Positions 1 to 64,000 of a stretch of 64,000 nt of DNA are shown piece by piece; the stretch's first letter is position 1; each line of letters begins with the position of its first letter. A program made the translations under genes and the position numbers. The stretch is from Aliarcobacter sp. (GTDB lineage Bacteria > Campylobacterota > Campylobacteria > Campylobacterales > Arcobacteraceae), in the NCBI GenBank assembly GCA_028689025.1, contig JAQTXA010000006.1, forward strand, positions 62,001 through 126,000, in the 5' to 3' direction. The notes under the pieces are model-generated. The model ran no database searches. It was not told the DNA's origin and saw nothing but the letters and a program-made list of their open reading frames with translations.

Positions 1-626
1 ATTGTACAAAAATATAAATCTCTTAAATCAACCCTTTGTTTTGTATCATCCATATCTGCTTTTACATCGAGATGTTTTTCTAATCTATACATTTCATTAT
101 AAAGGTGTAAAGAGATAAGTTCATCAATTTTTGGATTTTCTATATTTCCAAGATTTTTTATTAATTCCAAAGATTTATTTTCTACAAGTAAAACATCACC
201 ATCTTGGTATTTTAAAGCATTTTTATTCTCTAATTTTATGTTTTCTTTTACAGTATAAAATGCTTTATCTTTTATGTAAACCAAAACATCATTTTTTTTG
301 CCATCAAGGATTTGTACAATTTTTGCTTTTGTTCTACTTCTTGGATTAAAAACCCTTTTTGCTAATACTAAATCCCCATCATAAGCCCCATTTAAATCAT
401 CAAACTCTATTTTTATATTTTTATGTTCACTTGTTAAATCTTCAAGAACTACAAGATTTTTTCCAACTTTAACAAGGGCAACTTTGTATTTAGAGTTTAA
501 TTCAAAAGTATTATCTTCATTAGTAACTATTATTTCATCTTTTAAAAACTTTTCTATCTCAATTAATTCCTCTTTTGAGTAGTTTTTACAGTTTGTTTGA
601 ATTTTTATAAATAGTTCTTTTAGCAA
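1..626 (-). CDS. rnr: ribonuclease R, N-terminal part (cut by window edge)
   Basis: This gene runs off the left edge; 208 codons are visible and stay open. The first ~200 residues are an N-terminal region with OB-type beta-rich sequence, and the visible part ends in RVDLRDLYFCT, which matches the start of the RNB catalytic domain of RNase R/RNase II (family pattern RxDLRxLxFVTIDG). The enzyme is a processive 3'-5' exoribonuclease of the cytoplasm. I chose the TTG at 626 because AAGGAT lies a few bases upstream and no in-frame ATG is better placed. It is divergent from ilvC. The catalytic Asp cluster would lie outside the window, so activity cannot be judged. Confidence 0.85.
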   Translation of the reverse strand, partial: MLKELFIKIQTNCKNYSKEELIEIEKFLKDEIIVTNEDNTFELNSKYKVALVKVGKNLVVLEDLTSEHKNIKIEFDDLNGAYDGDLVLAKRVFNPRSRTKAKIVQILDGKKNDVLVYIKDKAFYTVKENIKLENKNALKYQDGDVLLVENKSLELIKNLGNIENPKIDELISLHLYNEMYRLEKHLDVKADMDDTKQRVDLRDLYFCT

Positions 627-691
627 TTTTAATCCTTTTAATAATCATCTAATAGTAGCAAAACTAAAAGTATTCTTCCCTTTAATTTTCC

Positions 692-726
692 AAGTTATCT
701 AAGATTTAGATACTTTTTTGTATAAT
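692..726 (+). promoter_or_regulatory. ilvC promoter with dyad over the -35 region
   Basis: A perfect TATAAT lies at 721-726, about 25 bases before the ilvC ribosome binding site. Just upstream, at 692-715, is an imperfect inverted repeat: AAGT-T-ATCTAA, spacer gat, then TTAGATACTT, so 10 bp pair with one bulged T. It sits where the -35 contact would be. It looks like an operator, but a run of T follows, so a stray terminator-like hairpin is possible. No T-box or attenuator leader peptide is visible. Confidence 0.5.
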
Positions 727-739
727 CTCAAAAATTTAA

Positions 740-1780
<1,041 letters not shown>

Positions 1781-1785
1781 TTTAT

Positions 1786-1811
1786 TTTAAGGAAGATTTT
1801 TCTTCCTTAAA
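1786..1811 (+). terminator. hairpin after ilvC
   Basis: TTTAAGGAAGA, a TTTT loop and TCTTCCTTAAA form a perfect 11-bp stem directly after the ilvC stop. The following bases are ataaaaa rather than a T tract, so termination may be weak and some reading into the deacetylase gene is possible. Confidence 0.6.
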
Positions 1812-1829
1812 TAAAAACTCAAGAGATAT

Positions 1830-3017
1830 ATGAACCAGAAAAAACCGCGAAAAAAATCACGAAAAAAAATTACTCCTCAACCAAATAAAAAACTTATTAA
1901 TATTTTTTTAATAATATTTTTAATTGCATTTTTAGCAACTATTGCTAGTTATTATACATTAAAAAATAAAGATACAATTAAGAATATCCCTGCTCAAATC
2001 GAAGCTAAAACCCAAGAGATAAAAAAAGAAATAATTCTTCCAAAAATAAAAGAGATAAAAGATTTTAAAGAACAAGCACCTGAAGATTTTTTTGAAGAGA
2101 AATTTAATGTACCTGATGAACATAAATTTGAAGAATATTCAAAAGAGCTTGAAAAAGTAATCATAGATAAGCCAGAAACAGAAGAATCTATAAATAAAGA
2201 AAATGAACTTATTCAAAAAAAAGTTGAAGAGATAAAAGAGAATAAACTAAAAGAAATAAATTCTACGAAAAAAGATGAAAAAGTTATAATTAAAACAAAA
2301 GAGAAATTAGATGAGAAAAGTATAATTACAACTAAAGACACTTTCATTTATGACAAAAAAAGTAAACCAAAAATTGCAATCTTAGTTGATGATGTTACCA
2401 CTCAAGCCCAAAAAGACAAAATATTAAGTATGGGTTATAAAATAAATATGGCATTTTTACCTCCAACAAATGCTCATCCAAATTCAGCAAAAATTGCACA
2501 AAACTTATCTTTTCATATGATACATTTTCCTATGCAAGCATCCAATTCATTTAAAGGTGAAGAAGTTAATACTCTAAAAACTACTGATTCTTATGAAACA
2601 ATTGAAAAAAGAGTTAAACAGTTAAGATTATGGTATCCAAATGCTGTTTATACAAATAATCACACTGGTTCAGTATTTACTGAAAATGATGAAGCTGTTG
2701 ATAAATTATTTAGAGCATTAAAAAAATACAATTTTATCTTTGTTGATAGTAGAACAAGTGCTAAATCTGTTGTAAAAAAATATGCAAAAAAATATGATAT
2801 GCCTTATATTGTTAGAAATACATTTCTAGATAATGAACAAAGCTATCAATATGTTCAGAAACAATTAAAAGAAGCTATTGAACTAGCTAAAAAAAGAGGT
2901 TATTCATTAGCAATTGGTCATCCTCATGAGGTTACTCTTCGAGTTTTAAGAGATTCAAAAAGTTTGTTTAAAGATGTTGAACCAATCTTTATAAATCAAT
3001 TACCATATCTGCAATAA
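1830..3017 (+). CDS. divergent polysaccharide deacetylase (YibQ/DUF610 family)
   Basis: The first 25 residues are a Lys/Arg-rich cytoplasmic tail (KKPRKKSRKK), followed by one membrane helix (about 25-44) and a long Lys/Glu-rich spacer to about residue 180. The C-terminal ~215 residues are the catalytic-fold domain: KIAILVDDV, HFPMQA and IGHPHEVTLRVL are the family's conserved stretches. The protein therefore sits in the inner membrane with its domain in the periplasm. The family resembles NodB-type deacetylases, but its substrate is not established; cell-wall glycan is a guess. dprA follows after 39 bases. Confidence 0.75.
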   Translation: MNQKKPRKKSRKKITPQPNKKLINIFLIIFLIAFLATIASYYTLKNKDTIKNIPAQIEAKTQEIKKEIILPKIKEIKDFKEQAPEDFFEEKFNVPDEHKFEEYSKELEKVIIDKPETEESINKENELIQKKVEEIKENKLKEINSTKKDEKVIIKTKEKLDEKSIITTKDTFIYDKKSKPKIAILVDDVTTQAQKDKILSMGYKINMAFLPPTNAHPNSAKIAQNLSFHMIHFPMQASNSFKGEEVNTLKTTDSYETIEKRVKQLRLWYPNAVYTNNHTGSVFTENDEAVDKLFRALKKYNFIFVDSRTSAKSVVKKYAKKYDMPYIVRNTFLDNEQSYQYVQKQLKEAIELAKKRGYSLAIGHPHEVTLRVLRDSKSLFKDVEPIFINQLPYLQ

Positions 3018-3056
3018 ATAGGCTATAATAATTTAATTAATTATTAAAGAGCCTTT

Positions 3057-3830
3057 ATGATTTCAAAAATAAACTTTCCCATTGATGAATTATCATCAAT
3101 GAAAAAATACCCCCATGAACTTTTTTATATTGGAAATCTTGAACTTTTAAAAAGAAAAAAAATCTCAATAATTGGGACGAGAAGGCCGAATTCTTATACT
3201 AAAGAGTTTACATATAAATTAGCTTCTAAATTCTCAAATGCAGGAATTTGTATAGTAAGTGGCGCAGCTATGGGTGTTGATGCACTTGCTCATCAAGGAG
3301 CAAAATCAAATAATACAATTGCAGTTGTAGCAAATGGCTTAGATATTCGCTATCCAAGTATTAATAAAAATCTAATTATCGATATTGAAAAAAATGGCTT
3401 AGTACTTTCAGCCTATAAAGAGAAAGAAAAGGCAAGAAACTACACTTTTGTACATAGAAATGAGATTGTAGTTGCTTTAAGTGAATTTCTAATAGTAACT
3501 GAAGCTGATTTGAATTCAGGTTCATTAACTTCAGTTAATTATGCTTTAAGAATGGGCAAAAAAGTTTATACACTTCCCCATAGAATCAATGAGAGTTTAG
3601 GAACGCAAGAACTCTTAAAAAAAGGCTTAATTGAAGCTATTTATGATATTGATGAATTTTTAGAAAAAGTTTCTGGCATAAAAACTACTTTCTTGGATGA
3701 TGAAGTATTAAACTTTTGTAAAAATTACCCCACCTATGAAGAAGCTCTAAGAAAATTCTCAAATAAAATATTTGAATATGAATTAGAAGGAAAAATAAAA
3801 ATAGAAAATGGTAAATTAATTGTAGTCTAA
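3057..3830 (+). CDS. dprA: DNA-processing protein DprA (short form)
   Basis: DprA loads RecA on single-stranded DNA taken up during natural transformation. The Rossmann-like core is visible: ISIIGTRRPNSYTK (about 37-50), VSGAAMGVDALAHQGA (about 74-89), VTEADLNSGSLTS and YTLPHRINES. At 257 residues it is much shorter than enteric DprA because the N-terminal SAM domain is absent. A C-terminal segment ending YELEGKIKIENGKLIVV looks like the reduced winged-helix end. This length is usual for Campylobacterota, so it is not a truncation. An AT-rich inverted repeat (AGGCT...AGCCT) lies just upstream. Confidence 0.9.
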   Translation: MISKINFPIDELSSMKKYPHELFYIGNLELLKRKKISIIGTRRPNSYTKEFTYKLASKFSNAGICIVSGAAMGVDALAHQGAKSNNTIAVVANGLDIRYPSINKNLIIDIEKNGLVLSAYKEKEKARNYTFVHRNEIVVALSEFLIVTEADLNSGSLTSVNYALRMGKKVYTLPHRINESLGTQELLKKGLIEAIYDIDEFLEKVSGIKTTFLDDEVLNFCKNYPTYEEALRKFSNKIFEYELEGKIKIENGKLIVV

Positions 3831-3838
3831 TACCTTTC

Positions 3839-5038
3839 TCAGCTTATATCCTCAGGTTGAATACTTTTCTTAACTTTTAGATTTAATAAAATTAAATAGC
3901 CAACTAAACCTGAGAATAAAGAACCTAATAAAATAGCTAATTTGTCTGTATAAAAGAATGTTGAGGAGTCAACATAAGCTAAAGAATCAATAAATAAACT
4001 CATAGTAAATCCGACACCTGTTAAAACTGCAACTCCATATAATTGAGCCCATGATACATCCGTTGGAAGTTTTGTAAGATTTAGTTTTACTGCAATATAA
4101 ATAAAGGTGAAAACACCTAATTGTTTTCCTATAAATACACTTAAGAATATTCCCCATGATACGGAGTTATTCATCTGCTCCAATGAAATTAATCGAAGGT
4201 CAATCCCTGCATTTACAAAAGCAAAAATTGGCAAAATAAAATATGTAACCCAATTATGAATAAAGTGCTCTAAAGTTCTAATAGGAGAGATATGTTTTCT
4301 TTTTTCATTTATTATACTTATAGGAATTGTAAAAGCTAGAATAATTCCTGTTAATGTAGCATGAACACCTGTTTTTAAAATACAAATCCAAAGAATAAAA
4401 CCAACAATGGCATAAAGACTTAAATAATGAACTTTAAATCTATTTAATAAAATTAAAATTAAAATGCAAATAGTTCCAAAAACCAATGAAATAGAAGATA
4501 ATTCAGCCGTATAAAAAAATGCAATAATTAAAATAGCCCCTAAATCGTCAAATATTGCAAGTGCCATTAAAAATATTTTTAAAGAAGTTGGTACTCTTTT
4601 CCCAAGTAACACTAAAATTCCTAAAGCAAAGGCTATATCAGTTGCAGTGGGAATTGCCCAACCTCTGAGGGCAAACTCATCATGTTTGTTAAATAAAAAA
4701 AAGATTAAAGCAGGAATTAGCATTCCACCAATTGCACCAATTAAGGGAAGTGTTACATTTGAGATTTTTGACAAATGTCCTAAAATAAGCTCTCTTTTTA
4801 TCTCTAAGCCAATCATTAAAAAGAAAATAGCCATAAGACCATCATTTACCCATAAAATTAAAGGCTTAGAAATTTCAATAGTTGTTCCTACTCGAAATTC
4901 AATTTTAGTATGTAAAAAAGTATTATAAAATTCAGAAAGAAATGTATTACTAAAAATCAATGCAATTATAGTAACAAATATTAATATAATTCCAGATGCT
5001 GACTCTTTTTCTAGAAATTTTCCAACTAAAACTTTCAT
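3839..5038 (-). CDS. nhaA: Na+/H+ antiporter NhaA
   Basis: Inner-membrane antiporter exchanging two protons for one sodium. About 11-12 hydrophobic helices are present. LMALAIFDDLGAILIIAFF carries the paired Asp residues of the ion-binding site (Asp163/164 in E. coli), and VNDGLMAIFFLMIGLEIKREL is the conserved helix II region. An open frame extends to 5125, but the ATG at 5038 has AAGGAT seven bases upstream and gives MKVLVGKFLEKES, the usual NhaA start, at 399 residues. Its 3' end faces dprA eight bases away; no clear terminator is visible between them. Confidence 0.95.
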   Translation of the reverse strand: MKVLVGKFLEKESASGIILIFVTIIALIFSNTFLSEFYNTFLHTKIEFRVGTTIEISKPLILWVNDGLMAIFFLMIGLEIKRELILGHLSKISNVTLPLIGAIGGMLIPALIFFLFNKHDEFALRGWAIPTATDIAFALGILVLLGKRVPTSLKIFLMALAIFDDLGAILIIAFFYTAELSSISLVFGTICILILILLNRFKVHYLSLYAIVGFILWICILKTGVHATLTGIILAFTIPISIINEKRKHISPIRTLEHFIHNWVTYFILPIFAFVNAGIDLRLISLEQMNNSVSWGIFLSVFIGKQLGVFTFIYIAVKLNLTKLPTDVSWAQLYGVAVLTGVGFTMSLFIDSLAYVDSSTFFYTDKLAILLGSLFSGLVGYLILLNLKVKKSIQPEDIS

Positions 5039-5167
5039 AATAATTATCCTTGAAATTAATGTATTTATTTTAGTAAAGAAAGCTTTATATATTTTTAAAT
5101 AATTACAATGGTATAAAAGATGCATTTATTGAAAGAATTATAATAGTTTAAAAGTTAGGATTATATT

Positions 5168-5479
5168 ATGGGTTATCAAAGTTTAGTTTTTAATGGAAAT
5201 GAAGTTTTAGCATATGTGGATTCACCAACTCCATATGAATTAAAAGAGAATGATATTATTTATGTAATGCCATTGGATTTATATTTTAAAGTTACAAATA
5301 AAAAAATGTATACGATGCAGTTAAAAGAGGATGAATTTGGGAAAGTTAAAAATACCCAATTAAGAAATTATGGTGTATTAAAATTTAAACTTGATGAAAA
5401 TGAGATTTTTATAGAGAGGAAAACCCATCTTCTACTTGAAAAAGTTAAAGTTGAAAATGGGATATTTGTAAAATTTTAG
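5168..5479 (+). CDS. conserved hypothetical protein, 103 residues
   Basis: I do not recognise this family. The product is small, soluble and beta-rich (alternating hydrophobic pattern, for example EIFIERKTHLLLEKVKV), with no signal peptide, membrane helix or cysteine. A TATAAT-like box and AGGAT precede the ATG. It is divergent from nhaA, and its last four bases overlap the end of murC on the other strand. Both the start and the coding bias look real. Confidence 0.6.
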   Translation: MGYQSLVFNGNEVLAYVDSPTPYELKENDIIYVMPLDLYFKVTNKKMYTMQLKEDEFGKVKNTQLRNYGVLKFKLDENEIFIERKTHLLLEKVKVENGIFVKF

Positions 5480-6780
5480 AATCTTAATTGATAAGTAATA
5501 TCTCCAGCACCAACGCCTAAGAATATTCCCTCATCATAACTTTTGATGATTTTCCCATCTTTGATTAAATCAATTCTACCTTCAGTGGTAGTGATTTTAT
5601 CTGCAAATATTGGATTATATGAAGCAAACTCTTTTTCAAAATCTATATCAATTTTTTTCTCACCAGGAATTGTCCAAAGTGGTAAAATAATAAGCTCATC
5701 ACATCTTCTAAAACATTTTTTGAAACCTTCAAGATTATCACTTGTTCTTGAATATTTGTGAGGTTGCCAAAGAACTATTCTTTTATTTATATTTGTAAGA
5801 TTGTCGTATAACTCAATTGATTTCATTGTAGCTTCAATCTCTGTTGGATGGTGAGCATAATCATCAATTACTACAAATTTACTATTTGCTTGAACAATAT
5901 CAAATCTTTTTTTGATACCTTTATAGTCTAAAAGATTTTTTCTAATAGTTTCAACATCTAGTTCATTAAGTGCTGCAAGTATTGCTAAAGAAGCATTTGT
6001 TGCCATGTGAAAACCAAATCCCCAAACTTCAAATGTACCTAAATCTTTTAAATCAAATTTTGTACAAGGTTGATTATCTTTTAGTGTGTAACAAAGATTT
6101 TTAATATCTTTTGAGGGATAAAGATAAGTTGCATCTTCTACTTTTAATTTTTTAATATCTTTATCTTCACCATTTAAAACTCTTTTTTTAGCAAGTGAAA
6201 TAAATCTTTCATAAGACTCATAAAACTTATCATAATCATAGTGATAATATTCCATGTGCTCAGGTTCAGCATTTGTAACAATTGCACAATATGGATTTGA
6301 AAGTAAAAAAGAGGCATCTGATTCATCTGCTTCAAAGGCAATTAAATCACTTACGTATCTAAAATTTGAACCGAAATCCTTTGAAATTGCCCCTATTAAT
6401 GCAGAACTTTGTAAGATTGAAGCTAACATTGCAGTTGTTGTAGATTTCCCATGAGCACCTGCAACACAATAGTTTTTCTTATCTCCAAGAATAATTGGTA
6501 AGGCTTCTTTTCTTGAAAGAGTTCTAATTTGTTTAAGTCTTGCTTCTATTAACTCAGGATTTTCATCTGTAACTGCTGCTGAATAAATAACTAAATCAAA
6601 ATCATCATTCATGTTTGAAGCACTTTGAGGACAAGAAACTTTTATTCCCTCATCTTCTAAAGCCTTTGTAATTAATGAACTTTTCATATCAGAACCACTA
6701 ACTTCGTGTCCATCAAAATTTAAAAATCTAGCTAAGGCAGAAAGGCCAATTCCACCAATTCCTATAAAATGTACTTTCAA
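5476..6780 (-). CDS. murC: UDP-N-acetylmuramate-L-alanine ligase
   Basis: Adds L-alanine to UDP-MurNAc with ATP, the first step of the peptidoglycan peptide. HFIGIGGIGLSALARFL at residues 4-20 is the nucleotide-sugar binding start, GAHGKSTTTAMLA (about 108-120) the Mur-ligase P-loop, and VIDDYAHHPTEIEATM the C-terminal domain signature. The 434-residue length is normal for the group. It is the last gene of a leftward run that also holds the 193-residue protein and the aminotransferase; the 193-residue gene ends on the base next to its start. Confidence 0.96.
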   Translation of the reverse strand: MKVHFIGIGGIGLSALARFLNFDGHEVSGSDMKSSLITKALEDEGIKVSCPQSASNMNDDFDLVIYSAAVTDENPELIEARLKQIRTLSRKEALPIILGDKKNYCVAGAHGKSTTTAMLASILQSSALIGAISKDFGSNFRYVSDLIAFEADESDASFLLSNPYCAIVTNAEPEHMEYYHYDYDKFYESYERFISLAKKRVLNGEDKDIKKLKVEDATYLYPSKDIKNLCYTLKDNQPCTKFDLKDLGTFEVWGFGFHMATNASLAILAALNELDVETIRKNLLDYKGIKKRFDIVQANSKFVVIDDYAHHPTEIEATMKSIELYDNLTNINKRIVLWQPHKYSRTSDNLEGFKKCFRRCDELIILPLWTIPGEKKIDIDFEKEFASYNPIFADKITTTEGRIDLIKDGKIIKSYDEGIFLGVGAGDITYQLRF

Positions 6781-7362
6781 TTAATTTCCTAATAAATGTT
6801 TTAAGTTTTTGTACTCTTGTTCTAAAATATCTTTGTTTTCATTTAAAAAATCTTGATTATTAAATCTAAAATTCATAATAAAATATCCATATTTTTCATC
6901 TTCAACATCAGCCTCTAAATCGACTCTTGTATCATAAAAATCATCCAATTGGATTTTTGAAGCTAAAAATATAATCAAGATATTTAATGCTTTTTCTAAA
7001 GCTTCATCTTCAATTATATTTGCTAAAACAAAAACTAATTCTTTTGCTCCATCAAAATTATCATAAGACCATTTCTCAATTGCATGTTCATATAAAGCTC
7101 TTACATAAAGTAAATTGTCACCTTCAAGATTTAGCTTTTCATGTTTGTTTAATATTTTTTCAACATTTGCAAATGATGTTTTTAAAATTTGTTCATATAA
7201 TTTATTTATATTCTCTTCATCTAAATCTAAAACTAACATAGAATCTAATGTCTCATACATTAAACCAATATCTTCAGCTTTCATAGAATTAACTCTAGCT
7301 TCTTCTAAATATTTTAAAAAATCTGGGTTTGTTCTTGCTTGAAATAGTGCTTCTTTATTCAT
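6781..7362 (-). CDS. conserved hypothetical protein, 193 residues
   Basis: Unrecognised. It is a soluble, acidic, almost all-helical protein (MNKEALFQARTNPDFLKYLEE...), with no signal peptide, cysteine or membrane segment; the pattern suggests a helical-repeat or adaptor fold. It overlaps the aminotransferase gene upstream by eight bases and abuts murC downstream, so the three are translationally linked. A role connected with lysine/DAP or cell-wall supply is only a guess from position. Confidence 0.7.
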   Translation of the reverse strand: MNKEALFQARTNPDFLKYLEEARVNSMKAEDIGLMYETLDSMLVLDLDEENINKLYEQILKTSFANVEKILNKHEKLNLEGDNLLYVRALYEHAIEKWSYDNFDGAKELVFVLANIIEDEALEKALNILIIFLASKIQLDDFYDTRVDLEADVEDEKYGYFIMNFRFNNQDFLNENKDILEQEYKNLKHLLGN

Positions 7363-8485
7363 TTATAAAATCCTTTAATCTAGTAAGTGCTTCTCTTGTT
7401 TTCTCTTCATTTTCAACAAGTGCAATTCTAATATAACCTTTACCTAAACCATTTCTACCTAAAAAACTTCCAGGTAATACTTTTACATTTTTTTCTTTAT
7501 ATAAGTTTTTTGTAAATTCTAATTCATCTTTTACTTCTAACCAAATATAAAAAGTAGCTTCTGGAATTGGTGTTCCTAAAATCTCATTTGCAATTTCAAA
7601 ATTCTTTTTATAAATTTTTCTAAAACCTGCTACATGTTCTTGATCATTCCATGCAACTGCAGCTGCTTCTTGAAGAGGAACGGGACTTGCGCAACCTACA
7701 TAAGTTCTGTATTGTAAATACTCTTTTAAAATATTTGCATCACCTGCAATAAATCCACTTCGTAGTCCTGGAGCTGAGCTTCTTTTTGAAATAGAATTCA
7801 TTACTAAAACATTTTTAAAATCTTTATTTCCCACAAAAATTGAAGCTTCTAAAAGTGAAGCTGGTTTTGTATCTTCATCAAAATAGATTTCAGAATAACA
7901 CTCATCATTTACTAAAATAAAATCAAACTCTAATGCTTTTTTAACCCATTCACCTAAATCTGCTTTACTCATTGAAGCTGATGTTGGATTATTTGGGAAA
8001 TTTAAAATTACTAAATCACATCTTTTTAAATCTTCATCACTAAGTGTAGCTTTAAAACCATTCTCTTTAGTTAAATCAATATGAATAACCTCAGCTCTTG
8101 AAGCAATTGCAGCACCTTCATAGATTTGATAAAAAGGATTTGTAAATGCCATAACTGGATTTTTTTTATCAAATAGAGCAAATTGTGGAAAATTAAATAA
8201 AACTTCTCTTGTTCCAAATGATGGCACAATTTGATTCATTTCTAAGTTTACATTAAATCTTGTTTTTACAAAATTTATCATTGATTCTCTTAAAAATGGT
8301 TCACCAATTGTTGATGGATATTTTCGTAAACTTGCACTTGTCTCTTTTAATTTATCTTGAATAAAAGCTGGTGTTTCAAATTTTGGCTCACCAATTGTTA
8401 AAGCTGATAATTCATATTTTTCATTTGGGATAATTCCCTCTAATAACTCATTTAATTTTTCAAATGGATATTTTTCAAAATTCAT
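7355..8485 (-). CDS. dapC: PLP aminotransferase, probably succinyldiaminopimelate transaminase
   Basis: Fold-type I class I/II aminotransferase. The PLP lysine lies in VMNSISKRSSAPGLRSGF, and NFPNNPTSASM, NDECYSEIYF and the C-terminal Arg in KGYIRIALVENEEK are the other cofactor and carboxylate contacts. Campylobacterota use a relative of this enzyme as N-succinyl-LL-DAP aminotransferase for lysine and peptidoglycan, which fits its place in front of murC. The specificity itself cannot be read from the sequence; aspartate or another amino acid remains possible. Confidence 0.75.
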   Translation of the reverse strand: MNFEKYPFEKLNELLEGIIPNEKYELSALTIGEPKFETPAFIQDKLKETSASLRKYPSTIGEPFLRESMINFVKTRFNVNLEMNQIVPSFGTREVLFNFPQFALFDKKNPVMAFTNPFYQIYEGAAIASRAEVIHIDLTKENGFKATLSDEDLKRCDLVILNFPNNPTSASMSKADLGEWVKKALEFDFILVNDECYSEIYFDEDTKPASLLEASIFVGNKDFKNVLVMNSISKRSSAPGLRSGFIAGDANILKEYLQYRTYVGCASPVPLQEAAAVAWNDQEHVAGFRKIYKKNFEIANEILGTPIPEATFYIWLEVKDELEFTKNLYKEKNVKVLPGSFLGRNGLGKGYIRIALVENEEKTREALTRLKDFINE

Positions 8486-8499
8486 AAAATTTATTCCTT

Positions 8500-9927
8500 T
8501 TATTCTTCAACTATTGGAATCAATAATTGATTAAATTTATTTAAATCAAATGCTATAAAATCGCTGTTTGTATATAAAAATTTAAAAGAAAATCTTTTTT
8601 TGAACATATTTTCTTTTAAAGGTAAAAGCTGAAGCATATCTTTTTGTTTTTTTAGTTCTCTAATTGGATTTTGACCACTAGAAACCACTTCAAGTTTTTC
8701 ATTAAAGATTTTTGCAAGATTTTCAAAGTGATCTAAAAGATTAGTTTTACCCTCTTTTTCACCTGTTGGATCTAAATCAAATATTTTTGTTTTTATTTTT
8801 AATTGACTTGAAATATCAAATACAATTGGTGATATTTGCTCATAAGAATTTGTATCATTTAAAATAATTACAGTTCTTTTTACAGCTTTTAGATTCTCTT
8901 TTCCAAATTTAAAAACTGGAATTTTTAAATCTAAAACACTTCTAACATCTTCTTTATTTTTAAACATTTCAGGAGTTAACATAATCATACCAATATTGTT
9001 TTTTCTAAAATCCTCTTTTATGATTTTATTAAAACCTTTATTTGCATAATCAATTAATAAAACAATTGATGGAAAATGTTTTAACTCTTCTTTTATAAAC
9101 TCCATAATTTGTACAGTTGTTGGTCTGGTAACTCTTACAATTAACAGATTGTTTTTTAGTTTTTGATTTAGATATTTTGCCTCATCAATTACTTTTTTTA
9201 CACTTGCATCGTTTTGTAAGTATAGATCTAAATATAGATATATATTTGTTCCAAAAGGCATTGGAAATTGACCTTGAGTTTTTCCAATTACATTGTAAAC
9301 TTGCATTAAAACATCAGGTTTCCCAATAACTAAAATCACATCATTTGGTTTTAAAACTAAAGATGGTTTTATTGTAATCATTTTTTGATTTCTATAAAGT
9401 CCAAAGATTTTCCACTCTTTTTGCTCAATTGAACCTATATATCTATAAGCATAAGAACTTCCAAATGGGATTCTAATCTCCATAATTTCACCCTGTTTTA
9501 ATCCAATATTTTGGGCTAGAACTGGAACATTTGGGAGTTTTTCAACCATTCCATTTGCTAAAACTTCTATCCCTCTATAGATATTTACTAACGGGTCATT
9601 TATTTTCATTCCCCAATAATCTAAAACATTCATCTGAATATTTTTTGTATGCTCTCTAATATTTTTTATAACATTTAGCATTTCATCTTTTGAATTTAGA
9701 GCTATTAAAACTTCAGTATGAATATTTTTATCTAAAACCATAGAAAGTTTTGATTTTGAAGTTGGATCGAACTTATAAAATGTGAAATTTGAAGGTTTTT
9801 GAACAGGCAAAATTAAGTCACTCATATAAATTACATCATAACTATTGTCACCTGTATTTGCTTCAATAATTCTTTGCATTAATTTTTTTGCAACAATACC
9901 ATCAAGGATAATTAATATTTTTTTCAT
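8500..9927 (-). CDS. TrkA-like cytoplasmic protein with RCK_C domain
   Basis: Length 475 residues. The first ~130 form a Rossmann-like, TrkA_N-type region (KKILIILDGIVAKKLMQRII). Residues ~135-210 resemble an RCK_C/TrkA_C domain (LKQGEIMEIRIPFGSSYAYR to LKPNDVILVIGKPDVLMQV). The remainder is a second alpha/beta region of unknown role. The family (COG3400-like) is usually described as a potassium-channel-associated regulator, but no channel gene is near. It ends 14 bases before the aminotransferase start, in the same direction, so co-transcription with it is likely. Confidence 0.65.
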   Translation of the reverse strand: MKKILIILDGIVAKKLMQRIIEANTGDNSYDVIYMSDLILPVQKPSNFTFYKFDPTSKSKLSMVLDKNIHTEVLIALNSKDEMLNVIKNIREHTKNIQMNVLDYWGMKINDPLVNIYRGIEVLANGMVEKLPNVPVLAQNIGLKQGEIMEIRIPFGSSYAYRYIGSIEQKEWKIFGLYRNQKMITIKPSLVLKPNDVILVIGKPDVLMQVYNVIGKTQGQFPMPFGTNIYLYLDLYLQNDASVKKVIDEAKYLNQKLKNNLLIVRVTRPTTVQIMEFIKEELKHFPSIVLLIDYANKGFNKIIKEDFRKNNIGMIMLTPEMFKNKEDVRSVLDLKIPVFKFGKENLKAVKRTVIILNDTNSYEQISPIVFDISSQLKIKTKIFDLDPTGEKEGKTNLLDHFENLAKIFNEKLEVVSSGQNPIRELKKQKDMLQLLPLKENMFKKRFSFKFLYTNSDFIAFDLNKFNQLLIPIVEE

Positions 9928-9979
9928 GGGCGCAATTATATCTTAAAAAAATTAATTGTAGATTTTTAAAGCCTATCAG

Positions 9980-9998
9980 GTAAGAGCTATAATCTTAC
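9980..9998 (+). promoter_or_regulatory. tgt promoter -10 inside an inverted repeat
   Basis: TATAAT at 9988-9993 is bracketed by GTAAGA (9980-9985) and TCTTAC (9993-9998), a perfect 6-bp inverted repeat whose loop is the -10 box. The start of tgt is 45 bases downstream. This may be an operator, or a chance dyad in AT-rich DNA. Confidence 0.45.
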
Positions 9999-10042
9999 TT
10001 TAGATACAATGGCATTATCAAAAAAAAAGGTTTATATAATTT

Positions 10043-11164
10043 ATGGAATTTAAAATTGACGCTACTTCAAATAAAGCTAGAGCATGTACAATTAAAACAG
10101 CTCACAGCACAATAGAAACTCCTGTTTTTATGCCCGTTGGAACTCAAGGAACTGTAAAAGCTCTTGATGCAAATGACATGTTAGAACTTGGGGCAAAAAT
10201 TATACTTGGAAATACTTATCACTTATATTTAAGACCTGGAAGTAAACTTATAAAAAAATTTGGTGGACTTCATGGTTTTTCAAAATTTCCAAACTCATTT
10301 TTAACTGACTCTGGTGGATTTCAAGCATTTTCTTTAAGTTCTAACTCAAAACCAGATGAGAATGGAATTATGTTTAAATCACATATTGATGGAAGCAAGC
10401 ACTACTTTACACCTCAAAGTGTACTAGATACTCAATATGATTTAAACTCTGATATTATGATGATTTTAGATGATTTAGTTGCCTTACCAAATACAAAAGA
10501 AAGAATTTCAAAATCAATTGAAAGAACTACAAAATGGGCAAAAGAAGCAATTGAGTATCACATGGAACAAAAAGCAAGAGGAATTGGAACACACCAAAAT
10601 ATCTTTGCAATTATTCAAGGTGGAACAGACAAAGAGTTTAGAAAACAAAGTGCTGAGCAACTTTGTGCATTAACTGACTATGATGGTTTTGCAATTGGTG
10701 GATTAAGTGTTGGTGAGCCAAATGCTGATATGTATGAAACTGTTGAGTGGACTACACAATTTATGCCAGAAAATAAACCAAGATATTTAATGGGTGTTGG
10801 AACTCCTGAAGATTTAATAGAAAATATTGAACGTGGTGTTGATATGTTTGACTGCGTTATGCCCACAAGAAATGCAAGAAATGGAACACTATTTACTACT
10901 TTTGGAAGATTAAATATCAAAAAAGCTGAGTATAAAGATGATGAGACTGCAATTGATGAAACATGTGAATGTTATACTTGTAGAAATTTCTCAAAAGCAT
11001 ATTTAAATCACCTATTTAGAGCAAAAGAGATTACATATTTTAGACTTGGTTCTATTCACAATATTCACTACTATTTATCTTTAATGAAAGAAGCAAGAGC
11101 TGCTATTTTAGGTGATAATTGGGTTGAATTTAAAAAAGAGTTTTACGCTAAAAGAAGCAAATAA
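10043..11164 (+). CDS. tgt: tRNA-guanine (queuine) transglycosylase
   Basis: Exchanges guanine-34 of GUN-anticodon tRNAs for preQ1 in bacteria. Visible features are the nucleophile region [50 protein letters not shown] with the catalytic Asp, and the zinc site [17 protein letters not shown] near the C-terminus. Its 373 residues are normal. AAGG stands 12 bases before the ATG. gatC follows in the same direction after 45 bases. Confidence 0.96.
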
Positions 11165-11209
11165 ACTCTTTTTAGTTAAAATAAAAAATATTAAATATTA
11201 AGGAAATTT

Positions 11210-11500
11210 ATGACTGTTGATGATAATTTAATAGCAAAATTAGCAAAACTTTCAAGTTTAGAAATTGATGATTCAAGAAAAGAAACACTAAAAACTGAAT
11301 TAGCTGATATTATAAACTTTGTTGAAAATTTAAATGAAATTGATGTTTCAGGAATTGAAGCAACATTTAGTACAATCGAGGGTGGAACACCTTTAAGAGA
11401 AGATGTTTCAGAACAAAATCTAGAACTTTCAAACCATATTTTAAAACATGCTCCAAAATCTGAAGATGGTTATTTTATAGTTCCAAAAATTATTGAGTAA
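11210..11500 (+). CDS. gatC: Asp-tRNA(Asn)/Glu-tRNA(Gln) amidotransferase subunit C
   Basis: Small scaffold subunit of the GatCAB complex, which amidates mischarged Glu-tRNA(Gln) and Asp-tRNA(Asn). The typical start DNLIAKLAKLSSLEIDDS, the central IINFVENLNEIDVSGIE and the tail GYFIVPKIIE match the family, and 96 residues is its usual size. AAGGAAA precedes the ATG. gatA and gatB are not in the window. The next gene starts four bases after the stop. Confidence 0.9.
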   Translation: MTVDDNLIAKLAKLSSLEIDDSRKETLKTELADIINFVENLNEIDVSGIEATFSTIEGGTPLREDVSEQNLELSNHILKHAPKSEDGYFIVPKIIE

Positions 11501-11503
11501 AAA

Positions 11504-11845
11504 ATGATTACAGTTTACGGTATAAAAACTTGTGGAAGTGTAAGAAATGCTCTAAAATTCTTCAAAGACAACAATATAGAAGTTGAATTCTTTGATTTTA
11601 AAAAAGAGACTCCAGCAAGTGATAAAATCAAATCTTGGGTAGATAAATCTGATATAAATATTTTATTTAACTCAAAAGGTACAAAATACAAAACTCTAAA
11701 TCTAAAAGAGTTAAACCTTGATTCAAATGGAAAATATGAGTGGTTATGTAAATACCCAATGCTTTTTAAAAGACCAGTTATTGAGTTTGATGATAAAGTT
11801 CTTGTAGCTTGGGATGAAGAGGTTTATAAGAATACTTTTTTATAG
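11504..11845 (+). CDS. Spx/MgsR/YffB-type ArsC-family protein
   Basis: Thioredoxin-fold protein of the ArsC/Spx superfamily, 113 residues. It starts MITVYGIKTCGSVRNALKFF, with a single N-terminal cysteine (Cys10) followed by GSVR rather than a CXXC pair, and has KRPVIEFDDKVLVAWDEE near the end, where the conserved RPV turn lies. YffB-like proteins have been linked to glutathione-dependent reduction, Spx to transcription. Nothing here decides between them. It is unrelated to the thioredoxin-type arsenate reductases at 59017-59916. Confidence 0.7.
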   Translation: MITVYGIKTCGSVRNALKFFKDNNIEVEFFDFKKETPASDKIKSWVDKSDINILFNSKGTKYKTLNLKELNLDSNGKYEWLCKYPMLFKRPVIEFDDKVLVAWDEEVYKNTFL

Positions 11846-11866
11846 AGTAGAGTTTTCAACTCTACT
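11846..11866. terminator. bidirectional terminator between convergent genes
   Basis: AGTAGAGTT, loop ttc, AACTCTACT: a perfect 9-bp stem placed directly after the stop at 11845 and two bases before the stop of the facing gene at 11869. The T-rich flank ttctt on the right serves the rightward gene. Confidence 0.75.
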
Positions 11867-11868
11867 TC

Positions 11869-12717
11869 TTAAAATTTGTATGCAACATTAAAATAGTGTG
11901 CAAATCCTGTTGTATCTGTTTTTTTACCATTTAATACTTCACCATTTTTCCATTGTGTCATATCTTTATAAGCTTTTAAACCATATCCAACTGCCCATTT
12001 TTTCTCATGTAACCATAAACCTAAATATGATTGTAAAGAGTCACTTGTTCTGTAACTTCTTTCAAAACTATTATTATCTAAATCACTTCCAAACTCATAA
12101 TCTATATAACCTTGAAAAGAGACAAATCTATTTTCTGTAAAATTGTAAATTGGTTTAAACCAATTTATATGAGCAACATATCCATCAAAACTATTTTCAT
12201 TACTTGCACCATAATTTTCTTCAATATATCTAGTATAAAGATTTACTCCACTTTTACCTAACCATGGAATATCAATATCACTTCCCAATCCCATCCAAAT
12301 TACTTTTAATCCATTTCCATTTGGTTCATCTGCATAATATATATCAAATGCAAAAAACAGCTCTTTTAATGCTCCATAAGATAAATCTTTATTTAATAAA
12401 TAGTCTATTGAAATTCTAGGTTCAATGTCTACAAAGAAGTTATTTTGCCCATGTTTATCACTACTTGAACTGTTTAGTGCATCAATAAAATCTACATAAC
12501 CGTATAAATCAAGCCACTCATATCTTCCACCAAACTCTAACTCTACATACGTGTCATTAAATGCATATGGCCCACCTCGTTGATTTTCACCATGATATAG
12601 GTGTAGTGTTTCCCAATTTGAATTTGTTATTGAACTAATATCTTTTGCTTGTATATTTAGATTAACTCCTAAAAGAATTAACATTAAAAAGATAAAGTTT
12701 GAAGTTTTATTTCCCAT
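11869..12717 (-). CDS. Tsx/OmpK-like outer membrane channel
   Basis: A 24-26-residue signal peptide ends in NIQAKD. The mature part alternates polar and aromatic residues as an outer-membrane beta-barrel does and ends in a terminal phenylalanine (FNVAYKF), the usual BAM recognition residue. NWETLHLYHGENQ, ELEFGGRYEWLDLYGYVDF and FDIYYADEPNG resemble the nucleoside-specific Tsx/OmpK family. Nucleosides are the known substrates in enterobacteria; the substrate here is not shown. It is flanked by hairpin terminators on both sides, so it is transcribed alone. Confidence 0.75.
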   Translation of the reverse strand: MGNKTSNFIFLMLILLGVNLNIQAKDISSITNSNWETLHLYHGENQRGGPYAFNDTYVELEFGGRYEWLDLYGYVDFIDALNSSSSDKHGQNNFFVDIEPRISIDYLLNKDLSYGALKELFFAFDIYYADEPNGNGLKVIWMGLGSDIDIPWLGKSGVNLYTRYIEENYGASNENSFDGYVAHINWFKPIYNFTENRFVSFQGYIDYEFGSDLDNNSFERSYRTSDSLQSYLGLWLHEKKWAVGYGLKAYKDMTQWKNGEVLNGKKTDTTGFAHYFNVAYKF

Positions 12718-12752
12718 TATAGTCCTTAATTATTTTATAACTTGATTTATAA

Positions 12753-12786
12753 AAAAGGGAAGAGAGTAAAAACTCTCTTCCCTTTT
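12753..12786 (-). terminator. terminator of the DAHP synthase gene
   Basis: AAAAGGGAAGAGAGT, loop AAAA, ACTCTCTTCCCTTTT: a perfect 15-bp stem, one of the strongest hairpins in the window. It lies after the stop of the leftward gene at 12802, and T-rich sequence follows on the minus strand. Confidence 0.9.
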
Positions 12787-12801
12787 AAAATATAAAATCT
12801 A

Positions 12802-14163
12802 TTAAATCAAATCTTTTCTAGCTTCTTTTAAAGTATCAGCTATCATAAATGATAACTCTAATGCTTGATCTGCATTCATTCTTGGGTCACATTGAGTGTG
12901 GTAACGACTAGATAAACTCTCTTGAGTTACACCTGATGATGCACTTCCTGTACACTCAGTTACATTTTGACCTGTCATTTCTAAATGAATACCACCAGCA
13001 TAAGTTCCCTCTGCATGATGAATTTGGAAAAATTGTTTCACTTCACTCAAAATTGCTTCAAAATCTCTTGTTTTATAACCATTATCAGCTTTGATTGTAT
13101 TTCCATGCATTGGGTCACTTGACCATAATACATTTTTACCCTCTGATTTTACTCTTTGTAAAAGTTTTGGAAAGAAATCTCCAACTTTATTTGCACCCAT
13201 TCTAACGATTAGATTTAATCTTCCAGCTTCATTATTTGGATTTAGAGTATCAATCAATTGGATTAATTCATCCTCTTTCATAGTTGGTCCTACTTTACAA
13301 CCAATTGGATTATTAATACCTCTAAAATATTCAATATGTGCATCTCTTAGATCTCTTGTTCTATCACCAATCCATAACATATGAGCAGCACAGTTAAACC
13401 AATCACCAGTGATTGAATCTTTTCTTGTAAGTGCTTGTTCATAATTTAATAACAGTGCTTCATGAGAAGTAAATAGCGTTGTTTGATTTAATTGTGGAGT
13501 GTTTTCGCTTGTAATTCCACATGCATTCATAAATTTTAAACTTTCAGATATTTTATTTGCAAGTTCTTCATATTTTGCACCTAAATAGTTATCTTTAACA
13601 AAGTCTAAATTCCATAAATGAACTTGATTTAAATCAGCCATTCCACCTCTTGAAAATGCTCTAAGAAGATTCATAGTTGCAGCACTTTGATTGTATGCTT
13701 TTAGTAATTTTTTAGCTCTTGGATTTCTAGCTTTTTCGCTAAATTCAATATCATTTACAATATCTCCTCTATATGAAGGTAGTGATATTCCATCAATCTC
13801 TTCAAAATCTGAACTTCTAGGTTTTGCAAATTGTCCTGCAACTCGTCCAACTTTTACAATTGGACATCCACCTGAGAAAGTTAAAACTACTGCCATTTGC
13901 ATCATTACTTTGAATAAATCTTTTATATTTGTAGCATTAAAAGAGGAGAAAGATTCAGCACAATCTCCACCTTGAAGTAAAAATGCTTTTCCATTTACTA
14001 CATCTGCTAATTGTTTTTTTAAATTTAAGGCCTCACCTGCAAAAATTAAAGGGGGATAAGAAGCTAGTTCACTCTCTACTTTTTTTAGTTTTTCTAAATC
14101 ATTATAAGTAGGTTGTTGCTTTATAGGGAAATCTCTCCAGCTACTAGGATTCCAATTGTTCAT
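12802..14163 (-). CDS. aroG: class II (plant-type) DAHP synthase
   Basis: First step of the shikimate pathway, condensing PEP and erythrose 4-phosphate. The N-terminal [19 protein letters not shown] and the internal [48 protein letters not shown] and [15 protein letters not shown] motifs are those of the type II enzymes; they carry the Mn2+ ligands (Cys, His, Glu, Asp) and PEP-binding Arg/Lys. Its 453 residues match the family. It is a single gene bounded by strong hairpins. No leader or attenuator for aromatic amino acids is apparent. Confidence 0.95.
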
Positions 14164-14270
14164 TTTTAATTGCCTTTTGTATATTTTATTTAATTACACA
14201 AATTCTAGCTAAAAGTTTCTTAAGGAGTTAATCTTGAAAAGTAATCGATTTGTAATAGTAAAAAAGAGAT

Positions 14271-14313
14271 AAAACTATAATGTAGCATGTGTTTTTTGCT
14301 ACATTATAGTTTT
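14271..14313 (-). terminator. terminator of the transaldolase gene
   Basis: AAAACTATAATGTAGC pairs perfectly over 16 bp with GCTACATTATAGTTTT across an 11-base loop. It begins six bases after the tal stop on the minus strand and is followed there by T-rich sequence, so it should end tal transcription before the DAHP synthase gene. The remaining spacer to 14164 holds only the DAHP synthase promoter region. Confidence 0.88.
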
Positions 14314-14318
14314 TGGAT

Positions 14319-15311
14319 TTAGTGAATTAATTTTGAAAGTAAATCTTTGAATGAAACTTTAAAAGATTCAAGTCCATCATTTAAAAGTTTTGAATAAATA
14401 TTTTCCATATTTATTCCCTTTTGTTTTAATGTTGCAAAATATTTATTACAATCGGCTTCACTCATGATTGATGTTTCAACTTTTGAACCATCTTTAACCC
14501 AATCTTCAATTGTAGCAAGGGGTGCTGTGTTTACAGAATTTGGATAAATTAAATTATCAACATAATAACTAGGACTTAATTCATCACCTTTAACACCTGT
14601 ACTTGCAAATAGTGTTCTAATATTTGGGTTTCCAAATTTATTAATTTCATGGTAACATTTAGTTGCATTTACAATTCCTAATTTTGAAGTTTCTAAACCT
14701 TTTAATTTGAAATCATTATCAGCTAACCTATCAAGTCTTGAAACAAAAACAGAAACAACTGCTTTTATATCTTTATTTGAATCTCTAATTCCCTCATCTA
14801 AAGCTTGAGTACATTTTATAGCTTGTTCAGGTGAAAAAATCAAAGTTGCATTTACATTTATTCCTTTTGAAGTCAACTCTCTCATAGCAATATATCCAGC
14901 TTCAGTTGCGGGAACTTTTATCATTACATTGTCAGCACTTATTGAAGAGTAAAGTCTTATTCCTTCTTCAATTGTTCCAGCAGCGTTATCACATAAAAGT
15001 GGATCAACTTCAATAGAAATGAATCCATCATCAGCATCATTTTTATGTAAATCAGAAAGTAAAGCTGCTGCTCTTTTAATATCTGTTAATGCTAACTCTT
15101 CATAAATAGTTTTAGCATTATTCGCTTGTAACATATCAAGTTGTTGTTTGTATGCTAGTGAATTTGTAATTGATGATTCAAAAATCGCAGGATTTGAAGT
15201 TGCACCCTGAATATATTTTTTTTTGATTATCTCTTTAAATCTTGTTTCTAAAAAATCTCTTTCAATAAAATCACACCATAAAGAGAAATTGATATCTTCT
15301 TTTAAACTCAT
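14319..15311 (-). CDS. tal: transaldolase
   Basis: Moves a dihydroxyacetone unit in the pentose phosphate pathway through a Schiff-base lysine, here in VMIKVPATEAGY. TSNPAIFESSI, ISIEVDPLLCDN, GINVNATLIFS and VSVFVSRLDRLADN are the family's conserved strands. At 330 residues it belongs to the longer bacterial form. AAGGAATAACA precedes the ATG. It supplies or uses erythrose 4-phosphate, the substrate of the DAHP synthase encoded just downstream, but a strong hairpin separates the two. Confidence 0.93.
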   Translation of the reverse strand: MSLKEDINFSLWCDFIERDFLETRFKEIIKKKYIQGATSNPAIFESSITNSLAYKQQLDMLQANNAKTIYEELALTDIKRAAALLSDLHKNDADDGFISIEVDPLLCDNAAGTIEEGIRLYSSISADNVMIKVPATEAGYIAMRELTSKGINVNATLIFSPEQAIKCTQALDEGIRDSNKDIKAVVSVFVSRLDRLADNDFKLKGLETSKLGIVNATKCYHEINKFGNPNIRTLFASTGVKGDELSPSYYVDNLIYPNSVNTAPLATIEDWVKDGSKVETSIMSEADCNKYFATLKQKGINMENIYSKLLNDGLESFKVSFKDLLSKLIH

Positions 15312-15329
15312 TGTTATTCCTTTAAAAAT

Positions 15330-15347
15330 GTCCCATTTTAAAGGGAC
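15330..15347 (-). promoter_or_regulatory. hairpin in the tal leader
   Basis: GTCCC and GGGAC (5 bp, 8-base AT loop) lie just before the tal ribosome binding site on the minus strand; ATTTTT follows the stem. It resembles a small attenuator-type terminator, but the stem is short. The rest of the 155-base tal-serB spacer has an island richer in GC (about 15370-15412) with no open frame or recognised element. Confidence 0.35.
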
Positions 15348-15448
15348 CTATTCACTTTTAACTTCTTTTTGCCTTCACTTCGTTTGTCACAAGACTACGC
15401 TATGAAAAGCGATGAAAATAAATTTCATCTAAAGAAGCAAACTCTAAA

Positions 15449-15467
15449 GGGCTTTAAGAATAAAGCC
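15449..15467 (-). terminator. terminator of serB
   Basis: GGGCTTTA-agaa-TAAAGCC overlaps the last base of the serB stop codon; on the minus strand the stem is followed by TTTAGAGTTT. The 7-8-bp stem is moderate in strength. Confidence 0.65.
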
Positions 15468-16090
15468 TATTTAATATAATCTAAAATTTTAGTTAAATCT
15501 TTTGTATCAATAACTACATTTGCTTCTTTTTTAAGAACTTCTCTTGCGCAAAAAGCAACTCTTGTATCAGCGTGAGCAAACATAGATAAATCATTTGCAC
15601 CATCACCACAAACTAAAGTTTCAGCTCTTGAAATTCCCATTAAACCTTGAATTCTTTGAAGCATATCACCTTTAGAGTATCCAAACATCATATCTCCACC
15701 AATAAGACCTGTTAGTTTTCCATCTTTTTCATGTAAAACATTTGAAAAATCAGCATCTAATCCTAGTTTTTCCCTTGCAGGAGTTGTACCAATTCTAAAA
15801 CCACCAGAAAAACAAACTACTTTGTAACCCATTTTTTGAAGTGCTGGAACTAGTTCCATTGCACCTGGCATTAAAGGAAGGTTTGCACAAATATCCACAA
15901 CTCTTTGGTAATCCATACCTTTTAAAAGTGCAACTCTTGTAGTTAAAGATTCAAAAAAATCTAATCTTCCACTCATTGCTTCTTCTGTAATTTTTGTAAC
16001 TTGTTCACCTATACCTAACTCTTCTGCTAAAAAGTCGATAGTCTCCCCATCCATAAGTGTTGAATCAAAATCGAAAACAGCTAATTTCAT
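15467..16090 (-). CDS. serB: phosphoserine phosphatase
   Basis: HAD-superfamily enzyme making serine from phosphoserine. Motif I is AVFDFDSTLMDGETID (nucleophile Asp in DFDST), motif II VVCFSGGFRIGT, and motif III/IV lies in LVCGDGANDLSMFAHA with the Mg-binding GDGAND. Its 207 residues form the minimal catalytic domain, without the N-terminal ACT domain of enteric SerB, as is usual in this phylum. It is divergent from the MTHFR-family gene with 79 bases between, where GGGTATAAT gives a rightward -10. Confidence 0.93.
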   Translation of the reverse strand: MKLAVFDFDSTLMDGETIDFLAEELGIGEQVTKITEEAMSGRLDFFESLTTRVALLKGMDYQRVVDICANLPLMPGAMELVPALQKMGYKVVCFSGGFRIGTTPAREKLGLDADFSNVLHEKDGKLTGLIGGDMMFGYSKGDMLQRIQGLMGISRAETLVCGDGANDLSMFAHADTRVAFCAREVLKKEANVVIDTKDLTKILDYIK

Positions 16091-16169
16091 TAATTTTCCC
16101 TAGTTTTATTCTTTAAAGGGTATAATTTTAGCCAAATAAAACTAAATATACTAAAGGATTGTTTATCCA

Positions 16170-17081
16170 ATGTTTGAAACACTAATACAAAAACTTCAAG
16201 AAGATAAATACTTAACACTTGAAACAACACCTCAACATGAACCATCTATGCATAATATTATTGAAAGAATTAAAAAATTTAAATTACAAGATAGAGTTGA
16301 TGGTTTTTCATGTACAGATAATCCACTTGCAAAACTAAAATATAATGCACTTTTTGCATCACTAAAACTTCAAATGGAGTTTAAAAAACCTGTAATTGCC
16401 ACTATGACAATGAGAGATAGAAATAAAATTGCTCTTCAATCTGATTTAATGGGCGCAAATGATTTTGATGTAAGAGCGATTTTGGCTCTTACTGGAGATC
16501 CTGCAAAAATGAGTGATCAACCCCATGCAAAAGGGGTTTTTGAAGCAAACTCTTTGATGCTTTTAAAAATCATAAAATCATTTAACTATGGGATGGATAT
16601 GTCAGGTCATCCTTTTAAAATCGAACCTAAACAAATTTTTCCATTTGCAGTTACAAACTCTTATGCAAAAAATTTCTCTAGTTTAGAGAAAAAAATGCAT
16701 AATAAAATTCAAAATGGAGCAATGGGAATAATCTCTCAACCAGTATTTGATATAGAAAATGCAAAAAAACTTTTGGAATCATTCAACATAGCTAAAGAAG
16801 GAGTTGAAGGAGATAAACAAAAAGCTCAATTAATTTTTGGACTTTTCCCTGTAACGAAACTTCGAACTGCTCTATTCTTATCAGCTCAAGTTCCAGGAAT
16901 TCATGTTCCTCAATTTTGGATTGATGCCCTTGAAGCTGCTCACAATATTTCAGAAGAGGAAGAGTACAAAGTTGGAATGCAATTAAGTCAAGATTTATTC
17001 AGAGATTTAAATAAACTTCATCCAAAAATCCACCTTATGACAGCAAATAGATTTGATGTTGCTAATGAGATAATTTCTTGA
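16170..17081 (+). CDS. methylenetetrahydrofolate reductase family protein
   Basis: A TIM-barrel protein of the MetF family: LTLETTPQHEPS at the start replaces the usual SFEFFPP, VIATMTMRDRNKIAL corresponds to the Tx4Rxxn region, and ILALTGDPAKM to the LxGDPP loop. MetF reduces methylene-THF to methyl-THF for methionine synthesis. This 303-residue protein diverges at the first motif, so it could be a paralogue with another folate-linked role rather than the cell's main MetF. Its stop overlaps the TTG start of ruvX (TTGA), so the two are translated as a pair. Confidence 0.65.
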   Translation: MFETLIQKLQEDKYLTLETTPQHEPSMHNIIERIKKFKLQDRVDGFSCTDNPLAKLKYNALFASLKLQMEFKKPVIATMTMRDRNKIALQSDLMGANDFDVRAILALTGDPAKMSDQPHAKGVFEANSLMLLKIIKSFNYGMDMSGHPFKIEPKQIFPFAVTNSYAKNFSSLEKKMHNKIQNGAMGIISQPVFDIENAKKLLESFNIAKEGVEGDKQKAQLIFGLFPVTKLRTALFLSAQVPGIHVPQFWIDALEAAHNISEEEEYKVGMQLSQDLFRDLNKLHPKIHLMTANRFDVANEIIS

Positions 17082-17461
17082 AATTAGCCTCAATTGATGT
17101 TGGTTTAAAAAGAATAGGAGTTGCAATTTGTCTAACTTCAGACATAGTAACTCCACAAAGTGCAATTTTAAGAAAAAATAGAGACCAAGCTGCACGAGAT
17201 GTGAATATTTTTTTAAAAGAGTGGGAAATCGAAAAACTAATTGTTGGATTTCCAAGTGCGAGTGAAGATATGCAAAAAAGAATAAAACATTTTGTAGCTT
17301 TACTTGAACTCTCTATTCCTTACGAATTTCAAGAAGAAAATATGAGTTCTATTGAAGCTGAGGATTTAATCAAAGGTGAAATTAAATACAAAAGAGATGG
17401 AAGAGTAGATTCAATCGCTGCTAAAATTATATTAGAGAGGTTTTTAGCTAAAAAACACTAA
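17078..17461 (+). CDS. ruvX: putative pre-16S rRNA nuclease RuvX/YqgF
   Basis: RNase H-fold protein needed for final 16S rRNA processing and once thought to resolve Holliday junctions. ASIDVGLKRIGVAIC at the N-terminus gives the first catalytic Asp, VGFP and the Glu in FQEENMSSIEAEDL the next positions, and DGRVDSIAAKIILERFL the last Asp. It uses a TTG start overlapping the stop of the upstream gene by four bases. The terminal stop lies seven bases from acpS, which is convergent. Confidence 0.9.
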   Translation: MKLASIDVGLKRIGVAICLTSDIVTPQSAILRKNRDQAARDVNIFLKEWEIEKLIVGFPSASEDMQKRIKHFVALLELSIPYEFQEENMSSIEAEDLIKGEIKYKRDGRVDSIAAKIILERFLAKKH

Positions 17462-17467
17462 TTATAT

Positions 17468-17818
17468 TCACTTCAAAACATTTACAACAACAGCAATCGC
17501 AAAACCTGAATCGTGCGTTATTGATAAATGAGAATTTTTTATACCAAAAGCTTTTCTTACTTTTTTTCTATATTTTAGTAAAGGAGCTCCAAGCTCACTT
17601 TTTGATATTTTGATATCATGAAAACTACAAGATGCACCAATTCCAGTACCAAGTGCTTTTGAAGCTGCTTCCTTTGCTGCCCAAAATCCAGCGGCAGTTT
17701 CTGGCTTTTTCACAAGCTCAATCTCTTTTGAATTTAAAAACTTTTCATAAGCCTTTATTCCAAACTTTTCATACATTCTTTTTATTCTATCAATTGATGT
17801 TATATCTATACCTATCAT
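17468..17818 (-). CDS. acpS: holo-[acyl-carrier-protein] synthase
   Basis: Transfers phosphopantetheine from CoA to acyl carrier protein. MIGIDITSIDRIKRM carries the Mg-binding Asp, and FWAAKEAASKALGTG holds the conserved (W/F)AxKE(A)xxKALG motif with the catalytic Glu. HLSITHDSGFAIAVVV is the closing strand-helix. At 116 residues it is standard. It is divergent from the permease gene with only 28 bases between the start codons. Confidence 0.94.
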   Translation of the reverse strand: MIGIDITSIDRIKRMYEKFGIKAYEKFLNSKEIELVKKPETAAGFWAAKEAASKALGTGIGASCSFHDIKISKSELGAPLLKYRKKVRKAFGIKNSHLSITHDSGFAIAVVVNVLK

Positions 17819-17834
17819 TTAAACCTATCTTTTG

Positions 17835-17840
17835 TATAAT
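17835..17840 (+). promoter_or_regulatory. -10 box immediately before the permease start
   Basis: TATAAT ends six bases before the ATG at 17847, so transcription would start at or within a base or two of the start codon, giving a leaderless or nearly leaderless message. The reverse of the same bases (GATTATAC) may serve acpS in the other direction. The spacer has no Shine-Dalgarno sequence. Confidence 0.5.
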
Positions 17841-17846
17841 CCCAAC

Positions 17847-18806
17847 ATGAAACTATTTTTTAAAAAATTATTATACCTTATCACGATGCTTTTTATTATT
17901 AGCCTTATATCTTTTATCGCAATAAACGCTGCACCAAACTCTTTTTTTGCAAGTGGCGAATTAAATCCAAATATCACACCTGAATCAATCGAGCAATTAA
18001 AAGCAATTTATGGTTTAGACAAACCTTTATATGTTCAATTTTTCTCTTGGCTTTTTTCTATTATTCAACTTGATTTTGGGATTTCATTTGCAAGTGGGGA
18101 AATGGTTAAAGATGAGATATTAAGTAGAATTCCTATTACTCTTACAATCAATATTATTTCAATGGTTTTAATATTCATCATTTCTCTTTATTTTGGAATA
18201 AAATCTGCTTTAAATAAAAACTCATTATTTGATAAATTTACAGGGCAATTATCACTTCTTAGTTTTGCAATGCCTTCATTTTATTTGGCACTTTTATTGG
18301 TTTTAGTATTTGCAATTAATTTTGAAATTTTACCAATTGCTGGACTTCATGGAGTTTCTGATGATGGAAGTTTTTCTTACTATTTAGATTATGCTTGGCA
18401 TTTAGTTTTACCAATATTTATTATGGTTTTTGGTGGAATTGGAAGTCTGATTTTATATATTAGAAGTTTAACTATAGAGATTTTGAAATCTGATTACATC
18501 TTTTTTGCAAAGGCCAGAGGTTTAAGCCAAAAACAGATTTTAAGATATTATATTTTGCCAAATTTATATCCACCAGTTATTACACTTCTTGGTCTTTCAC
18601 TTCCTGGAATTATTGGTGGTTCAGTAATTCTTGAAACAATTTTTTCAATAGATGGAATGGGATTATTGTTTTATCAAAGTGCTTTATCACATGATTATCC
18701 AGTAATTATGGGGATTTTGATAATTGGTGCCTTTTTGACACTAATTGGTAATATGATTGCAGATTTAGTTTTACTAAAACTAAATCCAAACTACGAAGAA
18801 AAATAG
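17847..18806 (+). CDS. orphan Opp/Dpp-type ABC transporter permease
   Basis: Inner-membrane permease of the DppB/OppB class with six predicted helices. The N-terminal helix, YGLDKPLYVQFFSWL, the EAA-type loop in YIFFAKARGLSQKQILRYYILPN and GSVILETIFSIDGMGLL are diagnostic. It would work with a second permease, two ATPases and a binding protein for peptides or nickel, but none is encoded nearby. I prefer the ATG at 17847 to the TTG at 17832, because the latter lies on the promoter. The ~319-residue length is complete. Confidence 0.8.
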   Translation: MKLFFKKLLYLITMLFIISLISFIAINAAPNSFFASGELNPNITPESIEQLKAIYGLDKPLYVQFFSWLFSIIQLDFGISFASGEMVKDEILSRIPITLTINIISMVLIFIISLYFGIKSALNKNSLFDKFTGQLSLLSFAMPSFYLALLLVLVFAINFEILPIAGLHGVSDDGSFSYYLDYAWHLVLPIFIMVFGGIGSLILYIRSLTIEILKSDYIFFAKARGLSQKQILRYYILPNLYPPVITLLGLSLPGIIGGSVILETIFSIDGMGLLFYQSALSHDYPVIMGILIIGAFLTLIGNMIADLVLLKLNPNYEEK

Positions 18807-18833
18807 ATTAGATAATTTTAACAAGGAAAAGAA

Positions 18834-19652
18834 TTGCAAGTTTTAAAAACAATTGAAGAGTTACAAGAAATCAGAAAAAATATTTCTGGAACAGTTGGAT
18901 TTGTTCCAACAATGGGTGCTTTACATAATGGTCACATTTCACTTATCAAACAAGCAAGAAATGAAAATGATATTGTTATTGTTTCAATATTTGTAAACCC
19001 AACTCAATTTTTACCAGGTGAGGATTTAGATGCATATCCAAGAAAGGATGAAGCAGATAAAAAAATCTGTCAAATGTGCAAAGTTGATTATGTTTTTATG
19101 CCAGAAATTTCAACTATGTATACAAAAGAAGAAGTGTTAATTAAAGCTCCAAATAAAAGTTATGTTTTAGAAGGTAAAACAAGACCTGGCCATTTTGATG
19201 GAGTTTTACAAGTAGTTTTAAAACTATTTAATTTAACTCAACCAACAAATGCTTATTTTGGGAAAAAAGATGCTCAACAACTTTCATTAATTATGCAAAT
19301 GGTAAAAAATCTATTTTTACCTATAAATATTGTTCCTTGTGAAATAATAAGAGAAGATGATGGATTAGCTTTAAGTTCAAGAAATATCTACTTAGATGTT
19401 ACTCAAAGAAAAGATGCTTTACATATTTCAAAATCTTTATATATGGCAGGTTCACTTATTTCAAGAGGAGAAAGAAGTGTAGAAGCTGTAAAAAATAAAA
19501 TCTATGAAATCATGGAAACTTTAGATGTTGAATATGTGGCGATTGTTGATAGAGAATTTAATGAGTTAGAAAATATTAAACCTAAAAATACAATTATTCT
19601 TGTAGTTGCTAGATTTGGGAATACTAGATTACTTGATAATATTTGGCTTTAA
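18834..19652 (+). CDS. panC: pantoate-beta-alanine ligase
   Basis: Last step of pantothenate synthesis, joining pantoate and beta-alanine with [19 protein letters not shown] is the HxGH nucleotide-binding motif, and [17 protein letters not shown] and [10 protein letters not shown] (KMSKS-like) complete the cytidylyltransferase-fold site. It is 272 residues. The start is TTG, preceded by AAGGAAAAG; no ATG fits. It lies 27 bases after the permease gene and may be transcribed with it. Confidence 0.95.
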
Positions 19653-19716
19653 CATTTTGTTTTAAAAAGAGTTTATGATAAAATTGCAAAAAAATTAAGA
19701 TAAAAAGAATAAATAT

Positions 19717-21057
19717 ATGAAATTTTCAGTAAAAAATCCTAAGAAAACTCTACATTTAGTAAGCCTTGGTTGTACTAAAAATCTTGTAGATTCAGAGATT
19801 ATGTTAGGTAAATTAAAAGATTATACAATTACAAATGATGCAGCAAATGCCGATGTAATTATTGTAAATACATGTGGATTTATAGATAGTGCAAAAGAAG
19901 AGAGTTTAAATACAATTTTAAATCTGCATGATGAAAGAAAAAAAGAGTCAGTTTTAGTAATGGCTGGATGTTTAAGTGAAAGATACCAAGGTGAACTTCA
20001 AAAAGAGTTACCAGAAATTGATGTTTTCACAGGTGTTGGAGATTATGACAAAATAGATTTGCTTGTACACGAAAAAAGAAGTGCCTTTTCAAATGAAGTA
20101 TTTTTAGCAAGCGATGAAAATGAAAGAGTAATTACAGGTTCTTCATATCACGCTTACGTAAAACTAAGCGAAGGATGTAATCAAACTTGTTCATTCTGTG
20201 CAATTCCTTCATTTAAAGGAAAGCTTCACTCTAGAACTCTAGAATCACTTGTTAAAGAGGTAAAATCATTAGTTTCAAAAGGATATATTGATTTCTCTTT
20301 TGTATCTCAAGATTCTTCTTCATTTTTAAGAGATTTAGGAATTAATAATGGCATTGAACTTTTAATCGAAGAGATTGAAAAAATTGATGGTATTAAAACA
20401 GCAAGAATTTTATACCTTTATCCATCAACTACAACTTTGTCTTTGATTGATAAAATTGCTGATTCAAAAGTATTTGTAAACTATTTTGATATGCCATTAC
20501 AACACATAACTCCATCAATGCTTAAAATCATGAAAAGAGGAAAAGGTGTTGAAAAACTAAATGAACTTATGAATCATATGAGAAGTAAACCGAACTCATT
20601 TGTAAGAACTACATTTATTGCTGGACATCCAGGAGAAACTGTTGAAGACCACGAAGCACTTTGTAAATATATTGAAGAGTTTAAATTTGATAGAGCAAAT
20701 GTTTTCTCTTATTCAACAGAAGAAGGAACAGCAGCTGCACTTTCAAAAGATTTAATAGAGCAAGAAATTATTGATGAAAGAGCTGATATTATTGGTGAAA
20801 TAATTGCTTTGACTACACAAGAATCACTAGAAAATGAAATTGGAAAAACTTTTGAAGTTTATGTTGATGGAGAAAGTGAAGAACATGAGTATTTATTAAG
20901 TGCTAGAAAAACTCTTTGGGCTCCTGATATTGATGGTGAGATTTATATCAATGATAATGAATTATCTGAGGGTGAACAAATTAAATTTGGACAAATTTAT
21001 ACTGTAAAAATCACAGAACTTGCGGGAGATAAATTACTAGCAACTGTAATTAAATAG
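19717..21057 (+). CDS. rimO: ribosomal protein S12 methylthiotransferase
   Basis: Radical-SAM enzyme that adds a methylthio group to Asp88 of ribosomal protein S12. The N-terminal UPF0004 domain has cysteines in LGCTKNLVDSE, NTCGFIDSA and AGCLSERY; the radical-SAM cluster motif is EGCNQTCSFCAIP (CX3CX2C). A TRAM domain closes the protein (FEVYVDGESEEHEY onward). At 446 residues, and with the KLHSRTLESLVKE stretch, it fits RimO better than MiaB. tilS starts three bases after the stop. Confidence 0.94.
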   Translation: MKFSVKNPKKTLHLVSLGCTKNLVDSEIMLGKLKDYTITNDAANADVIIVNTCGFIDSAKEESLNTILNLHDERKKESVLVMAGCLSERYQGELQKELPEIDVFTGVGDYDKIDLLVHEKRSAFSNEVFLASDENERVITGSSYHAYVKLSEGCNQTCSFCAIPSFKGKLHSRTLESLVKEVKSLVSKGYIDFSFVSQDSSSFLRDLGINNGIELLIEEIEKIDGIKTARILYLYPSTTTLSLIDKIADSKVFVNYFDMPLQHITPSMLKIMKRGKGVEKLNELMNHMRSKPNSFVRTTFIAGHPGETVEDHEALCKYIEEFKFDRANVFSYSTEEGTAAALSKDLIEQEIIDERADIIGEIIALTTQESLENEIGKTFEVYVDGESEEHEYLLSARKTLWAPDIDGEIYINDNELSEGEQIKFGQIYTVKITELAGDKLLATVIK

Positions 21058-21059
21058 TT

Positions 21060-22040
21060 ATGAACTTAGATTTTAGTGTAGTAAAAAATCAAAAAAACCT
21101 GCTAGCATTTTCAGCAGGTGTTGATTCAACTGCACTGTTTTTTTTACTCCTTGAACAAAATATTCCTTTTGATATAGCAATTGTAAATTATAATTTAAGA
21201 GAGCAAAGTAAAGATGAAATTTCTTATGCAAAAGAGCTTGCAAAAAAATATAAAAAAGAAATATTTATCCATGAAATAAATCTTGATGATACTTCAAATT
21301 TTGAAAAAAACGCAAGAGATATAAGATACGCTTTTTTTGAAACAATTATCAATAATCACTCCTACACTAACTTAATCACAGCACATCAGTTAAACGACAA
21401 ATTAGAGTGGTTTATGATGCAATTATCAAAAGGTGCAGGATTAGTTGAACTAATTGGATTTAATGAGTTTGAGCAAAAAGAAAACTATCAAATTTATAAA
21501 CCACTTCTAAATATAACAAAAGATGAACTTGAAAATTATCTAAAAAACAATAATAATAAATATTTTGTTGACCAATCAAATTTTGATGAGAAATATAAAA
21601 GAAACTACTTTAGACATAATTTTTCAAATAAGTTTCTACAAGAGTTTAGTTCTGGAGTTAAAAAATCTTTTGAGTACTTACAAAATGATTTAAGTTCATT
21701 AAATATTCAAAACCATCCAATAAAAAAAATAAAAGAATTAGAAATATTTTTAAATCAGAATGATGATAATTTAAATATTAGAACTATAGATTTATCACTA
21801 AAAAGAAGAGGTTTGCTTTTAACTTCAGCCCAAAGAGATGAAATATTAAGACAAAAAGAGATTACAATTTCTCATAAAATAAATATATCTATTCAAGAAA
21901 ATTATATTTGGATTGCTCCATTTTGTAATGACCCCATAGATAAAAAATATAAGGAAATTTATAGAATAAATCATATCCCTAAAAACATAAGAGCTTATGT
22001 TTTCAGAGAAAAAGTTGAGTTAAAAGAGTTAATTTTTTAA
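21060..22040 (+). CDS. tilS: tRNA(Ile)-lysidine synthase
   Basis: Modifies C34 of tRNA-Ile(CAU) to lysidine with ATP, letting it read AUA. LLAFSAGVDSTALFFLL is the PP-loop (SGGxDS variant). YKRNYFRHNF matches the conserved NxxxRNxIRxxl region. At 326 residues it lacks much of the C-terminal domain of the enteric enzyme, as in other Campylobacterota. It is coupled to rimO and overlaps the facing fliT-like gene by 12 bases. Confidence 0.92.
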   Translation: MNLDFSVVKNQKNLLAFSAGVDSTALFFLLLEQNIPFDIAIVNYNLREQSKDEISYAKELAKKYKKEIFIHEINLDDTSNFEKNARDIRYAFFETIINNHSYTNLITAHQLNDKLEWFMMQLSKGAGLVELIGFNEFEQKENYQIYKPLLNITKDELENYLKNNNNKYFVDQSNFDEKYKRNYFRHNFSNKFLQEFSSGVKKSFEYLQNDLSSLNIQNHPIKKIKELEIFLNQNDDNLNIRTIDLSLKRRGLLLTSAQRDEILRQKEITISHKINISIQENYIWIAPFCNDPIDKKYKEIYRINHIPKNIRAYVFREKVELKELIF

Positions 22041-22298
22041 AAATCTCTTCATTTTTTGCATTTGAACAAGCTCTTGTCTTGTTTTTTCTCTATGAATTTT
22101 AAGAAAATTAATATTTTTAAAAAAAAGTTCTTCCAGCTTTTTTAAATCTATCAATTCTAAATCAAAATCCTCAATAGTATCATTAGTTAAATAACTTTCA
22201 TGCCATCTTATTAAAGCATCAGCTTTTTCTGAAGGCTCTAATGAATCAATATAAGTTAATTCATTAAGCGCTTTTAAAGACCAGTCTCTTCTTTCCAT
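22029..22298 (-). CDS. small helical protein after fliS, FliT-like in position
   Basis: An 89-residue, charged, helical protein (MERRDWSLKALNELTYIDSL...). Its start lies 25 bases inside the end of fliS, and its position directly after fliD-fliS is where many bacteria keep fliT, the export chaperone for FliD. Size and helicity also fit, but the sequence itself is not recognisable as FliT, so the name is by position only. Confidence 0.5.
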   Translation of the reverse strand: MERRDWSLKALNELTYIDSLEPSEKADALIRWHESYLTNDTIEDFDLELIDLKKLEELFFKNINFLKIHREKTRQELVQMQKMKRFLKN

Positions 22299-22630
22299 GC
22301 GTCAATTAGTCCTTGAGTAACTTTCATAACTTGATTAACTGCATTGATATTATCATCAATTCCAGCACTAAACAGAGTTTCAATTTGATATAAGTATAAA
22401 CCATCTAAATAATATGCAACTTCTCCACCATCAAAATCTAAAACATTTCTTAATTCATCAAAGATAGCAATTGACTTATTTATATAAGTAAATTTTAATT
22501 CAACATTTCCCTCTTCCATAGCACTCTTTACAAATGACAGATATTTTATAACACCTTCATAAAGTTTTAATACTAATACATAAGGATCATCAGAGATCGC
22601 GTTTTGTTGATTATATACTTCTATTCCCAT
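22274..22630 (-). CDS. fliS: flagellin export chaperone FliS
   Basis: Four-helix protein that binds the flagellin C-terminus and keeps it unpolymerised before export. VYNQQNAISDDPYVLVLKLYEGVIKYLSF is broken here into its marks: Y at residue 5, the LYEGVIKYL stretch at about 23-31, and LDFDGGEVAYYLDGLYLYQI later. Its 118 residues are normal. It has its own promoter, and a hairpin separates it from fliD upstream. Confidence 0.88.
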   Translation of the reverse strand: MGIEVYNQQNAISDDPYVLVLKLYEGVIKYLSFVKSAMEEGNVELKFTYINKSIAIFDELRNVLDFDGGEVAYYLDGLYLYQIETLFSAGIDDNINAVNQVMKVTQGLIDAWKEETGL

Positions 22631-22668
22631 ATTTATACCTCATTACAATTGTTTTTATACGTCAGTAT

Positions 22669-22674
22669 ATTATA
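22669..22674 (-). promoter_or_regulatory. fliS promoter -10
   Basis: On the minus strand TATAAT lies 39 bases before the fliS ATG, and GAGG precedes the start. Placed after the fliD hairpin, it makes fliS and the small following gene a separate transcription unit. Confidence 0.5.
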
Positions 22675-22699
22675 TATTTGCTTAATTATGAAAAAGAAA

Positions 22700-22725
22700 G
22701 GGAGAAGGGATAAATCCATTCTCCT
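22700..22725 (-). terminator. terminator after fliD
   Basis: GGAGAA-G-GGAT, loop aa, ATCC-A-TTCTCC: a near-perfect hairpin with one mismatch ten bases after the fliD stop, followed on the minus strand by TTTCTTTTTC. It ends the long leftward flagellar transcript. Confidence 0.75.
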
Positions 22726-22734
22726 TTTTAAGAA

Positions 22735-24096
22735 TTAATTACCAGAAGTTGATTGTTGGATTAACATTTTTAATCCAGAAAATGATGATTCCATTTGATT
22801 TATGATAGCTCCATATGAACTAAATTGTAGGGATAACTGTTCATATTTGGCATCTAATGCTTTTTCTGCTTTTGTTTTTTCATCATTTAAAGTTGCCTCT
22901 CGGTTTATCATTTCCGATCCATAAGTGTATAAAAGCCCGCCTGTATATTTCATATTATCTATTGTTTCTTTTAAAATAGTTCCTAAACCTTTATTTTCAG
23001 CCGCACCTAAAAATAAATCTTTTAAACCTGACATATTATTTTGTACTGCGTCATTGAATTTAGTTGAATCAATTGATAATCCGCCATCTTTAGCTAACTC
23101 TATTCCATAATTGAACACTGATTTATCATTTGATGATCCATATGAACCAAATAATTTATCTTTCAGCTGAGTTATAATATTTTTAATTGAAGACTTATCT
23201 GATATTGCAGAATCTGCATTAAAAACTTCACTATCAACCATTGCTACTAATTCATTATATTTCGTAACAAAATTTTGCATCTGTGTTTCTACTTGAGTAT
23301 TATCTTCCACAATATTAATACTTGATGCGCCAATTTTATTAGCTGTAATTTTTAATCCATCAACAGTAATACTATTACTTGATACATTGTATTCAACTCC
23401 ATCAACTTTTGATATCATATTTTTTGCATCTAATATATGATTAGTAGTATCAACAGTTGTTCCATCTGTTGTATAACCCAAAGCTTGACTAGCTGCTCCA
23501 CTAATAGTTAATTTATTATCAACTCCAGATTCTTCACTTTTTATAACTAATCTAAAGGAATCTGTTCCGACTTGTTCAACTGTTGCATTCATCCCAGATT
23601 TTGCTGTAATTTCAGTTGCAAGTTGTTGATAAGTTTTATTTGTAGTATCAAAATCTATACTACCTGAAGTTATACTACTAATAGTTAAAGTACCAGCTCC
23701 AATCACAGCATCTTTTGTTGTTGCATTAACATTGTTTGACTGATAAACATCTTTTTGTGCAAGTTGAGTTACATCTACATTTGTAGTACCTTTATTTAAA
23801 GCTTTTATGTCAGCTGCATCAAAAGTAACTGAATCACCAGAAGTAGTTGCAATTTTTTGTTCAAAAGCAGTAACTCCACCTGATACAAACAAATCAAAAG
23901 GTTTAATTGCATCCAAAAGAGCAGTAACTTTTTCTTCTATAGTTGTAAAAGTCTCTCTTTCTGTTCCTATCTTCGTTATTTTTGTTTCGATAGGCTCAAC
24001 TGTAGATTTTCTTTCAGCTGTTTTTAATTTATCTATTAAATCACTATTTAACGCCGATGCTTGTCCTGAACCTAAACCTAAAACACCATTTGCCAT
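22735..24096 (-). CDS. fliD: flagellar filament cap protein FliD (HAP2)
   Basis: Cap that promotes flagellin folding at the tip of the filament. The N-terminal part (GLGSGQASALNSDLIDKLKTAE) and the C-terminal helices (MINREATLNDEKTKAEKALDAKYEQL, in pieces) are the FliD_N and FliD_C regions, with Ser/Thr/Asp-rich variable domains between. At 453 residues it is a short FliD. It is exported by the flagellar type III system, so it has no signal peptide. It lies 10 bases after flgK and ends at a hairpin. Confidence 0.9.
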   Translation of the reverse strand: MANGVLGLGSGQASALNSDLIDKLKTAERKSTVEPIETKITKIGTERETFTTIEEKVTALLDAIKPFDLFVSGGVTAFEQKIATTSGDSVTFDAADIKALNKGTTNVDVTQLAQKDVYQSNNVNATTKDAVIGAGTLTISSITSGSIDFDTTNKTYQQLATEITAKSGMNATVEQVGTDSFRLVIKSEESGVDNKLTISGAASQALGYTTDGTTVDTTNHILDAKNMISKVDGVEYNVSSNSITVDGLKITANKIGASSINIVEDNTQVETQMQNFVTKYNELVAMVDSEVFNADSAISDKSSIKNIITQLKDKLFGSYGSSNDKSVFNYGIELAKDGGLSIDSTKFNDAVQNNMSGLKDLFLGAAENKGLGTILKETIDNMKYTGGLLYTYGSEMINREATLNDEKTKAEKALDAKYEQLSLQFSSYGAIINQMESSFSGLKMLIQQSTSGN

Positions 24097-24106
24097 AATT
24101 TATCCT

Positions 24107-26005
24107 TTATCTTTTTAAGCCAAGTAAAGTCTGTAACATCTCATCTATTACAGTTATCATCTTAGCATTTGCTGTATATGCAGCCTGAAATTTAATTAAA
24201 TTCAACATCTCTTCATCTTTATCAACTTTTGTTAATTGATCATAAGTACTTTTTATTGACATTGTTACATTTAATTGTGTAGTCTTCGAAAAATCTACAC
24301 CTTCTTTATCCGAGGAAACATTAACTTTTAAATCTCTAAAAAATTCTCCCAAAGAACTTTTATTTGATGAAGTTATATTCTGACCTTTTCCATCAAATGA
24401 CAAATCATTTTTCCACTGTATAGTTGCTAAATAATCTAACTTATTTTGTGTTAAATCACTAACTAAATCTTTATTAAATTTTAAAGTTTTAATATTTGAA
24501 CCATTAAATAACCCTGTTGAATTTATAACACCCAAAGACTCGTTAGTTGCTGCTTCTCCATAAATATAACTATTTGTTCCTGTTTGAATATATTTATTTG
24601 ATACATCGGCTAAAGTTTGAGCAAAAGAATTTAATTTATCTAAATAGACTTGATATTTGTTATTTGATGAATCTGATGATAAATTTTCAACCTGCGCTTT
24701 TAATGAACCACTTTTAATAGGAATCTCTTTATCATTAATTGCAACATAAACTTTTGTCTCTGCTGTTGCACTTTCAGAGTCATTTTTATAAATTATTTCT
24801 CTACTATCAACAATTGTAGAATCCGTATTATCTCTTTTCTCAATACTAATTCTTCCATCAAACTGATTTGATACCCCTCCAAAATTTGATTCAATTCTTA
24901 AAAAATTATCTTGGTTATTATCAGTTAGTTTATTCCCATTTGCATCAACTCTATAATCACCATTGTATGCAGTGATTGAATCTTTCATATCAGAGTTTGC
25001 ATTTATTTTAAAAACTAAAGCTCTTGTTAAATTAGTTAAATCTATTACTTGAGTAGTATCTGCTGTACTAGAATCATTATCCCAATCGGCTGTTAAGCTT
25101 TCACCCATAGTTACTGATACTTCAAATTCATTATTTAATTTATAAGTTACAATATCATTTGCATCAATTGCATTTGTTCTTGGTGTACCATCTGAATTAT
25201 ATTTTAAAGGATCGAAAACATCTGTTACTTTTGTTAGATCATTAAATTTTGTATAATTAAATTTATCTTTTTGTAGACTATTTTCTTCCACTACATTTAA
25301 AGTTCTTATATTTGTATTATTACTTATTGCAGTTTGTCCACCTAATGTCAACTCATAGTAACCACTATCTTTAATTACACTTATATCTGCATAATTTGAT
25401 AATTGCAATTCAAGCTGATCTCTTTTATCAAGTAAGTCATTTGTTTCACCAAACTTCTCAATTTTTTCATTTAAAGAACCTATCTCTTTTAAAATACTAT
25501 TTACATCATTAACATTAGCACCCAGCTCTTTTTTTTCAGTTTGTTGTTGCTTTTCTATACTTGTATAAAGATTTTGGAGAGATTCTACAACTATACTACC
25601 TTGATTTTCTAATGTAGTTTTATATATTTGGGAATTAGGGTTTGTTCTTAAATTCTCAACAGCTTGATAATATCTATCTAAATCAGCAGATAAACCACTA
25701 TCTGTAGTTTCAGCAAAAATAGATTCAACGTTACTCAACATATTAGATAATTTATCATAATAATTTGATTTAGTATTCTCAGATATTAATTTATCATACA
25801 TATATTGAGAAGTAATTCTATATGCTCCACTTGCATTTACTCCTCGACCAGTAAATTGTGAATCCATTTGACTTAATTCACTAAGTTGGACAACTCTTTT
25901 TTTATACCCAGGAGTACTCTCATTAGCTATATTATTAGATACATTTTCAACCGCTATTTTTGCTGCATTCAGTCCAGTTTGTGATACATTCAACGTACTT
26001 AGCAT
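24107..26005 (-). CDS. flgK: hook-filament junction protein FlgK (HAP1)
   Basis: First junction protein between hook and filament. The N-terminus LNVSQTGLNAAKIAVENVSN followed by IANESTPGYKKR is the rod/hook-type motif, and the C-terminus LNLIKFQAAYTANAKMITV with DEMLQTLLGL is the matching coiled-coil helix. Its 632 residues include large variable middle domains. It is secreted by the flagellar exporter. It lies 57 bases after flgH and just before fliD, the usual order for the junction and cap genes. Confidence 0.93.
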   Translation of the reverse strand: MLSTLNVSQTGLNAAKIAVENVSNNIANESTPGYKKRVVQLSELSQMDSQFTGRGVNASGAYRITSQYMYDKLISENTKSNYYDKLSNMLSNVESIFAETTDSGLSADLDRYYQAVENLRTNPNSQIYKTTLENQGSIVVESLQNLYTSIEKQQQTEKKELGANVNDVNSILKEIGSLNEKIEKFGETNDLLDKRDQLELQLSNYADISVIKDSGYYELTLGGQTAISNNTNIRTLNVVEENSLQKDKFNYTKFNDLTKVTDVFDPLKYNSDGTPRTNAIDANDIVTYKLNNEFEVSVTMGESLTADWDNDSSTADTTQVIDLTNLTRALVFKINANSDMKDSITAYNGDYRVDANGNKLTDNNQDNFLRIESNFGGVSNQFDGRISIEKRDNTDSTIVDSREIIYKNDSESATAETKVYVAINDKEIPIKSGSLKAQVENLSSDSSNNKYQVYLDKLNSFAQTLADVSNKYIQTGTNSYIYGEAATNESLGVINSTGLFNGSNIKTLKFNKDLVSDLTQNKLDYLATIQWKNDLSFDGKGQNITSSNKSSLGEFFRDLKVNVSSDKEGVDFSKTTQLNVTMSIKSTYDQLTKVDKDEEMLNLIKFQAAYTANAKMITVIDEMLQTLLGLKR

Positions 26006-26062
26006 AGAGACTCCTTTTCGTATAATTTATCAAATTATTACATTACATTTCTTAAAATTAGA

Positions 26063-26767
26063 TTAAAATGGCCATATCGCTCTAACAAACCTTAAACCCC
26101 ATGGCGTATCTAAAATATCAGATTCAACGCCATCTTTACTATATAATAATTTTAAATCTGCAATTTGTGAAGAATTTATTGAATTATCAGAAGTTATGTC
26201 ATAAGGTCTTATCACTCCACTTACAATTATCTCTTGTTTTTGACCTTCAATCAATACCTCTTTTTTACCCTTTATATAGTAGTTTCCATTTTGGTAAGTT
26301 TCTTCTATAATTGCAGAGATAGTAGTAGAAAATGTTTCGCTTAACTGAGTTTTAACAGAACCCTTATCGGAACTTGAACTATTAGTTCCAAAATCTACTC
26401 CCAAATTTCCATTCAATTTATTTGCATATTTTTGTGCTGTATTACCTAAAGCATTTGTTCCTGTTCCTGCGAATAAGCCACCACCTAAACTATTATCTCT
26501 AGTACTTGATAATTCTCTTTTATTATTACTCTTTGATGCTAGGTCTTCACTTATAACAATTTGAATTATATCTCCAACTTGTAAATCTTTTTTATCAGCA
26601 AATAGTGATGTTCCTTGCATTGAATATAAAGATCCTTTGTTTTTTCTTGCTTCTGGTAGTTTTTTAGGAATCTGAATTTCTGGTTTTTCAAAAGCTAACT
26701 CTTGTTTTGACTCAACACATGCACTAAAAAAAATTGAAATTAAAATTATTATAATACTATTTTGCAT
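26063..26767 (-). CDS. flgH: flagellar L-ring lipoprotein FlgH
   Basis: Forms the outer-membrane L ring around the rod. The signal peptide ends in a lipobox, IFFSAC, giving a lipidated Cys17. GSLYSMQGTSLFADKKDLQVGDIIQIVI and GVIRPYDITSDNSINSSQIADL are the conserved FlgH stretches, and 234 residues is normal. The start overlaps the preceding 142-residue gene by 11 bases. Its P-ring partner flgI is encoded in the divergent operon at 30303. Confidence 0.93.
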   Translation of the reverse strand: MQNSIIIILISIFFSACVESKQELAFEKPEIQIPKKLPEARKNKGSLYSMQGTSLFADKKDLQVGDIIQIVISEDLASKSNNKRELSSTRDNSLGGGLFAGTGTNALGNTAQKYANKLNGNLGVDFGTNSSSSDKGSVKTQLSETFSTTISAIIEETYQNGNYYIKGKKEVLIEGQKQEIIVSGVIRPYDITSDNSINSSQIADLKLLYSKDGVESDILDTPWGLRFVRAIWPF

Positions 26768-27185
26768 TTAATCTACTTTTTAATATAAAATTAATATCAA
26801 CAGCTATTATTATCTCATTTAAAGTTTTTTTAATAAGTGCCATTGCTCCATATCTTACTAACAATGCATCTAAATTAGTTGCTGGTTCGCAAATTATTAT
26901 AACTTTATCTTCAATTATTTTAACATGTCTAATATGCTCTTGTCCAACCAAATCTATGGCTTTTTCAACTTCAGTTAAAATTGCTTTTTCCATATCTTTT
27001 TTTTCTTTTTCTTTTTTATCTTCTTGCAGTTTTAACGCCTGTTTTGATTCCAATTCTTTTTGTTGTTGTTCTTCAAAACTTTTGTTCATATGAAAATAAT
27101 ATGCAACTAACATTGCAACTAAAAGTAGTAAAGACACTACCTTTAGTAGAGTTCGTTTTTTATTTCTTTTTACTGCAACTATCAT
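26757..27185 (-). CDS. unknown membrane-anchored protein of the flagellar operon
   Basis: 142 residues: a short basic tail (AVKRNKKRTLLK), one membrane helix (about 13-30), a charged coiled-coil stretch (EEQQQKELESKQ...EKEKKDME) and a C-terminal alpha/beta portion of about 65 residues. The shape is a periplasmic protein held by an N-terminal anchor, like FliL, OmpA-type or stator-associated factors. It is not a recognised flagellar gene. It is packed between fliL (two bases) and flgH (11-base overlap), so a structural or stator role is plausible but not shown. Confidence 0.7.
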   Translation of the reverse strand: MIVAVKRNKKRTLLKVVSLLLLVAMLVAYYFHMNKSFEEQQQKELESKQALKLQEDKKEKEKKDMEKAILTEVEKAIDLVGQEHIRHVKIIEDKVIIICEPATNLDALLVRYGAMALIKKTLNEIIIAVDINFILKSRLNAK

Positions 27186-27187
27186 TA

Positions 27188-27718
27188 TTATTTAATTACA
27201 AAAGTTGTAAATAATATTTGTTTAACATTGTTTTTTGCAACATCTGATTTAGTCTTTGTAACTTCATTTATTACATTATTAATATCTTGCATCAATTCAT
27301 CTTTCAATAAATTTTTACCTCCAACAGTTAATAATTCTTCTGAACTTCTAGAACTAATTTGTGAAATCACTACATCTATTATTTCAGCTTTATACTCTTC
27401 AACAAGTGCTGCAATTGTTGGTTCATTACTTTTAATTGAAAAAGATAGTTTCATTAACTTTTCTTTTCCCCTTGAATCTGTTAAATTAAGAACTAAATCA
27501 TTAATATCTGCTTTAAATGAATCTGTTTTTTCAGAAGATTCATCTTTTTTAACTTCTTCTTGTGTAGGTTGAGAATTATTCCCGCCTAATGAACCTTGAG
27601 AATAAAGAAAAAACCCACCACCAATTACTGCTAATATAAGAATTACTACTAAGGCAATTAATACAATCATTAAGCCCTTTCCACCACCTGAACTTTTTTC
27701 TTGATTATCATCTGCCAT
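27188..27718 (-). CDS. fliL: flagellar basal body-associated protein FliL
   Basis: Inner-membrane protein that rings the stator and supports torque. Lys/Gly-rich tail, a membrane helix at about 16-37, a linker rich in Gln/Lys/Ser, then the FliL domain: INDLVLNLTDSRGKEKLMKLSFSI, in which the conserved strand KLSFSI is visible, and VVISQISSRSSEELLTVGGKNLL (split: DVVISQISSRSSEEL, then GKNLLKDEL). Its 176 residues are typical. It lies two bases from the MotE-like gene and two from the unknown downstream gene. Confidence 0.9.
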   Translation of the reverse strand: MADDNQEKSSGGGKGLMIVLIALVVILILAVIGGGFFLYSQGSLGGNNSQPTQEEVKKDESSEKTDSFKADINDLVLNLTDSRGKEKLMKLSFSIKSNEPTIAALVEEYKAEIIDVVISQISSRSSEELLTVGGKNLLKDELMQDINNVINEVTKTKSDVAKNNVKQILFTTFVIK

Positions 27719-27720
27719 AA

Positions 27721-28212
27721 CTATTCCTTTTTCTCATTATTAACACTAAAATTTTTAAGCCTCTCTGTAATCATTGATGCATTAGAAACACTTAAAAATT
27801 TCATAATCTGTGTTACATTTTTCTCTTTTAATTTTATCAGTATACCAAAAACATCTTCAATTTTGCCTTCATCTATCATCTGATTGAAGATATCAGCTGC
27901 ATTTTTAGCCTTCATAGCATTGTATATTTTTGCAGTTTTAGTCTCAACTTCAAGTTTAATGTCTTTTAATGTTTGCTCATTTTCATCATGTAGTTTTTGT
28001 ATTTTACTCTTCTCTTTTTCAATTTGAGAAAGAATATTTTCAAGCTCTTTTTTTCTTTGTTGATATTCAGTCTCTTTTTCATTATAAAAATTATTTAGTT
28101 CTTTTTTTAACTCCATAACTTCAATTCTTTGTTTTGTTAAAGAGCTACTTGTCTCTTCAACTGCAAACAATAAAGTTCCAAAACAGATTAAAAATAAAAA
28201 AAATCTAATCAA
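27721..28212 (-). CDS. motE: MotE-like periplasmic coiled-coil protein
   Basis: A signal peptide (MIRFFLFLICFGTLLFAVEE) is followed by ~90 residues of coiled coil (ELKKELNNFYNEKETEYQQR...) and a C-terminal MgtE_N-type domain (AADIFNQMIDEGKIEDVFGI, then VTQIMKFLSVSNASMITERL). MotE in alphaproteobacteria is a periplasmic chaperone of stator protein MotC, and FlgX-type relatives help stators in Campylobacter. The place between fliJ and fliL fits that job. It overlaps fliJ by four bases. Confidence 0.75.
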   Translation of the reverse strand: MIRFFLFLICFGTLLFAVEETSSSLTKQRIEVMELKKELNNFYNEKETEYQQRKKELENILSQIEKEKSKIQKLHDENEQTLKDIKLEVETKTAKIYNAMKAKNAADIFNQMIDEGKIEDVFGILIKLKEKNVTQIMKFLSVSNASMITERLKNFSVNNEKKE

Positions 28213-28628
28213 ACTAAATCCTTTTGTCTACTAATATATTTACTTTGAATGTATTCACTTGAAGCTTCTTCTTCAGCTAGTAAAATCTTTTTAATAGCTT
28301 CTTTCTTCTCTTCATCTAAAATATATGAAAATTGTTCAGCTTCTTTTTGAAGTTCTATTATATCTTTTAATAATGCTTCAACTTGTACATTAATAATATT
28401 TTTTTCATTATTTAATTTTTGAATATGCATTTTCATGGTATTTTTATGGATTGTTAAAATCATAAAATCTGAAATCGCTCCATATTTTTCAACACTTGCA
28501 GTATCTATTCTATTTTGAGTTAATATTATTTCAATATTAATTTGTTCAATTTTTGATAAAAGTTGAGCTTTTTGCATCAATTTTTGATCAGTTTGATTTT
28601 TTTTTAATTTATATAATTTATCTATCAA
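28209..28628 (-). CDS. fliJ: flagellar export protein FliJ
   Basis: Long antiparallel coiled-coil that links the FliI ATPase to FlhA and aids export. The product is almost all charged helix (LYKLKKNQTDQKLMQKAQLL to the end). The frame is open to an ATG at 28661, but that would overlap fliQ by 37 bases and add a non-helical head. I choose the TTG at 28628, which overlaps the fliQ stop as TTGA and starts IDKLYKLKK, as in FliJ. That gives 139 residues. The name rests on shape and position. Confidence 0.7.
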   Translation of the reverse strand: MIDKLYKLKKNQTDQKLMQKAQLLSKIEQINIEIILTQNRIDTASVEKYGAISDFMILTIHKNTMKMHIQKLNNEKNIINVQVEALLKDIIELQKEAEQFSYILDEEKKEAIKKILLAEEEASSEYIQSKYISRQKDLV

Positions 28629-28891
28629 TTGTGCTGACCAAATACAAGAATTAAATCCCATAAATCTTTTGTATAAGCTTCGATATGATCACCAATCCAA
28701 GGAAGTGAAATTAAAATAAATGCGGATACAAAAATCATTTTAGGAACAAAAGATAAAGATGCATCACTTATTTGTGTTACCGCTTGAAAAACTGAAATTA
28801 AGAGTCCAATAATCATACTTACGATTAAAGAAGGTAGTCCAAGTATTAATATGATTTTTACTGTATTTTCAGAAATTGCAATTAAATCCAT
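28625..28891 (-). CDS. fliQ: flagellar type III export protein FliQ
   Basis: Small inner-membrane part of the export gate (FliP5Q4R1). It has two hydrophobic hairpin helices: VKIILILGLPSLIVSMIIGL and a second around FVPKMIFVSAFILISLPWIG, with LISVFQAVTQISDASLSF between them, which is the conserved FliQ loop. Its 88 residues are standard. fliP and fliR are not in the window, so the export-gate genes are split up in this genome. Confidence 0.93.
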   Translation of the reverse strand: MDLIAISENTVKIILILGLPSLIVSMIIGLLISVFQAVTQISDASLSFVPKMIFVSAFILISLPWIGDHIEAYTKDLWDLILVFGQHN

Positions 28892-28893
28892 AT

Positions 28894-30207
28894 TTAATCT
28901 TTTATTTTTATTGTTATCTCTAAAGTTTTGTTATTTAACAATTTAGAAATTAGTAAAGAAAGATCATTAACATTAGAACTATCAATACTTAGTGTTTCAT
29001 TTCTTGTTTCTGAAACTGTAGGTTTAAACTCACTTGTAGAATTACTTTCTCCAACATTGTAACTCAATGCTTCTAATAAATCTTTTTCATTTAAAGAATC
29101 TAATTCAAAAAAATCTTCACTCATTTTAGCTCCTTGTACAGATTCACTGTTTTTTCCACTTTGTATTTTCTCTTCTTTTGAAAAATCAAATTCACTAAAT
29201 AAATCATCATCAAGTGTTTCTTCATCTTCCTTATCAAATTTATTATCTTCTTTGATTTCTTTATCTTCATCTATCTCATCATTTAAAAAATCAAAATCAC
29301 CAAATGGATTGCTTTCTATTGTATCAATCTCTTCTTCAACTACTTCTTCAGCTACTTTTTTACCTTCTTGTATCTCTTCATTTAAGAAATCAAATCCACC
29401 AAATAAATCATTATTGATTTTTTCCAAATCCATGATTTCTTCTTCATCTTCTTCTACTTCTTCACCTAAGAAATCTAGCTCTTTAAATATGTCAATGCTT
29501 TCTTTTGGTGTACTATCAGATAAATCTTCATCACTTTCTTCTTTGTATAAGACATCATTATCATCGTAATCATATGATATATTATTTAATCCGAAATTAT
29601 CATTAAAATTCACTAAATCATCAAATTCATTAACTTTTTTTAATTCATTTTTATCTGTATTTCCAATTATATCTTCAATATCATCAAGATTTATATCTTT
29701 TTCTATACCAAATATATCATCTAAATCGTCAATTGGTGTTAAATCTTGTTTTTTCCTATCACCTTTTGATAATAATTGAGCTAATTCATCATCCAATTCA
29801 ATATCATTTTGTTCTATATCTTCTATTTTATTTTCTTCAGATTCTATCTCTTTTGGTTCGAGTAGTTTTAATTCTTCATATCTTTTAATTATGTATTTAG
29901 GTAATTCGCTCAAAGAATCTATTGACAAATCTGCAATTCCACTATCAAGCAAATATTCTTCTTCAATCCCATCTTTTGGAGTTAAAAATTTAATTCTTTT
30001 ATTTAAAGAATTTTTCTTAATAATTTTTTCATCATCAATAAGATAAATATCAGTAGGGTTATTCTTGATTGTTTCTTTTAATTTTATTAGGCTATTAATT
30101 TCTTCAATTACAGTATCACTATCAAGTTTAAATTTGATATTTGAATGTTCTAATGTTTCATGTATCTCTTTTTTAAAACTTTGATTACCATAAATGTAAA
30201 TCTTCAA
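28894..30207 (-). CDS. acidic repeat protein at the head of the flagellar operon
   Basis: Unrecognised, 437 residues, strongly acidic. Residues 1-115 have an alternating pattern like a degenerate response-regulator receiver (MKIYIYGNQSFKKEIHETL, TDIYLIDDEKIIKK), without the canonical Asp-plus-Lys set. Residues 120-375 are disordered-looking and carry a repeated short motif of form D-x-F-x-x-[FL]-D-F-L-x-E-E at about 239, 267, 300 and 335, and a weaker copy at 365. The end is a short ordered tail (LSLLISKLLNNKTLEITIKI). The TTG start has AGGG upstream. It is first in the run to fliD, two bases before fliQ. FliK is possible but its C-terminal motif is not seen. Confidence 0.7.
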   Translation of the reverse strand: MKIYIYGNQSFKKEIHETLEHSNIKFKLDSDTVIEEINSLIKLKETIKNNPTDIYLIDDEKIIKKNSLNKRIKFLTPKDGIEEEYLLDSGIADLSIDSLSELPKYIIKRYEELKLLEPKEIESEENKIEDIEQNDIELDDELAQLLSKGDRKKQDLTPIDDLDDIFGIEKDINLDDIEDIIGNTDKNELKKVNEFDDLVNFNDNFGLNNISYDYDDNDVLYKEESDEDLSDSTPKESIDIFKELDFLGEEVEEDEEEIMDLEKINNDLFGGFDFLNEEIQEGKKVAEEVVEEEIDTIESNPFGDFDFLNDEIDEDKEIKEDNKFDKEDEETLDDDLFSEFDFSKEEKIQSGKNSESVQGAKMSEDFFELDSLNEKDLLEALSYNVGESNSTSEFKPTVSETRNETLSIDSSNVNDLSLLISKLLNNKTLEITIKIKD

Positions 30208-30237
30208 TTTATAACCCTGCTAAATAATTTTATTATC

Positions 30238-30275
30238 TTCGATTATACCTTTTTTTATTAAATTTTCGATAAAAT
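30238..30275. promoter_or_regulatory. back-to-back promoters of the two flagellar operons
   Basis: Leftward: TATAAT read from 30245 to 30240 on the minus strand. Rightward: TAAAAT at 30270-30275. Both -10 boxes carry the same TTCGAT direct repeat (30238-30243 and 30265-30270, 27 bases apart). The promoters are so close that two polymerases could hardly bind together. The CGAT element recalls flagellar sigma28 -10 sequences (CGATAT-like), but the match is partial. Confidence 0.4.
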
Positions 30276-30302
30276 GTAAACAATTAATAATGGAGGATAA
30301 TA

Positions 30303-31355
30303 TTGAGAAACTTTTTAATAGTAACATTTTTATTATCATCTTTGTATTCACAAACTATCAAAGATATTTCAAATGTAATTGGAATCAGAGAAAATCAACT
30401 AATTGGTTATGGACTAATTGTGGGACTTGCAGGAACTGGTGATAAATCAAAATTTACAATGCAGTCTTTACAAAATCTTTTAAGAAATTCTTATATAAAA
30501 ATTCCAGCTGGTTCAATTAATTCAAAAAATATTGCGGCTGTTATGGTAACAGCAGAATTACCAGCTTTTTCAAGACAAGGTGACAAAATAAAAGTAAAAG
30601 TTTCAACAATTGGTGATGCCAAATCTGTTGATAATGGAGAACTTTTAATAACTCAACTAAAAGGTGTTGATGGTAATGTATATGCATTAGCTCAAGGAAC
30701 TATTATTGCTAATGAAAATAATAAAACTACAGGTTTTGTTTATGATGGAGCTACAGTTGAAAATGAAATTCAATATGACTTAAGAGATGAAAAATCTATT
30801 CAATTGAGCCTTTATAAAAGTTCTGCTCGAAATGCTGATTTAATTGAAACAAAAGTAAATAACAAATTTGGAAAAAAACTCGCAACTGCAATTGACACAA
30901 GAACAATTGAAATAATCAGACCAGATAATATCTCAGCTGTAAAATTTATTTCAATGGTTGAAGGTATTGAGCTTGACGCTGAAATCTTTAAAAAGAAAGT
31001 TATTGTTGATATGGCAAGAGAATCTGTAATTACAGGTGGTGACATTCCTATTAGCCCAGTGACAATAGCAAGACCATCTTTTTCAATTAGAATTAATAAA
31101 TCAGGATTAAGTGATGAAGGATGGAAAGACCCTTCTCAAAATCCAGGTGTAGATATTGGAGATAATGTAAAAATCGCAGATAAACCTGTTATAAATATTG
31201 ACAATGCAATGATTAATACAAAAGGAACTCCTACAATATCAGATTTAGTAAGAGCTATGAAAGTTATGAAATTACCTATGACTGAAATCATTGATACATT
31301 AAAAATGATTAAAGAAATGGGTGCTATTGATGTCGAAATTGAAGTAAGAGGCTAG
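30303..31355 (+). CDS. flgI: flagellar P-ring protein FlgI
   Basis: Forms the periplasmic P ring. The Sec signal peptide runs to about residue 16 (LLSSLYSQ). IKDISNVIGIRENQLIGYGL and VGLAGTGDKS are the conserved beginning, and LVRAMKVMKLPMTEIIDTLK the conserved end. Its 350 residues are normal. The start is TTG with a good GGAGGA upstream. It begins a two-gene rightward operon; fliM starts one base after its stop. The matching L ring gene, flgH, is in the divergent operon. Confidence 0.95.
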   Translation: MRNFLIVTFLLSSLYSQTIKDISNVIGIRENQLIGYGLIVGLAGTGDKSKFTMQSLQNLLRNSYIKIPAGSINSKNIAAVMVTAELPAFSRQGDKIKVKVSTIGDAKSVDNGELLITQLKGVDGNVYALAQGTIIANENNKTTGFVYDGATVENEIQYDLRDEKSIQLSLYKSSARNADLIETKVNNKFGKKLATAIDTRTIEIIRPDNISAVKFISMVEGIELDAEIFKKKVIVDMARESVITGGDIPISPVTIARPSFSIRINKSGLSDEGWKDPSQNPGVDIGDNVKIADKPVINIDNAMINTKGTPTISDLVRAMKVMKLPMTEIIDTLKMIKEMGAIDVEIEVRG

Positions 31356-31356
31356 A

Positions 31357-32451
31357 ATGGCTGAATTTTTAAGTCAAGATGAAATTGATGCTCTTTTAGA
31401 TATTGCCGAACAAGGTGAAGATATTGAAACGCCTATTGAAAGGATTGTTTCAAAAGAAAAGAATTATTCTATTTATGACTTTAAAAAACCAAATAGAATC
31501 TCAGCAGAACAATTAAAAGCATTTTCTGCTATGCATGATAAAATGTTAAGAGATTTTATCAATGATTTATCTTCTATGCTTAGAAAAATTGTTGATATAA
31601 AGTTATATTCTATTGAGCAGATGACTTATGGGGAGTTTATTTTATCAATTCCTCAAATTACTTCATTAAACACTTTATCAATAAAACCTTTAGATGGAAG
31701 AATAGTAATTGAGTGTAATCCTGCAATTTCACATAAGATTATTGCAGAATTATTAGGTTCAGGTGCAGTAAATACCAATGATAATATTGATAGAGAATTA
31801 ACAGAAATTGAAGTTGAAATCCTTGAACATTTTTATAAAATGTTTATCAAAAACTTATATAAAGCCTGGAGTGATATTTCTGCTCTTAACTATAAAATTG
31901 AATCAAGAGATACAAATGCAAATGCTATACAAATTGTATCTGACCACGAAATAGTTTTACTTGTTGTTTTAGAAATCACTATTGATGAAGAATCAGGATT
32001 TCTATCTATTTGTTATCCAATTTCTTACTTTGAACCATTATTAAACAAAGTTGTTGAAAAAATATTTAGTGAAGGTAAAAATAGAAAGTCTAGTAGGAAA
32101 AGAGATATTAAAACACTTATCTCTGGTGCTAGAATGAGAATAGATGCAATAATGGCTGAAACTGAGTTGACTGCTTATGAGATAATAAATTTAAAAGTTG
32201 ATGACGTAATTGTATTTAATAAAAATGGAACTTCTTCTGCTGCCACAATTTATATAAATAAAAAAGAGAAGTTTTCAGCAATTTCTGGAATCTCAAATAA
32301 TAGAAAAGCTATTCAAATAAGAGCTAACCTAGATAGAGAAAAACAAGAAACTCTAGATAATTTAAGAGCAATGAGAGAAGAGAGAGAAGTAAAAGCTAAA
32401 GAGATGTCTGAAAATATTAAAAAACTATTAGAACAAAAAGATGACTTTTAG
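31357..32451 (+). CDS. fliM: flagellar motor switch protein FliM
   Basis: C-ring protein that binds phosphorylated CheY and sets the direction of rotation. The CheY-binding N-terminal peptide is present (EFLSQDEIDALLD), then the CheC-like middle domain (with QMTYGEFILSIPQITSLNTL and ITSLNTLSIKPLDGRIVIE in its family positions) and the FliN-like C-terminal domain (LKVDDVIVFNKNGTSSA). At 364 residues it is complete. It is translationally close to flgI and ends in a hairpin. FliN and FliG are not in the window. Confidence 0.95.
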   Translation: MAEFLSQDEIDALLDIAEQGEDIETPIERIVSKEKNYSIYDFKKPNRISAEQLKAFSAMHDKMLRDFINDLSSMLRKIVDIKLYSIEQMTYGEFILSIPQITSLNTLSIKPLDGRIVIECNPAISHKIIAELLGSGAVNTNDNIDRELTEIEVEILEHFYKMFIKNLYKAWSDISALNYKIESRDTNANAIQIVSDHEIVLLVVLEITIDEESGFLSICYPISYFEPLLNKVVEKIFSEGKNRKSSRKRDIKTLISGARMRIDAIMAETELTAYEIINLKVDDVIVFNKNGTSSAATIYINKKEKFSAISGISNNRKAIQIRANLDREKQETLDNLRAMREEREVKAKEMSENIKKLLEQKDDF

Positions 32452-32462
32452 AGTCATCTTTT
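32436..32462. terminator. bidirectional terminator fliM/pyrC
   Basis: AAAAGATGACT, loop tttag, AGTCATCTTTT: an 11-bp perfect stem spanning the fliM stop codon and reaching the base before the pyrC stop on the other strand. It serves both convergent operons. Confidence 0.82.
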
Positions 32463-33494
32463 CTAATTCACACTCTTAATACTCCAAGATAATTTTTCTC
32501 CCCAATACATTGGAACTACACTTTCATCTTTATATTCATATGCAGTGGGAACTATAAAATCTTTTTTTATCAGTTTTACTGTTTTTTTCACAGGATTTAA
32601 ATTATAAATTTTTTGTGCATTTAAAGATACAAATTTATTTAAATTATCCAAGCTTCCATGCTTTTCAAAAAGTTGCATTAAAACTTGTAAAGCAATTGGT
32701 GATGTAAATACACCTGCCGCACAACCACAAGACTCTTTTTTATGTTTTGGATGAGGAGCTGAATCACTACCAAACATAAGTTTTGGATGTGCTCCTATTG
32801 CTGCATTTAATAATGCTGCTCTATCTTCAGGTCTTTTTGCAATTGGTTTACAAAAAAGATGTGGATTTAACATACCACCAGCAACATCATCAAGAGTAAT
32901 TAATAAATGGTGCAATGTAACTGTTGCATATAAGTTTTCATATTTATCAAGTAATTCTATTGCATCTTTTGTGGTTATATGTTCCATAATAATTTTAAGA
33001 TCAGGAAAAGCAATAGCCAATGATTCATAAATAGGCATAAATTCTTTTTCTCTATCCATTACGAATCCATTTGTTTCACCATGAATACATAAAGGAATCC
33101 CTAATTTACTCATTGATTCTAAAGTAGGTCTTAAATTTTCAATATCCATTGAAGAAACACCTGTCTCAGAATTTGTCGTAATTCCTGCTGGATAAAGTTT
33201 AATAGCAATAATATCATTTTTTATATCTTCTAAAAACTCATAAGAATAATCATTTTTAAAAAATAGAGTTACATAAGGTTCAAATTTATCTTTATCACAA
33301 ACATCTTTTATTCTTTGTTTATAAGATAATAATTCCTCTTTTGTAGTAATTGGAGGTACCAAATTTGGCATAACTAATGCCCCACTAAAAGTTTCAGATG
33401 TTAAAGGACCTACAAGACTAAGCATATCACTATCTCGTAGGTGAAGATGCATATCTAAAGGTTCATATATTTCAAAAGTAGAAATATTTTTCAT
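32463..33494 (-). CDS. pyrC: dihydroorotase (class II)
   Basis: Zinc enzyme closing carbamoyl aspartate to dihydroorotate in pyrimidine synthesis. The metal ligands are seen in DMHLHLRD (HxH), the carbamylated-Lys region [22 protein letters not shown] and FGSDSAPH (Asp). Its 343 residues match the class II form. Its start codon shares a base with the stop of glnB upstream, so pyrC is the third gene of an amtB-glnB-pyrC unit, an unusual link between ammonium supply and pyrimidine synthesis. Confidence 0.95.
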
Positions 33495-33832
33495 TAGATA
33501 GCTTCCTCATCTTGCTCACCAGTTCTAATTCTTACAATTTTTTCAATTGGTGAAACGAAAATCTTACCATCTCCAATTTTTCCAGTTTTCGCTGATTCAA
33601 TAATTACAGAGATTATAGAATCAACATCTTCATCAGCAACAATTAGTTCTAATTTAATTTTAGGTAAAAAATCAACTACATACTCAGCACCTCTATATAG
33701 TTCACTATGACCTTGTTGTCTTCCATAACCTTTTACATCTGATACAGTCATACCTGTAACTCCAGATTGAGCCAATGCTTCTTTTACATCTTCAAGTTTA
33801 AATGGTTTAATTACAGCTTCAATTTTTTTCAC
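33494..33832 (-). CDS. glnB: PII nitrogen-regulatory protein (first copy)
   Basis: Trimeric signal protein that binds ATP/ADP and 2-oxoglutarate and regulates ammonium channels and other targets. [19 protein letters not shown] starts the fold, and the T-loop [17 protein letters not shown] places Tyr51 at the uridylylation site. [16 protein letters not shown] is the PII C-terminal signature. A GlnD uridylyltransferase is encoded in the same block, so Tyr51 modification is likely. It follows amtB by 53 bases and is coupled to pyrC. Naming as glnB rather than glnK is arbitrary. Confidence 0.93.
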
Positions 33833-33885
33833 TATTAATCCTTTTTTTAGTTCTTATATTTTAACAAAATTTTTTTAAATTAATA

Positions 33886-35073
33886 TTAGAATGCTCGTTT
33901 AAATTCTGGATAAGCTTCAATACCACACTCTTCTACATCTAATCCTTGCATTTCTTCATCATTTCCAGCTCTTAATGGCATTATTTTATTTATTACATAT
34001 AATACAATATATGAACTAACAAAAGCAAAAATACCAATAAATAAAATCCCTTTCAACTGTCCTAATAATGTAATAGTTTCACCATTTGAAGCAAAAATAC
34101 CAACTGCTATAGTTCCCCAAATTCCATTTAGAAGATGTACGGATAAAGCACCAACTGGATCATCTATTCTTATCTTATCAAAAAATGATACACCAATTAC
34201 AACTAAACATCCACCAAATGCACCTATGAATATTGGTGTATAGATATCATATAATTCTGGACCTGCTGTAATTGCAACTAATCCACCTAATGCGCCATTT
34301 AGAATCATTGTTAAATCAAGTTTTTTATAAACAATTTGCATGATAATAGCAACTATAATGGCTCCACTTAAACCTGCTGTATTTGTATTCATAATAGTAA
34401 GAGCAACTAAATCTGCATTTTCTTTACTTGCTATTGAGCCTACACTTCCACCATTAAATCCAAACCAACCAATCCATAATAAAAATGCACCTAATGTAAC
34501 TAATGGAATATTTGAAGCGGGAATTACTCTAATTCCACCCTCTTTTGTATATCTTCCACGTCTCGCACCAATTATTAAAATTGCTGCTAATAATGCCCAT
34601 CCACCAGTACTATGAATTACAGTTGAACCTGCTAAATCATGCATTGATAATTCAAAAGGTGTTCCTTCAAGAAAGTTTGTACCCCATGTAATATTTACAA
34701 TTAATGGATAAAGAAATGAAGCCATAATAACTGTGAATAACATCAAAGGTATTACTTTAGCTCTTTCACTAACTCCACCACTCATTATATTCACAACTTT
34801 TCCTACAAATGCCATTTGAAATAAGAATGCAGCCCACTTGCTCATTGATTCGCTACCAAATTCACCAAAAGCTAAAGAGTAACCATACAGTAAAAAAGAC
34901 ATAGATGCAACGGCATAAATAAGTGTATTTATTGTTAACACTGCTGATACATTTTTTGTTCTAACAATTCCTGCTTCCAACATAGCAAAACCTGGAACCA
35001 TAAAAATTATTAATGTCATTGCAAAAATTGCATACAAAGTGTTAATAATGTAAGAGATAGATTCTATACTCAT
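33886..35073 (-). CDS. amtB: ammonium transporter AmtB (first copy)
   Basis: Trimeric inner-membrane ammonium channel with 11 predicted helices. It starts with YIINTLYAIFAMTLIIFMVPGFAMLEAG, of which FAMLEAG is diagnostic. DLAGSTVIHSTGGWALLAA holds the conserved Asp and first pore His, LLWIGWFGFNGGS is the Amt signature, and DDPVGALSVHLLNGIWG has the second His. At 395 residues it lacks a cleaved signal peptide. It heads the amtB-glnB-pyrC unit and has a 17-bp dyad centred 40 bp upstream of its -10. Confidence 0.95.
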   Translation of the reverse strand: MSIESISYIINTLYAIFAMTLIIFMVPGFAMLEAGIVRTKNVSAVLTINTLIYAVASMSFLLYGYSLAFGEFGSESMSKWAAFLFQMAFVGKVVNIMSGGVSERAKVIPLMLFTVIMASFLYPLIVNITWGTNFLEGTPFELSMHDLAGSTVIHSTGGWALLAAILIIGARRGRYTKEGGIRVIPASNIPLVTLGAFLLWIGWFGFNGGSVGSIASKENADLVALTIMNTNTAGLSGAIIVAIIMQIVYKKLDLTMILNGALGGLVAITAGPELYDIYTPIFIGAFGGCLVVIGVSFFDKIRIDDPVGALSVHLLNGIWGTIAVGIFASNGETITLLGQLKGILFIGIFAFVSSYIVLYVINKIMPLRAGNDEEMQGLDVEECGIEAYPEFKRAF

Positions 35074-35097
35074 TAATATTCCTTAATTTTTTTGAAT

Positions 35098-35151
35098 ATT
35101 ATAACAGCATAAAAAATATATAGAAAAAATTTAATGTATAAAATATATACA
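35098..35151 (-). promoter_or_regulatory. promoter and operator site A of amtB-glnB-pyrC
   Basis: On the minus strand TATAAT is at 35103-35098, giving an expected start of transcription near 35091 and an 18-base leader with AAGGAA. The dyad TGTATA-AAATA-TATACA at 35135-35151 is a perfect 6-5-6 inverted repeat centred on 35143, 40 bp from the upstream edge of the -10 (about -52). The same arrangement recurs at three other nitrogen promoters here. Confidence 0.65.
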
Positions 35152-35176
35152 ATCAAAGGAAAAGTATCCCTTTGAT
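35152..35176 (-). terminator. hairpin after glnK
   Basis: ATCAAAGG and CCTTTGAT form an 8-bp stem with a 9-base loop seven bases after the glnK stop. On the minus strand it is followed by TGTATATATTTT. It would separate amtB-glnK from the next amtB operon. Confidence 0.6.
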
Positions 35177-35182
35177 ATAAAA

Positions 35183-35524
<342 letters not shown>

Positions 35525-35534
35525 TTATCCTTAA

Positions 35535-36749
35535 TTATGCTCTTTTGAATTCAGGATATGCTTCAAGTCCTGTTTCATGAATATCAAGACCATTTACTTC
35601 TGTCTCTTCATCAACTCTTAATCCAACAATCAAATCTAATACTTTCCACACAATAAAAGATGTTACAAAAACAAATGCTCCAATTACAATAATACCTTTT
35701 ACTTGTGATAAAAGTGCAACTTCTGGATTAAAGATTCCAACTGCAAGTGTTCCCCAAATACCAGCAACTAAATGTACAGATAAAGCACCAACTGGATCAT
35801 CAATTCTTATTTTATCAAAGAATGGAATTGCAAATACAACTAAAGCGCCACCAACTACACCTTCGATTAATGCAACATTAATTCCTAGATTAGGACCTGC
35901 TGTACAAGAAACTAATCCAGCTAAGGCACCATTTAGAACCATTGTTAAATCAACTTTTTTATATATAAGTTGTGTTAACACAGCAGCAATAAGAGCGCCA
36001 GCACATGCAGCCATATTTGTACTTGCAATTACAGAAGCAATTCCATCTATATCTTCCTTTGAACCTAATGCTAATTGAGAGCCACCATTAAATCCAAACC
36101 ATCCCATCCACAAAATAAATGTTCCAAGTGTTGCCATAGAAAGATTTGAACCAGGAATTGGTCTTACTTGTCCATCTTTTCCATATTTTCCTTTTCTAGC
36201 ACCCAAGATTAAAACACCTGCAAGTGCAGCCCAACCACCAACAGAGTGAACAATTGTTGAACCAGCAAAATCAGAAAATCCAGAAATTAGTCCACCTAAT
36301 TCAGAACCACCCCATGACCAGTGACCTTGAATTGGATAAATTACACCAGATAAAACAACTACAAATACTAAAAATGGCCATAATTTCATTCTTTCAGCGA
36401 TAGTTCCAGAAATAACAGAAGCTGCAGTTGCTACAAATACTACTTGAAAAAAGAAATCTGCCATTACGGGATATCCCATTTCTGCACTTGTTTTACCTGA
36501 TAACATTGCTCCACTTCCTATGAAGGCATTTCCATCACCATACATGAAGTTGTATCCTATAAAATAAAACATAATACATGAAACTGCAAATAATGCAATA
36601 TTTTTTGTTAAAATAGTAGCTGTATTTTTAGTTCTTGTTAATCCAGATTCTAACATTGCAAATCCAGCTGCCATCCACATTACAAGAATCCCTGCAAATA
36701 TAAACAAAAAACCATCTAAGATATATTTTACATCAGCAAAATTTTCCAT
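35535..36749 (-). CDS. amtB: ammonium transporter AmtB (second copy)
   Basis: A 404-residue channel with the same marks: FAMLESGLTRTKN, FAGSTIVHSVGGWAALAGVL (pore His), LWMGWFGFNGGS and DDPVGALSVHLVAGIWGTLA. It differs from the first copy in the N-terminal segment (ADVKYILDGFLFIFAGILVM) and in EGVVGGALVVFAIPFFDK, so the two are old duplicates rather than a recent copy. It heads amtB-glnK. AAAGGTG precedes the ATG. Its promoter carries operator site B. Confidence 0.95.
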   Translation of the reverse strand: MENFADVKYILDGFLFIFAGILVMWMAAGFAMLESGLTRTKNTATILTKNIALFAVSCIMFYFIGYNFMYGDGNAFIGSGAMLSGKTSAEMGYPVMADFFFQVVFVATAASVISGTIAERMKLWPFLVFVVVLSGVIYPIQGHWSWGGSELGGLISGFSDFAGSTIVHSVGGWAALAGVLILGARKGKYGKDGQVRPIPGSNLSMATLGTFILWMGWFGFNGGSQLALGSKEDIDGIASVIASTNMAACAGALIAAVLTQLIYKKVDLTMVLNGALAGLVSCTAGPNLGINVALIEGVVGGALVVFAIPFFDKIRIDDPVGALSVHLVAGIWGTLAVGIFNPEVALLSQVKGIIVIGAFVFVTSFIVWKVLDLIVGLRVDEETEVNGLDIHETGLEAYPEFKRA

Positions 36750-36778
36750 ATAACACCTTTATTAATTCATCTAATCAA

Positions 36779-36832
36779 ATTATATAAATTTTATATCATA
36801 TAGTGAAGACTTTACTGTGCATTTTATATACA
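36779..36832 (-). promoter_or_regulatory. promoter and operator site B of amtB-glnK
   Basis: On the minus strand TATAAT is at 36784-36779, and transcription would start near 36772 with a 22-base leader. The dyad TGTGCA-TTTTA-TATACA at 36816-36832 is centred on 36824, exactly 40 bp from the -10 edge. The left half is degenerate (TGTGCA for TGTATA). It lies in the divergent spacer to the ankyrin gene, whose own -10 (TATAAT 36889-36894) is 65 bp from the centre. Confidence 0.6.
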
Positions 36833-36931
36833 TATAATTATTTCTTAAATATTTATTTCTATAAAGCTTAGAACTCTATTTTTTATTATATAATCACAAA
36901 TAAATTATATTATAAAATATGGGTTGGTAAA

Positions 36932-38860
36932 ATGTTCAAGAAATTCCTAAATAAGGGAAATGCTACAGAAGAAGATTTTTTAAAAGAATTATTAAATTTA
37001 AATATGAATACTGAAAAGCTTAATAAGATGTATAGAGAGCTTAATTTAAACTTGAATAATCTACATATTCAAGATGAATATGTTTTACATTATTGTTGCA
37101 AAAAAGATTTATTTCAATCAGTACTTTGGCTTATCGCAAATGGAATAAACATAGAAATTGAAAATGCTCAGAAAGAGACAGCAATTTTTTATGCGATACA
37201 TGCAAAGAATACTGCTATATTACAAACTTTAATTGATAATAATGTAAATCTTAATCAACGAAATATTTATAATAGAACAGCTTTACAAGATGCTGTTATT
37301 AGTGCGAATAATAGAATTGTAAACTATTTAATTCAAGTTAGTAAATCTTTTGGGAATTGTGATATTCATGGTAATAATCTAATTTTTGATGCGGTTGCAA
37401 ATGGTAATATTGATATTATAAAAAAAATTGGCTCAATAAAAGAAGTTAACATAAACCAAGTTAATGAAGAAAGAAATACTGTTCTGCACAAAGAGAGTGT
37501 TATAAAAAACACTGATTTAGCTTTATTACTCATGGATTTAGGAGCAGATCCAACTATTTTAGATGGAAAAGGAAAAAATTTTCTTTTTTATGCAATATCA
37601 AAAGGAATTGAAAATATCTCAATTTTAGAAAAAGCTGTTCACTTAGGTTGTAATATAAATAGTAAAAGTGGTGATAATAAAACACTTTTAATGGAATCAA
37701 TAAATTATTTTCTTAATACTCCAAAAGATAATACTGAAATAAGAATGAGTCATTTAGAGATGATTAAAGAGTTAATTCATTTAGGTGTGGATGTTGATGC
37801 TCTTGATAGCAACAATGAAAATGCTTTCTTCTTAGTAACTAGAAGTGAAGATAGAGAATTAATTAATAGTTTCTTAGAAGATTGTAGAGTAGATTTTAAT
37901 CATCAGAATAATCAAGGTGATACAGTTTTATTGATTTTAGTTTTAAATGGGATCAGAAATAGTGATTTAATTAAACTATATTTAGAAAAAGGGGCCAATC
38001 CTGATTTAGTAAATAAAACAGGTAAATCAATTATAGAAATTTTAATAGATATAATTTTATATTCAGAGAACAGAAAACCATTAGAGTTTGAATATGAAAT
38101 ACTTTTAAATGAAGATGCTGAATATGCTAATGTTTTAGAAAATGTTTTGAGAAACTATAATGTTGACATTAACAAATTAAACTCAAAAGGTGAACCTTTA
38201 TTTTTTGATGCAATTGTTCATTTTAACTTTAAACTATTTAAATTACTAAGAACAAAAAATATAAACTTAAATCAAAGAGATAAAGATGGAAACAATATTG
38301 TTTTCAAATTAATGAACTTTAATAATGAAAATCTAATCAAAGACAAAAAGCTATATTTAAACACAATAAAAAGTCTTGTAAATGCTGGTATTGATATAAA
38401 TGCTAGAAATAATGAGGGACTAACTGCTTTACATGTTGCAGTTGGTGAAAAATGTGAGTATACAATAAGACTTCTTTTAGAATTGAGAGCTGATTGTTTT
38501 GCTACAGATAAACAAGGAAGAACTATTATTCATACTTGTATTTGGAAAAATACTACAAAATATTTCAGACTATTACATCATTATAATAATGAAATAGTTA
38601 ATGTACCTGACAAATATGGAATTAGACCAATTAATTATGCGGCATTTATGGGTAAAAGAGATTTAGTTATTGAAATGTTAGATGTTGGTGCATTAGTAAA
38701 TAATACACTAAATAAAGATCCTAAAATCTTACAATTTCTTGAAAAATTTCATCCAAATATTTTAACATTAACAAAAGGTATAGAAAAAGAAGTTGATGCT
38801 GTTAATCTAAGATTACTTACAGATAATATGATAAAAGAGTTTAATATCAAAAAAGATTAA
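36932..38860 (+). CDS. large ankyrin-repeat protein
   Basis: 642 residues without signal peptide or membrane helix, so cytoplasmic. After ~45 N-terminal residues (MFKKFLNKGNATEEDFLKEL) it is made of roughly a dozen or more ankyrin-type repeats, such as NGINIEIENAQKETAIFYAI, ADPTILDGKGKNFLFYAI, GIDINARNNEGLTALHVAVG and GIRPINYAAFMGKRDLVIEM. The last ~40 residues are non-repeat helix. Ankyrin arrays bind proteins; no catalytic domain is present. It is divergent from amtB-glnK and followed by the PDC-like membrane gene, so a nitrogen-status role is suggested by context only. Confidence 0.8.
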   Translation: MFKKFLNKGNATEEDFLKELLNLNMNTEKLNKMYRELNLNLNNLHIQDEYVLHYCCKKDLFQSVLWLIANGINIEIENAQKETAIFYAIHAKNTAILQTLIDNNVNLNQRNIYNRTALQDAVISANNRIVNYLIQVSKSFGNCDIHGNNLIFDAVANGNIDIIKKIGSIKEVNINQVNEERNTVLHKESVIKNTDLALLLMDLGADPTILDGKGKNFLFYAISKGIENISILEKAVHLGCNINSKSGDNKTLLMESINYFLNTPKDNTEIRMSHLEMIKELIHLGVDVDALDSNNENAFFLVTRSEDRELINSFLEDCRVDFNHQNNQGDTVLLILVLNGIRNSDLIKLYLEKGANPDLVNKTGKSIIEILIDIILYSENRKPLEFEYEILLNEDAEYANVLENVLRNYNVDINKLNSKGEPLFFDAIVHFNFKLFKLLRTKNINLNQRDKDGNNIVFKLMNFNNENLIKDKKLYLNTIKSLVNAGIDINARNNEGLTALHVAVGEKCEYTIRLLLELRADCFATDKQGRTIIHTCIWKNTTKYFRLLHHYNNEIVNVPDKYGIRPINYAAFMGKRDLVIEMLDVGALVNNTLNKDPKILQFLEKFHPNILTLTKGIEKEVDAVNLRLLTDNMIKEFNIKKD

Positions 38861-38883
38861 ATTCTTTTAATTTATAGTTTATC

Positions 38884-38937
38884 TGTATGGATTGTATACA
38901 AAATATATGATTGTATGCATTGTTAATCTTGTATAAT
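38884..38937 (+). promoter_or_regulatory. promoter and operator site C of the PDC-like gene
   Basis: TATAAT at 38932-38937, leader about 20 bases with AGGAT before the ATG. The dyad TGTATG-GATTG-TATACA at 38884-38900 is centred on 38892, 40 bp from the -10 edge. A second imperfect copy follows (TGTATA-CAAAA-TATATG at 38894-38910, or the right half TATGCA further on), as if two dimers could bind side by side. It also holds the 10-bp palindrome TTGTATACAA. Confidence 0.65.
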
Positions 38938-38963
38938 ATGATAAAAAATATACAGGATTAAAT

Positions 38964-39839
38964 ATGAAAGAATTTTTCGAAACATACATAGAACATCAAG
39001 AAGATATTGAATATTTTTTACAAGAGAGTTTACGAAACTCAGGAATTTTATCTAATCATAAAAAGAATAATTTTGCTCAACTTTATAAAATCTTCCCTTC
39101 ACTAGAACTTATTTACATTGTAAATAAAGATACTAAAATTCAAACTTCTCAAAATTTCTATAGATATAAAACAGATGACAATGCAAAGGGAAAAGATAGA
39201 TCTCATTTAATCTCAAAATTGCATTTTAAAGAGTCTAATATTGCTTTTTCTTCACCTTATATCAGTAGTGCCACAAGTAGTAATTGTGTAACTGTTACAA
39301 TAAAAGAAGGTGATGAAATATTTTTCTTAGATTTTCAAATAGATATTTTATTACAAAAATTAAACCTAATTGAATTAAACAAACCTTTCCATGGTATAAC
39401 AAAAGTTTTTTATATAGTTGCAGGTTTTTCAATGATAATTTTGTCATTACTAACTATTATATTTTCGTTATATGATTTTGTTGCTTATTTATTATCTAAT
39501 CATGATTTATCTTTAGAGATGATATTCAAACCTATCATTGCCTTAACCTTAAGTATTGCAATATTTGATTTAGCAAAAACTATTCTTGAGCAGGAAGTAT
39601 TCTTTAAATCTTATTCAAAAAATTCAAGAGTAGAAACGAAAATTCTAACTAAATTTTTAACTACTATTATTATCGCGCTTTCAATTGAAGCTTTGATTGT
39701 TGTATTTAAGATTGCAATTAATGATTATGTTCAAATGATAAATGCATTTTATTTAATTGCAGGAATTGCATTAATTTTAATTTCATTAACAATATTCATC
39801 CACTTTTCCAATAAAAAATCAGACTCTGTTTCTGAGTAA
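38964..39839 (+). CDS. PDC-like sensor domain membrane protein
   Basis: 291 residues. The first ~145 form a soluble PDC/Cache-like domain (LYKIFPSLELIYIVNKDTK, then SPYISSATSSNCVTVTIKEG), but there is no preceding membrane helix or signal peptide. It is followed by four hydrophobic helices at about 147-180, 190-213, 228-252 and 258-282. No output domain (kinase, GGDEF, methyl-accepting) is present. Such proteins are common but uncharacterised in Campylobacterota. The promoter carries operator site C, which links it to the ammonium and PII genes. It ends at a hairpin facing the kinase gene. Confidence 0.65.
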   Translation: MKEFFETYIEHQEDIEYFLQESLRNSGILSNHKKNNFAQLYKIFPSLELIYIVNKDTKIQTSQNFYRYKTDDNAKGKDRSHLISKLHFKESNIAFSSPYISSATSSNCVTVTIKEGDEIFFLDFQIDILLQKLNLIELNKPFHGITKVFYIVAGFSMIILSLLTIIFSLYDFVAYLLSNHDLSLEMIFKPIIALTLSIAIFDLAKTILEQEVFFKSYSKNSRVETKILTKFLTTIIIALSIEALIVVFKIAINDYVQMINAFYLIAGIALILISLTIFIHFSNKKSDSVSE

Positions 39840-39845
39840 AATTTA

Positions 39846-39881
39846 AGAATAAAGAGCATAAAACTCTATACTCTTTATTCT
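39846..39881. terminator. bidirectional terminator between convergent genes
   Basis: AGAATAAAGAG and CTCTTTATTCT form a perfect 11-bp stem around a 14-base loop. It starts six bases after the stop at 39839 and overlaps the last codons of the kinase gene on the other strand. Confidence 0.75.
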
Positions 39882-41629
39882 ATAGGAATTGATATTTCAA
39901 ATGAAGCTCCAGTATAACTTTTATCTTCATAAATATACTCTTCATTTGAAACTTTTATTTTTCCTTTTATATGTTTTGTAATAATCTCTTCACACATATA
40001 AAGCCCAATTCCTGTACCTTTACTTTTATGTTTTGTTGTAAAATAAGGTTCAAATACTCTATCCATAATCTCTTTTGGTATTCCACCACCACTATCTTTG
40101 ATTTTTATTATTAACTCATTTTGCTCTTTATATAAATCAATAAAAACAACTCTATCTAGTTCATTTTCAATTTTAAGCAATTCATCTTTTGAGTTATTTA
40201 GAATATTAATCATTACTTGTAATAACTCATTTTCAAAACTAAACATTGTTAATTCTTCAATATTTTGAACTATTTTTATATGTTTGTTTGAAAAATCTAT
40301 ATTTACAATATTTATACATCTGCTTATCAAGCCTTTTGTATTAAACAGATTTTTATCTTTGTTTGGTGAGAAATAGTATCTAAAGTCATCAATTGTATTT
40401 GATAAATAATTTGCTGTTTCTACAATATGATTTAAGTCATGATGATACTCTTCATCACTTAAAATATCATACTCCTTTTTTAGTTTTAATGAAGAGGCAA
40501 CTGTTGTAATTACAGATAGTGGTTGTCTCCATTGATGGGCAATATTCTCAATCATTTCTCCCATTGCAGCCATTTTATTTTGCTGAAATAAGATTCTATT
40601 TTTTTCATCATTTTTTAAAATTTCACTACTTACGGTTTGTTCTAAAGAAGAGTTTAGTTCTTTTAATTTTTTTGAATAGATAAAATAACCTATAAAAGAG
40701 ATTGTTGAGCATAAAAGTGCAATAAAAAATGCCAAATACAAAAATGCATGCATTTTAAATTGTTCTATCTCTAAAGTATCAATAGTTTTTAAATCTTTAA
40801 TTATTAAAAAATTTGCTAACTTTTTCCCTGATTCAATTATTGGTACATTTATTATCAGATTATTATCTTTTATCAAATAATTATCTAACTCAAAAATTGT
40901 TTCTAAATCTTGTTTTTCTAAATAATTCAATATTTCTTTATTTGCAGAAACATTTGCAACATAGTAGTTTTGTAAAAATAATTTGCTAAAACTTTGCTCT
41001 TTTACCTGTTTAGTAAACTCTTTTTCTACAATAACAAAAGGTTCTACCTTATCTGAATTTTTTAAAGCTTTTGTAATTGAATTAAAGTGGGTAACAATAT
41101 CTATAACACCTAAAAACTGATTGTTTTGATATATTGGTACTATTGATTTAAAAGTAATATCATATTTTCCTATACTAATAGTACTTTTAATTTGTGGATT
41201 TTTATATAACTCTTGTAAATCTAATCTTATACTTTTTATCTTATCAAATCTATCATTTGTCCAACTTCTATAAACAGAAACTCCATCTTTATCAATAAGT
41301 TGAAACCAAACATTTTTAAAATCTGTATATTCATTCAATTTATTTGATAATTCACTCAAATCATATATCTCATCGTTTAATAAAGCTCTTCTAATTTTAT
41401 CATTTTCAGCAAGTGTAATGGCGATTGCTAAAGTAGCATTTTGTTTAGTATGAATTAGCGAATAAACTTTATCTTTAAGGTTATTAGTTAAATCACTGTA
41501 TCTTTTTTCAAGTAAATCTTTTTCTTTTTCAAGAATAAAATAAATTCCTATAAAAATAGAAAATATAGTTATTAAAATTAATGAAATTATCATACCCAGA
41601 ATATATTTATTTTTTTTCATAATTTTCAC
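39875..41629 (-). CDS. orphan sensor histidine kinase with periplasmic Cache-like domain
   Basis: 584 residues: membrane helix ~8-32, periplasmic domain ~33-290 with Cache-like strands (FQLIDKDGVSVYRSW, IDIVTHFNSI), second helix ~292-318, coiled linker, then the H-box NIAHQWRQPLSVIT with the phospho-acceptor at His365 and an HATPase domain (N box MINILNNSKDELL, GGGIPKEIMDRVFEPYF, TGIGLYMCEEI). No response regulator gene is adjacent. A GTG at 41629 gives this length; the ATG at 41620 (nine bases in) is an equal choice. It is divergent from the AAA+/Fis-glnD operon, and operator site D lies in the shared spacer. Confidence 0.85.
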   Translation of the reverse strand: MKIMKKNKYILGMIISLILITIFSIFIGIYFILEKEKDLLEKRYSDLTNNLKDKVYSLIHTKQNATLAIAITLAENDKIRRALLNDEIYDLSELSNKLNEYTDFKNVWFQLIDKDGVSVYRSWTNDRFDKIKSIRLDLQELYKNPQIKSTISIGKYDITFKSIVPIYQNNQFLGVIDIVTHFNSITKALKNSDKVEPFVIVEKEFTKQVKEQSFSKLFLQNYYVANVSANKEILNYLEKQDLETIFELDNYLIKDNNLIINVPIIESGKKLANFLIIKDLKTIDTLEIEQFKMHAFLYLAFFIALLCSTISFIGYFIYSKKLKELNSSLEQTVSSEILKNDEKNRILFQQNKMAAMGEMIENIAHQWRQPLSVITTVASSLKLKKEYDILSDEEYHHDLNHIVETANYLSNTIDDFRYYFSPNKDKNLFNTKGLISRCINIVNIDFSNKHIKIVQNIEELTMFSFENELLQVMINILNNSKDELLKIENELDRVVFIDLYKEQNELIIKIKDSGGGIPKEIMDRVFEPYFTTKHKSKGTGIGLYMCEEIITKHIKGKIKVSNEEYIYEDKSYTGASFEISIPIE

Positions 41630-41705
41630 TTTTGCATAAATTTATTTCAAACTATTATACCTTAGTAAATTAAAGAAATTATTATGTTACAACTTTAATT
41701 AAATA

Positions 41706-41758
41706 AGTATATTTTATATACAATAAAATATAAACTTTTTGTTTTTATACAGTATAAT
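41706..41758 (+). promoter_or_regulatory. promoter and operator site D of the AAA+/Fis-glnD operon
   Basis: TATAAT at 41753-41758, start of transcription near 41765, GAGGTGG before the ATG at 41807. The dyad AGTATA-TTTTA-TATACA at 41706-41722 is centred on 41714, 39 bp from the -10 edge; its inner 15 bases are a perfect inverted repeat. A further half site TATACA at 41746-41751 touches the -10, which could allow repression at high protein level. The spacer to the kinase gene holds another TATAAT (minus strand, 41659-41654). Confidence 0.65.
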
Positions 41759-41806
41759 ATTTTTTAATCTAAAAGTTAGTGATGATTAAAAAAGAGGTGG
41801 TAAACT

Positions 41807-42559
41807 ATGCAAAATTTTATTGCAGAAGATGGAATTTCAAAAGAAATATTAAATTCAGCTAAACTTTTACAAGCTGTTCAAGTTAATGCACTTATTTTAG
41901 GTAATGCAGGTACAGGGAAAAAAACTTTAGCAAAATATATATTGCCAAATTCTGATATTTATGAGGCTAAAAATCTACAAAAAGATATTAGTGATGATAT
42001 ATTAGTTTTACAAAATGAAGCAATAATTATAGATAAAATAAATGAAATAACAAATATTGATCTATTTTTAAAATGGTTAGAAGATAATAATATTAGAGTA
42101 ATTGCAATTTCAAATACAGAGAATTTAAATCAAAAACTAAAAGATATTTTTTCAATCAACCTTGAAATACCAAACCTAAGTAAAAGAGAAGAAGATACAA
42201 AAGCTTTAGTAAATAAATTTTCACAAGAAGCAAGTTCTATCTTAGATTTACCCAAAATTCCCTCTTCAAAACTAATCGTTAATATATCAAATAACACACA
42301 TAGTTTGAGAAAGTCAATCTATTTTTCATACCTATTTGAAACTATTGGAGAACATGAAATTTTAATGTTCTTAGAAAAATATCTAAGTGAAAATTTAAAA
42401 GGTGAAAACTCATATAAAGAGTTATCATATATTTTTGAAGTTCCATTATTAAAAGCTTCTACAAAAAAATATAAATCTCAAGTACAAATAGCTAAACATT
42501 TAGGTTTAAATAGAATTACATTAAGAAAGAAACTGGAAATTTATAAAGATTTATTATGA
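41807..42559 (+). CDS. degenerate NtrC-like AAA+ protein with Fis-type DNA-binding domain
   Basis: 250 residues. There is no receiver domain; the AAA+ part begins at once. Walker A is LGNAGTGKKT (32-41), like GESGTGKE of sigma54 activators. Walker B is IIID followed by Lys77 instead of the catalytic Glu. Only ~36 residues separate the two motifs, too few for the GAFTGA loop that contacts sigma54. INLEIPNLSKREEDTKALV matches the LPPLRERxEDIxxL region. The C-terminal SQVQIAKHLGLNRITLRKKL is a Fis/NtrC helix-turn-helix. It overlaps glnD by four bases. I infer a DNA-binding nitrogen regulator that no longer activates sigma54. Confidence 0.8.
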   Translation: MQNFIAEDGISKEILNSAKLLQAVQVNALILGNAGTGKKTLAKYILPNSDIYEAKNLQKDISDDILVLQNEAIIIDKINEITNIDLFLKWLEDNNIRVIAISNTENLNQKLKDIFSINLEIPNLSKREEDTKALVNKFSQEASSILDLPKIPSSKLIVNISNNTHSLRKSIYFSYLFETIGEHEILMFLEKYLSENLKGENSYKELSYIFEVPLLKASTKKYKSQVQIAKHLGLNRITLRKKLEIYKDLL

Positions 42560-45096
42560 CAGATTTAAATATACAAATAGAAGAATTAATTTCAAACAAT
42601 GCTACAGACTTTCAAATTTCAAAAGTTTTTAAAACTTACTATAAAAACTATCTAGACTCAATAGATACCACTGTTGAAACAACTGGTGGTAAAGATTTTT
42701 TCATAAAACATACAAAACATACTGATAAGTTTTTGATTTTACTTTATAAATATATTTTACGAAAAAATTTTACTTCACATCAACCAATGAGTACATCAAT
42801 TCCTATTAGTTTAATTGCCTTAGGTTCTTATGGAAGAGAACAACTTTGTATCTATTCTGATATTGATATTATGATTTTATATGAAAATGTAAAAGGTTAT
42901 AATCTAAAAACACTTATGGAAGAGTTCATCACACTTGCATGGGATTGTGGATTAAAATTAGGTTCAAGAGTTCATGAGTTAAATGAAATTTCTGAAGCTG
43001 TAAAAGGAGATATAACTATAAAAAGTTCTATCTTAGAATCAAGACTGATTTATGGTTCAAAAATCCTTTGGTATGGATATGAAAATGTTTTAACAAAAAT
43101 TAGAAAAACAAACCAAAAAGAGTTTGTTTTAGACAAACTTGAAGAACATAAACAAAGACTATTGAAATATCCACTAAAAATGGAACCAAATATCAAAGAT
43201 GGATATGGTGGAATTAGAGAATCTAATATGATGTATTGGATGGCAAATATTTTATATGGAGCTACAAATACAAAAGATTTAATTGGTACTCAATTTACAG
43301 AAGATGAATACAAAAAATATAGACAAGCTTTAGAATTTATATTTCAAGTAAGAAATGCTTTACATAATATTGCAAGAAAAAAACAAGATCAAGTTACTTT
43401 TGATATTTTACCAGATTTGAGTTCTAAACTTGGATTTAAAAATAAATCTAGATATACAAAAGATAGACAATGTATGTCAAAAATAATATCTTCTTTACAT
43501 ATAATCCACAGTTTTACAGCAACTATGGTAAAAAAATTCACAAGATTAATTATCTTTGAAGCATCAAATATTCCAAAATTAAAAGAGTTGAGATTCAAAA
43601 AAAATCTTTATATTATTGAAAATACTCTATTTTGTTCATTTCATAGAAAAGAGCAAACTTTAAATACATTATTAAAAGAGTTAATTGAACTTCCTACAAA
43701 TGTTGAAAGATTTGATAGATCTTATATCTATTATGCAAGTCGTGCTAAATTACCAAAAGTTCAAACAAAAGAACTAAAGAAAAATGTAAAAATAATTTTA
43801 TCTAAGCCAAATTTATACCCTTTAATAAAATTAATCTACAATGCTGGATTATTTCAAGCAGTACTTCCAAGTACAAAAAAAATAATTAATCAGCCTCAAT
43901 TTGATGGTTATCATAGACACCCTGTTGATATTCACTCTATTAAAACATTAAAATTCTCTCAAAATATTGAAGATAGTTATATCAAATCAATATTTGAAGA
44001 GTTAACAAATGAACAAAAAATTCTAGTTAGATTAGTTGCATTTTTCCATGATATTGGAAAAGGAAGAACTGAAGACCATCATATTATTGGAGAAAAATTA
44101 TTCAAAAGTATGATGAAATCTTTTGATTTTAGTGAAGAGTTTATAAAACTTGGAGCTAGACTTGTAAGATACCACAATACAATGTCTTACATGGCAACCC
44201 ATGAAGATATATATTCAGAAAAAACTATTTTAAATTTTACAGGACTTATAAAAACTAAAGAAGCCTTAAAAATGTTATATGTAATTACATATTGCGATAT
44301 ATCTGCTGTTGGTAAAAATATTTTCAATAGCTCTACAGCTTCTTTATTAAAACAACTTTACTTGCAATCACTTCCTGCTTTTGAGAATGAAGATTTTTTA
44401 AATGAAAGTAGAAGAAGAATAGCAAAACAAAATGCAATTAAAAATCTTGATAAATACAAAGAATTACCTAATAATTTACAAAAGAAAATTATGTATATTG
44501 CATCAAATCAAATCTTTTTGAGATTAAAAGCTGAAGACATTTTAGATATTGCAATAAAAGCGAAAGATGTTGAAACTTATATCTATAAAATTACAAATGA
44601 AAATCAATTAACAATTAGAATTATTAGAAAATCACCTTTAAATTTAGGATATTTACTAGGTAAATTAGAATTTTTAAATATTGCGGCTATGAATATTTTC
44701 AAGCTTTATGATAATAAAAAAGCTTTTGATATCTCTTTTTCTGAGAAAGTTGATGATGAAGATTTATTTTTAATTGAAGAAATTATAAAAGATTCATTTG
44801 ATATGAGTAAAACAACTACCGCTAAAACTCCACTTATTAGAAAAGATGACATTAAAATTGATTGTAACCACACAGCTTATTTAGCTTCTATGCAAATTAT
44901 TGCAAAAGATCAAAAAGGTTTATTTGCTTATGTTGCTAGAATATTTGATGATTTCAATGTGGAAATTGAAAGTGCAAAACTTCATACTCTAAATGGTTAT
45001 GCAAGGGACTTAATATTAATAGAAAAAAATGGGAATTTCTGTTCAAAACAAGAAGAAATTATAAATCTTATGTGTATTGGTGAAAAAGAGGATTAA
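42556..45096 (+). CDS. glnD: PII uridylyltransferase/uridylyl-removing enzyme
   Basis: Senses glutamine and adds or removes UMP on PII Tyr51. Residues ~88-110 hold the nucleotidyltransferase motif ALGSYGREQLCIYSDIDIMI (Asp pair), the HD hydrolase domain has HRHPVDIHSIKTL and AFFHDIGKGRTEDHH at about 495-510, and a glutamine-binding ACT domain lies near 773-840 (MQIIAKDQKGLFAYVARIFD). Its 846 residues are standard. Both PII proteins in the window keep Tyr51, so the cascade is complete except for glutamine synthetase control. It starts as ATGA on the end of the AAA+/Fis gene. Confidence 0.92.
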   Translation: MTDLNIQIEELISNNATDFQISKVFKTYYKNYLDSIDTTVETTGGKDFFIKHTKHTDKFLILLYKYILRKNFTSHQPMSTSIPISLIALGSYGREQLCIYSDIDIMILYENVKGYNLKTLMEEFITLAWDCGLKLGSRVHELNEISEAVKGDITIKSSILESRLIYGSKILWYGYENVLTKIRKTNQKEFVLDKLEEHKQRLLKYPLKMEPNIKDGYGGIRESNMMYWMANILYGATNTKDLIGTQFTEDEYKKYRQALEFIFQVRNALHNIARKKQDQVTFDILPDLSSKLGFKNKSRYTKDRQCMSKIISSLHIIHSFTATMVKKFTRLIIFEASNIPKLKELRFKKNLYIIENTLFCSFHRKEQTLNTLLKELIELPTNVERFDRSYIYYASRAKLPKVQTKELKKNVKIILSKPNLYPLIKLIYNAGLFQAVLPSTKKIINQPQFDGYHRHPVDIHSIKTLKFSQNIEDSYIKSIFEELTNEQKILVRLVAFFHDIGKGRTEDHHIIGEKLFKSMMKSFDFSEEFIKLGARLVRYHNTMSYMATHEDIYSEKTILNFTGLIKTKEALKMLYVITYCDISAVGKNIFNSSTASLLKQLYLQSLPAFENEDFLNESRRRIAKQNAIKNLDKYKELPNNLQKKIMYIASNQIFLRLKAEDILDIAIKAKDVETYIYKITNENQLTIRIIRKSPLNLGYLLGKLEFLNIAAMNIFKLYDNKKAFDISFSEKVDDEDLFLIEEIIKDSFDMSKTTTAKTPLIRKDDIKIDCNHTAYLASMQIIAKDQKGLFAYVARIFDDFNVEIESAKLHTLNGYARDLILIEKNGNFCSKQEEIINLMCIGEKED

Positions 45097-45104
45097 CTTC
45101 ATTA

Positions 45105-45156
45105 TATAATTTTTTATGATAGAATTTGGGACCTAATATTTACACATTAAGGTCTC
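45105..45156 (+). promoter_or_regulatory. promoter and 5'-leader hairpin covering the ribosome binding site
   Basis: TATAAT at 45105-45110 would give a ~40-base leader. In it, GGGACCTAAT (45128-45137) pairs with ATTAAGGTCTC (45146-45156), 10 bp with one bulged A and one G-T pair, across the 8-base loop ATTTACAC. The 3' arm contains AAGG (45149-45152), the ribosome binding site of the gene at 45160, so the stem would hide it. No T tract follows, which argues against a terminator. Confidence 0.55.
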
Positions 45157-45159
45157 AAA

Positions 45160-46128
45160 ATGAAAATTTTATTATCTTTATTACTCTTATTAAACTTCTC
45201 AATTCTAAATGCAAGTACACCTAATAAAAAACTAGCTTATATTGTTTCTGATTCAACTATCCCTTTTTGGGATATTATGGCTAGAGGTGTAAAAAATAAT
45301 GCTAAAAATCTAGGTTATGAAGTTGAAATATATAACTCACAAAATAATAAAAAAATTGAACTCCAAAATACGATAAAAGCAATAAATAATAAAGTATCAG
45401 GGATTATAATATCTCCAAATAATTCTTCTTCATGTGCAACTATTCTAAAACTTGCAAAAAATGCCAATATTCCAGTAGTAATTGCTGATATTGGAACTGA
45501 CTCTGGTGAATATATCTCATATATCTCTTCTGATAATAAAAATGGATCGTATGAAATAGGAAAAGTATTAGCAAATAAAATATCTACTTTAAAAATCGAA
45601 AATCCAAAAGTTGCAATTATTGCAATTCCACAAAAAAGATTAAATGGACAAGAAAGAACTATAGGTTTTATGAAAGCGATGGATGAATCTTCAATAAAAG
45701 GTGCAAATATAAAACAACAAGTAACTTTTTCAAAAGAAGAAACTTATAATTTTACAAAAGAATTAATAAATGAAAATCCTAATTTAAATGCTATATGGCT
45801 ACAAGGTTCAGATAAATACCAAGGTGCATTAGATGCAATTTATGAAAGTAATAAGAAAAATGAAATATTCCTTTTAACATTTGATGCTGAACCTGAATTT
45901 TTACAACTTATTCCCAATAATATACTTCTAGCTTCAGCTATGCAGCAACCTTTTCTATTAGGAGAAAAAGCTATTGAAACTATGAATAAATATTTAAATA
46001 ATCAAAAAATTGAGAAAAATTATAAATTACCTGTTCTTGTCATTACTAAAGATAATATTGAATATAATTTACCAATAATTAAAAGAAATGTTTTTGGTAT
46101 TGATGATAAAACAGATATCAAAAATTAA
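45160..46128 (+). CDS. periplasmic sugar-type substrate-binding protein
   Basis: 322 residues with a Sec signal peptide ending LNASTPNK. It is a RbsB/LacI-type periplasmic binding fold: KLAYIVSDSTIPFWDIMARGV, then AINNKVSGIIISPNNSSSC, VIADIGTDSGEYISYISSDN and LNGQERTIGFMKAMDE are the expected strands and hinge-side loops. No ABC permease or ATPase follows; instead a membrane histidine kinase starts five bases after the stop. This suggests a sensor partner in the manner of LuxP-LuxQ or TorT-TorS rather than uptake. The ligand is unknown. Confidence 0.85.
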   Translation: MKILLSLLLLLNFSILNASTPNKKLAYIVSDSTIPFWDIMARGVKNNAKNLGYEVEIYNSQNNKKIELQNTIKAINNKVSGIIISPNNSSSCATILKLAKNANIPVVIADIGTDSGEYISYISSDNKNGSYEIGKVLANKISTLKIENPKVAIIAIPQKRLNGQERTIGFMKAMDESSIKGANIKQQVTFSKEETYNFTKELINENPNLNAIWLQGSDKYQGALDAIYESNKKNEIFLLTFDAEPEFLQLIPNNILLASAMQQPFLLGEKAIETMNKYLNNQKIEKNYKLPVLVITKDNIEYNLPIIKRNVFGIDDKTDIKN

Positions 46129-46133
46129 AGTAA

Positions 46134-48329
46134 GTGAATAACATGTATAATCAAAAAAAGTCTTTATATTTAATACTAATCCCTATTATAGTTCTAACAG
46201 TAATTTTTATTATATCAATACATTCAACATTAACTTTTCTTACAATAAGAAATAATATTATCAATAACATAAAAAATGACTCCAATAATCTAGTTATAGA
46301 ATTAAGAAATAATATTACACCTCTTATTGAATCGTACTCTGTAAATGAATATGAAAAACTTTTATATAATCAAATGGATTCTACAGAAATTTTATTTGCA
46401 ATAGTTGTAAATGATTATAATATGGGAAAACTTCAAGGTACAGAATATGATGTTATAGGAAAAATAAGAGATGAAAATTGGAATATACTTGACTTTGATT
46501 ATAAAAATGAAATACATAAAAAATTAATATCTCATGTCTATTATGAAAAAAAATTTGATATCAAAAATCAAGAATCTGAAATAATTGCTACAATTAGCAT
46601 GTATATCTCTGATAAAACTCTCAGTAAAGAGCTTGATGATATAATCTCTAATAACTTAACGAATGCCATTTTTATCTCTTTGATATTGATTATTTTCATA
46701 TTCTTAACTATTCGATATTTTATATTAAAACCTCTTTCTGATATGATTGAGATAATAAATAACACTGATAAAGATGGATTACCTACAAAAAAAATCTCAC
46801 TAAGTGGTTCAAAAGAGATTTTTACACTTTCTACTACAATCAATAATATGATTGAATCGATAAAAAGTTCAAGAAATATATTAGAAGATAATGAAAAAAA
46901 ACTCCGATCACTTCTGGAATTAAGTCCAATTGCTGTAAGAATTGTTGATGAAACTAATGAAAAAATAATCTTTGCAAACAAATCTTATTTAAAATTACTT
47001 CATGTAAAAGAGGAAGAGCTTTCAAATATAAATCCAAAAGTATATTATATAAAAGAGTCAATATATAATGATATATTAAACTCTTTAGACAAAAATAGAA
47101 AAATAGAAAATAAATTAATTTCTTTAAATATAAATAACTCTGACGTTTGGGTAATTGCTTCATACATGAATATTTCTTATGATAATGAAAAGTGTGTTAT
47201 TGGCTGGTTCTATGATGTAACTGATAAAATAAAAATTCAAAAACAAATTGAAGAACAAAAAAATGAACTTGAAACAATTTTCAACTATACAATCGATGGT
47301 TTAGCAATTGTAGATTTAGAGAGTAATTTCTTAAAAGTTAATGATTCTTATATAAAAATGACTGGTTTCTCAGAAGAAGAGTTACTAAAAACTTCATGTA
47401 TAAAACTAACTGCTCCTGAAGATATTCAAAGAGCAGAAGAAGCTTTACAAAATATTATAGAAAAAGGTTCTGTTATAGATTTTGAGAAAACATGTATTGT
47501 AAAAGATAATATAAACATAAGTGTTAATATGTCTATGGTTTTACTTCCCGATAAAGAAAGGATTCTTTTAAGTATAAAAGATATGACTCAACATAAACTT
47601 ATGGAATCTCAATCAAAACTAGCTTCAATGGGAGAAATGATAGGAAATATTGCCCATCAATGGAGACAACCTTTAAGTATTATTTCAACAATTGCAAGCG
47701 GCATAAAAGTACAAGTGGAGTTTGAACAATTTAATGAAAAAAATATTATTCCTGATATGGATAATATTATAAAACAAACAACTTATTTATCAAATACTAT
47801 TGATGACTTTAGAAACTTCATAAAAAATTCAAATGAAAAAAGTGAAGTTCAAATCTCAAATGTAATTAACAAAGCACTATCAATATTAAATCCATCAATA
47901 GTAACTCATAACATACGTGTAATTCTAAATCTTGATGATACTATGAAAATAGTTGCTTATGAGAATCAACTTATTCAGGCTTTAATAAATATTATTAATA
48001 ATGCTAAAGATGCAATAAAAGAGAATATAAAAGATGATGAAGAAAAACTTATTTTTATAGAAACTAAAAGTATAAAAAATTGCTTCATTTTAAAAATCAA
48101 AGATAATGCAGGAGGGATTCCTGAAAGTATTATGGATAAGATATTTGAGCCATACTTTACAACAAAACACAAAAGTATTGGAACAGGAATTGGTTTATCT
48201 ATAACTCATCAAATTATTACAAAACACCATAATGCGCAGATAATTGCTTCAAATAAAACTTATGCATATGAAAATAAAACCTACACTGGTGCTTGTTTTA
48301 CAATTACTTTTGAGAAAAATGATTTATAA
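46134..48329 (+). CDS. PAS-containing sensor histidine kinase partnered with a binding protein
   Basis: 731 residues: membrane helix ~11-38, periplasmic part ~40-175, second helix ~176-197, HAMP-like linker, two PAS domains (~255-365 and ~378-490), the H-box NIAHQWRQPLSIIS with His508, and HATPase motifs (LINIINNAKDAI, GGIPESIMDKIFEPYF, GTGIGLSITHQII). The GTG at 46134 and the ATG at 46143 are both possible starts; the ATG has AAGTAAG upstream. The kinase has no receiver domain, and no response regulator is adjacent. The periplasmic binding protein just upstream is its likely input. Confidence 0.87.
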   Translation: MNNMYNQKKSLYLILIPIIVLTVIFIISIHSTLTFLTIRNNIINNIKNDSNNLVIELRNNITPLIESYSVNEYEKLLYNQMDSTEILFAIVVNDYNMGKLQGTEYDVIGKIRDENWNILDFDYKNEIHKKLISHVYYEKKFDIKNQESEIIATISMYISDKTLSKELDDIISNNLTNAIFISLILIIFIFLTIRYFILKPLSDMIEIINNTDKDGLPTKKISLSGSKEIFTLSTTINNMIESIKSSRNILEDNEKKLRSLLELSPIAVRIVDETNEKIIFANKSYLKLLHVKEEELSNINPKVYYIKESIYNDILNSLDKNRKIENKLISLNINNSDVWVIASYMNISYDNEKCVIGWFYDVTDKIKIQKQIEEQKNELETIFNYTIDGLAIVDLESNFLKVNDSYIKMTGFSEEELLKTSCIKLTAPEDIQRAEEALQNIIEKGSVIDFEKTCIVKDNINISVNMSMVLLPDKERILLSIKDMTQHKLMESQSKLASMGEMIGNIAHQWRQPLSIISTIASGIKVQVEFEQFNEKNIIPDMDNIIKQTTYLSNTIDDFRNFIKNSNEKSEVQISNVINKALSILNPSIVTHNIRVILNLDDTMKIVAYENQLIQALINIINNAKDAIKENIKDDEEKLIFIETKSIKNCFILKIKDNAGGIPESIMDKIFEPYFTTKHKSIGTGIGLSITHQIITKHHNAQIIASNKTYAYENKTYTGACFTITFEKNDL

Positions 48330-48359
48330 AAAATACTTTAATAAAAGTTATAATTAAAT

Positions 48360-49610
48360 TTATATTTGAGAAAAAGCAACTACTCTATTTCGACCATTAT
48401 CTTTTGCAAAATAGAGTGCTTTATCTGCATTGTTTATTAAATCATCTAAAACTATCCCCTCTTCCATTTGGGCAACACCAACACTCATTGTTTTATGTCC
48501 AACTTTTGTAAACAGAGTTGTTTCAATTTTTTCTCTAAGACTAGAAGCTAATTTTATTGCATTTTCTTCCGAAGTTTCAATACAAACAATCAAAAACTCC
48601 TCCCCTCCCCATCTTCCAATAAAGTCACTATTTCTTATATTTTGTTTTAAAATTGTTGCAAATTCTTTTAATACACTATCTCCAACTTGATGTCCATAAG
48701 TGTCATTTACACTTTTGAAAAAATCGATATCAATCATAATCACTGAAAAAATCCTACCATATCTTTTAAATATCACATCAAGTTTTTGAAGTTCCTTATC
48801 CATTTTAGATCTGTTATAAAGTTGGGTTAAACCATCTGTAATAGCTATATATTCAAGTTCTTCAGTTCTTTTTTCTACTTCAGATTCTAATTTTTGATTT
48901 ATTTCTCGAAGAAGTTCAACACGTTTTATCTCTTCATTAGAAATTTTATTAAGTAATTTATTAAACTCATCTTGTAATATTTTAAGTTCATTATCATATT
49001 TCATATCAACAGAAATTTTTCTTTTATTTATATCTTCAACTCTAAGTTTTACTATGGTATTTGTTAAATCTTGTAAAGGTTTTTCTAAATATTTACTAAA
49101 TGTGATCATAAATAAAAAAACTAAAACCGCTGTTTTAATAATTGCACTAAGCAAAATCATTAAAAAGCCTACTTTTAATCTTTCAAAGATAACATCTTCA
49201 TGGGAATAGATAGTCGCATTTGCAAGATATATACTATTTCCATTTAGTTGATGATGAATAACAAAGTGATAGCTATATTCTAAATCTTTAAGTTTATTAA
49301 TATTCTTTTGGAATTTTTCTATCATTATTTCATTAGAAGAGTTTTTAATTTGAACTCCATAAATTAATGGAATATTTAACATTCCATCAGCCAATGACTT
49401 AAGTTGTTCATCATTTAATTCCCACAATGCAGTTTGTAAAGCTGGTTGAAAAGTTTTTGCTGTTTGTTCTAATTCATTTTGAATATTGTTTTTTGTATAT
49501 TGATAATCCACATACAAATGAATGACCGTTACAAAAAAAGTTAAAATTAAATATATAACTAATATTGATTTTAGTAACTGTGTTGAAAGATTAAATTGTT
49601 TAGTAAACAT
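48360..49610 (-). CDS. diguanylate cyclase with periplasmic sensor domain
   Basis: 416 residues: membrane helix ~13-35, periplasmic domain ~36-145 (FQPALQTALWELNDEQLKSL), second helix ~148-172, HAMP-like stretch, a coiled coil to ~250 and a GGDEF domain. The active-site loop is RWGGEEF (GGEEF 335-339). An inhibitory I-site RNSD (326-329) lies five residues before it, so product inhibition by c-di-GMP is expected. Its start overlaps the last base of the stop of the binding-protein gene, so the two form a unit. It faces the kinase at 46134. Confidence 0.9.
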   Translation of the reverse strand: MFTKQFNLSTQLLKSILVIYLILTFFVTVIHLYVDYQYTKNNIQNELEQTAKTFQPALQTALWELNDEQLKSLADGMLNIPLIYGVQIKNSSNEIMIEKFQKNINKLKDLEYSYHFVIHHQLNGNSIYLANATIYSHEDVIFERLKVGFLMILLSAIIKTAVLVFLFMITFSKYLEKPLQDLTNTIVKLRVEDINKRKISVDMKYDNELKILQDEFNKLLNKISNEEIKRVELLREINQKLESEVEKRTEELEYIAITDGLTQLYNRSKMDKELQKLDVIFKRYGRIFSVIMIDIDFFKSVNDTYGHQVGDSVLKEFATILKQNIRNSDFIGRWGGEEFLIVCIETSEENAIKLASSLREKIETTLFTKVGHKTMSVGVAQMEEGIVLDDLINNADKALYFAKDNGRNRVVAFSQI

Positions 49611-50350
49611 TATTTCTTAACTTCAAAATATTTTTTACTATACTCATCAAAAATATCATTATATCTTCCACTTTCTCTTAAATATTTCATTCCAGCATTA
49701 AAATCATCTCTTAATTTTTCATCTTTAAATGCAGTTTTATAAGGAGTTGGTGTGAAGAGTTCTATAAGTTCAACATCAATATTCTCATCAACTTTTTTCT
49801 CTTGAATTAATAAATTTCTATAAAAAGTAAAAATATGTCTATCCATAATAGCAACTTCTACTCTTGCATTTAATAACATAGAAACCTGTTGTTTTTGATC
49901 TGCAACTTCACTATATTTCTTATTTTCAAGGGTGATTTTTTTAAATGCTTCACCTAAATATACATTGGCATTTTTAAATCCTATAGTATATAAATCCCTT
50001 AAATCTTCTAATTTCTCAATTTTTACATGTTTATTTTTTAGAACAAAAGCAGCATTGTGATATTGCATAAAATCATCAGAATAAAAAGCCTCTAATCCCA
50101 TAGATGTTTGAGTAATAGATGTGGCATCCACATATCCATCTTTAAATAGTTCAGCAGCTCTTCCCATATTTGCAAAAATAGGATTAATCGTATGTCCTTT
50201 ATAGGCCAAAGCTTCTTTTACAATTGTAAATACAATTCCACTTCCATCTTGAAAGACATAAGGAGGTGTTGATGGTGAAAATACAACATTTAGCTCTTTT
50301 GAGAATAATACAACTGATAATAGGGCAATTAAAAATAAAATCTTTTTCAT
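49610..50350 (-). CDS. periplasmic SBP3-family binding protein next to the diguanylate cyclase
   Basis: 246 residues with a signal peptide (LIALLSVVLFSKE) and a family-3 solute-binding fold: LNVVFSPSTPPYVFQDGSGI, IFANMGRAAELFKDGYVDA, DLRDLYTIGFKNANVYLGE and the ending ESGRYNDIFDEYSKKYF. Such proteins bind amino acids or related small molecules. No amino-acid permease is encoded nearby; the next gene, sharing one base, is a membrane diguanylate cyclase. It may deliver a ligand signal to the cyclase, or be its co-regulated chemoreceptor partner. Confidence 0.85.
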   Translation of the reverse strand: MKKILFLIALLSVVLFSKELNVVFSPSTPPYVFQDGSGIVFTIVKEALAYKGHTINPIFANMGRAAELFKDGYVDATSITQTSMGLEAFYSDDFMQYHNAAFVLKNKHVKIEKLEDLRDLYTIGFKNANVYLGEAFKKITLENKKYSEVADQKQQVSMLLNARVEVAIMDRHIFTFYRNLLIQEKKVDENIDVELIELFTPTPYKTAFKDEKLRDDFNAGMKYLRESGRYNDIFDEYSKKYFEVKK

Positions 50351-50460
50351 GGGATGATTTTATCAGAAAAAATAATACTAATTAATATATTTAATATAAT
50401 AAAAGCTTATTTTATTACATTATGTTTTTATTGGTTACAATATTGTGTATTTTTAAAAGA
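50351..50460. other. intergenic spacer with an AT-rich dyad and ACAATATTGT palindrome
   Basis: This spacer holds TAATAAAA-gctta-TTTTATTA at 50398-50418, a terminator-like hairpin for the leftward fusion gene, and the perfect palindrome ACAATATTGT near 50437-50446, a possible operator for the binding-protein gene. TAAAAT close to its start is the only -10 candidate. I see no gene in it. Confidence 0.35.
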
Positions 50461-53400
50461 CTAAAGCAGAGCTAACTCTTTAGCTGCTTTAAAATCTTTT
50501 TTTCCAGTTCCAAGTTTTGGAATATCTTCTACTATTTTTATAGTTGAGGGAATCATTAGTTTATTATCAAAACTATTTATCATTTTCTCTTTTAGATTTG
50601 TTACAAACTCTTCACCTACATTTGAAATTAAAAGAACTATCTTTTCACCTTTTTTTTCATCTTCAATTGAAGTTACAATAAAATCAACCAATGAGTCTTC
50701 ACCTAAAGCTACAATTTTTGAAATTTTTTCTTCCACAGCTCCAAGACTTATCATTTCACCAGCTAGTTTTGCGAATCTTGAATATCTATCAACAATAGTT
50801 AAAAAACCATCTTCGTCCAATCTTCCTTTGTCTCCAGTGATATAGTAAATTTTGCCTTTTAATTTTTTTAGCACTTGTGAGGTTTTTACCTCATCATTTA
50901 AATAACCTTTCATTACTTGAATACCAGAAATCAAAATCATTCCCTCTTCATTTGTAGCTAACTCTTCAAAAGTCAAAGGGTCAACTATTTTTATTGTAGT
51001 TCCAGGAATTGCCATACCAACTGTTCCTATTTTATTTCCAACTTGAACGCTAAAATCATCAGGAGCTAAAACATCTGGTAAATTACAAGCAGCAACTGGT
51101 GAAGTTTCACTTGTTCCATATCCTTCTAAAATATCTTTTCCAAATTTCTTTTTAAAATCGTATCTTACATCTTCTCTCAGTTTTTCAGCGCCAGCAACAC
51201 AAAGTCGTAGACTTTCAAACATCAAAGGATGAACTTTTGAGTTTTTAGTGTAAAGTCTAAAGAATGTTGAAGTTCCCGTCATAATTGTGGCTTTATATTG
51301 AGAAACTAATTTCCCCAAACCTAAACCATCTGTTGGGTCTGGATGACAAACACATTTTATTCCCTCAATTAAGGGTAAAAAGGTAGTAACAACTATTCCA
51401 AAAGCGTGAAACAGTGGTAAAGAACCCACCATAATATCATCATCATTTGCATTGATGATATTTGCTATTTGTTGAGAATTTCCTAAAATATTATCTCCAC
51501 TTAATTCCACACCTTTTGGAGTTCCCTCACTTCCTGATGAGAATAATATTAAAACTGTATCGCTCTTTGAAGTTTTTGTTAAATGAATTGCTTTTAACAT
51601 AAAACTCGGCATTAGTTTTACACTAAAATATGTAACTATTCCTTTTGGTCTTGAAATTTTCTCTTTTAAATCTTCCACATAAACAACTTCAACCAACTCA
51701 AGAATCTCTTTTATATTTATCCCTTTGTTTTCAAGTTTTTCTATAAACTTTTTTGAAGCAATAATAGTTTTTATTTGAGCTGATTGTACAGCTGTTTTTA
51801 AAGAGTTTAATTCACTTGTATAGTTTAGATTTATCAAAGTTTTTCCCATCATTAAAACAGCATAATTTATAAATGCTCCAGCAGCAGTTGAAGGAAGTAA
51901 TAAACCTATATTTTGCCCTTTAAGTTCAGACTTTAACAAGTTTTTAAATATAATTGAAACAGTTAAAAATCTCTCTCCACTTAATTCAAGTCCAGTTGAA
52001 TCTGCAAAAATCATATTTGAACCAACTTCTTTTAATCTATCAAAAATTGTTTCACTCAGTGGTTTTAAATCTCTAATATGCTCTTGCCACGATTTTGTAG
52101 ATAGTTTTATTAGCTCTTGTTTTACACTTATGATATTTGCTTTTTCTTTTCTCATCATTCTTGAAAATGATACTGTTACATTGTTTGTTTTGTTTGATTT
52201 TTTGAACTTTTTACTAGCTCTTGAAAACATAGATTCCCAAAGTCCTCGAATATAAAAAGGAACAACTATTACATCAGTAGTTGTTAGTTCCAATATTTTC
52301 TCAAAACCTTTTTTAAACTCTCCTAAGTGACCATTTCTCGTGATTGCACCCTCAGGAAAAACAACAACTACATTTCCAGCATCTAACTCTTTTGCTATTG
52401 TTTGAATTGTGTTTTTACTTGAACCATTTGAAATTGGAATTGCTTTGAAGATTTTTAAAAGCCAATTTAAATACCATTTTTCATAAATTGGTTTATGCAT
52501 TACAAATCGCACTTCCCTTGGAGTTGCCATTAAAACAACAGCCCAATCTATCCATGAGATATGATTTCCTAAAAGTAAAACTCCACCAGATGCAGGAATA
52601 TTTTTTACTCCATTTACTTCAAGTTTGTATTTTAATCCAACGATTCTTTTTAGAAATAGTAAAATCAAAGATTGTGGTAGTTTATAAATTGTATAAAATG
52701 TTCCAATAACTGTGATTAATAAAATCAAATAAAGTGTATTTAATGGGTCTAATTCATAATATGAAACTGTACTTGTTAGTGCTAACATCAAAAACATTGC
52801 TAGAGAATTAAACCAGTTATTTCCAGCAAGGATAGTTCCTAAAACTCTTTTTTTAGCATTAAATTGAATTAAGGCATTTAAAGGAACAACAAACAATCCT
52901 CCAAAAATTCCAAATACTAAAAAACTAATTCCCAAAAGAAGTGGAGTTTGAACAACTGTTGAGATATAAATCATCAAAGCCATTCCCAAAGCTGCAAGGG
53001 GAATTGTTCCAATTTCTATATAGTGTTTTGAGATTTTTGAATACAAAATTGAACCAATTGCAATTCCAATTCCCGATGCTCCAATAACTCCATTTATCAT
53101 AAAGACATCTGTTATTCCTAAATACTCTTTTACATAAGATGGAAAAACTGCCATCAAGGCTTGTGAAACTCCCCAAAAAACAGACAATCCAATTACAGAT
53201 AAAGAGATGATGTTATTTGCAAATATTATTTCTATATTTTTAGATAGAAGTTTCCCTTTAAATAACTCATTTTTATCTAAAGTTAGAGTTTCATTTTTAG
53301 TGTATGTTGTATTTATTCTTCTCAAGAATAAAAATGAAATTACCATTTCTAAAAATGCAACTGGCAAAATATAATATGTCAAAGGTAAAATTGCTTTTAA

Positions 53401-53943
53401 AAGTTCCTCTTTTGTGGCAAGTGAGGCTAAATTATTTAGATTATAGTAGTTTTCAAATACATAAGAGGCAGTTGCAATTGAGAATAAAATAGCGATAATT
53501 GAAGTGGCTTGTAAAACAGCATTACCATTTGAAAGATTTTTTTTACCATAAATATCAATAATCAATCCAAACTTTGCAGGTGAATAAATCGCACTTTGAA
53601 CAGCTAATAAAACTAAAGAGAACATTGCAAAATAGAAATTCTCACTCATATAAGAAATCACCATCAAAACTGATAAACAAAATGATGATATTGCTCCATA
53701 AATCAAAATATTTTTCTTATTATATTTATCAGATAAATACCCACTTACTGTAAACAGAAGTAAAAAAGGAATAATAATCAAAGCATTTATAATAGAGATC
53801 CAAATAACTTGATTACTTCCATCAAATACTTTAAATGCAATATTCTGCAAAAACACTTTATGTGCTACATCCACGATTACATTACAAAAAACTACAAATA
53901 AAAATGCCATTTTTATTGCTAGAATATTGTTTATCTTGTTCAT
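50461..53943 (-). CDS. LplT-PlsC-acyl-ACP synthetase fusion (lysophospholipid recycling)
   Basis: 1160 residues in three parts. Residues 1-420 are an MFS transporter with ~12 helices, LplT-like (SGYLSDKYNKKNILIYGAIS). Residues ~435-620 are a PlsC acyltransferase with HISWID (HX4D at 461-466) and VVVFPEGAITRNG. From ~640 to the end is an AMP-forming acyl synthetase (LILFSSGSEGTPKGVELS, GYGTSETSPVAACNLP, GDKGRLDEDGFLTIVDR). In E. coli LplT flips lysophospholipid inward and Aas re-acylates it; here one chain holds all steps. It starts as ATGA on the MerR gene, so both are made together. Confidence 0.88.
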   Translation of the reverse strand: MNKINNILAIKMAFLFVVFCNVIVDVAHKVFLQNIAFKVFDGSNQVIWISIINALIIIPFLLLFTVSGYLSDKYNKKNILIYGAISSFCLSVLMVISYMSENFYFAMFSLVLLAVQSAIYSPAKFGLIIDIYGKKNLSNGNAVLQATSIIAILFSIATASYVFENYYNLNNLASLATKEELLKAILPLTYYILPVAFLEMVISFLFLRRINTTYTKNETLTLDKNELFKGKLLSKNIEIIFANNIISLSVIGLSVFWGVSQALMAVFPSYVKEYLGITDVFMINGVIGASGIGIAIGSILYSKISKHYIEIGTIPLAALGMALMIYISTVVQTPLLLGISFLVFGIFGGLFVVPLNALIQFNAKKRVLGTILAGNNWFNSLAMFLMLALTSTVSYYELDPLNTLYLILLITVIGTFYTIYKLPQSLILLFLKRIVGLKYKLEVNGVKNIPASGGVLLLGNHISWIDWAVVLMATPREVRFVMHKPIYEKWYLNWLLKIFKAIPISNGSSKNTIQTIAKELDAGNVVVVFPEGAITRNGHLGEFKKGFEKILELTTTDVIVVPFYIRGLWESMFSRASKKFKKSNKTNNVTVSFSRMMRKEKANIISVKQELIKLSTKSWQEHIRDLKPLSETIFDRLKEVGSNMIFADSTGLELSGERFLTVSIIFKNLLKSELKGQNIGLLLPSTAAGAFINYAVLMMGKTLINLNYTSELNSLKTAVQSAQIKTIIASKKFIEKLENKGINIKEILELVEVVYVEDLKEKISRPKGIVTYFSVKLMPSFMLKAIHLTKTSKSDTVLILFSSGSEGTPKGVELSGDNILGNSQQIANIINANDDDIMVGSLPLFHAFGIVVTTFLPLIEGIKCVCHPDPTDGLGLGKLVSQYKATIMTGTSTFFRLYTKNSKVHPLMFESLRLCVAGAEKLREDVRYDFKKKFGKDILEGYGTSETSPVAACNLPDVLAPDDFSVQVGNKIGTVGMAIPGTTIKIVDPLTFEELATNEEGMILISGIQVMKGYLNDEVKTSQVLKKLKGKIYYITGDKGRLDEDGFLTIVDRYSRFAKLAGEMISLGAVEEKISKIVALGEDSLVDFIVTSIEDEKKGEKIVLLISNVGEEFVTNLKEKMINSFDNKLMIPSTIKIVEDIPKLGTGKKDFKAAKELALL

Positions 53944-54581
53944 TTATTATCCCTTTTTAGTTCAAGAATTGTTTGTTTATTAAAAATATATGGTTTGAGT
54001 GAGTTTAGTATATTTAACACTAAAATTTCTGGAATTGTTCCTGTTTTATCAAAAACTTTTTGTGATAACTCTTTTTCAAGAAGGGCAAGTTTTTTACTTG
54101 TATTAATATATTCTTCCACAAGTTCTAAGGAAATATCATATTTTAATAACTCATCAAAAATATCTAAAATCTCTATTTCTGTTTTAAAATATATCTCTTT
54201 ATCTTCTAGTAAACCAATATTTATTGCTTCTTGTAGGTTTTTGTTTATTAGTTTTTCTTTTAAAATTGGATTTTTTATCTCACTTGAAATCATTTCAATA
54301 GATTGAATTACCAACTCACTTCTATTTTCAAAATCAACATTATAATAATCAAAAAGCTCTTTTATGTAATCAATTGAGAAATTTAAATTCTCTTTAAAAT
54401 ATACAATCAGATTTAAAACAGTAACTGTAATCTCTGGATAATATTTCATATTTATTGAAGTGCTTACACTATTTGGAATCAAACCTTTTTTATCATAAAA
54501 AGAGATTGTGTGATTATTTAGATTTGTAAGTTCAACAAGTTCAGACATTTTGTAATAGTTTTTTTCTTCTATTATTTTCAT
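53940..54581 (-). CDS. MerR-family transcriptional regulator
   Basis: 213 residues. The winged helix-turn-helix is at ~11-75 (YKMSELVELTNLNNHTISFY, then YDKKGLIPNSVS), with the Tyr and Gly-Leu-Ile of the MerR wing. The rest is helical and long for the family, with no cysteine-rich metal site, so an organic or lipid ligand is more likely than a metal. It lies upstream of, and overlaps by four bases, the phospholipid-recycling fusion gene, its probable target. Its own promoter shows a 17-bp spacer and a palindrome over the -35. Confidence 0.8.
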   Translation of the reverse strand: MKIIEEKNYYKMSELVELTNLNNHTISFYDKKGLIPNSVSTSINMKYYPEITVTVLNLIVYFKENLNFSIDYIKELFDYYNVDFENRSELVIQSIEMISSEIKNPILKEKLINKNLQEAINIGLLEDKEIYFKTEIEILDIFDELLKYDISLELVEEYINTSKKLALLEKELSQKVFDKTGTIPEILVLNILNSLKPYIFNKQTILELKRDNK

Positions 54582-54596
54582 TTAAAAACCTCTATT

Positions 54597-54659
54597 AAAA
54601 GTAAAGAGTTAAGCTCTTTACTTTTTGAAGTATATATTTTTTGAATATCCTTGTCAAGG
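54597..54659 (-). promoter_or_regulatory. consensus promoter, palindrome and 5' hairpin of the merR operon
   Basis: Minus strand: TTGACA (54657-54652), 17-bp spacer, TATACT (54634-54629). TTGACA is inside an 11-bp palindrome CCTTGACAAGG (54659-54649). Transcription would start just before a perfect 12-bp hairpin, AAAAGTAAAGAG/CTCTTTACTTTT (54597-54625, 5-base loop), so the message would begin with that stem. AGAGG then precedes the ATG. The stem could protect the 5' end or, with the following T-rich bases, act as an attenuator. Confidence 0.65.
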
Positions 54660-54730
54660 GCTTATAAGCTTTTTTTGATAAAATGTAAATCTTAACTTAA
54701 ATAAATAATCAAAAATAAACAAGGACTTTT

Positions 54731-56221
54731 ATGTATCAAACCATAAAAAATGAGTGGTTTTCAAATATTCGAGCAGATATTTTATCAGGTTTAGTTGTGG
54801 CACTTGCCCTGATTCCTGAAGCTATTGCATTTTCAATTATTGCAGGAGTTGACCCAAAAGTTGGACTTTATGCTTCATTTTCAATGGCAGTTGTAATTGC
54901 TTTTGTCGGAGGTCGACCAGGAATGATAAGTGCAGCAACTGGTGCAATGGCATTGGTAATGGTTACACTTGTAAAAGATTATGGACTTCAATACTTACTA
55001 GCTGCAACTTTATTAACTGGTGTTATTCAAATATGTTTATCATATATTGGAATTCATAAACTTATGAGTTTTGTGGCACGAGCTGTTGTGGTTGGATTCG
55101 TAAATGCTTTGGCAATTCTTATTTTTATGGCTCAACTTCCAGAACTAACAGATGTGACTTGGCATGTTTATGCTCTAACAGCAGTTGGACTTGGAATCAT
55201 TTATCTATTTCCTTATATTCCAAAAATTGGGCAGATTCTTCCATCTCCTCTTGTAACAATAGTTGTTTTGACAATATTTGTATATTTTGTTGGTTGGGAT
55301 GTAAGAAATGTTGGAGATATGGGTGCACTTCCTAATACTTTACCTATATTTTTACTTCCTGATATTCCTTTTAATTTTGAAACTCTAAAAATTATTCTTC
55401 CTTACTCTTTTGCTTTGGCAATCGTGGGACTTTTAGAATCATTTATGACGGCTACAATAATTGATGATTTTACAGATACAAAAAGTAATAAACAAACAGA
55501 AGCAAAAGGTCAAGGAATTGCAAACTTTGCAACTGGATGTATTGGAGGAATGGCAGGTTGTGCAATGATTGGTCAATCAATTATCAACTATAAATCAGGT
55601 GGACGAGGAAGATTATCAACATTTATTGCTGGTTTTTTCCTTTTAATTATGGTTGTTTTTTTATCTGATATTATCTCTATTATTCCAATGGCAGCATTGG
55701 TTTCTGTTATGATTATGGTATCTATTAGTACTTTTGATTGGTCTTCAATTAAAAAACTAAAAACTCTTCCAATATCTACAAATATTGTTATGCTCTCAAC
55801 TGTAGCAGTTACAGTTTATACCCATAATCTAGCTCTTGGAGTAATTACAGGAGTTCTTTTTGCTTCACTATTTTTTGCAAATAAAATTTCACACTTTATG
55901 TATTGTAATACAGAATATAGTGAAGATAAAAATTGTAAAACTTATCAATTTGTAGGACAAGTATTTTTTAATAGTGCCGATAAATTTTATGAAATAATAG
56001 ATTTCAAAGAAGAGATTAAAGATGTAATTATTGATGTAAGAAGGGCTCATTTTTGGGATATATCTGCTGTTTATGCCTTAGATAAATCAGTTATAAAACT
56101 AAAAAAAGAGGGAAAATCTGTAGAGATAATTGGACAAAATGAAGCAACTAAAACTATCATTGATAGGTTTGGAATCCATGATAAACCCGATGAAATAGAA
56201 AAAGTTATGGGCGGACATTAG
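54731..56221 (+). CDS. SulP-family anion transporter with STAS domain
   Basis: 496 residues with ~10-12 helices and a C-terminal STAS domain (~395-490; [20 protein letters not shown]). The SulP core shows [34 protein letters not shown] and [20 protein letters not shown]. The family moves sulfate, bicarbonate or dicarboxylates with protons or sodium; which one cannot be told here. AAGGA precedes the ATG, and TAAAAT near 54679 is a likely -10. It is divergent from merR and ends before a strong hairpin. Confidence 0.87.
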
Positions 56222-56302
56222 AAAAGATTTACATATTATTCTGTATTAATTTCAAATAACATGAATCTTCTCTAAATATATTTTAACATTAAGTCATTTG
56301 AA

Positions 56303-56333
56303 AGTTTAGATAATTTAATAAATTATCTAAACT
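56303..56333. terminator. bidirectional terminator sulP/methyltransferase
   Basis: AGTTTAGATAATTT, loop aat, AAATTATCTAAACT: a perfect 14-bp stem between the two convergent genes, with T-rich sequence on the right flank (aactttt). Confidence 0.8.
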
Positions 56334-56356
56334 AACTTTTAACTTAAATATAATTC

Positions 56357-56974
56357 TCAATAAAATTTGACAAAATTCTTCTGTATTTCCATACTTTCAA
56401 AATCAAACTCTTTTTTTATCCACTCAAAAGTTTGCTCTTGGAAAATAAAAACATGTGTTAAATCATTTTTATACCACCACTTTGAGAACTCTATATTATC
56501 CCTATAAATTCCCGTCATTAGATATAAAATTCCAGAGTTTTTTAAAAGTTTTTTTAATAATTCAAACTCTTTTTTTGGATTATAAAAATGCTCAATTACT
56601 TCACAACAAGCAATATAATTATATTTTTTCTCTAAAGCTTTTTTATCATCAAAAAAGTATGGGTCATATTCAAATATTTTATATTCATTATTTCTTAAAA
56701 TCTTAACTATTGGAGAGTCTTTCCCACAACCAAAATCTAAACCAATATCTTCTTTGGAAAACTCTTTTAAAATAGAATTTGTAATTGGTGATACAAAGTT
56801 TTGATAACCTAAATCATCTGAATCATTTGTATGACTTTCGTACCTTTCTTTCTCTTTTTGATTGTCAAGTAGTTTTTCAATAGGTCTAAATATTCCACAA
56901 CAACAAGAACATTCATAAAATTCATCTTTATAAAATGCTTTTGAATTACTATTACAAAGTGGACAAATTGGCAT
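56357..56974 (-). CDS. SAM-dependent methyltransferase with N-terminal zinc ribbon
   Basis: 205 residues. The N-terminus has two cysteine pairs (CPLCNSNSKAFYKDEFYECS, then CCCGIF), a zinc-ribbon-like knuckle. A class I methyltransferase fold follows: IGLDFGCGKDSPIVKIL is the SAM-binding glycine loop, and YIACCEVIEHFYNPKKEF the post-II acidic motif. It resembles proteins annotated as methyltransferases of small molecules or sugars; the substrate is unknown. Its start is close to the DUF350 gene on the other strand. Confidence 0.75.
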   Translation of the reverse strand: MPICPLCNSNSKAFYKDEFYECSCCCGIFRPIEKLLDNQKEKERYESHTNDSDDLGYQNFVSPITNSILKEFSKEDIGLDFGCGKDSPIVKILRNNEYKIFEYDPYFFDDKKALEKKYNYIACCEVIEHFYNPKKEFELLKKLLKNSGILYLMTGIYRDNIEFSKWWYKNDLTHVFIFQEQTFEWIKKEFDFESMEIQKNFVKFY

Positions 56975-57060
56975 TAAATACTCCTATATTTTATAAAATA
57001 TTTTATCATAATAAAGCATATAGCAACTTTTGGCTAAAATCCAAGAAAAAAAGGATAAAA

Positions 57061-57465
57061 ATGGAAATTGAATTATTTATAGGCTTTATTAGCTTTTTTT
57101 TAACTGCACTTGCTCTTGTAATTGTCTTTCTTTATTTATATGCAATTGTAACACCTTATGATGATTATAAACTAATTTTTGAAGAAAATAATACAGCAGC
57201 TGCTCTTGGTTTTGGTGGAGCAATTATTGGAGTTGCAATTCCTATGTATAGTGCTTTAGTTAACTCTACATCGTATATAGATTTTGCTATTTGGGGAAGT
57301 ATTGCAATTATTATTCAATTAATTTTTGCATTTATTGTAACAAGACTTAATGGGAAATATTCTCTTAAAACTAAAATCTCTGATGGAATAGTTTCTGTTG
57401 GAATTTTAATGGCATTTTTATCAATTTCGATTGGGCTTTTAAATGCAGGATCAATGAGTTATTAA
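57061..57465 (+). CDS. DUF350 small membrane protein
   Basis: 134 residues with four membrane helices (~7-30, 48-70, 77-98, 108-130). AALGFGGAIIGVAIPMYSAL is the family's glycine-rich second helix. DUF350 proteins (YjfL-like) occur with phage-shock and tellurite-type loci elsewhere; their role is not settled. The frame is open to 56935, but the ATG at 57061 has AAAAAAAGGAT directly upstream and begins with the first helix. It stands alone between the divergent methyltransferase gene and a hairpin. Confidence 0.75.
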   Translation: MEIELFIGFISFFLTALALVIVFLYLYAIVTPYDDYKLIFEENNTAAALGFGGAIIGVAIPMYSALVNSTSYIDFAIWGSIAIIIQLIFAFIVTRLNGKYSLKTKISDGIVSVGILMAFLSISIGLLNAGSMSY

Positions 57466-57476
57466 TAACTCATTGA
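57451..57476. terminator. bidirectional terminator DUF350/ars operon
   Basis: TCAATGAGTTAT and ATAACTCATTGA form an almost loopless 11-12-bp perfect inverted repeat that includes the DUF350 stop codon and ends four bases before the stop of the leftward redox protein gene. Confidence 0.75.
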
Positions 57477-57480
57477 TTAA

Positions 57481-57711
57481 CTATTTTAATAACTCTACAA
57501 TATCATCAGAACTTAAAACTTTCCCACTACTTTTTACTACTCCATCAACAACTAAAGCTGGTGTACTCATAACTCCATAATTCATTATTTCAACTACATC
57601 TTCCACTTTTTTAATTTCGTGAAATCCGCCAATTTTTGCAAGTGCTTGTTTGGCATTTTCTTCTAAAGTTTTACACTTTGAACATCCTGTTCCTAAAATC
57701 TCTATTTTCAT
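57481..57711 (-). CDS. small thioredoxin-fold (redox-active disulfide) protein
   Basis: 76 residues: KIEILGTGCSKCKTLEENAK carries a CXXC disulfide at ~10-13, and MNYGVMSTPALVVDGVVKSS holds the cis-Pro loop of the thioredoxin fold. Proteins of this type are frequent partners of ArsP/DUF318 permeases. The frame extends into ynfA, but the ATG at 57711 has GGAGAAA upstream and begins right before the fold. It is the last gene of the arsenic operon and could supply electrons to the permease or the arsenate reductases. Confidence 0.8.
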   Translation of the reverse strand: MKIEILGTGCSKCKTLEENAKQALAKIGGFHEIKKVEDVVEIMNYGVMSTPALVVDGVVKSSGKVLSSDDIVELLK

Positions 57712-57719
57712 TTTTTCTC

Positions 57720-58046
57720 CTATTTTTGATTTCCAATTAATATAATACTTGCACCTAAAATACAAATGCCAGCACCTATTAAATCCCATTTATTAAAACT
57801 TTGTTTCTCTATAAAGTATAACCAAAGAAGTGATGAAACTATATAAATCCCACCATAAATAGCATAAGCACGACCTGCAAACTCTAGATTTACTTTTGTT
57901 AATAAATATGCAAAGATACTCAAAGAGACCATTCCAATAAAAAGCCAAATATAAGTCTTTTCGAGTTTAAAGAAACTCCAAAAACTATAACAACCAAGTA
58001 TCTCAAAAAAGGCTGCTAAAAAATATATTATAAATTCTTTTATCAA
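57720..58046 (-). CDS. YnfA-family small membrane protein
   Basis: 108 residues with four helices, like small multidrug-resistance exporters: IYFLAAFFEILGCYSFWSFF, then AYAIYGGIYIVSSLLWLYFI and the end GAGICILGASIILIG. The start is TTG with GGAT upstream, four bases after the stop of the permease gene. YnfA relatives have been reported as efflux proteins in enterobacteria. Its role in an arsenic operon is not established, but the tight packing shows co-expression. Confidence 0.8.
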   Translation of the reverse strand: MIKEFIIYFLAAFFEILGCYSFWSFFKLEKTYIWLFIGMVSLSIFAYLLTKVNLEFAGRAYAIYGGIYIVSSLLWLYFIEKQSFNKWDLIGAGICILGASIILIGNQK

Positions 58047-58050
58047 AATC

Positions 58051-59016
58051 TTATCCGATTAAATAATTAAACAAATAACCCGTAAAAAGAATCGCTAATC
58101 CAACTATTCCAAAGAAAATTGAAATTAATTTTATACTTAATACTCTTTTTAAAATCATAGCTTCTGGAAGACTAAGAGCCACAACTGCCATCATGAAACT
58201 AAGAGCTGTTCCAAGTAACATACCTTTTTGTGTTAAAACCTCAACAAGTGGTAAAATTCCAGCTGCATTTGAATACATTGGAATTCCCATGATAACTGCA
58301 ACTATTGGAGCATACCAAACAGAACCACCAGCATAATTACTTATGAAATCAGCTGGAATATATCCGTGAATAAAGGCTCCAATTCCAACTCCTACAATCA
58401 CATAAAGATATATTTTTTTGAAAATATCTGCTGTATATTCCCATGATTCTTTTAATCTTTGATTAAATAAAGTTTCATCAATATCTGAACCATTACAACA
58501 AGCACTTGTAGGTTTTACTTCAATTAAAACTTCTTTTTCTAAATTCATAGCTCCAATTATAAGACCTGCAACAATGGCAATTAATAAACCAATTCCCACA
58601 TATAAAAGTGCAATTTTCCATCCGAATAAAGAGAATAACATAGCAATTACAACAGCATCACTAAGAGGTGCTGAAATCAAATATGAAAAAGTAACTCCTA
58701 AAGGAATTCTAGCTTGTAAAAATCCTAAAAATAAAGGAATTGCACTACAAGAACAAAAGGGTGTTATCACTCCAAAAATTGCGGCTAAGATGTGTCCCAC
58801 AATTTTATGTTTTCCACTTATATAATCTCTGGCTTTTTCAATTGGGAAATAACTTCTCAACAGAGTTACAAGATAAATAATAGAAATTAAAAGTATAAAT
58901 ATTTTTATAGTGTCAAATAAAAAAAATTGTAAAGCATCACCTAAGTGAGTACCTTTTATAAGTCCTAATATGTCAAAGACAAATAGTGAACTTAAGTCTG
59001 AAAGCCAATCAAACAT
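58051..59016 (-). CDS. arsP: ArsP-like permease (DUF318 family)
   Basis: 321 residues with eight or more helices. The central GVITPFCSCSAIPLFLGF has the TPxCSCS cysteines of the family, and FSYLISAPLSDAVVIAML and the C-terminal GIPMYSNAAGILPLVEVL are its other conserved helices. ArsP of Campylobacter exports trivalent organoarsenicals; a cysteine pair (ACCNGS) in the cytoplasmic loop could bind arsenic. A one-base gap separates it from the arsC upstream. Export of methylarsenite is inferred from family, not shown. Confidence 0.8.
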   Translation of the reverse strand: MFDWLSDLSSLFVFDILGLIKGTHLGDALQFFLFDTIKIFILLISIIYLVTLLRSYFPIEKARDYISGKHKIVGHILAAIFGVITPFCSCSAIPLFLGFLQARIPLGVTFSYLISAPLSDAVVIAMLFSLFGWKIALLYVGIGLLIAIVAGLIIGAMNLEKEVLIEVKPTSACCNGSDIDETLFNQRLKESWEYTADIFKKIYLYVIVGVGIGAFIHGYIPADFISNYAGGSVWYAPIVAVIMGIPMYSNAAGILPLVEVLTQKGMLLGTALSFMMAVVALSLPEAMILKRVLSIKLISIFFGIVGLAILFTGYLFNYLIG

Positions 59017-59427
59017 CTATTTCAAAGCCTCTATAACTTTTGGAAGTAAAATCTCTTCTATTTCTTTATACGTAGCTTCAAATGCTTCAAAACCTTTTCC
59101 ATCTGGATCTTCAAAACCAACATGAATTTTTGCTATTGGTTTGGGAAACATTGGGCAAGTTTCATTTGCATGGTCACAAACAGTTACTATTAAATCATAA
59201 TCATTTTCAATTACTGTATCAAGAGTTTTTGAGTGATATTCACTTTTCCAAATTCCTTTTTCTTCAAGAAGTTTTTTTGCATTTGGATTTACTCTTCCAC
59301 TTGCTTTCACACCACTAGAATCAGCACTAATTCCTTCTAATTTTGCATTTATTAAAGCTTCAGCAATAATACTTCTGCAAGAATTACCAGTACATAAAAT
59401 CAAAACTTTTTTTGTTGAACTACTCAT
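59017..59427 (-). CDS. arsC: thioredoxin-type arsenate reductase (first of two)
   Basis: 136 residues of the low-molecular-weight phosphatase fold. The P-loop is LCTGNSCRSI (CX5R), and the resolving pair sits in VTVCDHANETCPMF (CX6C). These three cysteines make the Cys10-Cys82-Cys89 relay of thioredoxin-coupled ArsC, which reduces arsenate to arsenite. SADSSGVKASGRVNPNAKKL is the usual second motif. It differs clearly from the longer neighbour, so the pair is not a recent duplication. Confidence 0.85.
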   Translation of the reverse strand: MSSSTKKVLILCTGNSCRSIIAEALINAKLEGISADSSGVKASGRVNPNAKKLLEEKGIWKSEYHSKTLDTVIENDYDLIVTVCDHANETCPMFPKPIAKIHVGFEDPDGKGFEAFEATYKEIEEILLPKVIEALK

Positions 59428-59442
59428 TTTATTTCCTTAAAT

Positions 59443-59916
59443 TTAATTATTTGCATGCCAAGATTCTGGGAATCCAGCTTTTATATGTTGATTTTTTATT
59501 AACTCTATTAGTTTTAAAATATTTACTTTTAACTCATTTTTTGATTGAATAACTTTTGCTTTTTTTTCAGCAGGCGTTCCATCACATGCTGGACTTGATA
59601 TATTCCAATGTAAAACTCCATCTAAACCTGGGAAAATTGGACAAGCCTCTTTCTTAGCCTCATCACAAACAGTTATTACATAGTGAAAATGAAGACCCTC
59701 TTTAAAAAAATCTAAAACCTTATTTGTTCTATAAGAAGAAATATCCATATTCTCATCTTCAAGTATCACTTCAACTGCCATTGGATTTAATTCACCTGCA
59801 TTAATTCCTGCACTTAAAACTTCAAACTCATCTCCTCCATATTTTGATAATAATGCTTGAGCCATTTGGCTTCTTGTTGTATTGTGACTACAAATAAATA
59901 AAACTTTTGTTTTCAA
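59443..59916 (-). CDS. arsC: thioredoxin-type arsenate reductase (second of two)
   Basis: 157 residues. P-loop FICSHNTTRSQMAQALL (CX5R), resolving cysteines in ITVCDEAKKEACPIFPG (CX6C), and a longer C-terminus (IELIKNQHIKAGFPESWH). As in the other copy all three redox cysteines are present, so both should be active. Between arsB and the shorter arsC, with 15-18-base gaps, it is part of one operon. It may differ in electron donor or substrate (for example phosphotyrosine), which the sequence does not decide. Confidence 0.83.
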   Translation of the reverse strand: MKTKVLFICSHNTTRSQMAQALLSKYGGDEFEVLSAGINAGELNPMAVEVILEDENMDISSYRTNKVLDFFKEGLHFHYVITVCDEAKKEACPIFPGLDGVLHWNISSPACDGTPAEKKAKVIQSKNELKVNILKLIELIKNQHIKAGFPESWHANN

Positions 59917-59934
59917 TCTTTTCTCCTAAATAAA

Positions 59935-61185
59935 TTAAATTGACAATAATACTATTAATAAAACAGGTGGAGTAATAATAAGTCCAAACTTACTATACTC
60001 CCAAAATCCTATTTTTACACCTTTTTTTGCTAAAACATGAAGCCATAAAAGTGTAGCTAAACTACCAAATGGCGTCATTTTCGGTCCTAAATTACATCCA
60101 ACAATATTTGCATAAGCCAAAGCTTGATTTGGTATATCATGAAGTGCAATATCCATAATCATAACTGTAGGCATATTATTCATAATTGCACTTAAAAATG
60201 CAGCTATAAATCCAGTTCCAATGATGGCAATTGTGTCACCTCTTTGGGCTAAGTTTTGTAAAACTATTGTTAAATAATCTGTTAATCCAGCATTTTTTAG
60301 ACCATAAACAACAATATAAAGTCCAATACTAAACCAAACAACTTGCCATGGTGCTTCTTTTATTATCTGCTTTGCATTTACTGTTTTTGAAAGTGTGGCA
60401 ATGATTAAAAATATAATCGCTCCACCTAAAGCAAAAATAGAAATTGGTAAATCATAAGCATCACCAATAAAATATGCACATAATAAAAAGCCTAAAAAGA
60501 ACCATGAGAAGTAAAATAATTTCATGTTTTTGATTACACTTTTTGGCTCTTTTAACAGACTTATATCAACTGTTTGTGGTATATCTTTTCGTAAAAGTAC
60601 CCACAAAATAACAATCGAAGCTAAAATACTTACAATAAAAGGAATAATCATATTTAAAAAATATTCCACAAAACCAATACTAAAATAGTTGGCAGTTACG
60701 ATATTTGTAAGATTTGAAAATACAAAAGGCAAAGAAGCACTATCACTTATAAATCCACCTGCAAGTAAAAAGGCAACTATTGTTTTTGTATTTAGTTTTA
60801 ATATTCTCATTTTTGCAAGTAATATTGGAGTTAATATCAAAGCTGCTCCATCATTTGCAAAAAGGGCAGATACAAAAGCCCCCAACAAAATAGAATAGAT
60901 AAACATCTTAATTCCACTTCCATTTGAAAACTTTGCCATTTTCAAAGCTGCCCATTCAAAAAATCCAATCTCATCTAAAACCATAGATAAGATGATAATT
61001 CCAATAAATGCCAAAGTTGCATCCCAAACAATATTTGTTACAATCAAAACATCTGAAAAACTTACAACTCCAAAAACAAAAGCCACAATTGAACCAATTA
61101 CAGCAGTTGTTCCTATTTGTAAATTTTTTGGTTGCCAGATAACAAAAATAAGTGTAACTATAAAAATAAGACTTGCAACTATCAT
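59935..61185 (-). CDS. arsB: arsenite efflux pump ArsB
   Basis: 416 residues with 11-12 helices, of the ArsB/NhaD superfamily. WDATLAFIGIIILSMVLDEIG, FEWAALKMAKFSNGSG, SALFANDGAALILTPILLAK and IVGCNLGPKMTPFGSLATLL are the conserved parts and lie at the usual places. It exports arsenite or antimonite using the proton gradient. No arsA ATPase or arsD is present, as in chromosomal arsRBC operons. It overlaps the GGCT-like gene by four bases. Confidence 0.92.
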   Translation of the reverse strand: MIVASLIFIVTLIFVIWQPKNLQIGTTAVIGSIVAFVFGVVSFSDVLIVTNIVWDATLAFIGIIILSMVLDEIGFFEWAALKMAKFSNGSGIKMFIYSILLGAFVSALFANDGAALILTPILLAKMRILKLNTKTIVAFLLAGGFISDSASLPFVFSNLTNIVTANYFSIGFVEYFLNMIIPFIVSILASIVILWVLLRKDIPQTVDISLLKEPKSVIKNMKLFYFSWFFLGFLLCAYFIGDAYDLPISIFALGGAIIFLIIATLSKTVNAKQIIKEAPWQVVWFSIGLYIVVYGLKNAGLTDYLTIVLQNLAQRGDTIAIIGTGFIAAFLSAIMNNMPTVMIMDIALHDIPNQALAYANIVGCNLGPKMTPFGSLATLLWLHVLAKKGVKIGFWEYSKFGLIITPPVLLIVLLSI

Positions 61186-61541
61186 ATTACATCCTCTTTA
61201 AACTCTTCAACTCCAGCTTTTAAAACATAAATAAAAGTATCAACTTCTAGTTCATCAAATCTCTCAACGGTAACCTCTTCCCTTTGAAATTCAGCTCCCT
61301 CAAACTCATCTAAATTATCCCAATGATTTATTAGATTGTCTGAATAAAATAAAAATCCATGAACAGTATCACCGTCTTCATCGAGTTTGATTCCAGGATA
61401 ACCCATACTTGCACTCCAACCTGCATCTTTTAGAACACCTTTTACTGTTGCAGGAATAAATTTTCCTACTATGTTTTCTAAAACATGTCCATTTGGGCAA
61501 TTTGGCATTAAAGTTCCATATACAAAAAGTGTCTCTTTCAC
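61182..61541 (-). CDS. gamma-glutamylcyclotransferase-like (GGCT/AIG2) protein
   Basis: 119 residues. The family start LFVYGTLMPNCPNGHVL contains the YGTL loop that binds the gamma-glutamyl group. DEFEGAEFQREEVTVERFDE carries the conserved catalytic-type Glu. Members cut gamma-glutamyl amines or glutathione, or simply bind gamma-glutamyl groups. It is welded into the ars operon: it overlaps arsR and arsB by four bases each. A link to thiols that complex arsenite is attractive but unproved. Confidence 0.75.
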   Translation of the reverse strand: MKETLFVYGTLMPNCPNGHVLENIVGKFIPATVKGVLKDAGWSASMGYPGIKLDEDGDTVHGFLFYSDNLINHWDNLDEFEGAEFQREEVTVERFDELEVDTFIYVLKAGVEEFKEDVI

Positions 61542-61858
61542 TCATTTTCCTTTGTTTCACACGCTTTTTTCAAGTTTGGTAACTCAATTTGTAAAGTCAT
61601 AATCTCTTTTATACAAGATGTTCTAAATTCATCAAGGGGAAATCTAATACTATAATAAGCCCATCTTCCCTCACGTTCAAGTTTTAAAAATCCTGCTTCT
61701 TTTAGAATTTTTAGATGTCTTGAAAGTCTTGATTGAATCATTTCAAAAGAGTTTTCCAAATCACAAACACAACATTTTCCATAAATATTTATAAATTTGA
61801 GGATTTTTATTCTTGTTTCATCATTTAAAGCACTTGCGGATTTTAGAAATATATCCAT
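61538..61858 (-). CDS. arsR: arsenic-responsive repressor ArsR
   Basis: 106 residues, ArsR/SmtB winged helix. The metalloid site is in KCCVCDLENSF, like ELCVCDL of enteric ArsR, with an extra Cys. QSRLSRHLKILKEAGFLKLE is the recognition helix-wing, and a further Cys (TSCIKE) lies near the end. It is the first gene of the operon and should repress it until arsenite binds. An ATCAA-N6-TTGAT dyad lies upstream at 61905-61920. Confidence 0.9.
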   Translation of the reverse strand: MDIFLKSASALNDETRIKILKFINIYGKCCVCDLENSFEMIQSRLSRHLKILKEAGFLKLEREGRWAYYSIRFPLDEFRTSCIKEIMTLQIELPNLKKACETKENE

Positions 61859-61880
61859 AAAATTCCTTTTCTTTTTTTGA

Positions 61881-61920
61881 ATTATAACTAAATAAATTTA
61901 ATACATCAAGATATGTTGAT
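61881..61920 (-). promoter_or_regulatory. ars operon promoter and ArsR-type operator
   Basis: Minus strand TATAAT at 61886-61881, 22 bases before the arsR ATG. The dyad ATCAA-GATATG-TTGAT (61905-61920) covers the -35 region. ATCAA-N6-TTGAT is the core seen in many ArsR operators. The AAAAGGAATTTT just before the start is the ribosome binding site. Confidence 0.65.
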
Positions 61921-61947
61921 ATATTAAATTAAAAATATCTGATTTTT

Positions 61948-61974
61948 GATAATCACTTAAAAAAAGTGATTATC
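61948..61974 (-). terminator. terminator hairpin at the end of lrgB
   Basis: GATAATCACTT and AAGTGATTATC form an 11-bp stem around five A (five T on the minus strand), spanning the last codons and stop of lrgB. No T run follows directly, so it may also serve as a 3'-end stabiliser. Confidence 0.55.
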
Positions 61975-62666
61975 ATAGGAAGAAAGATTGCTGTAAATAT
62001 TCCACTTAGTCCCATAGCAAGTGCTGAGAAAGCTGCTGCTTTTTCACTTATTTCTATGGCTCTTGCTGTTCCAATTCCGTGAGAAACTAAACCTAAAGCA
62101 AAACCTTTTGAAGTATCATGTTTTATATTTACAAGTTTAAAAACAATTGTTCCAAATAATGCTCCAATAATTCCAGTTATAAGTACAAAACCAACGGCTA
62201 AAGATGGAATCCCACCTATTTGTTGAGAGGTAATTATTGCAATTGGTGCAGTAATTGATTTTGTTGTCATTGATAACATTGTTGGTAAATCAGCTCCAAA
62301 AACCCATAATAATGAGACTGCAATTACAATTGAGAAAACACCAGCAATAAAAAGTGTCAAAACTATTGGCAAAAAAAGTGATTTTATATATTTCAAATTT
62401 TTATAAAGTGGCAATGCCAAAGCAACAGTTGCAGGGCCAAGGAAAAAATGAATAATTTGAACACTTTTAAAATACTCTTCAAAAGAGGTATTTGTGTAAA
62501 TAATTAGACTCAAAAGAATCACATAAGCTATGATAATTGGTTGCAATAAAGTGTGTTTATTAAATTTCTCATAAATGATTATTCCCAATTTAAAAGCTGC
62601 CAATGTTGCAATCAACCAAGTAAGTGGCGTTGAATGAATATAATTTATTAAAGCTTCTGAATTCAT
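61953..62666 (-). CDS. lrgB: LrgB-family membrane protein
   Basis: 237 residues with about seven helices. FFLGPATVALALPLYKNL is the LrgB signature, and PIAIITSQQIGGIPSLAVGF and SHGIGTARAIEISEKAAAFS are its other conserved loops. LrgAB/CidAB proteins resemble holin pairs and affect murein hydrolase activity; in some bacteria they move glycolate or pyruvate. It overlaps the lrgA stop as ATGA, so the two are made together. Confidence 0.9.
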   Translation of the reverse strand: MNSEALINYIHSTPLTWLIATLAAFKLGIIIYEKFNKHTLLQPIIIAYVILLSLIIYTNTSFEEYFKSVQIIHFFLGPATVALALPLYKNLKYIKSLFLPIVLTLFIAGVFSIVIAVSLLWVFGADLPTMLSMTTKSITAPIAIITSQQIGGIPSLAVGFVLITGIIGALFGTIVFKLVNIKHDTSKGFALGLVSHGIGTARAIEISEKAAAFSALAMGLSGIFTAIFLPMIITFFK

Positions 62667-63010
62667 TTTTTTTCTGCTTTGATTGTAAGATAATCCATAA
62701 ACTTAGCTGCAAAAACTAAAGCCACTAAAGTTCCAACAAACAGAGCAATTGTAATTGCCCAAAACTCTCTTGTAATAATATCAATTTGAGTAATTATTCC
62801 CATCGCCGCTGGTATAAAAAGCAAAGGTAAATATCTTAAATGTAAGGCAACAGCATTATCAAGACTTAAAAAACTTCCTTTTCTAATTAATAAGAATAGT
62901 AATAACAAAATCATTCCAATTACTGGACCTGGAACTAAAAGTTCAAAAAACTTTGCTATACATTCTCCAATGAATTGAAATAACAATAAAATAATAATAC
63001 CTTTTAACAT
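62663..63010 (-). CDS. lrgA: LrgA/CidA-family holin-like protein
   Basis: 115 residues with four helices. FIGECIAKFFELLVPGPVIG holds the conserved PGPVIGM motif, followed by LLLFLLIRKGS, HLRYLPLLFIPAAMGIITQ and a charged cytoplasmic end (IKAEKK). It pairs with LrgB. The A/T-rich spacer of 41 bases to the GNAT gene upstream has AAGGAAAA as its ribosome binding site, so lrgAB may be read with, or just after, the genes to the right. Confidence 0.87.
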   Translation of the reverse strand: MLKGIIILLLFQFIGECIAKFFELLVPGPVIGMILLLLFLLIRKGSFLSLDNAVALHLRYLPLLFIPAAMGIITQIDIITREFWAITIALFVGTLVALVFAAKFMDYLTIKAEKK

Positions 63011-63051
63011 GGTATTTTCCTTTCTTTAAAAATAAAATAAATTGAATAAAA

Positions 63052-63522
63052 TTATAGAGATTTTCTAAAAGCAATCATGCTAGATTTATTAAAACCTTGT
63101 TTTTCATAGAATTTATGAGCGTTAAAATTATCACCATCAGTTAATAATGTAACCCTTTTAACTGAATTTTCTTTTAGATAATTCATGGTAAATTTGATTA
63201 GTTGTGAACCAATATTTTGATTTCTAAAGGAATCAAAAACTACCATATCTTCTAAAATTGCAACTTTTTCACCTAAAGCAGTTGATATTGTATATAAAAC
63301 ATTTACCATAGCAATTACTTTTTTTTCTTTTACTGCTACAAAAATATCACCAATATTTTCATCTTTTATGATTTTTTCCAAAGCTTTTTCATGTTTTTTA
63401 TAATCTGGAACAAATTCAACTTCTTGGGAAAAAAGTTGAATTAAAAGTTCACATAAAACTGGAATATCTTCAAGTGTTGCAATTCTAAAATCTAAATTAT
63501 TAGGCAAGTGGATCTTCCCCAC
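63052..63522 (-). CDS. GNAT-family acetyltransferase
   Basis: 156 residues. The acetyl-CoA loop is in FRNQNIGSQLIKFTMNYL (Q/RxxGxG/A variant), preceded by the strand ILEDMVVFDSF, and HKFYEKQGF is the C-terminal motif of the fold. GNAT enzymes acetylate small amines or protein termini; the substrate is not deducible. It overlaps the tautomerase gene by 23 bases, so the two are co-translated. Confidence 0.83.
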   Translation of the reverse strand: MGKIHLPNNLDFRIATLEDIPVLCELLIQLFSQEVEFVPDYKKHEKALEKIIKDENIGDIFVAVKEKKVIAMVNVLYTISTALGEKVAILEDMVVFDSFRNQNIGSQLIKFTMNYLKENSVKRVTLLTDGDNFNAHKFYEKQGFNKSSMIAFRKSL

Positions 63523-63892
63523 TTTCCCAAGATGCTAGATATTTTTCAACTAGATGAAAATCTTCACCTTTGTGTTCAGTGAATGTAATATATTGGTTTT
63601 TACTATTTATTCCAAAAGTCTCTTTTACAATCTCCATATATTTTAGCGCTAACTCTCTTCTTTTCTCGATTGTTCGCCCTTCCCTAATATCAAGATTCAT
63701 TAAACAAATATCATCATTTACATCAGCTCGTCCAATCGTTAAAGAGTATTTATCATACTCTCTTAAAGTTATTGCAATATGGTCAGTTCCTGTATCCATA
63801 ATTTCACTAAAAGTTTTTCTTATCTCATTTACAAACTCTTCTTTAGACTCATTAGATACTTTTTTATTTATTTCAAACTGTAAATGTGGCAT
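63500..63892 (-). CDS. tautomerase-superfamily protein
   Basis: 130 residues. Pro2 after the start Met (MPHLQFEINKKV) is the catalytic base of this superfamily, so the Met must be removed. The length, about twice the 4-oxalocrotonate tautomerase unit, and the C-terminal EHKGEDFHLVEKYLASW point to the cis-CaaD/MSAD-like or CHMI-like branch. The substrate is unknown. The end overlaps the GNAT gene. The neighbour upstream is a dehydrogenase of the beta-hydroxyacid type. Confidence 0.75.
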   Translation of the reverse strand: MPHLQFEINKKVSNESKEEFVNEIRKTFSEIMDTGTDHIAITLREYDKYSLTIGRADVNDDICLMNLDIREGRTIEKRRELALKYMEIVKETFGINSKNQYITFTEHKGEDFHLVEKYLASWESGEDPLA

Positions 63893-63903
63893 CGTTTATC
63901 CTT

Positions 63904-64000
63904 TTATTTTTTAAATAGTCTATAAATTGAAGAAAAATCTTCTTCACCTTTTCCCATCATTTTCATTTTAGAAAACAGCTCTTTTGGAATTGCTGCTGTA
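63904..64000 (-). CDS. C-terminal end of a beta-hydroxyacid dehydrogenase-type protein
   Basis: Only the last 31 codons are in the window. TAAIPKELFSKMKMMGKGEE followed by DFSSIYRLFKK resembles the C-terminus of 3-hydroxyisobutyrate/6-phosphogluconate-type NAD(P) dehydrogenases (pattern GxGxxDxSxxxxl). It ends 11 bases before the tautomerase start, so the two are probably one transcript. Confidence 0.55.
   Translation of the reverse strand, partial: TAAIPKELFSKMKMMGKGEEDFSSIYRLFKK

Follow-up and report, generated by a model that had tools for sequence, protein, structure and literature searches.

Introduction

Global nitrogen regulators that act at housekeeping-sigma promoters through short palindromes are found in other phyla as NtcA, GlnR and TnrA. 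These belong to the CRP, OmpR and MerR families, respectively, and are unrelated to the protein described here, so any likeness of function is convergent only. The classical NtrC site is 17 bp long with an N5 geometry, the same as TGTATA-N5-TATACA, and NtrC of Rhodobacter capsulatus uses distant tandem sites. NtrC proteins that lack GAFTGA and work at sigma70 promoters already exist. R. capsulatus NtrC is one such nitrogen regulator; it keeps a phosphorylated receiver and the kinase NtrB and, as cited in PMC10274813, reportedly requires ATP binding but not hydrolysis. Caulobacter NtrC, a nitrogen master regulator at sigma70 promoters with a deletion of L1/GAFTGA, is required for glnA (PMC10274813). 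It also has a receiver and NtrB, and needs both Walker A and Walker B residues. Vibrio VpsR has a bEBP fold without GAFTGA and needs no phosphorylation to act at sigma70 promoters, but it is a c-di-GMP-bound biofilm regulator that keeps a receiver-like domain and controls an unrelated regulon.

The authors of the Arcobacter butzleri genome paper found it remarkable that NtrB and NtrC homologs are missing, and pointed out that RpoN is lacking as well (PMC2147049). Here we describe a receiver-less, GAFTGA-less NtrC-family protein (the regulator) encoded in a 64,000-nucleotide stretch of an Aliarcobacter sp. contig (JAQTXA010000006.1), which we refer to as the window. Our literature searches in Arcobacter and other Campylobacterota found neither a named regulator nor the TGTATA-N5-TATACA motif. 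We consider it quite probable that its lineage relies on this protein as nitrogen master regulator and that the protein acts through this dyad at sigma70 promoters, with DNA contact and activation being the steps that we infer from sequence.

Results

A degenerate relative of NtrC

The regulator gene (41807..42559, plus strand) encodes 250 residues beginning M-Q-N-F, with a degenerate AAA+ domain and a Fis-type helix-turn-helix (HTH). The first-pass annotation had read the open frame as keeping Walker A, the RExED region and the Fis HTH while having lost the receiver, the Walker B Glu and the space for GAFTGA, and each of these points held. Walker A is GNAGTGKK (residues 32-39), the hydrophobic Walker B strand reads IIID76-K77 with Lys77 replacing the catalytic Glu, KREED at residues 126-130 is the equivalent of the RExED region, and the Fis/NtrC-type HTH occupies residues 225-245. 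The predicted structure leaves only about 19 residues between beta2 (51-53) and the Walker B strand (72-76). The regulator and all aligned family members begin at the AAA+ domain without a receiver, and the GAFTGA loop is absent from every one of them.

Profile searches place the protein near NtrC at low scores. Pfam Sigma54_activat matched at 21.0 bits (cut-off 20.2) over residues 7-53 only, and the top NCBIfam model, NtrC TIGR01818, matched with an E-value of 3e-8 at 32.9 bits, far under its cut-off of 558.6. Positions 400-461 of TIGR01818 aligned with residues 186-244, which hold the Fis-type C-terminal HTH, and this model was matched by 26/26 family members. The AlphaFold model is fair: pLDDT averages 82 and drops over the C-terminal third. 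Structure comparisons of this model with Foldseek and VIA-align gave Z scores of 16-17 over about 180 residues for NtrC4, FlrC and NtrC1, with NtrX and VpsR (7v2b, 7v2v) also matched. The fold as modelled is thus that of a bEBP minus the sigma54-contacting loop.

Among 47 diverse sequences of the family, there is no variation at Gly32 and Gly37 of Walker A, at R127 and D130, or at S224, Q225, N235, R236 and T238-K242 of the HTH. Walker A retains its Lys in 45 sequences and has Arg in the remaining two, and E129, which lies between the invariant R127 and D130, is kept in 42. The Walker B acids are unconserved, with D76 in 13/47 sequences and Glu at position 77 in 2/47. A kept Walker A together with a lost Walker B would fit nucleotide binding without hydrolysis, the behavior reported for R. 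capsulatus NtrC (PMC10274813). The family differs from Caulobacter NtrC in its unconserved Walker B, and from R. capsulatus NtrC in having lost both the Walker B acids and the receiver.

Distribution and gene contexts

We found the regulator in 81 of 104 Arcobacteraceae genomes. A profile search of 399 Campylobacterales genomes gave relatives in 282, mostly as open frames of 245-310 aa. It is a family-wide protein and not a one-genome oddity or a relic. Three gene contexts recur. In crown Arcobacteraceae the regulator gene stands with glnD, in deep Arcobacteraceae and relatives it stands with a gene for a PAS protein and with amtB-glnK, and in other Campylobacterales families its relatives lie between an FKBP gene and fabD (L230, L237, L238, L243 and similar loci). 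In the window the PII uridylyltransferase gene glnD (42556..45096, plus strand, ATG at 42556) is overlapped by the regulator gene by 4 nt. The coupling to glnD proposed in the first-pass annotation is thus real at this locus but lineage-specific; as an obligatory arrangement it was rejected, given the PAS protein, amtB-glnK or FKBP/fabD neighbors of deeper branches. One locus (L065, G042:C13) carries a second, diverged pair of regulator and PAS protein adjoining another type of ammonium transporter. In a subgroup of the window's own genus (G015, G016, G024, G026 and G027) the regulator, the PAS protein and glnD are all missing together.

Dyads at a fixed distance from the -10 box

Four intergenic dyads occur in the window. 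Dyad D (AGTATATTTTATATACA, one mismatch; 41706..41722, plus strand) lies in the regulator's own promoter, 30 bp upstream of a TATAAT -10 box (41753..41758, plus strand) that is immediately preceded by a TATACA half site (41746..41751, plus strand), in agreement with an earlier reading of this promoter as a full site plus a half site. Dyad C (TGTATGGATTGTATACA, one mismatch; 38884..38900, plus strand) is 31 bp upstream of a TATAAT box (38932..38937, plus strand) and by its position targets the gene of a 291-aa membrane protein that belongs to no Pfam family (38964..39839, plus strand). The other two are on the minus strand. Dyad B (TGTATATAAAATGCACA, two mismatches; 36816..36832) with its TATAAT box 31 bp downstream (36779..36784) precedes the ammonium transporter gene amtB1 (35535..36749), which is followed by glnK (35183-35521). 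The perfect dyad A (35135..35151), likewise with a TATAAT box at 31 bp (35098..35103), precedes a second ammonium transporter gene, amtB2 (33886..35073), which is followed by glnK/glnB (33494-33832).

By number alone dyads are not above chance in the window, where 11 matches at ≤2 mismatches compare with 8.75 expected. Their placement stands out, as all four intergenic dyads (starting at 35135, 36816, 38884 and 41706) have a 6/6 TATAAT 30-31 bp downstream against a per-site intergenic background of 1%. The same spacing recurs in relatives: in 42 of the 44 glnA promoters that carry a dyad, a TATAAT-like hexamer starts 30-32 bp past it, a TATAAT-like box at 30-32 bp was likewise seen for 106 dyad-orientation cases lying no more than 300 bp from a gene, and the spacing is also held at amtB of deeper Arcobacteraceae and of one neighboring family. 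At nifA of this genome, a dyad with one mismatch (L263:701-717) lies 31 bp upstream of TATAAT. No -35 element was recognizable in dyad-bearing glnA promoters. The target promoters thus appear to be of sigma70 type, and the distance to the -10 box would put the dyad centre near -52.

Such a layout would be expected of an activator that contacts sigma70 polymerase. The sign of regulation is not fixed by anything in the sequence, and the GAFTGA-less NtrC of Caulobacter acts at sigma70 promoters both as activator and as repressor (PMC10274813), so the same protein at the same sites might instead repress, or do both, with a dyad near -52 blocking or looping out RNA polymerase under nitrogen excess. 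We consider this unlikely: the dyad overlaps neither the -10 nor the -35 position, the rigid 30-32 bp spacing is what contact with polymerase would call for, and the lack of a recognizable -35, like the position and the spacing, is typical of activation.

Two further genes of this region deserve mention. The 291-aa membrane protein gene is dyad-linked in relatives too and is kept beside amtB in another family (L232); its product might be a new component of ammonium sensing. A gene for a 642-aa ankyrin-repeat protein (36932-38860) lies between amtB1 and the regulator, and another ankyrin protein is encoded near the regulator at L064.

The dyad follows the regulator

In the window's own genus, the 17 genomes with the regulator have 2-9 exact dyads each (mean 5.4), whereas of the 14 genomes without it 13 have none and one has a single copy (mean 0.07). 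A reversed-pattern control gave similar values with and without the regulator (0.47 vs 0.36). We also compared the family at glnA, which was found in 100/104 Arcobacteraceae genomes. A dyad with ≤1 mismatch is present 5' of glnA in 42 of 48 cases with the regulator vs 2 of 22 without it, almost always 82-93 bp ahead of the start codon. The dyad is thus not kept where the regulator is lost, as the link between them drawn in the first-pass annotation would have it. Both apparent exceptions are fragmented MAGs (G040 and G049), and since G040 has the PAS partner, its regulator may be missing from the assembly only. The reverse case, a regulator without a glnA dyad, is seen in G034, G070, G100, G102 and G103 and in g20 members with the regulator, and in G069 the dyad is weak.

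The 31 genomes of the genus are not independent, because loss of the regulator within the genus looks like one event in a GlnA tree that includes 4 of the 14 genomes. Further losses are seen in g5, G051, G073 and G101, and independent joint losses in the family number perhaps 4-6. The protein-dyad link is correlational, and with so few losses, in which whole gene sets vanish together, another transcription factor could bind the dyad while the co-lost regulator acts elsewhere, for example as a partner of GlnD or PII. We regard this as less probable even than repression. In the window's genus the regulator gene has a dyad of its own, in deeper branches it adjoins dyad-bearing amtB-glnK, and its HTH is of the NtrC/Fis type, whose known sites share the 17-bp N5 geometry; the co-lost PAS protein has no recognizable DNA-binding domain. 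Binding of the dyad by the regulator is thus the reading that we prefer.

This reading is limited to Arcobacteraceae and a few neighbors, because exact dyads are near background in the families that have the regulator gene between FKBP and fabD, and in those families no dyad with a spaced -10 box was found near the regulator gene. The same dyad across all Campylobacterales families that have the regulator was not seen.

Predicted regulon

A dyad with a spaced -10 box precedes amtB1, amtB2, glnA, gltB, gdhA, nifA and a gene for a nirB-type nitrite reductase, as well as genes for a quinohemoprotein amine dehydrogenase, an outer-membrane porin and the 291-aa membrane protein. We take the nirB and porin genes to be such from recognizing their sequences and not from a family search. 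In the window's genus the pair of regulator and glnD is preceded in the same way, and dyads also lie 5' of a third amtB and of a circularly permuted ATP-grasp gene. Taken together, these predicted targets are those to be expected of a global nitrogen regulator. Universal autoregulation was rejected, as the regulator's own promoter has a dyad at ≤1 mismatch in only 27 of 59 sequences.

The regulator and its dyads persist without rpoN

The first-pass annotation pointed to published descriptions of A. butzleri that report no rpoN. This holds for that species, which lacks rpoN, NtrB and NtrC (PMC2147049), but does not extend to the present genome, where rpoN was found with nifH in one nif cluster (L262:3702-4949 and L262:8030-8944). 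NifA, whose gene (L263:781-2313) follows about 17 kb further down that contig, is the only full-length bEBP of this genome. With rpoN in this genome and a dyad at nifA, the regulator could still act with sigma54 where rpoN exists, as a helper or a decoy. This is very improbable, since the regulator has neither GAFTGA nor the Walker B Glu, no GG-N10-GC (-24/-12) element was found at the four window promoters, and both the regulator and its dyads are kept in genomes that lack rpoN. Only 33 of the 104 Arcobacteraceae genomes have rpoN and 49 have the regulator without it; rpoN-less genomes of the window's genus such as G002, G004 and G006 retain 6, 7 and 9 dyads. From these counts and the missing -24/-12 elements, sigma54 appears not to be needed for the regulator and its dyads to persist, which supports the earlier proposal that the regulator acts via the dyad at promoters of sigma70 type.

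A PAS protein as candidate sensor

The 226-aa PAS-like protein of this genome (L253:3475-4155; G000:C16:101977-102648) is encoded directly behind rpoD, the sigma70 gene. Here its gene is unlinked to the regulator, but in other genomes the two adjoin. In the 104 Arcobacteraceae genomes both are present in 80 and both absent in 22, with one discordant genome of each kind (Fisher 3e-20, a value that ignores phylogeny). Against 18,950 NCBIfam models, members of the PAS protein family matched only NtrB (8/21, best 2e-5) and the PAS S-box (2/21). No invariant His occurs in their alignment, the profile did not match any of four histidine kinases, searches of PDB sequences gave no relevant match, and those of Pfam gave stray weak matches only. 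The PAS protein is probably an eroded NtrB, or pseudo-NtrB, an identification that we treat as a lead.

Discussion

In the mechanism that we propose, all that is left of an NtrC ancestor is a Fis-type HTH and an AAA+ domain that probably binds nucleotide without hydrolysing it. The regulator would bind TGTATA-N5-TATACA either as a dimer or as a higher oligomer, centred some 52 bp before the transcription start, at promoters with a good -10 box and no recognizable -35, and would most likely recruit sigma70 RNA polymerase to the ammonium uptake and assimilation genes amtB, glnK, glnA, gltB and gdhA. Further targets would be nirB for nitrite assimilation, the nitrogen-fixation activator gene nifA, glnD and, in some family members, the regulator gene itself. 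Because the regulator has no receiver, the nitrogen signal would have to arrive by another route, for which the eroded NtrB-like PAS protein encoded beside rpoD is the best candidate, possibly read by PII proteins under the control of GlnD.

Such a system is known in kind from the NtrC proteins without GAFTGA and would be new in form: the regulator is receiver-less, probably hydrolysis-dead and family-wide, with a possible non-kinase partner and a single dyad fixed at a predicted rigid position near -52 where R. capsulatus NtrC has distant tandem sites. Whether a two-component system has here eroded to a phosphorylation-free pair of pseudo-NtrB and pseudo-NtrC that runs a nitrogen regulon from sigma70 promoters and depends on PII/GlnD or nucleotides instead of phosphotransfer, we judge to be evenly balanced. 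If true, this pair would connect PII with NtrC-type regulation by a route that needs no kinase. It would also mean that a two-component system can lose both phosphotransfer and sigma54 and keep its job, and it would make a minimal sigma70-acting NtrC available to structural work. Nitrogen control of the Arcobacter type, without NtrB and NtrC, now has a candidate regulator, site, promoter geometry and regulon, and this candidate system spans a family of environmental, some nitrogen-fixing, bacteria.
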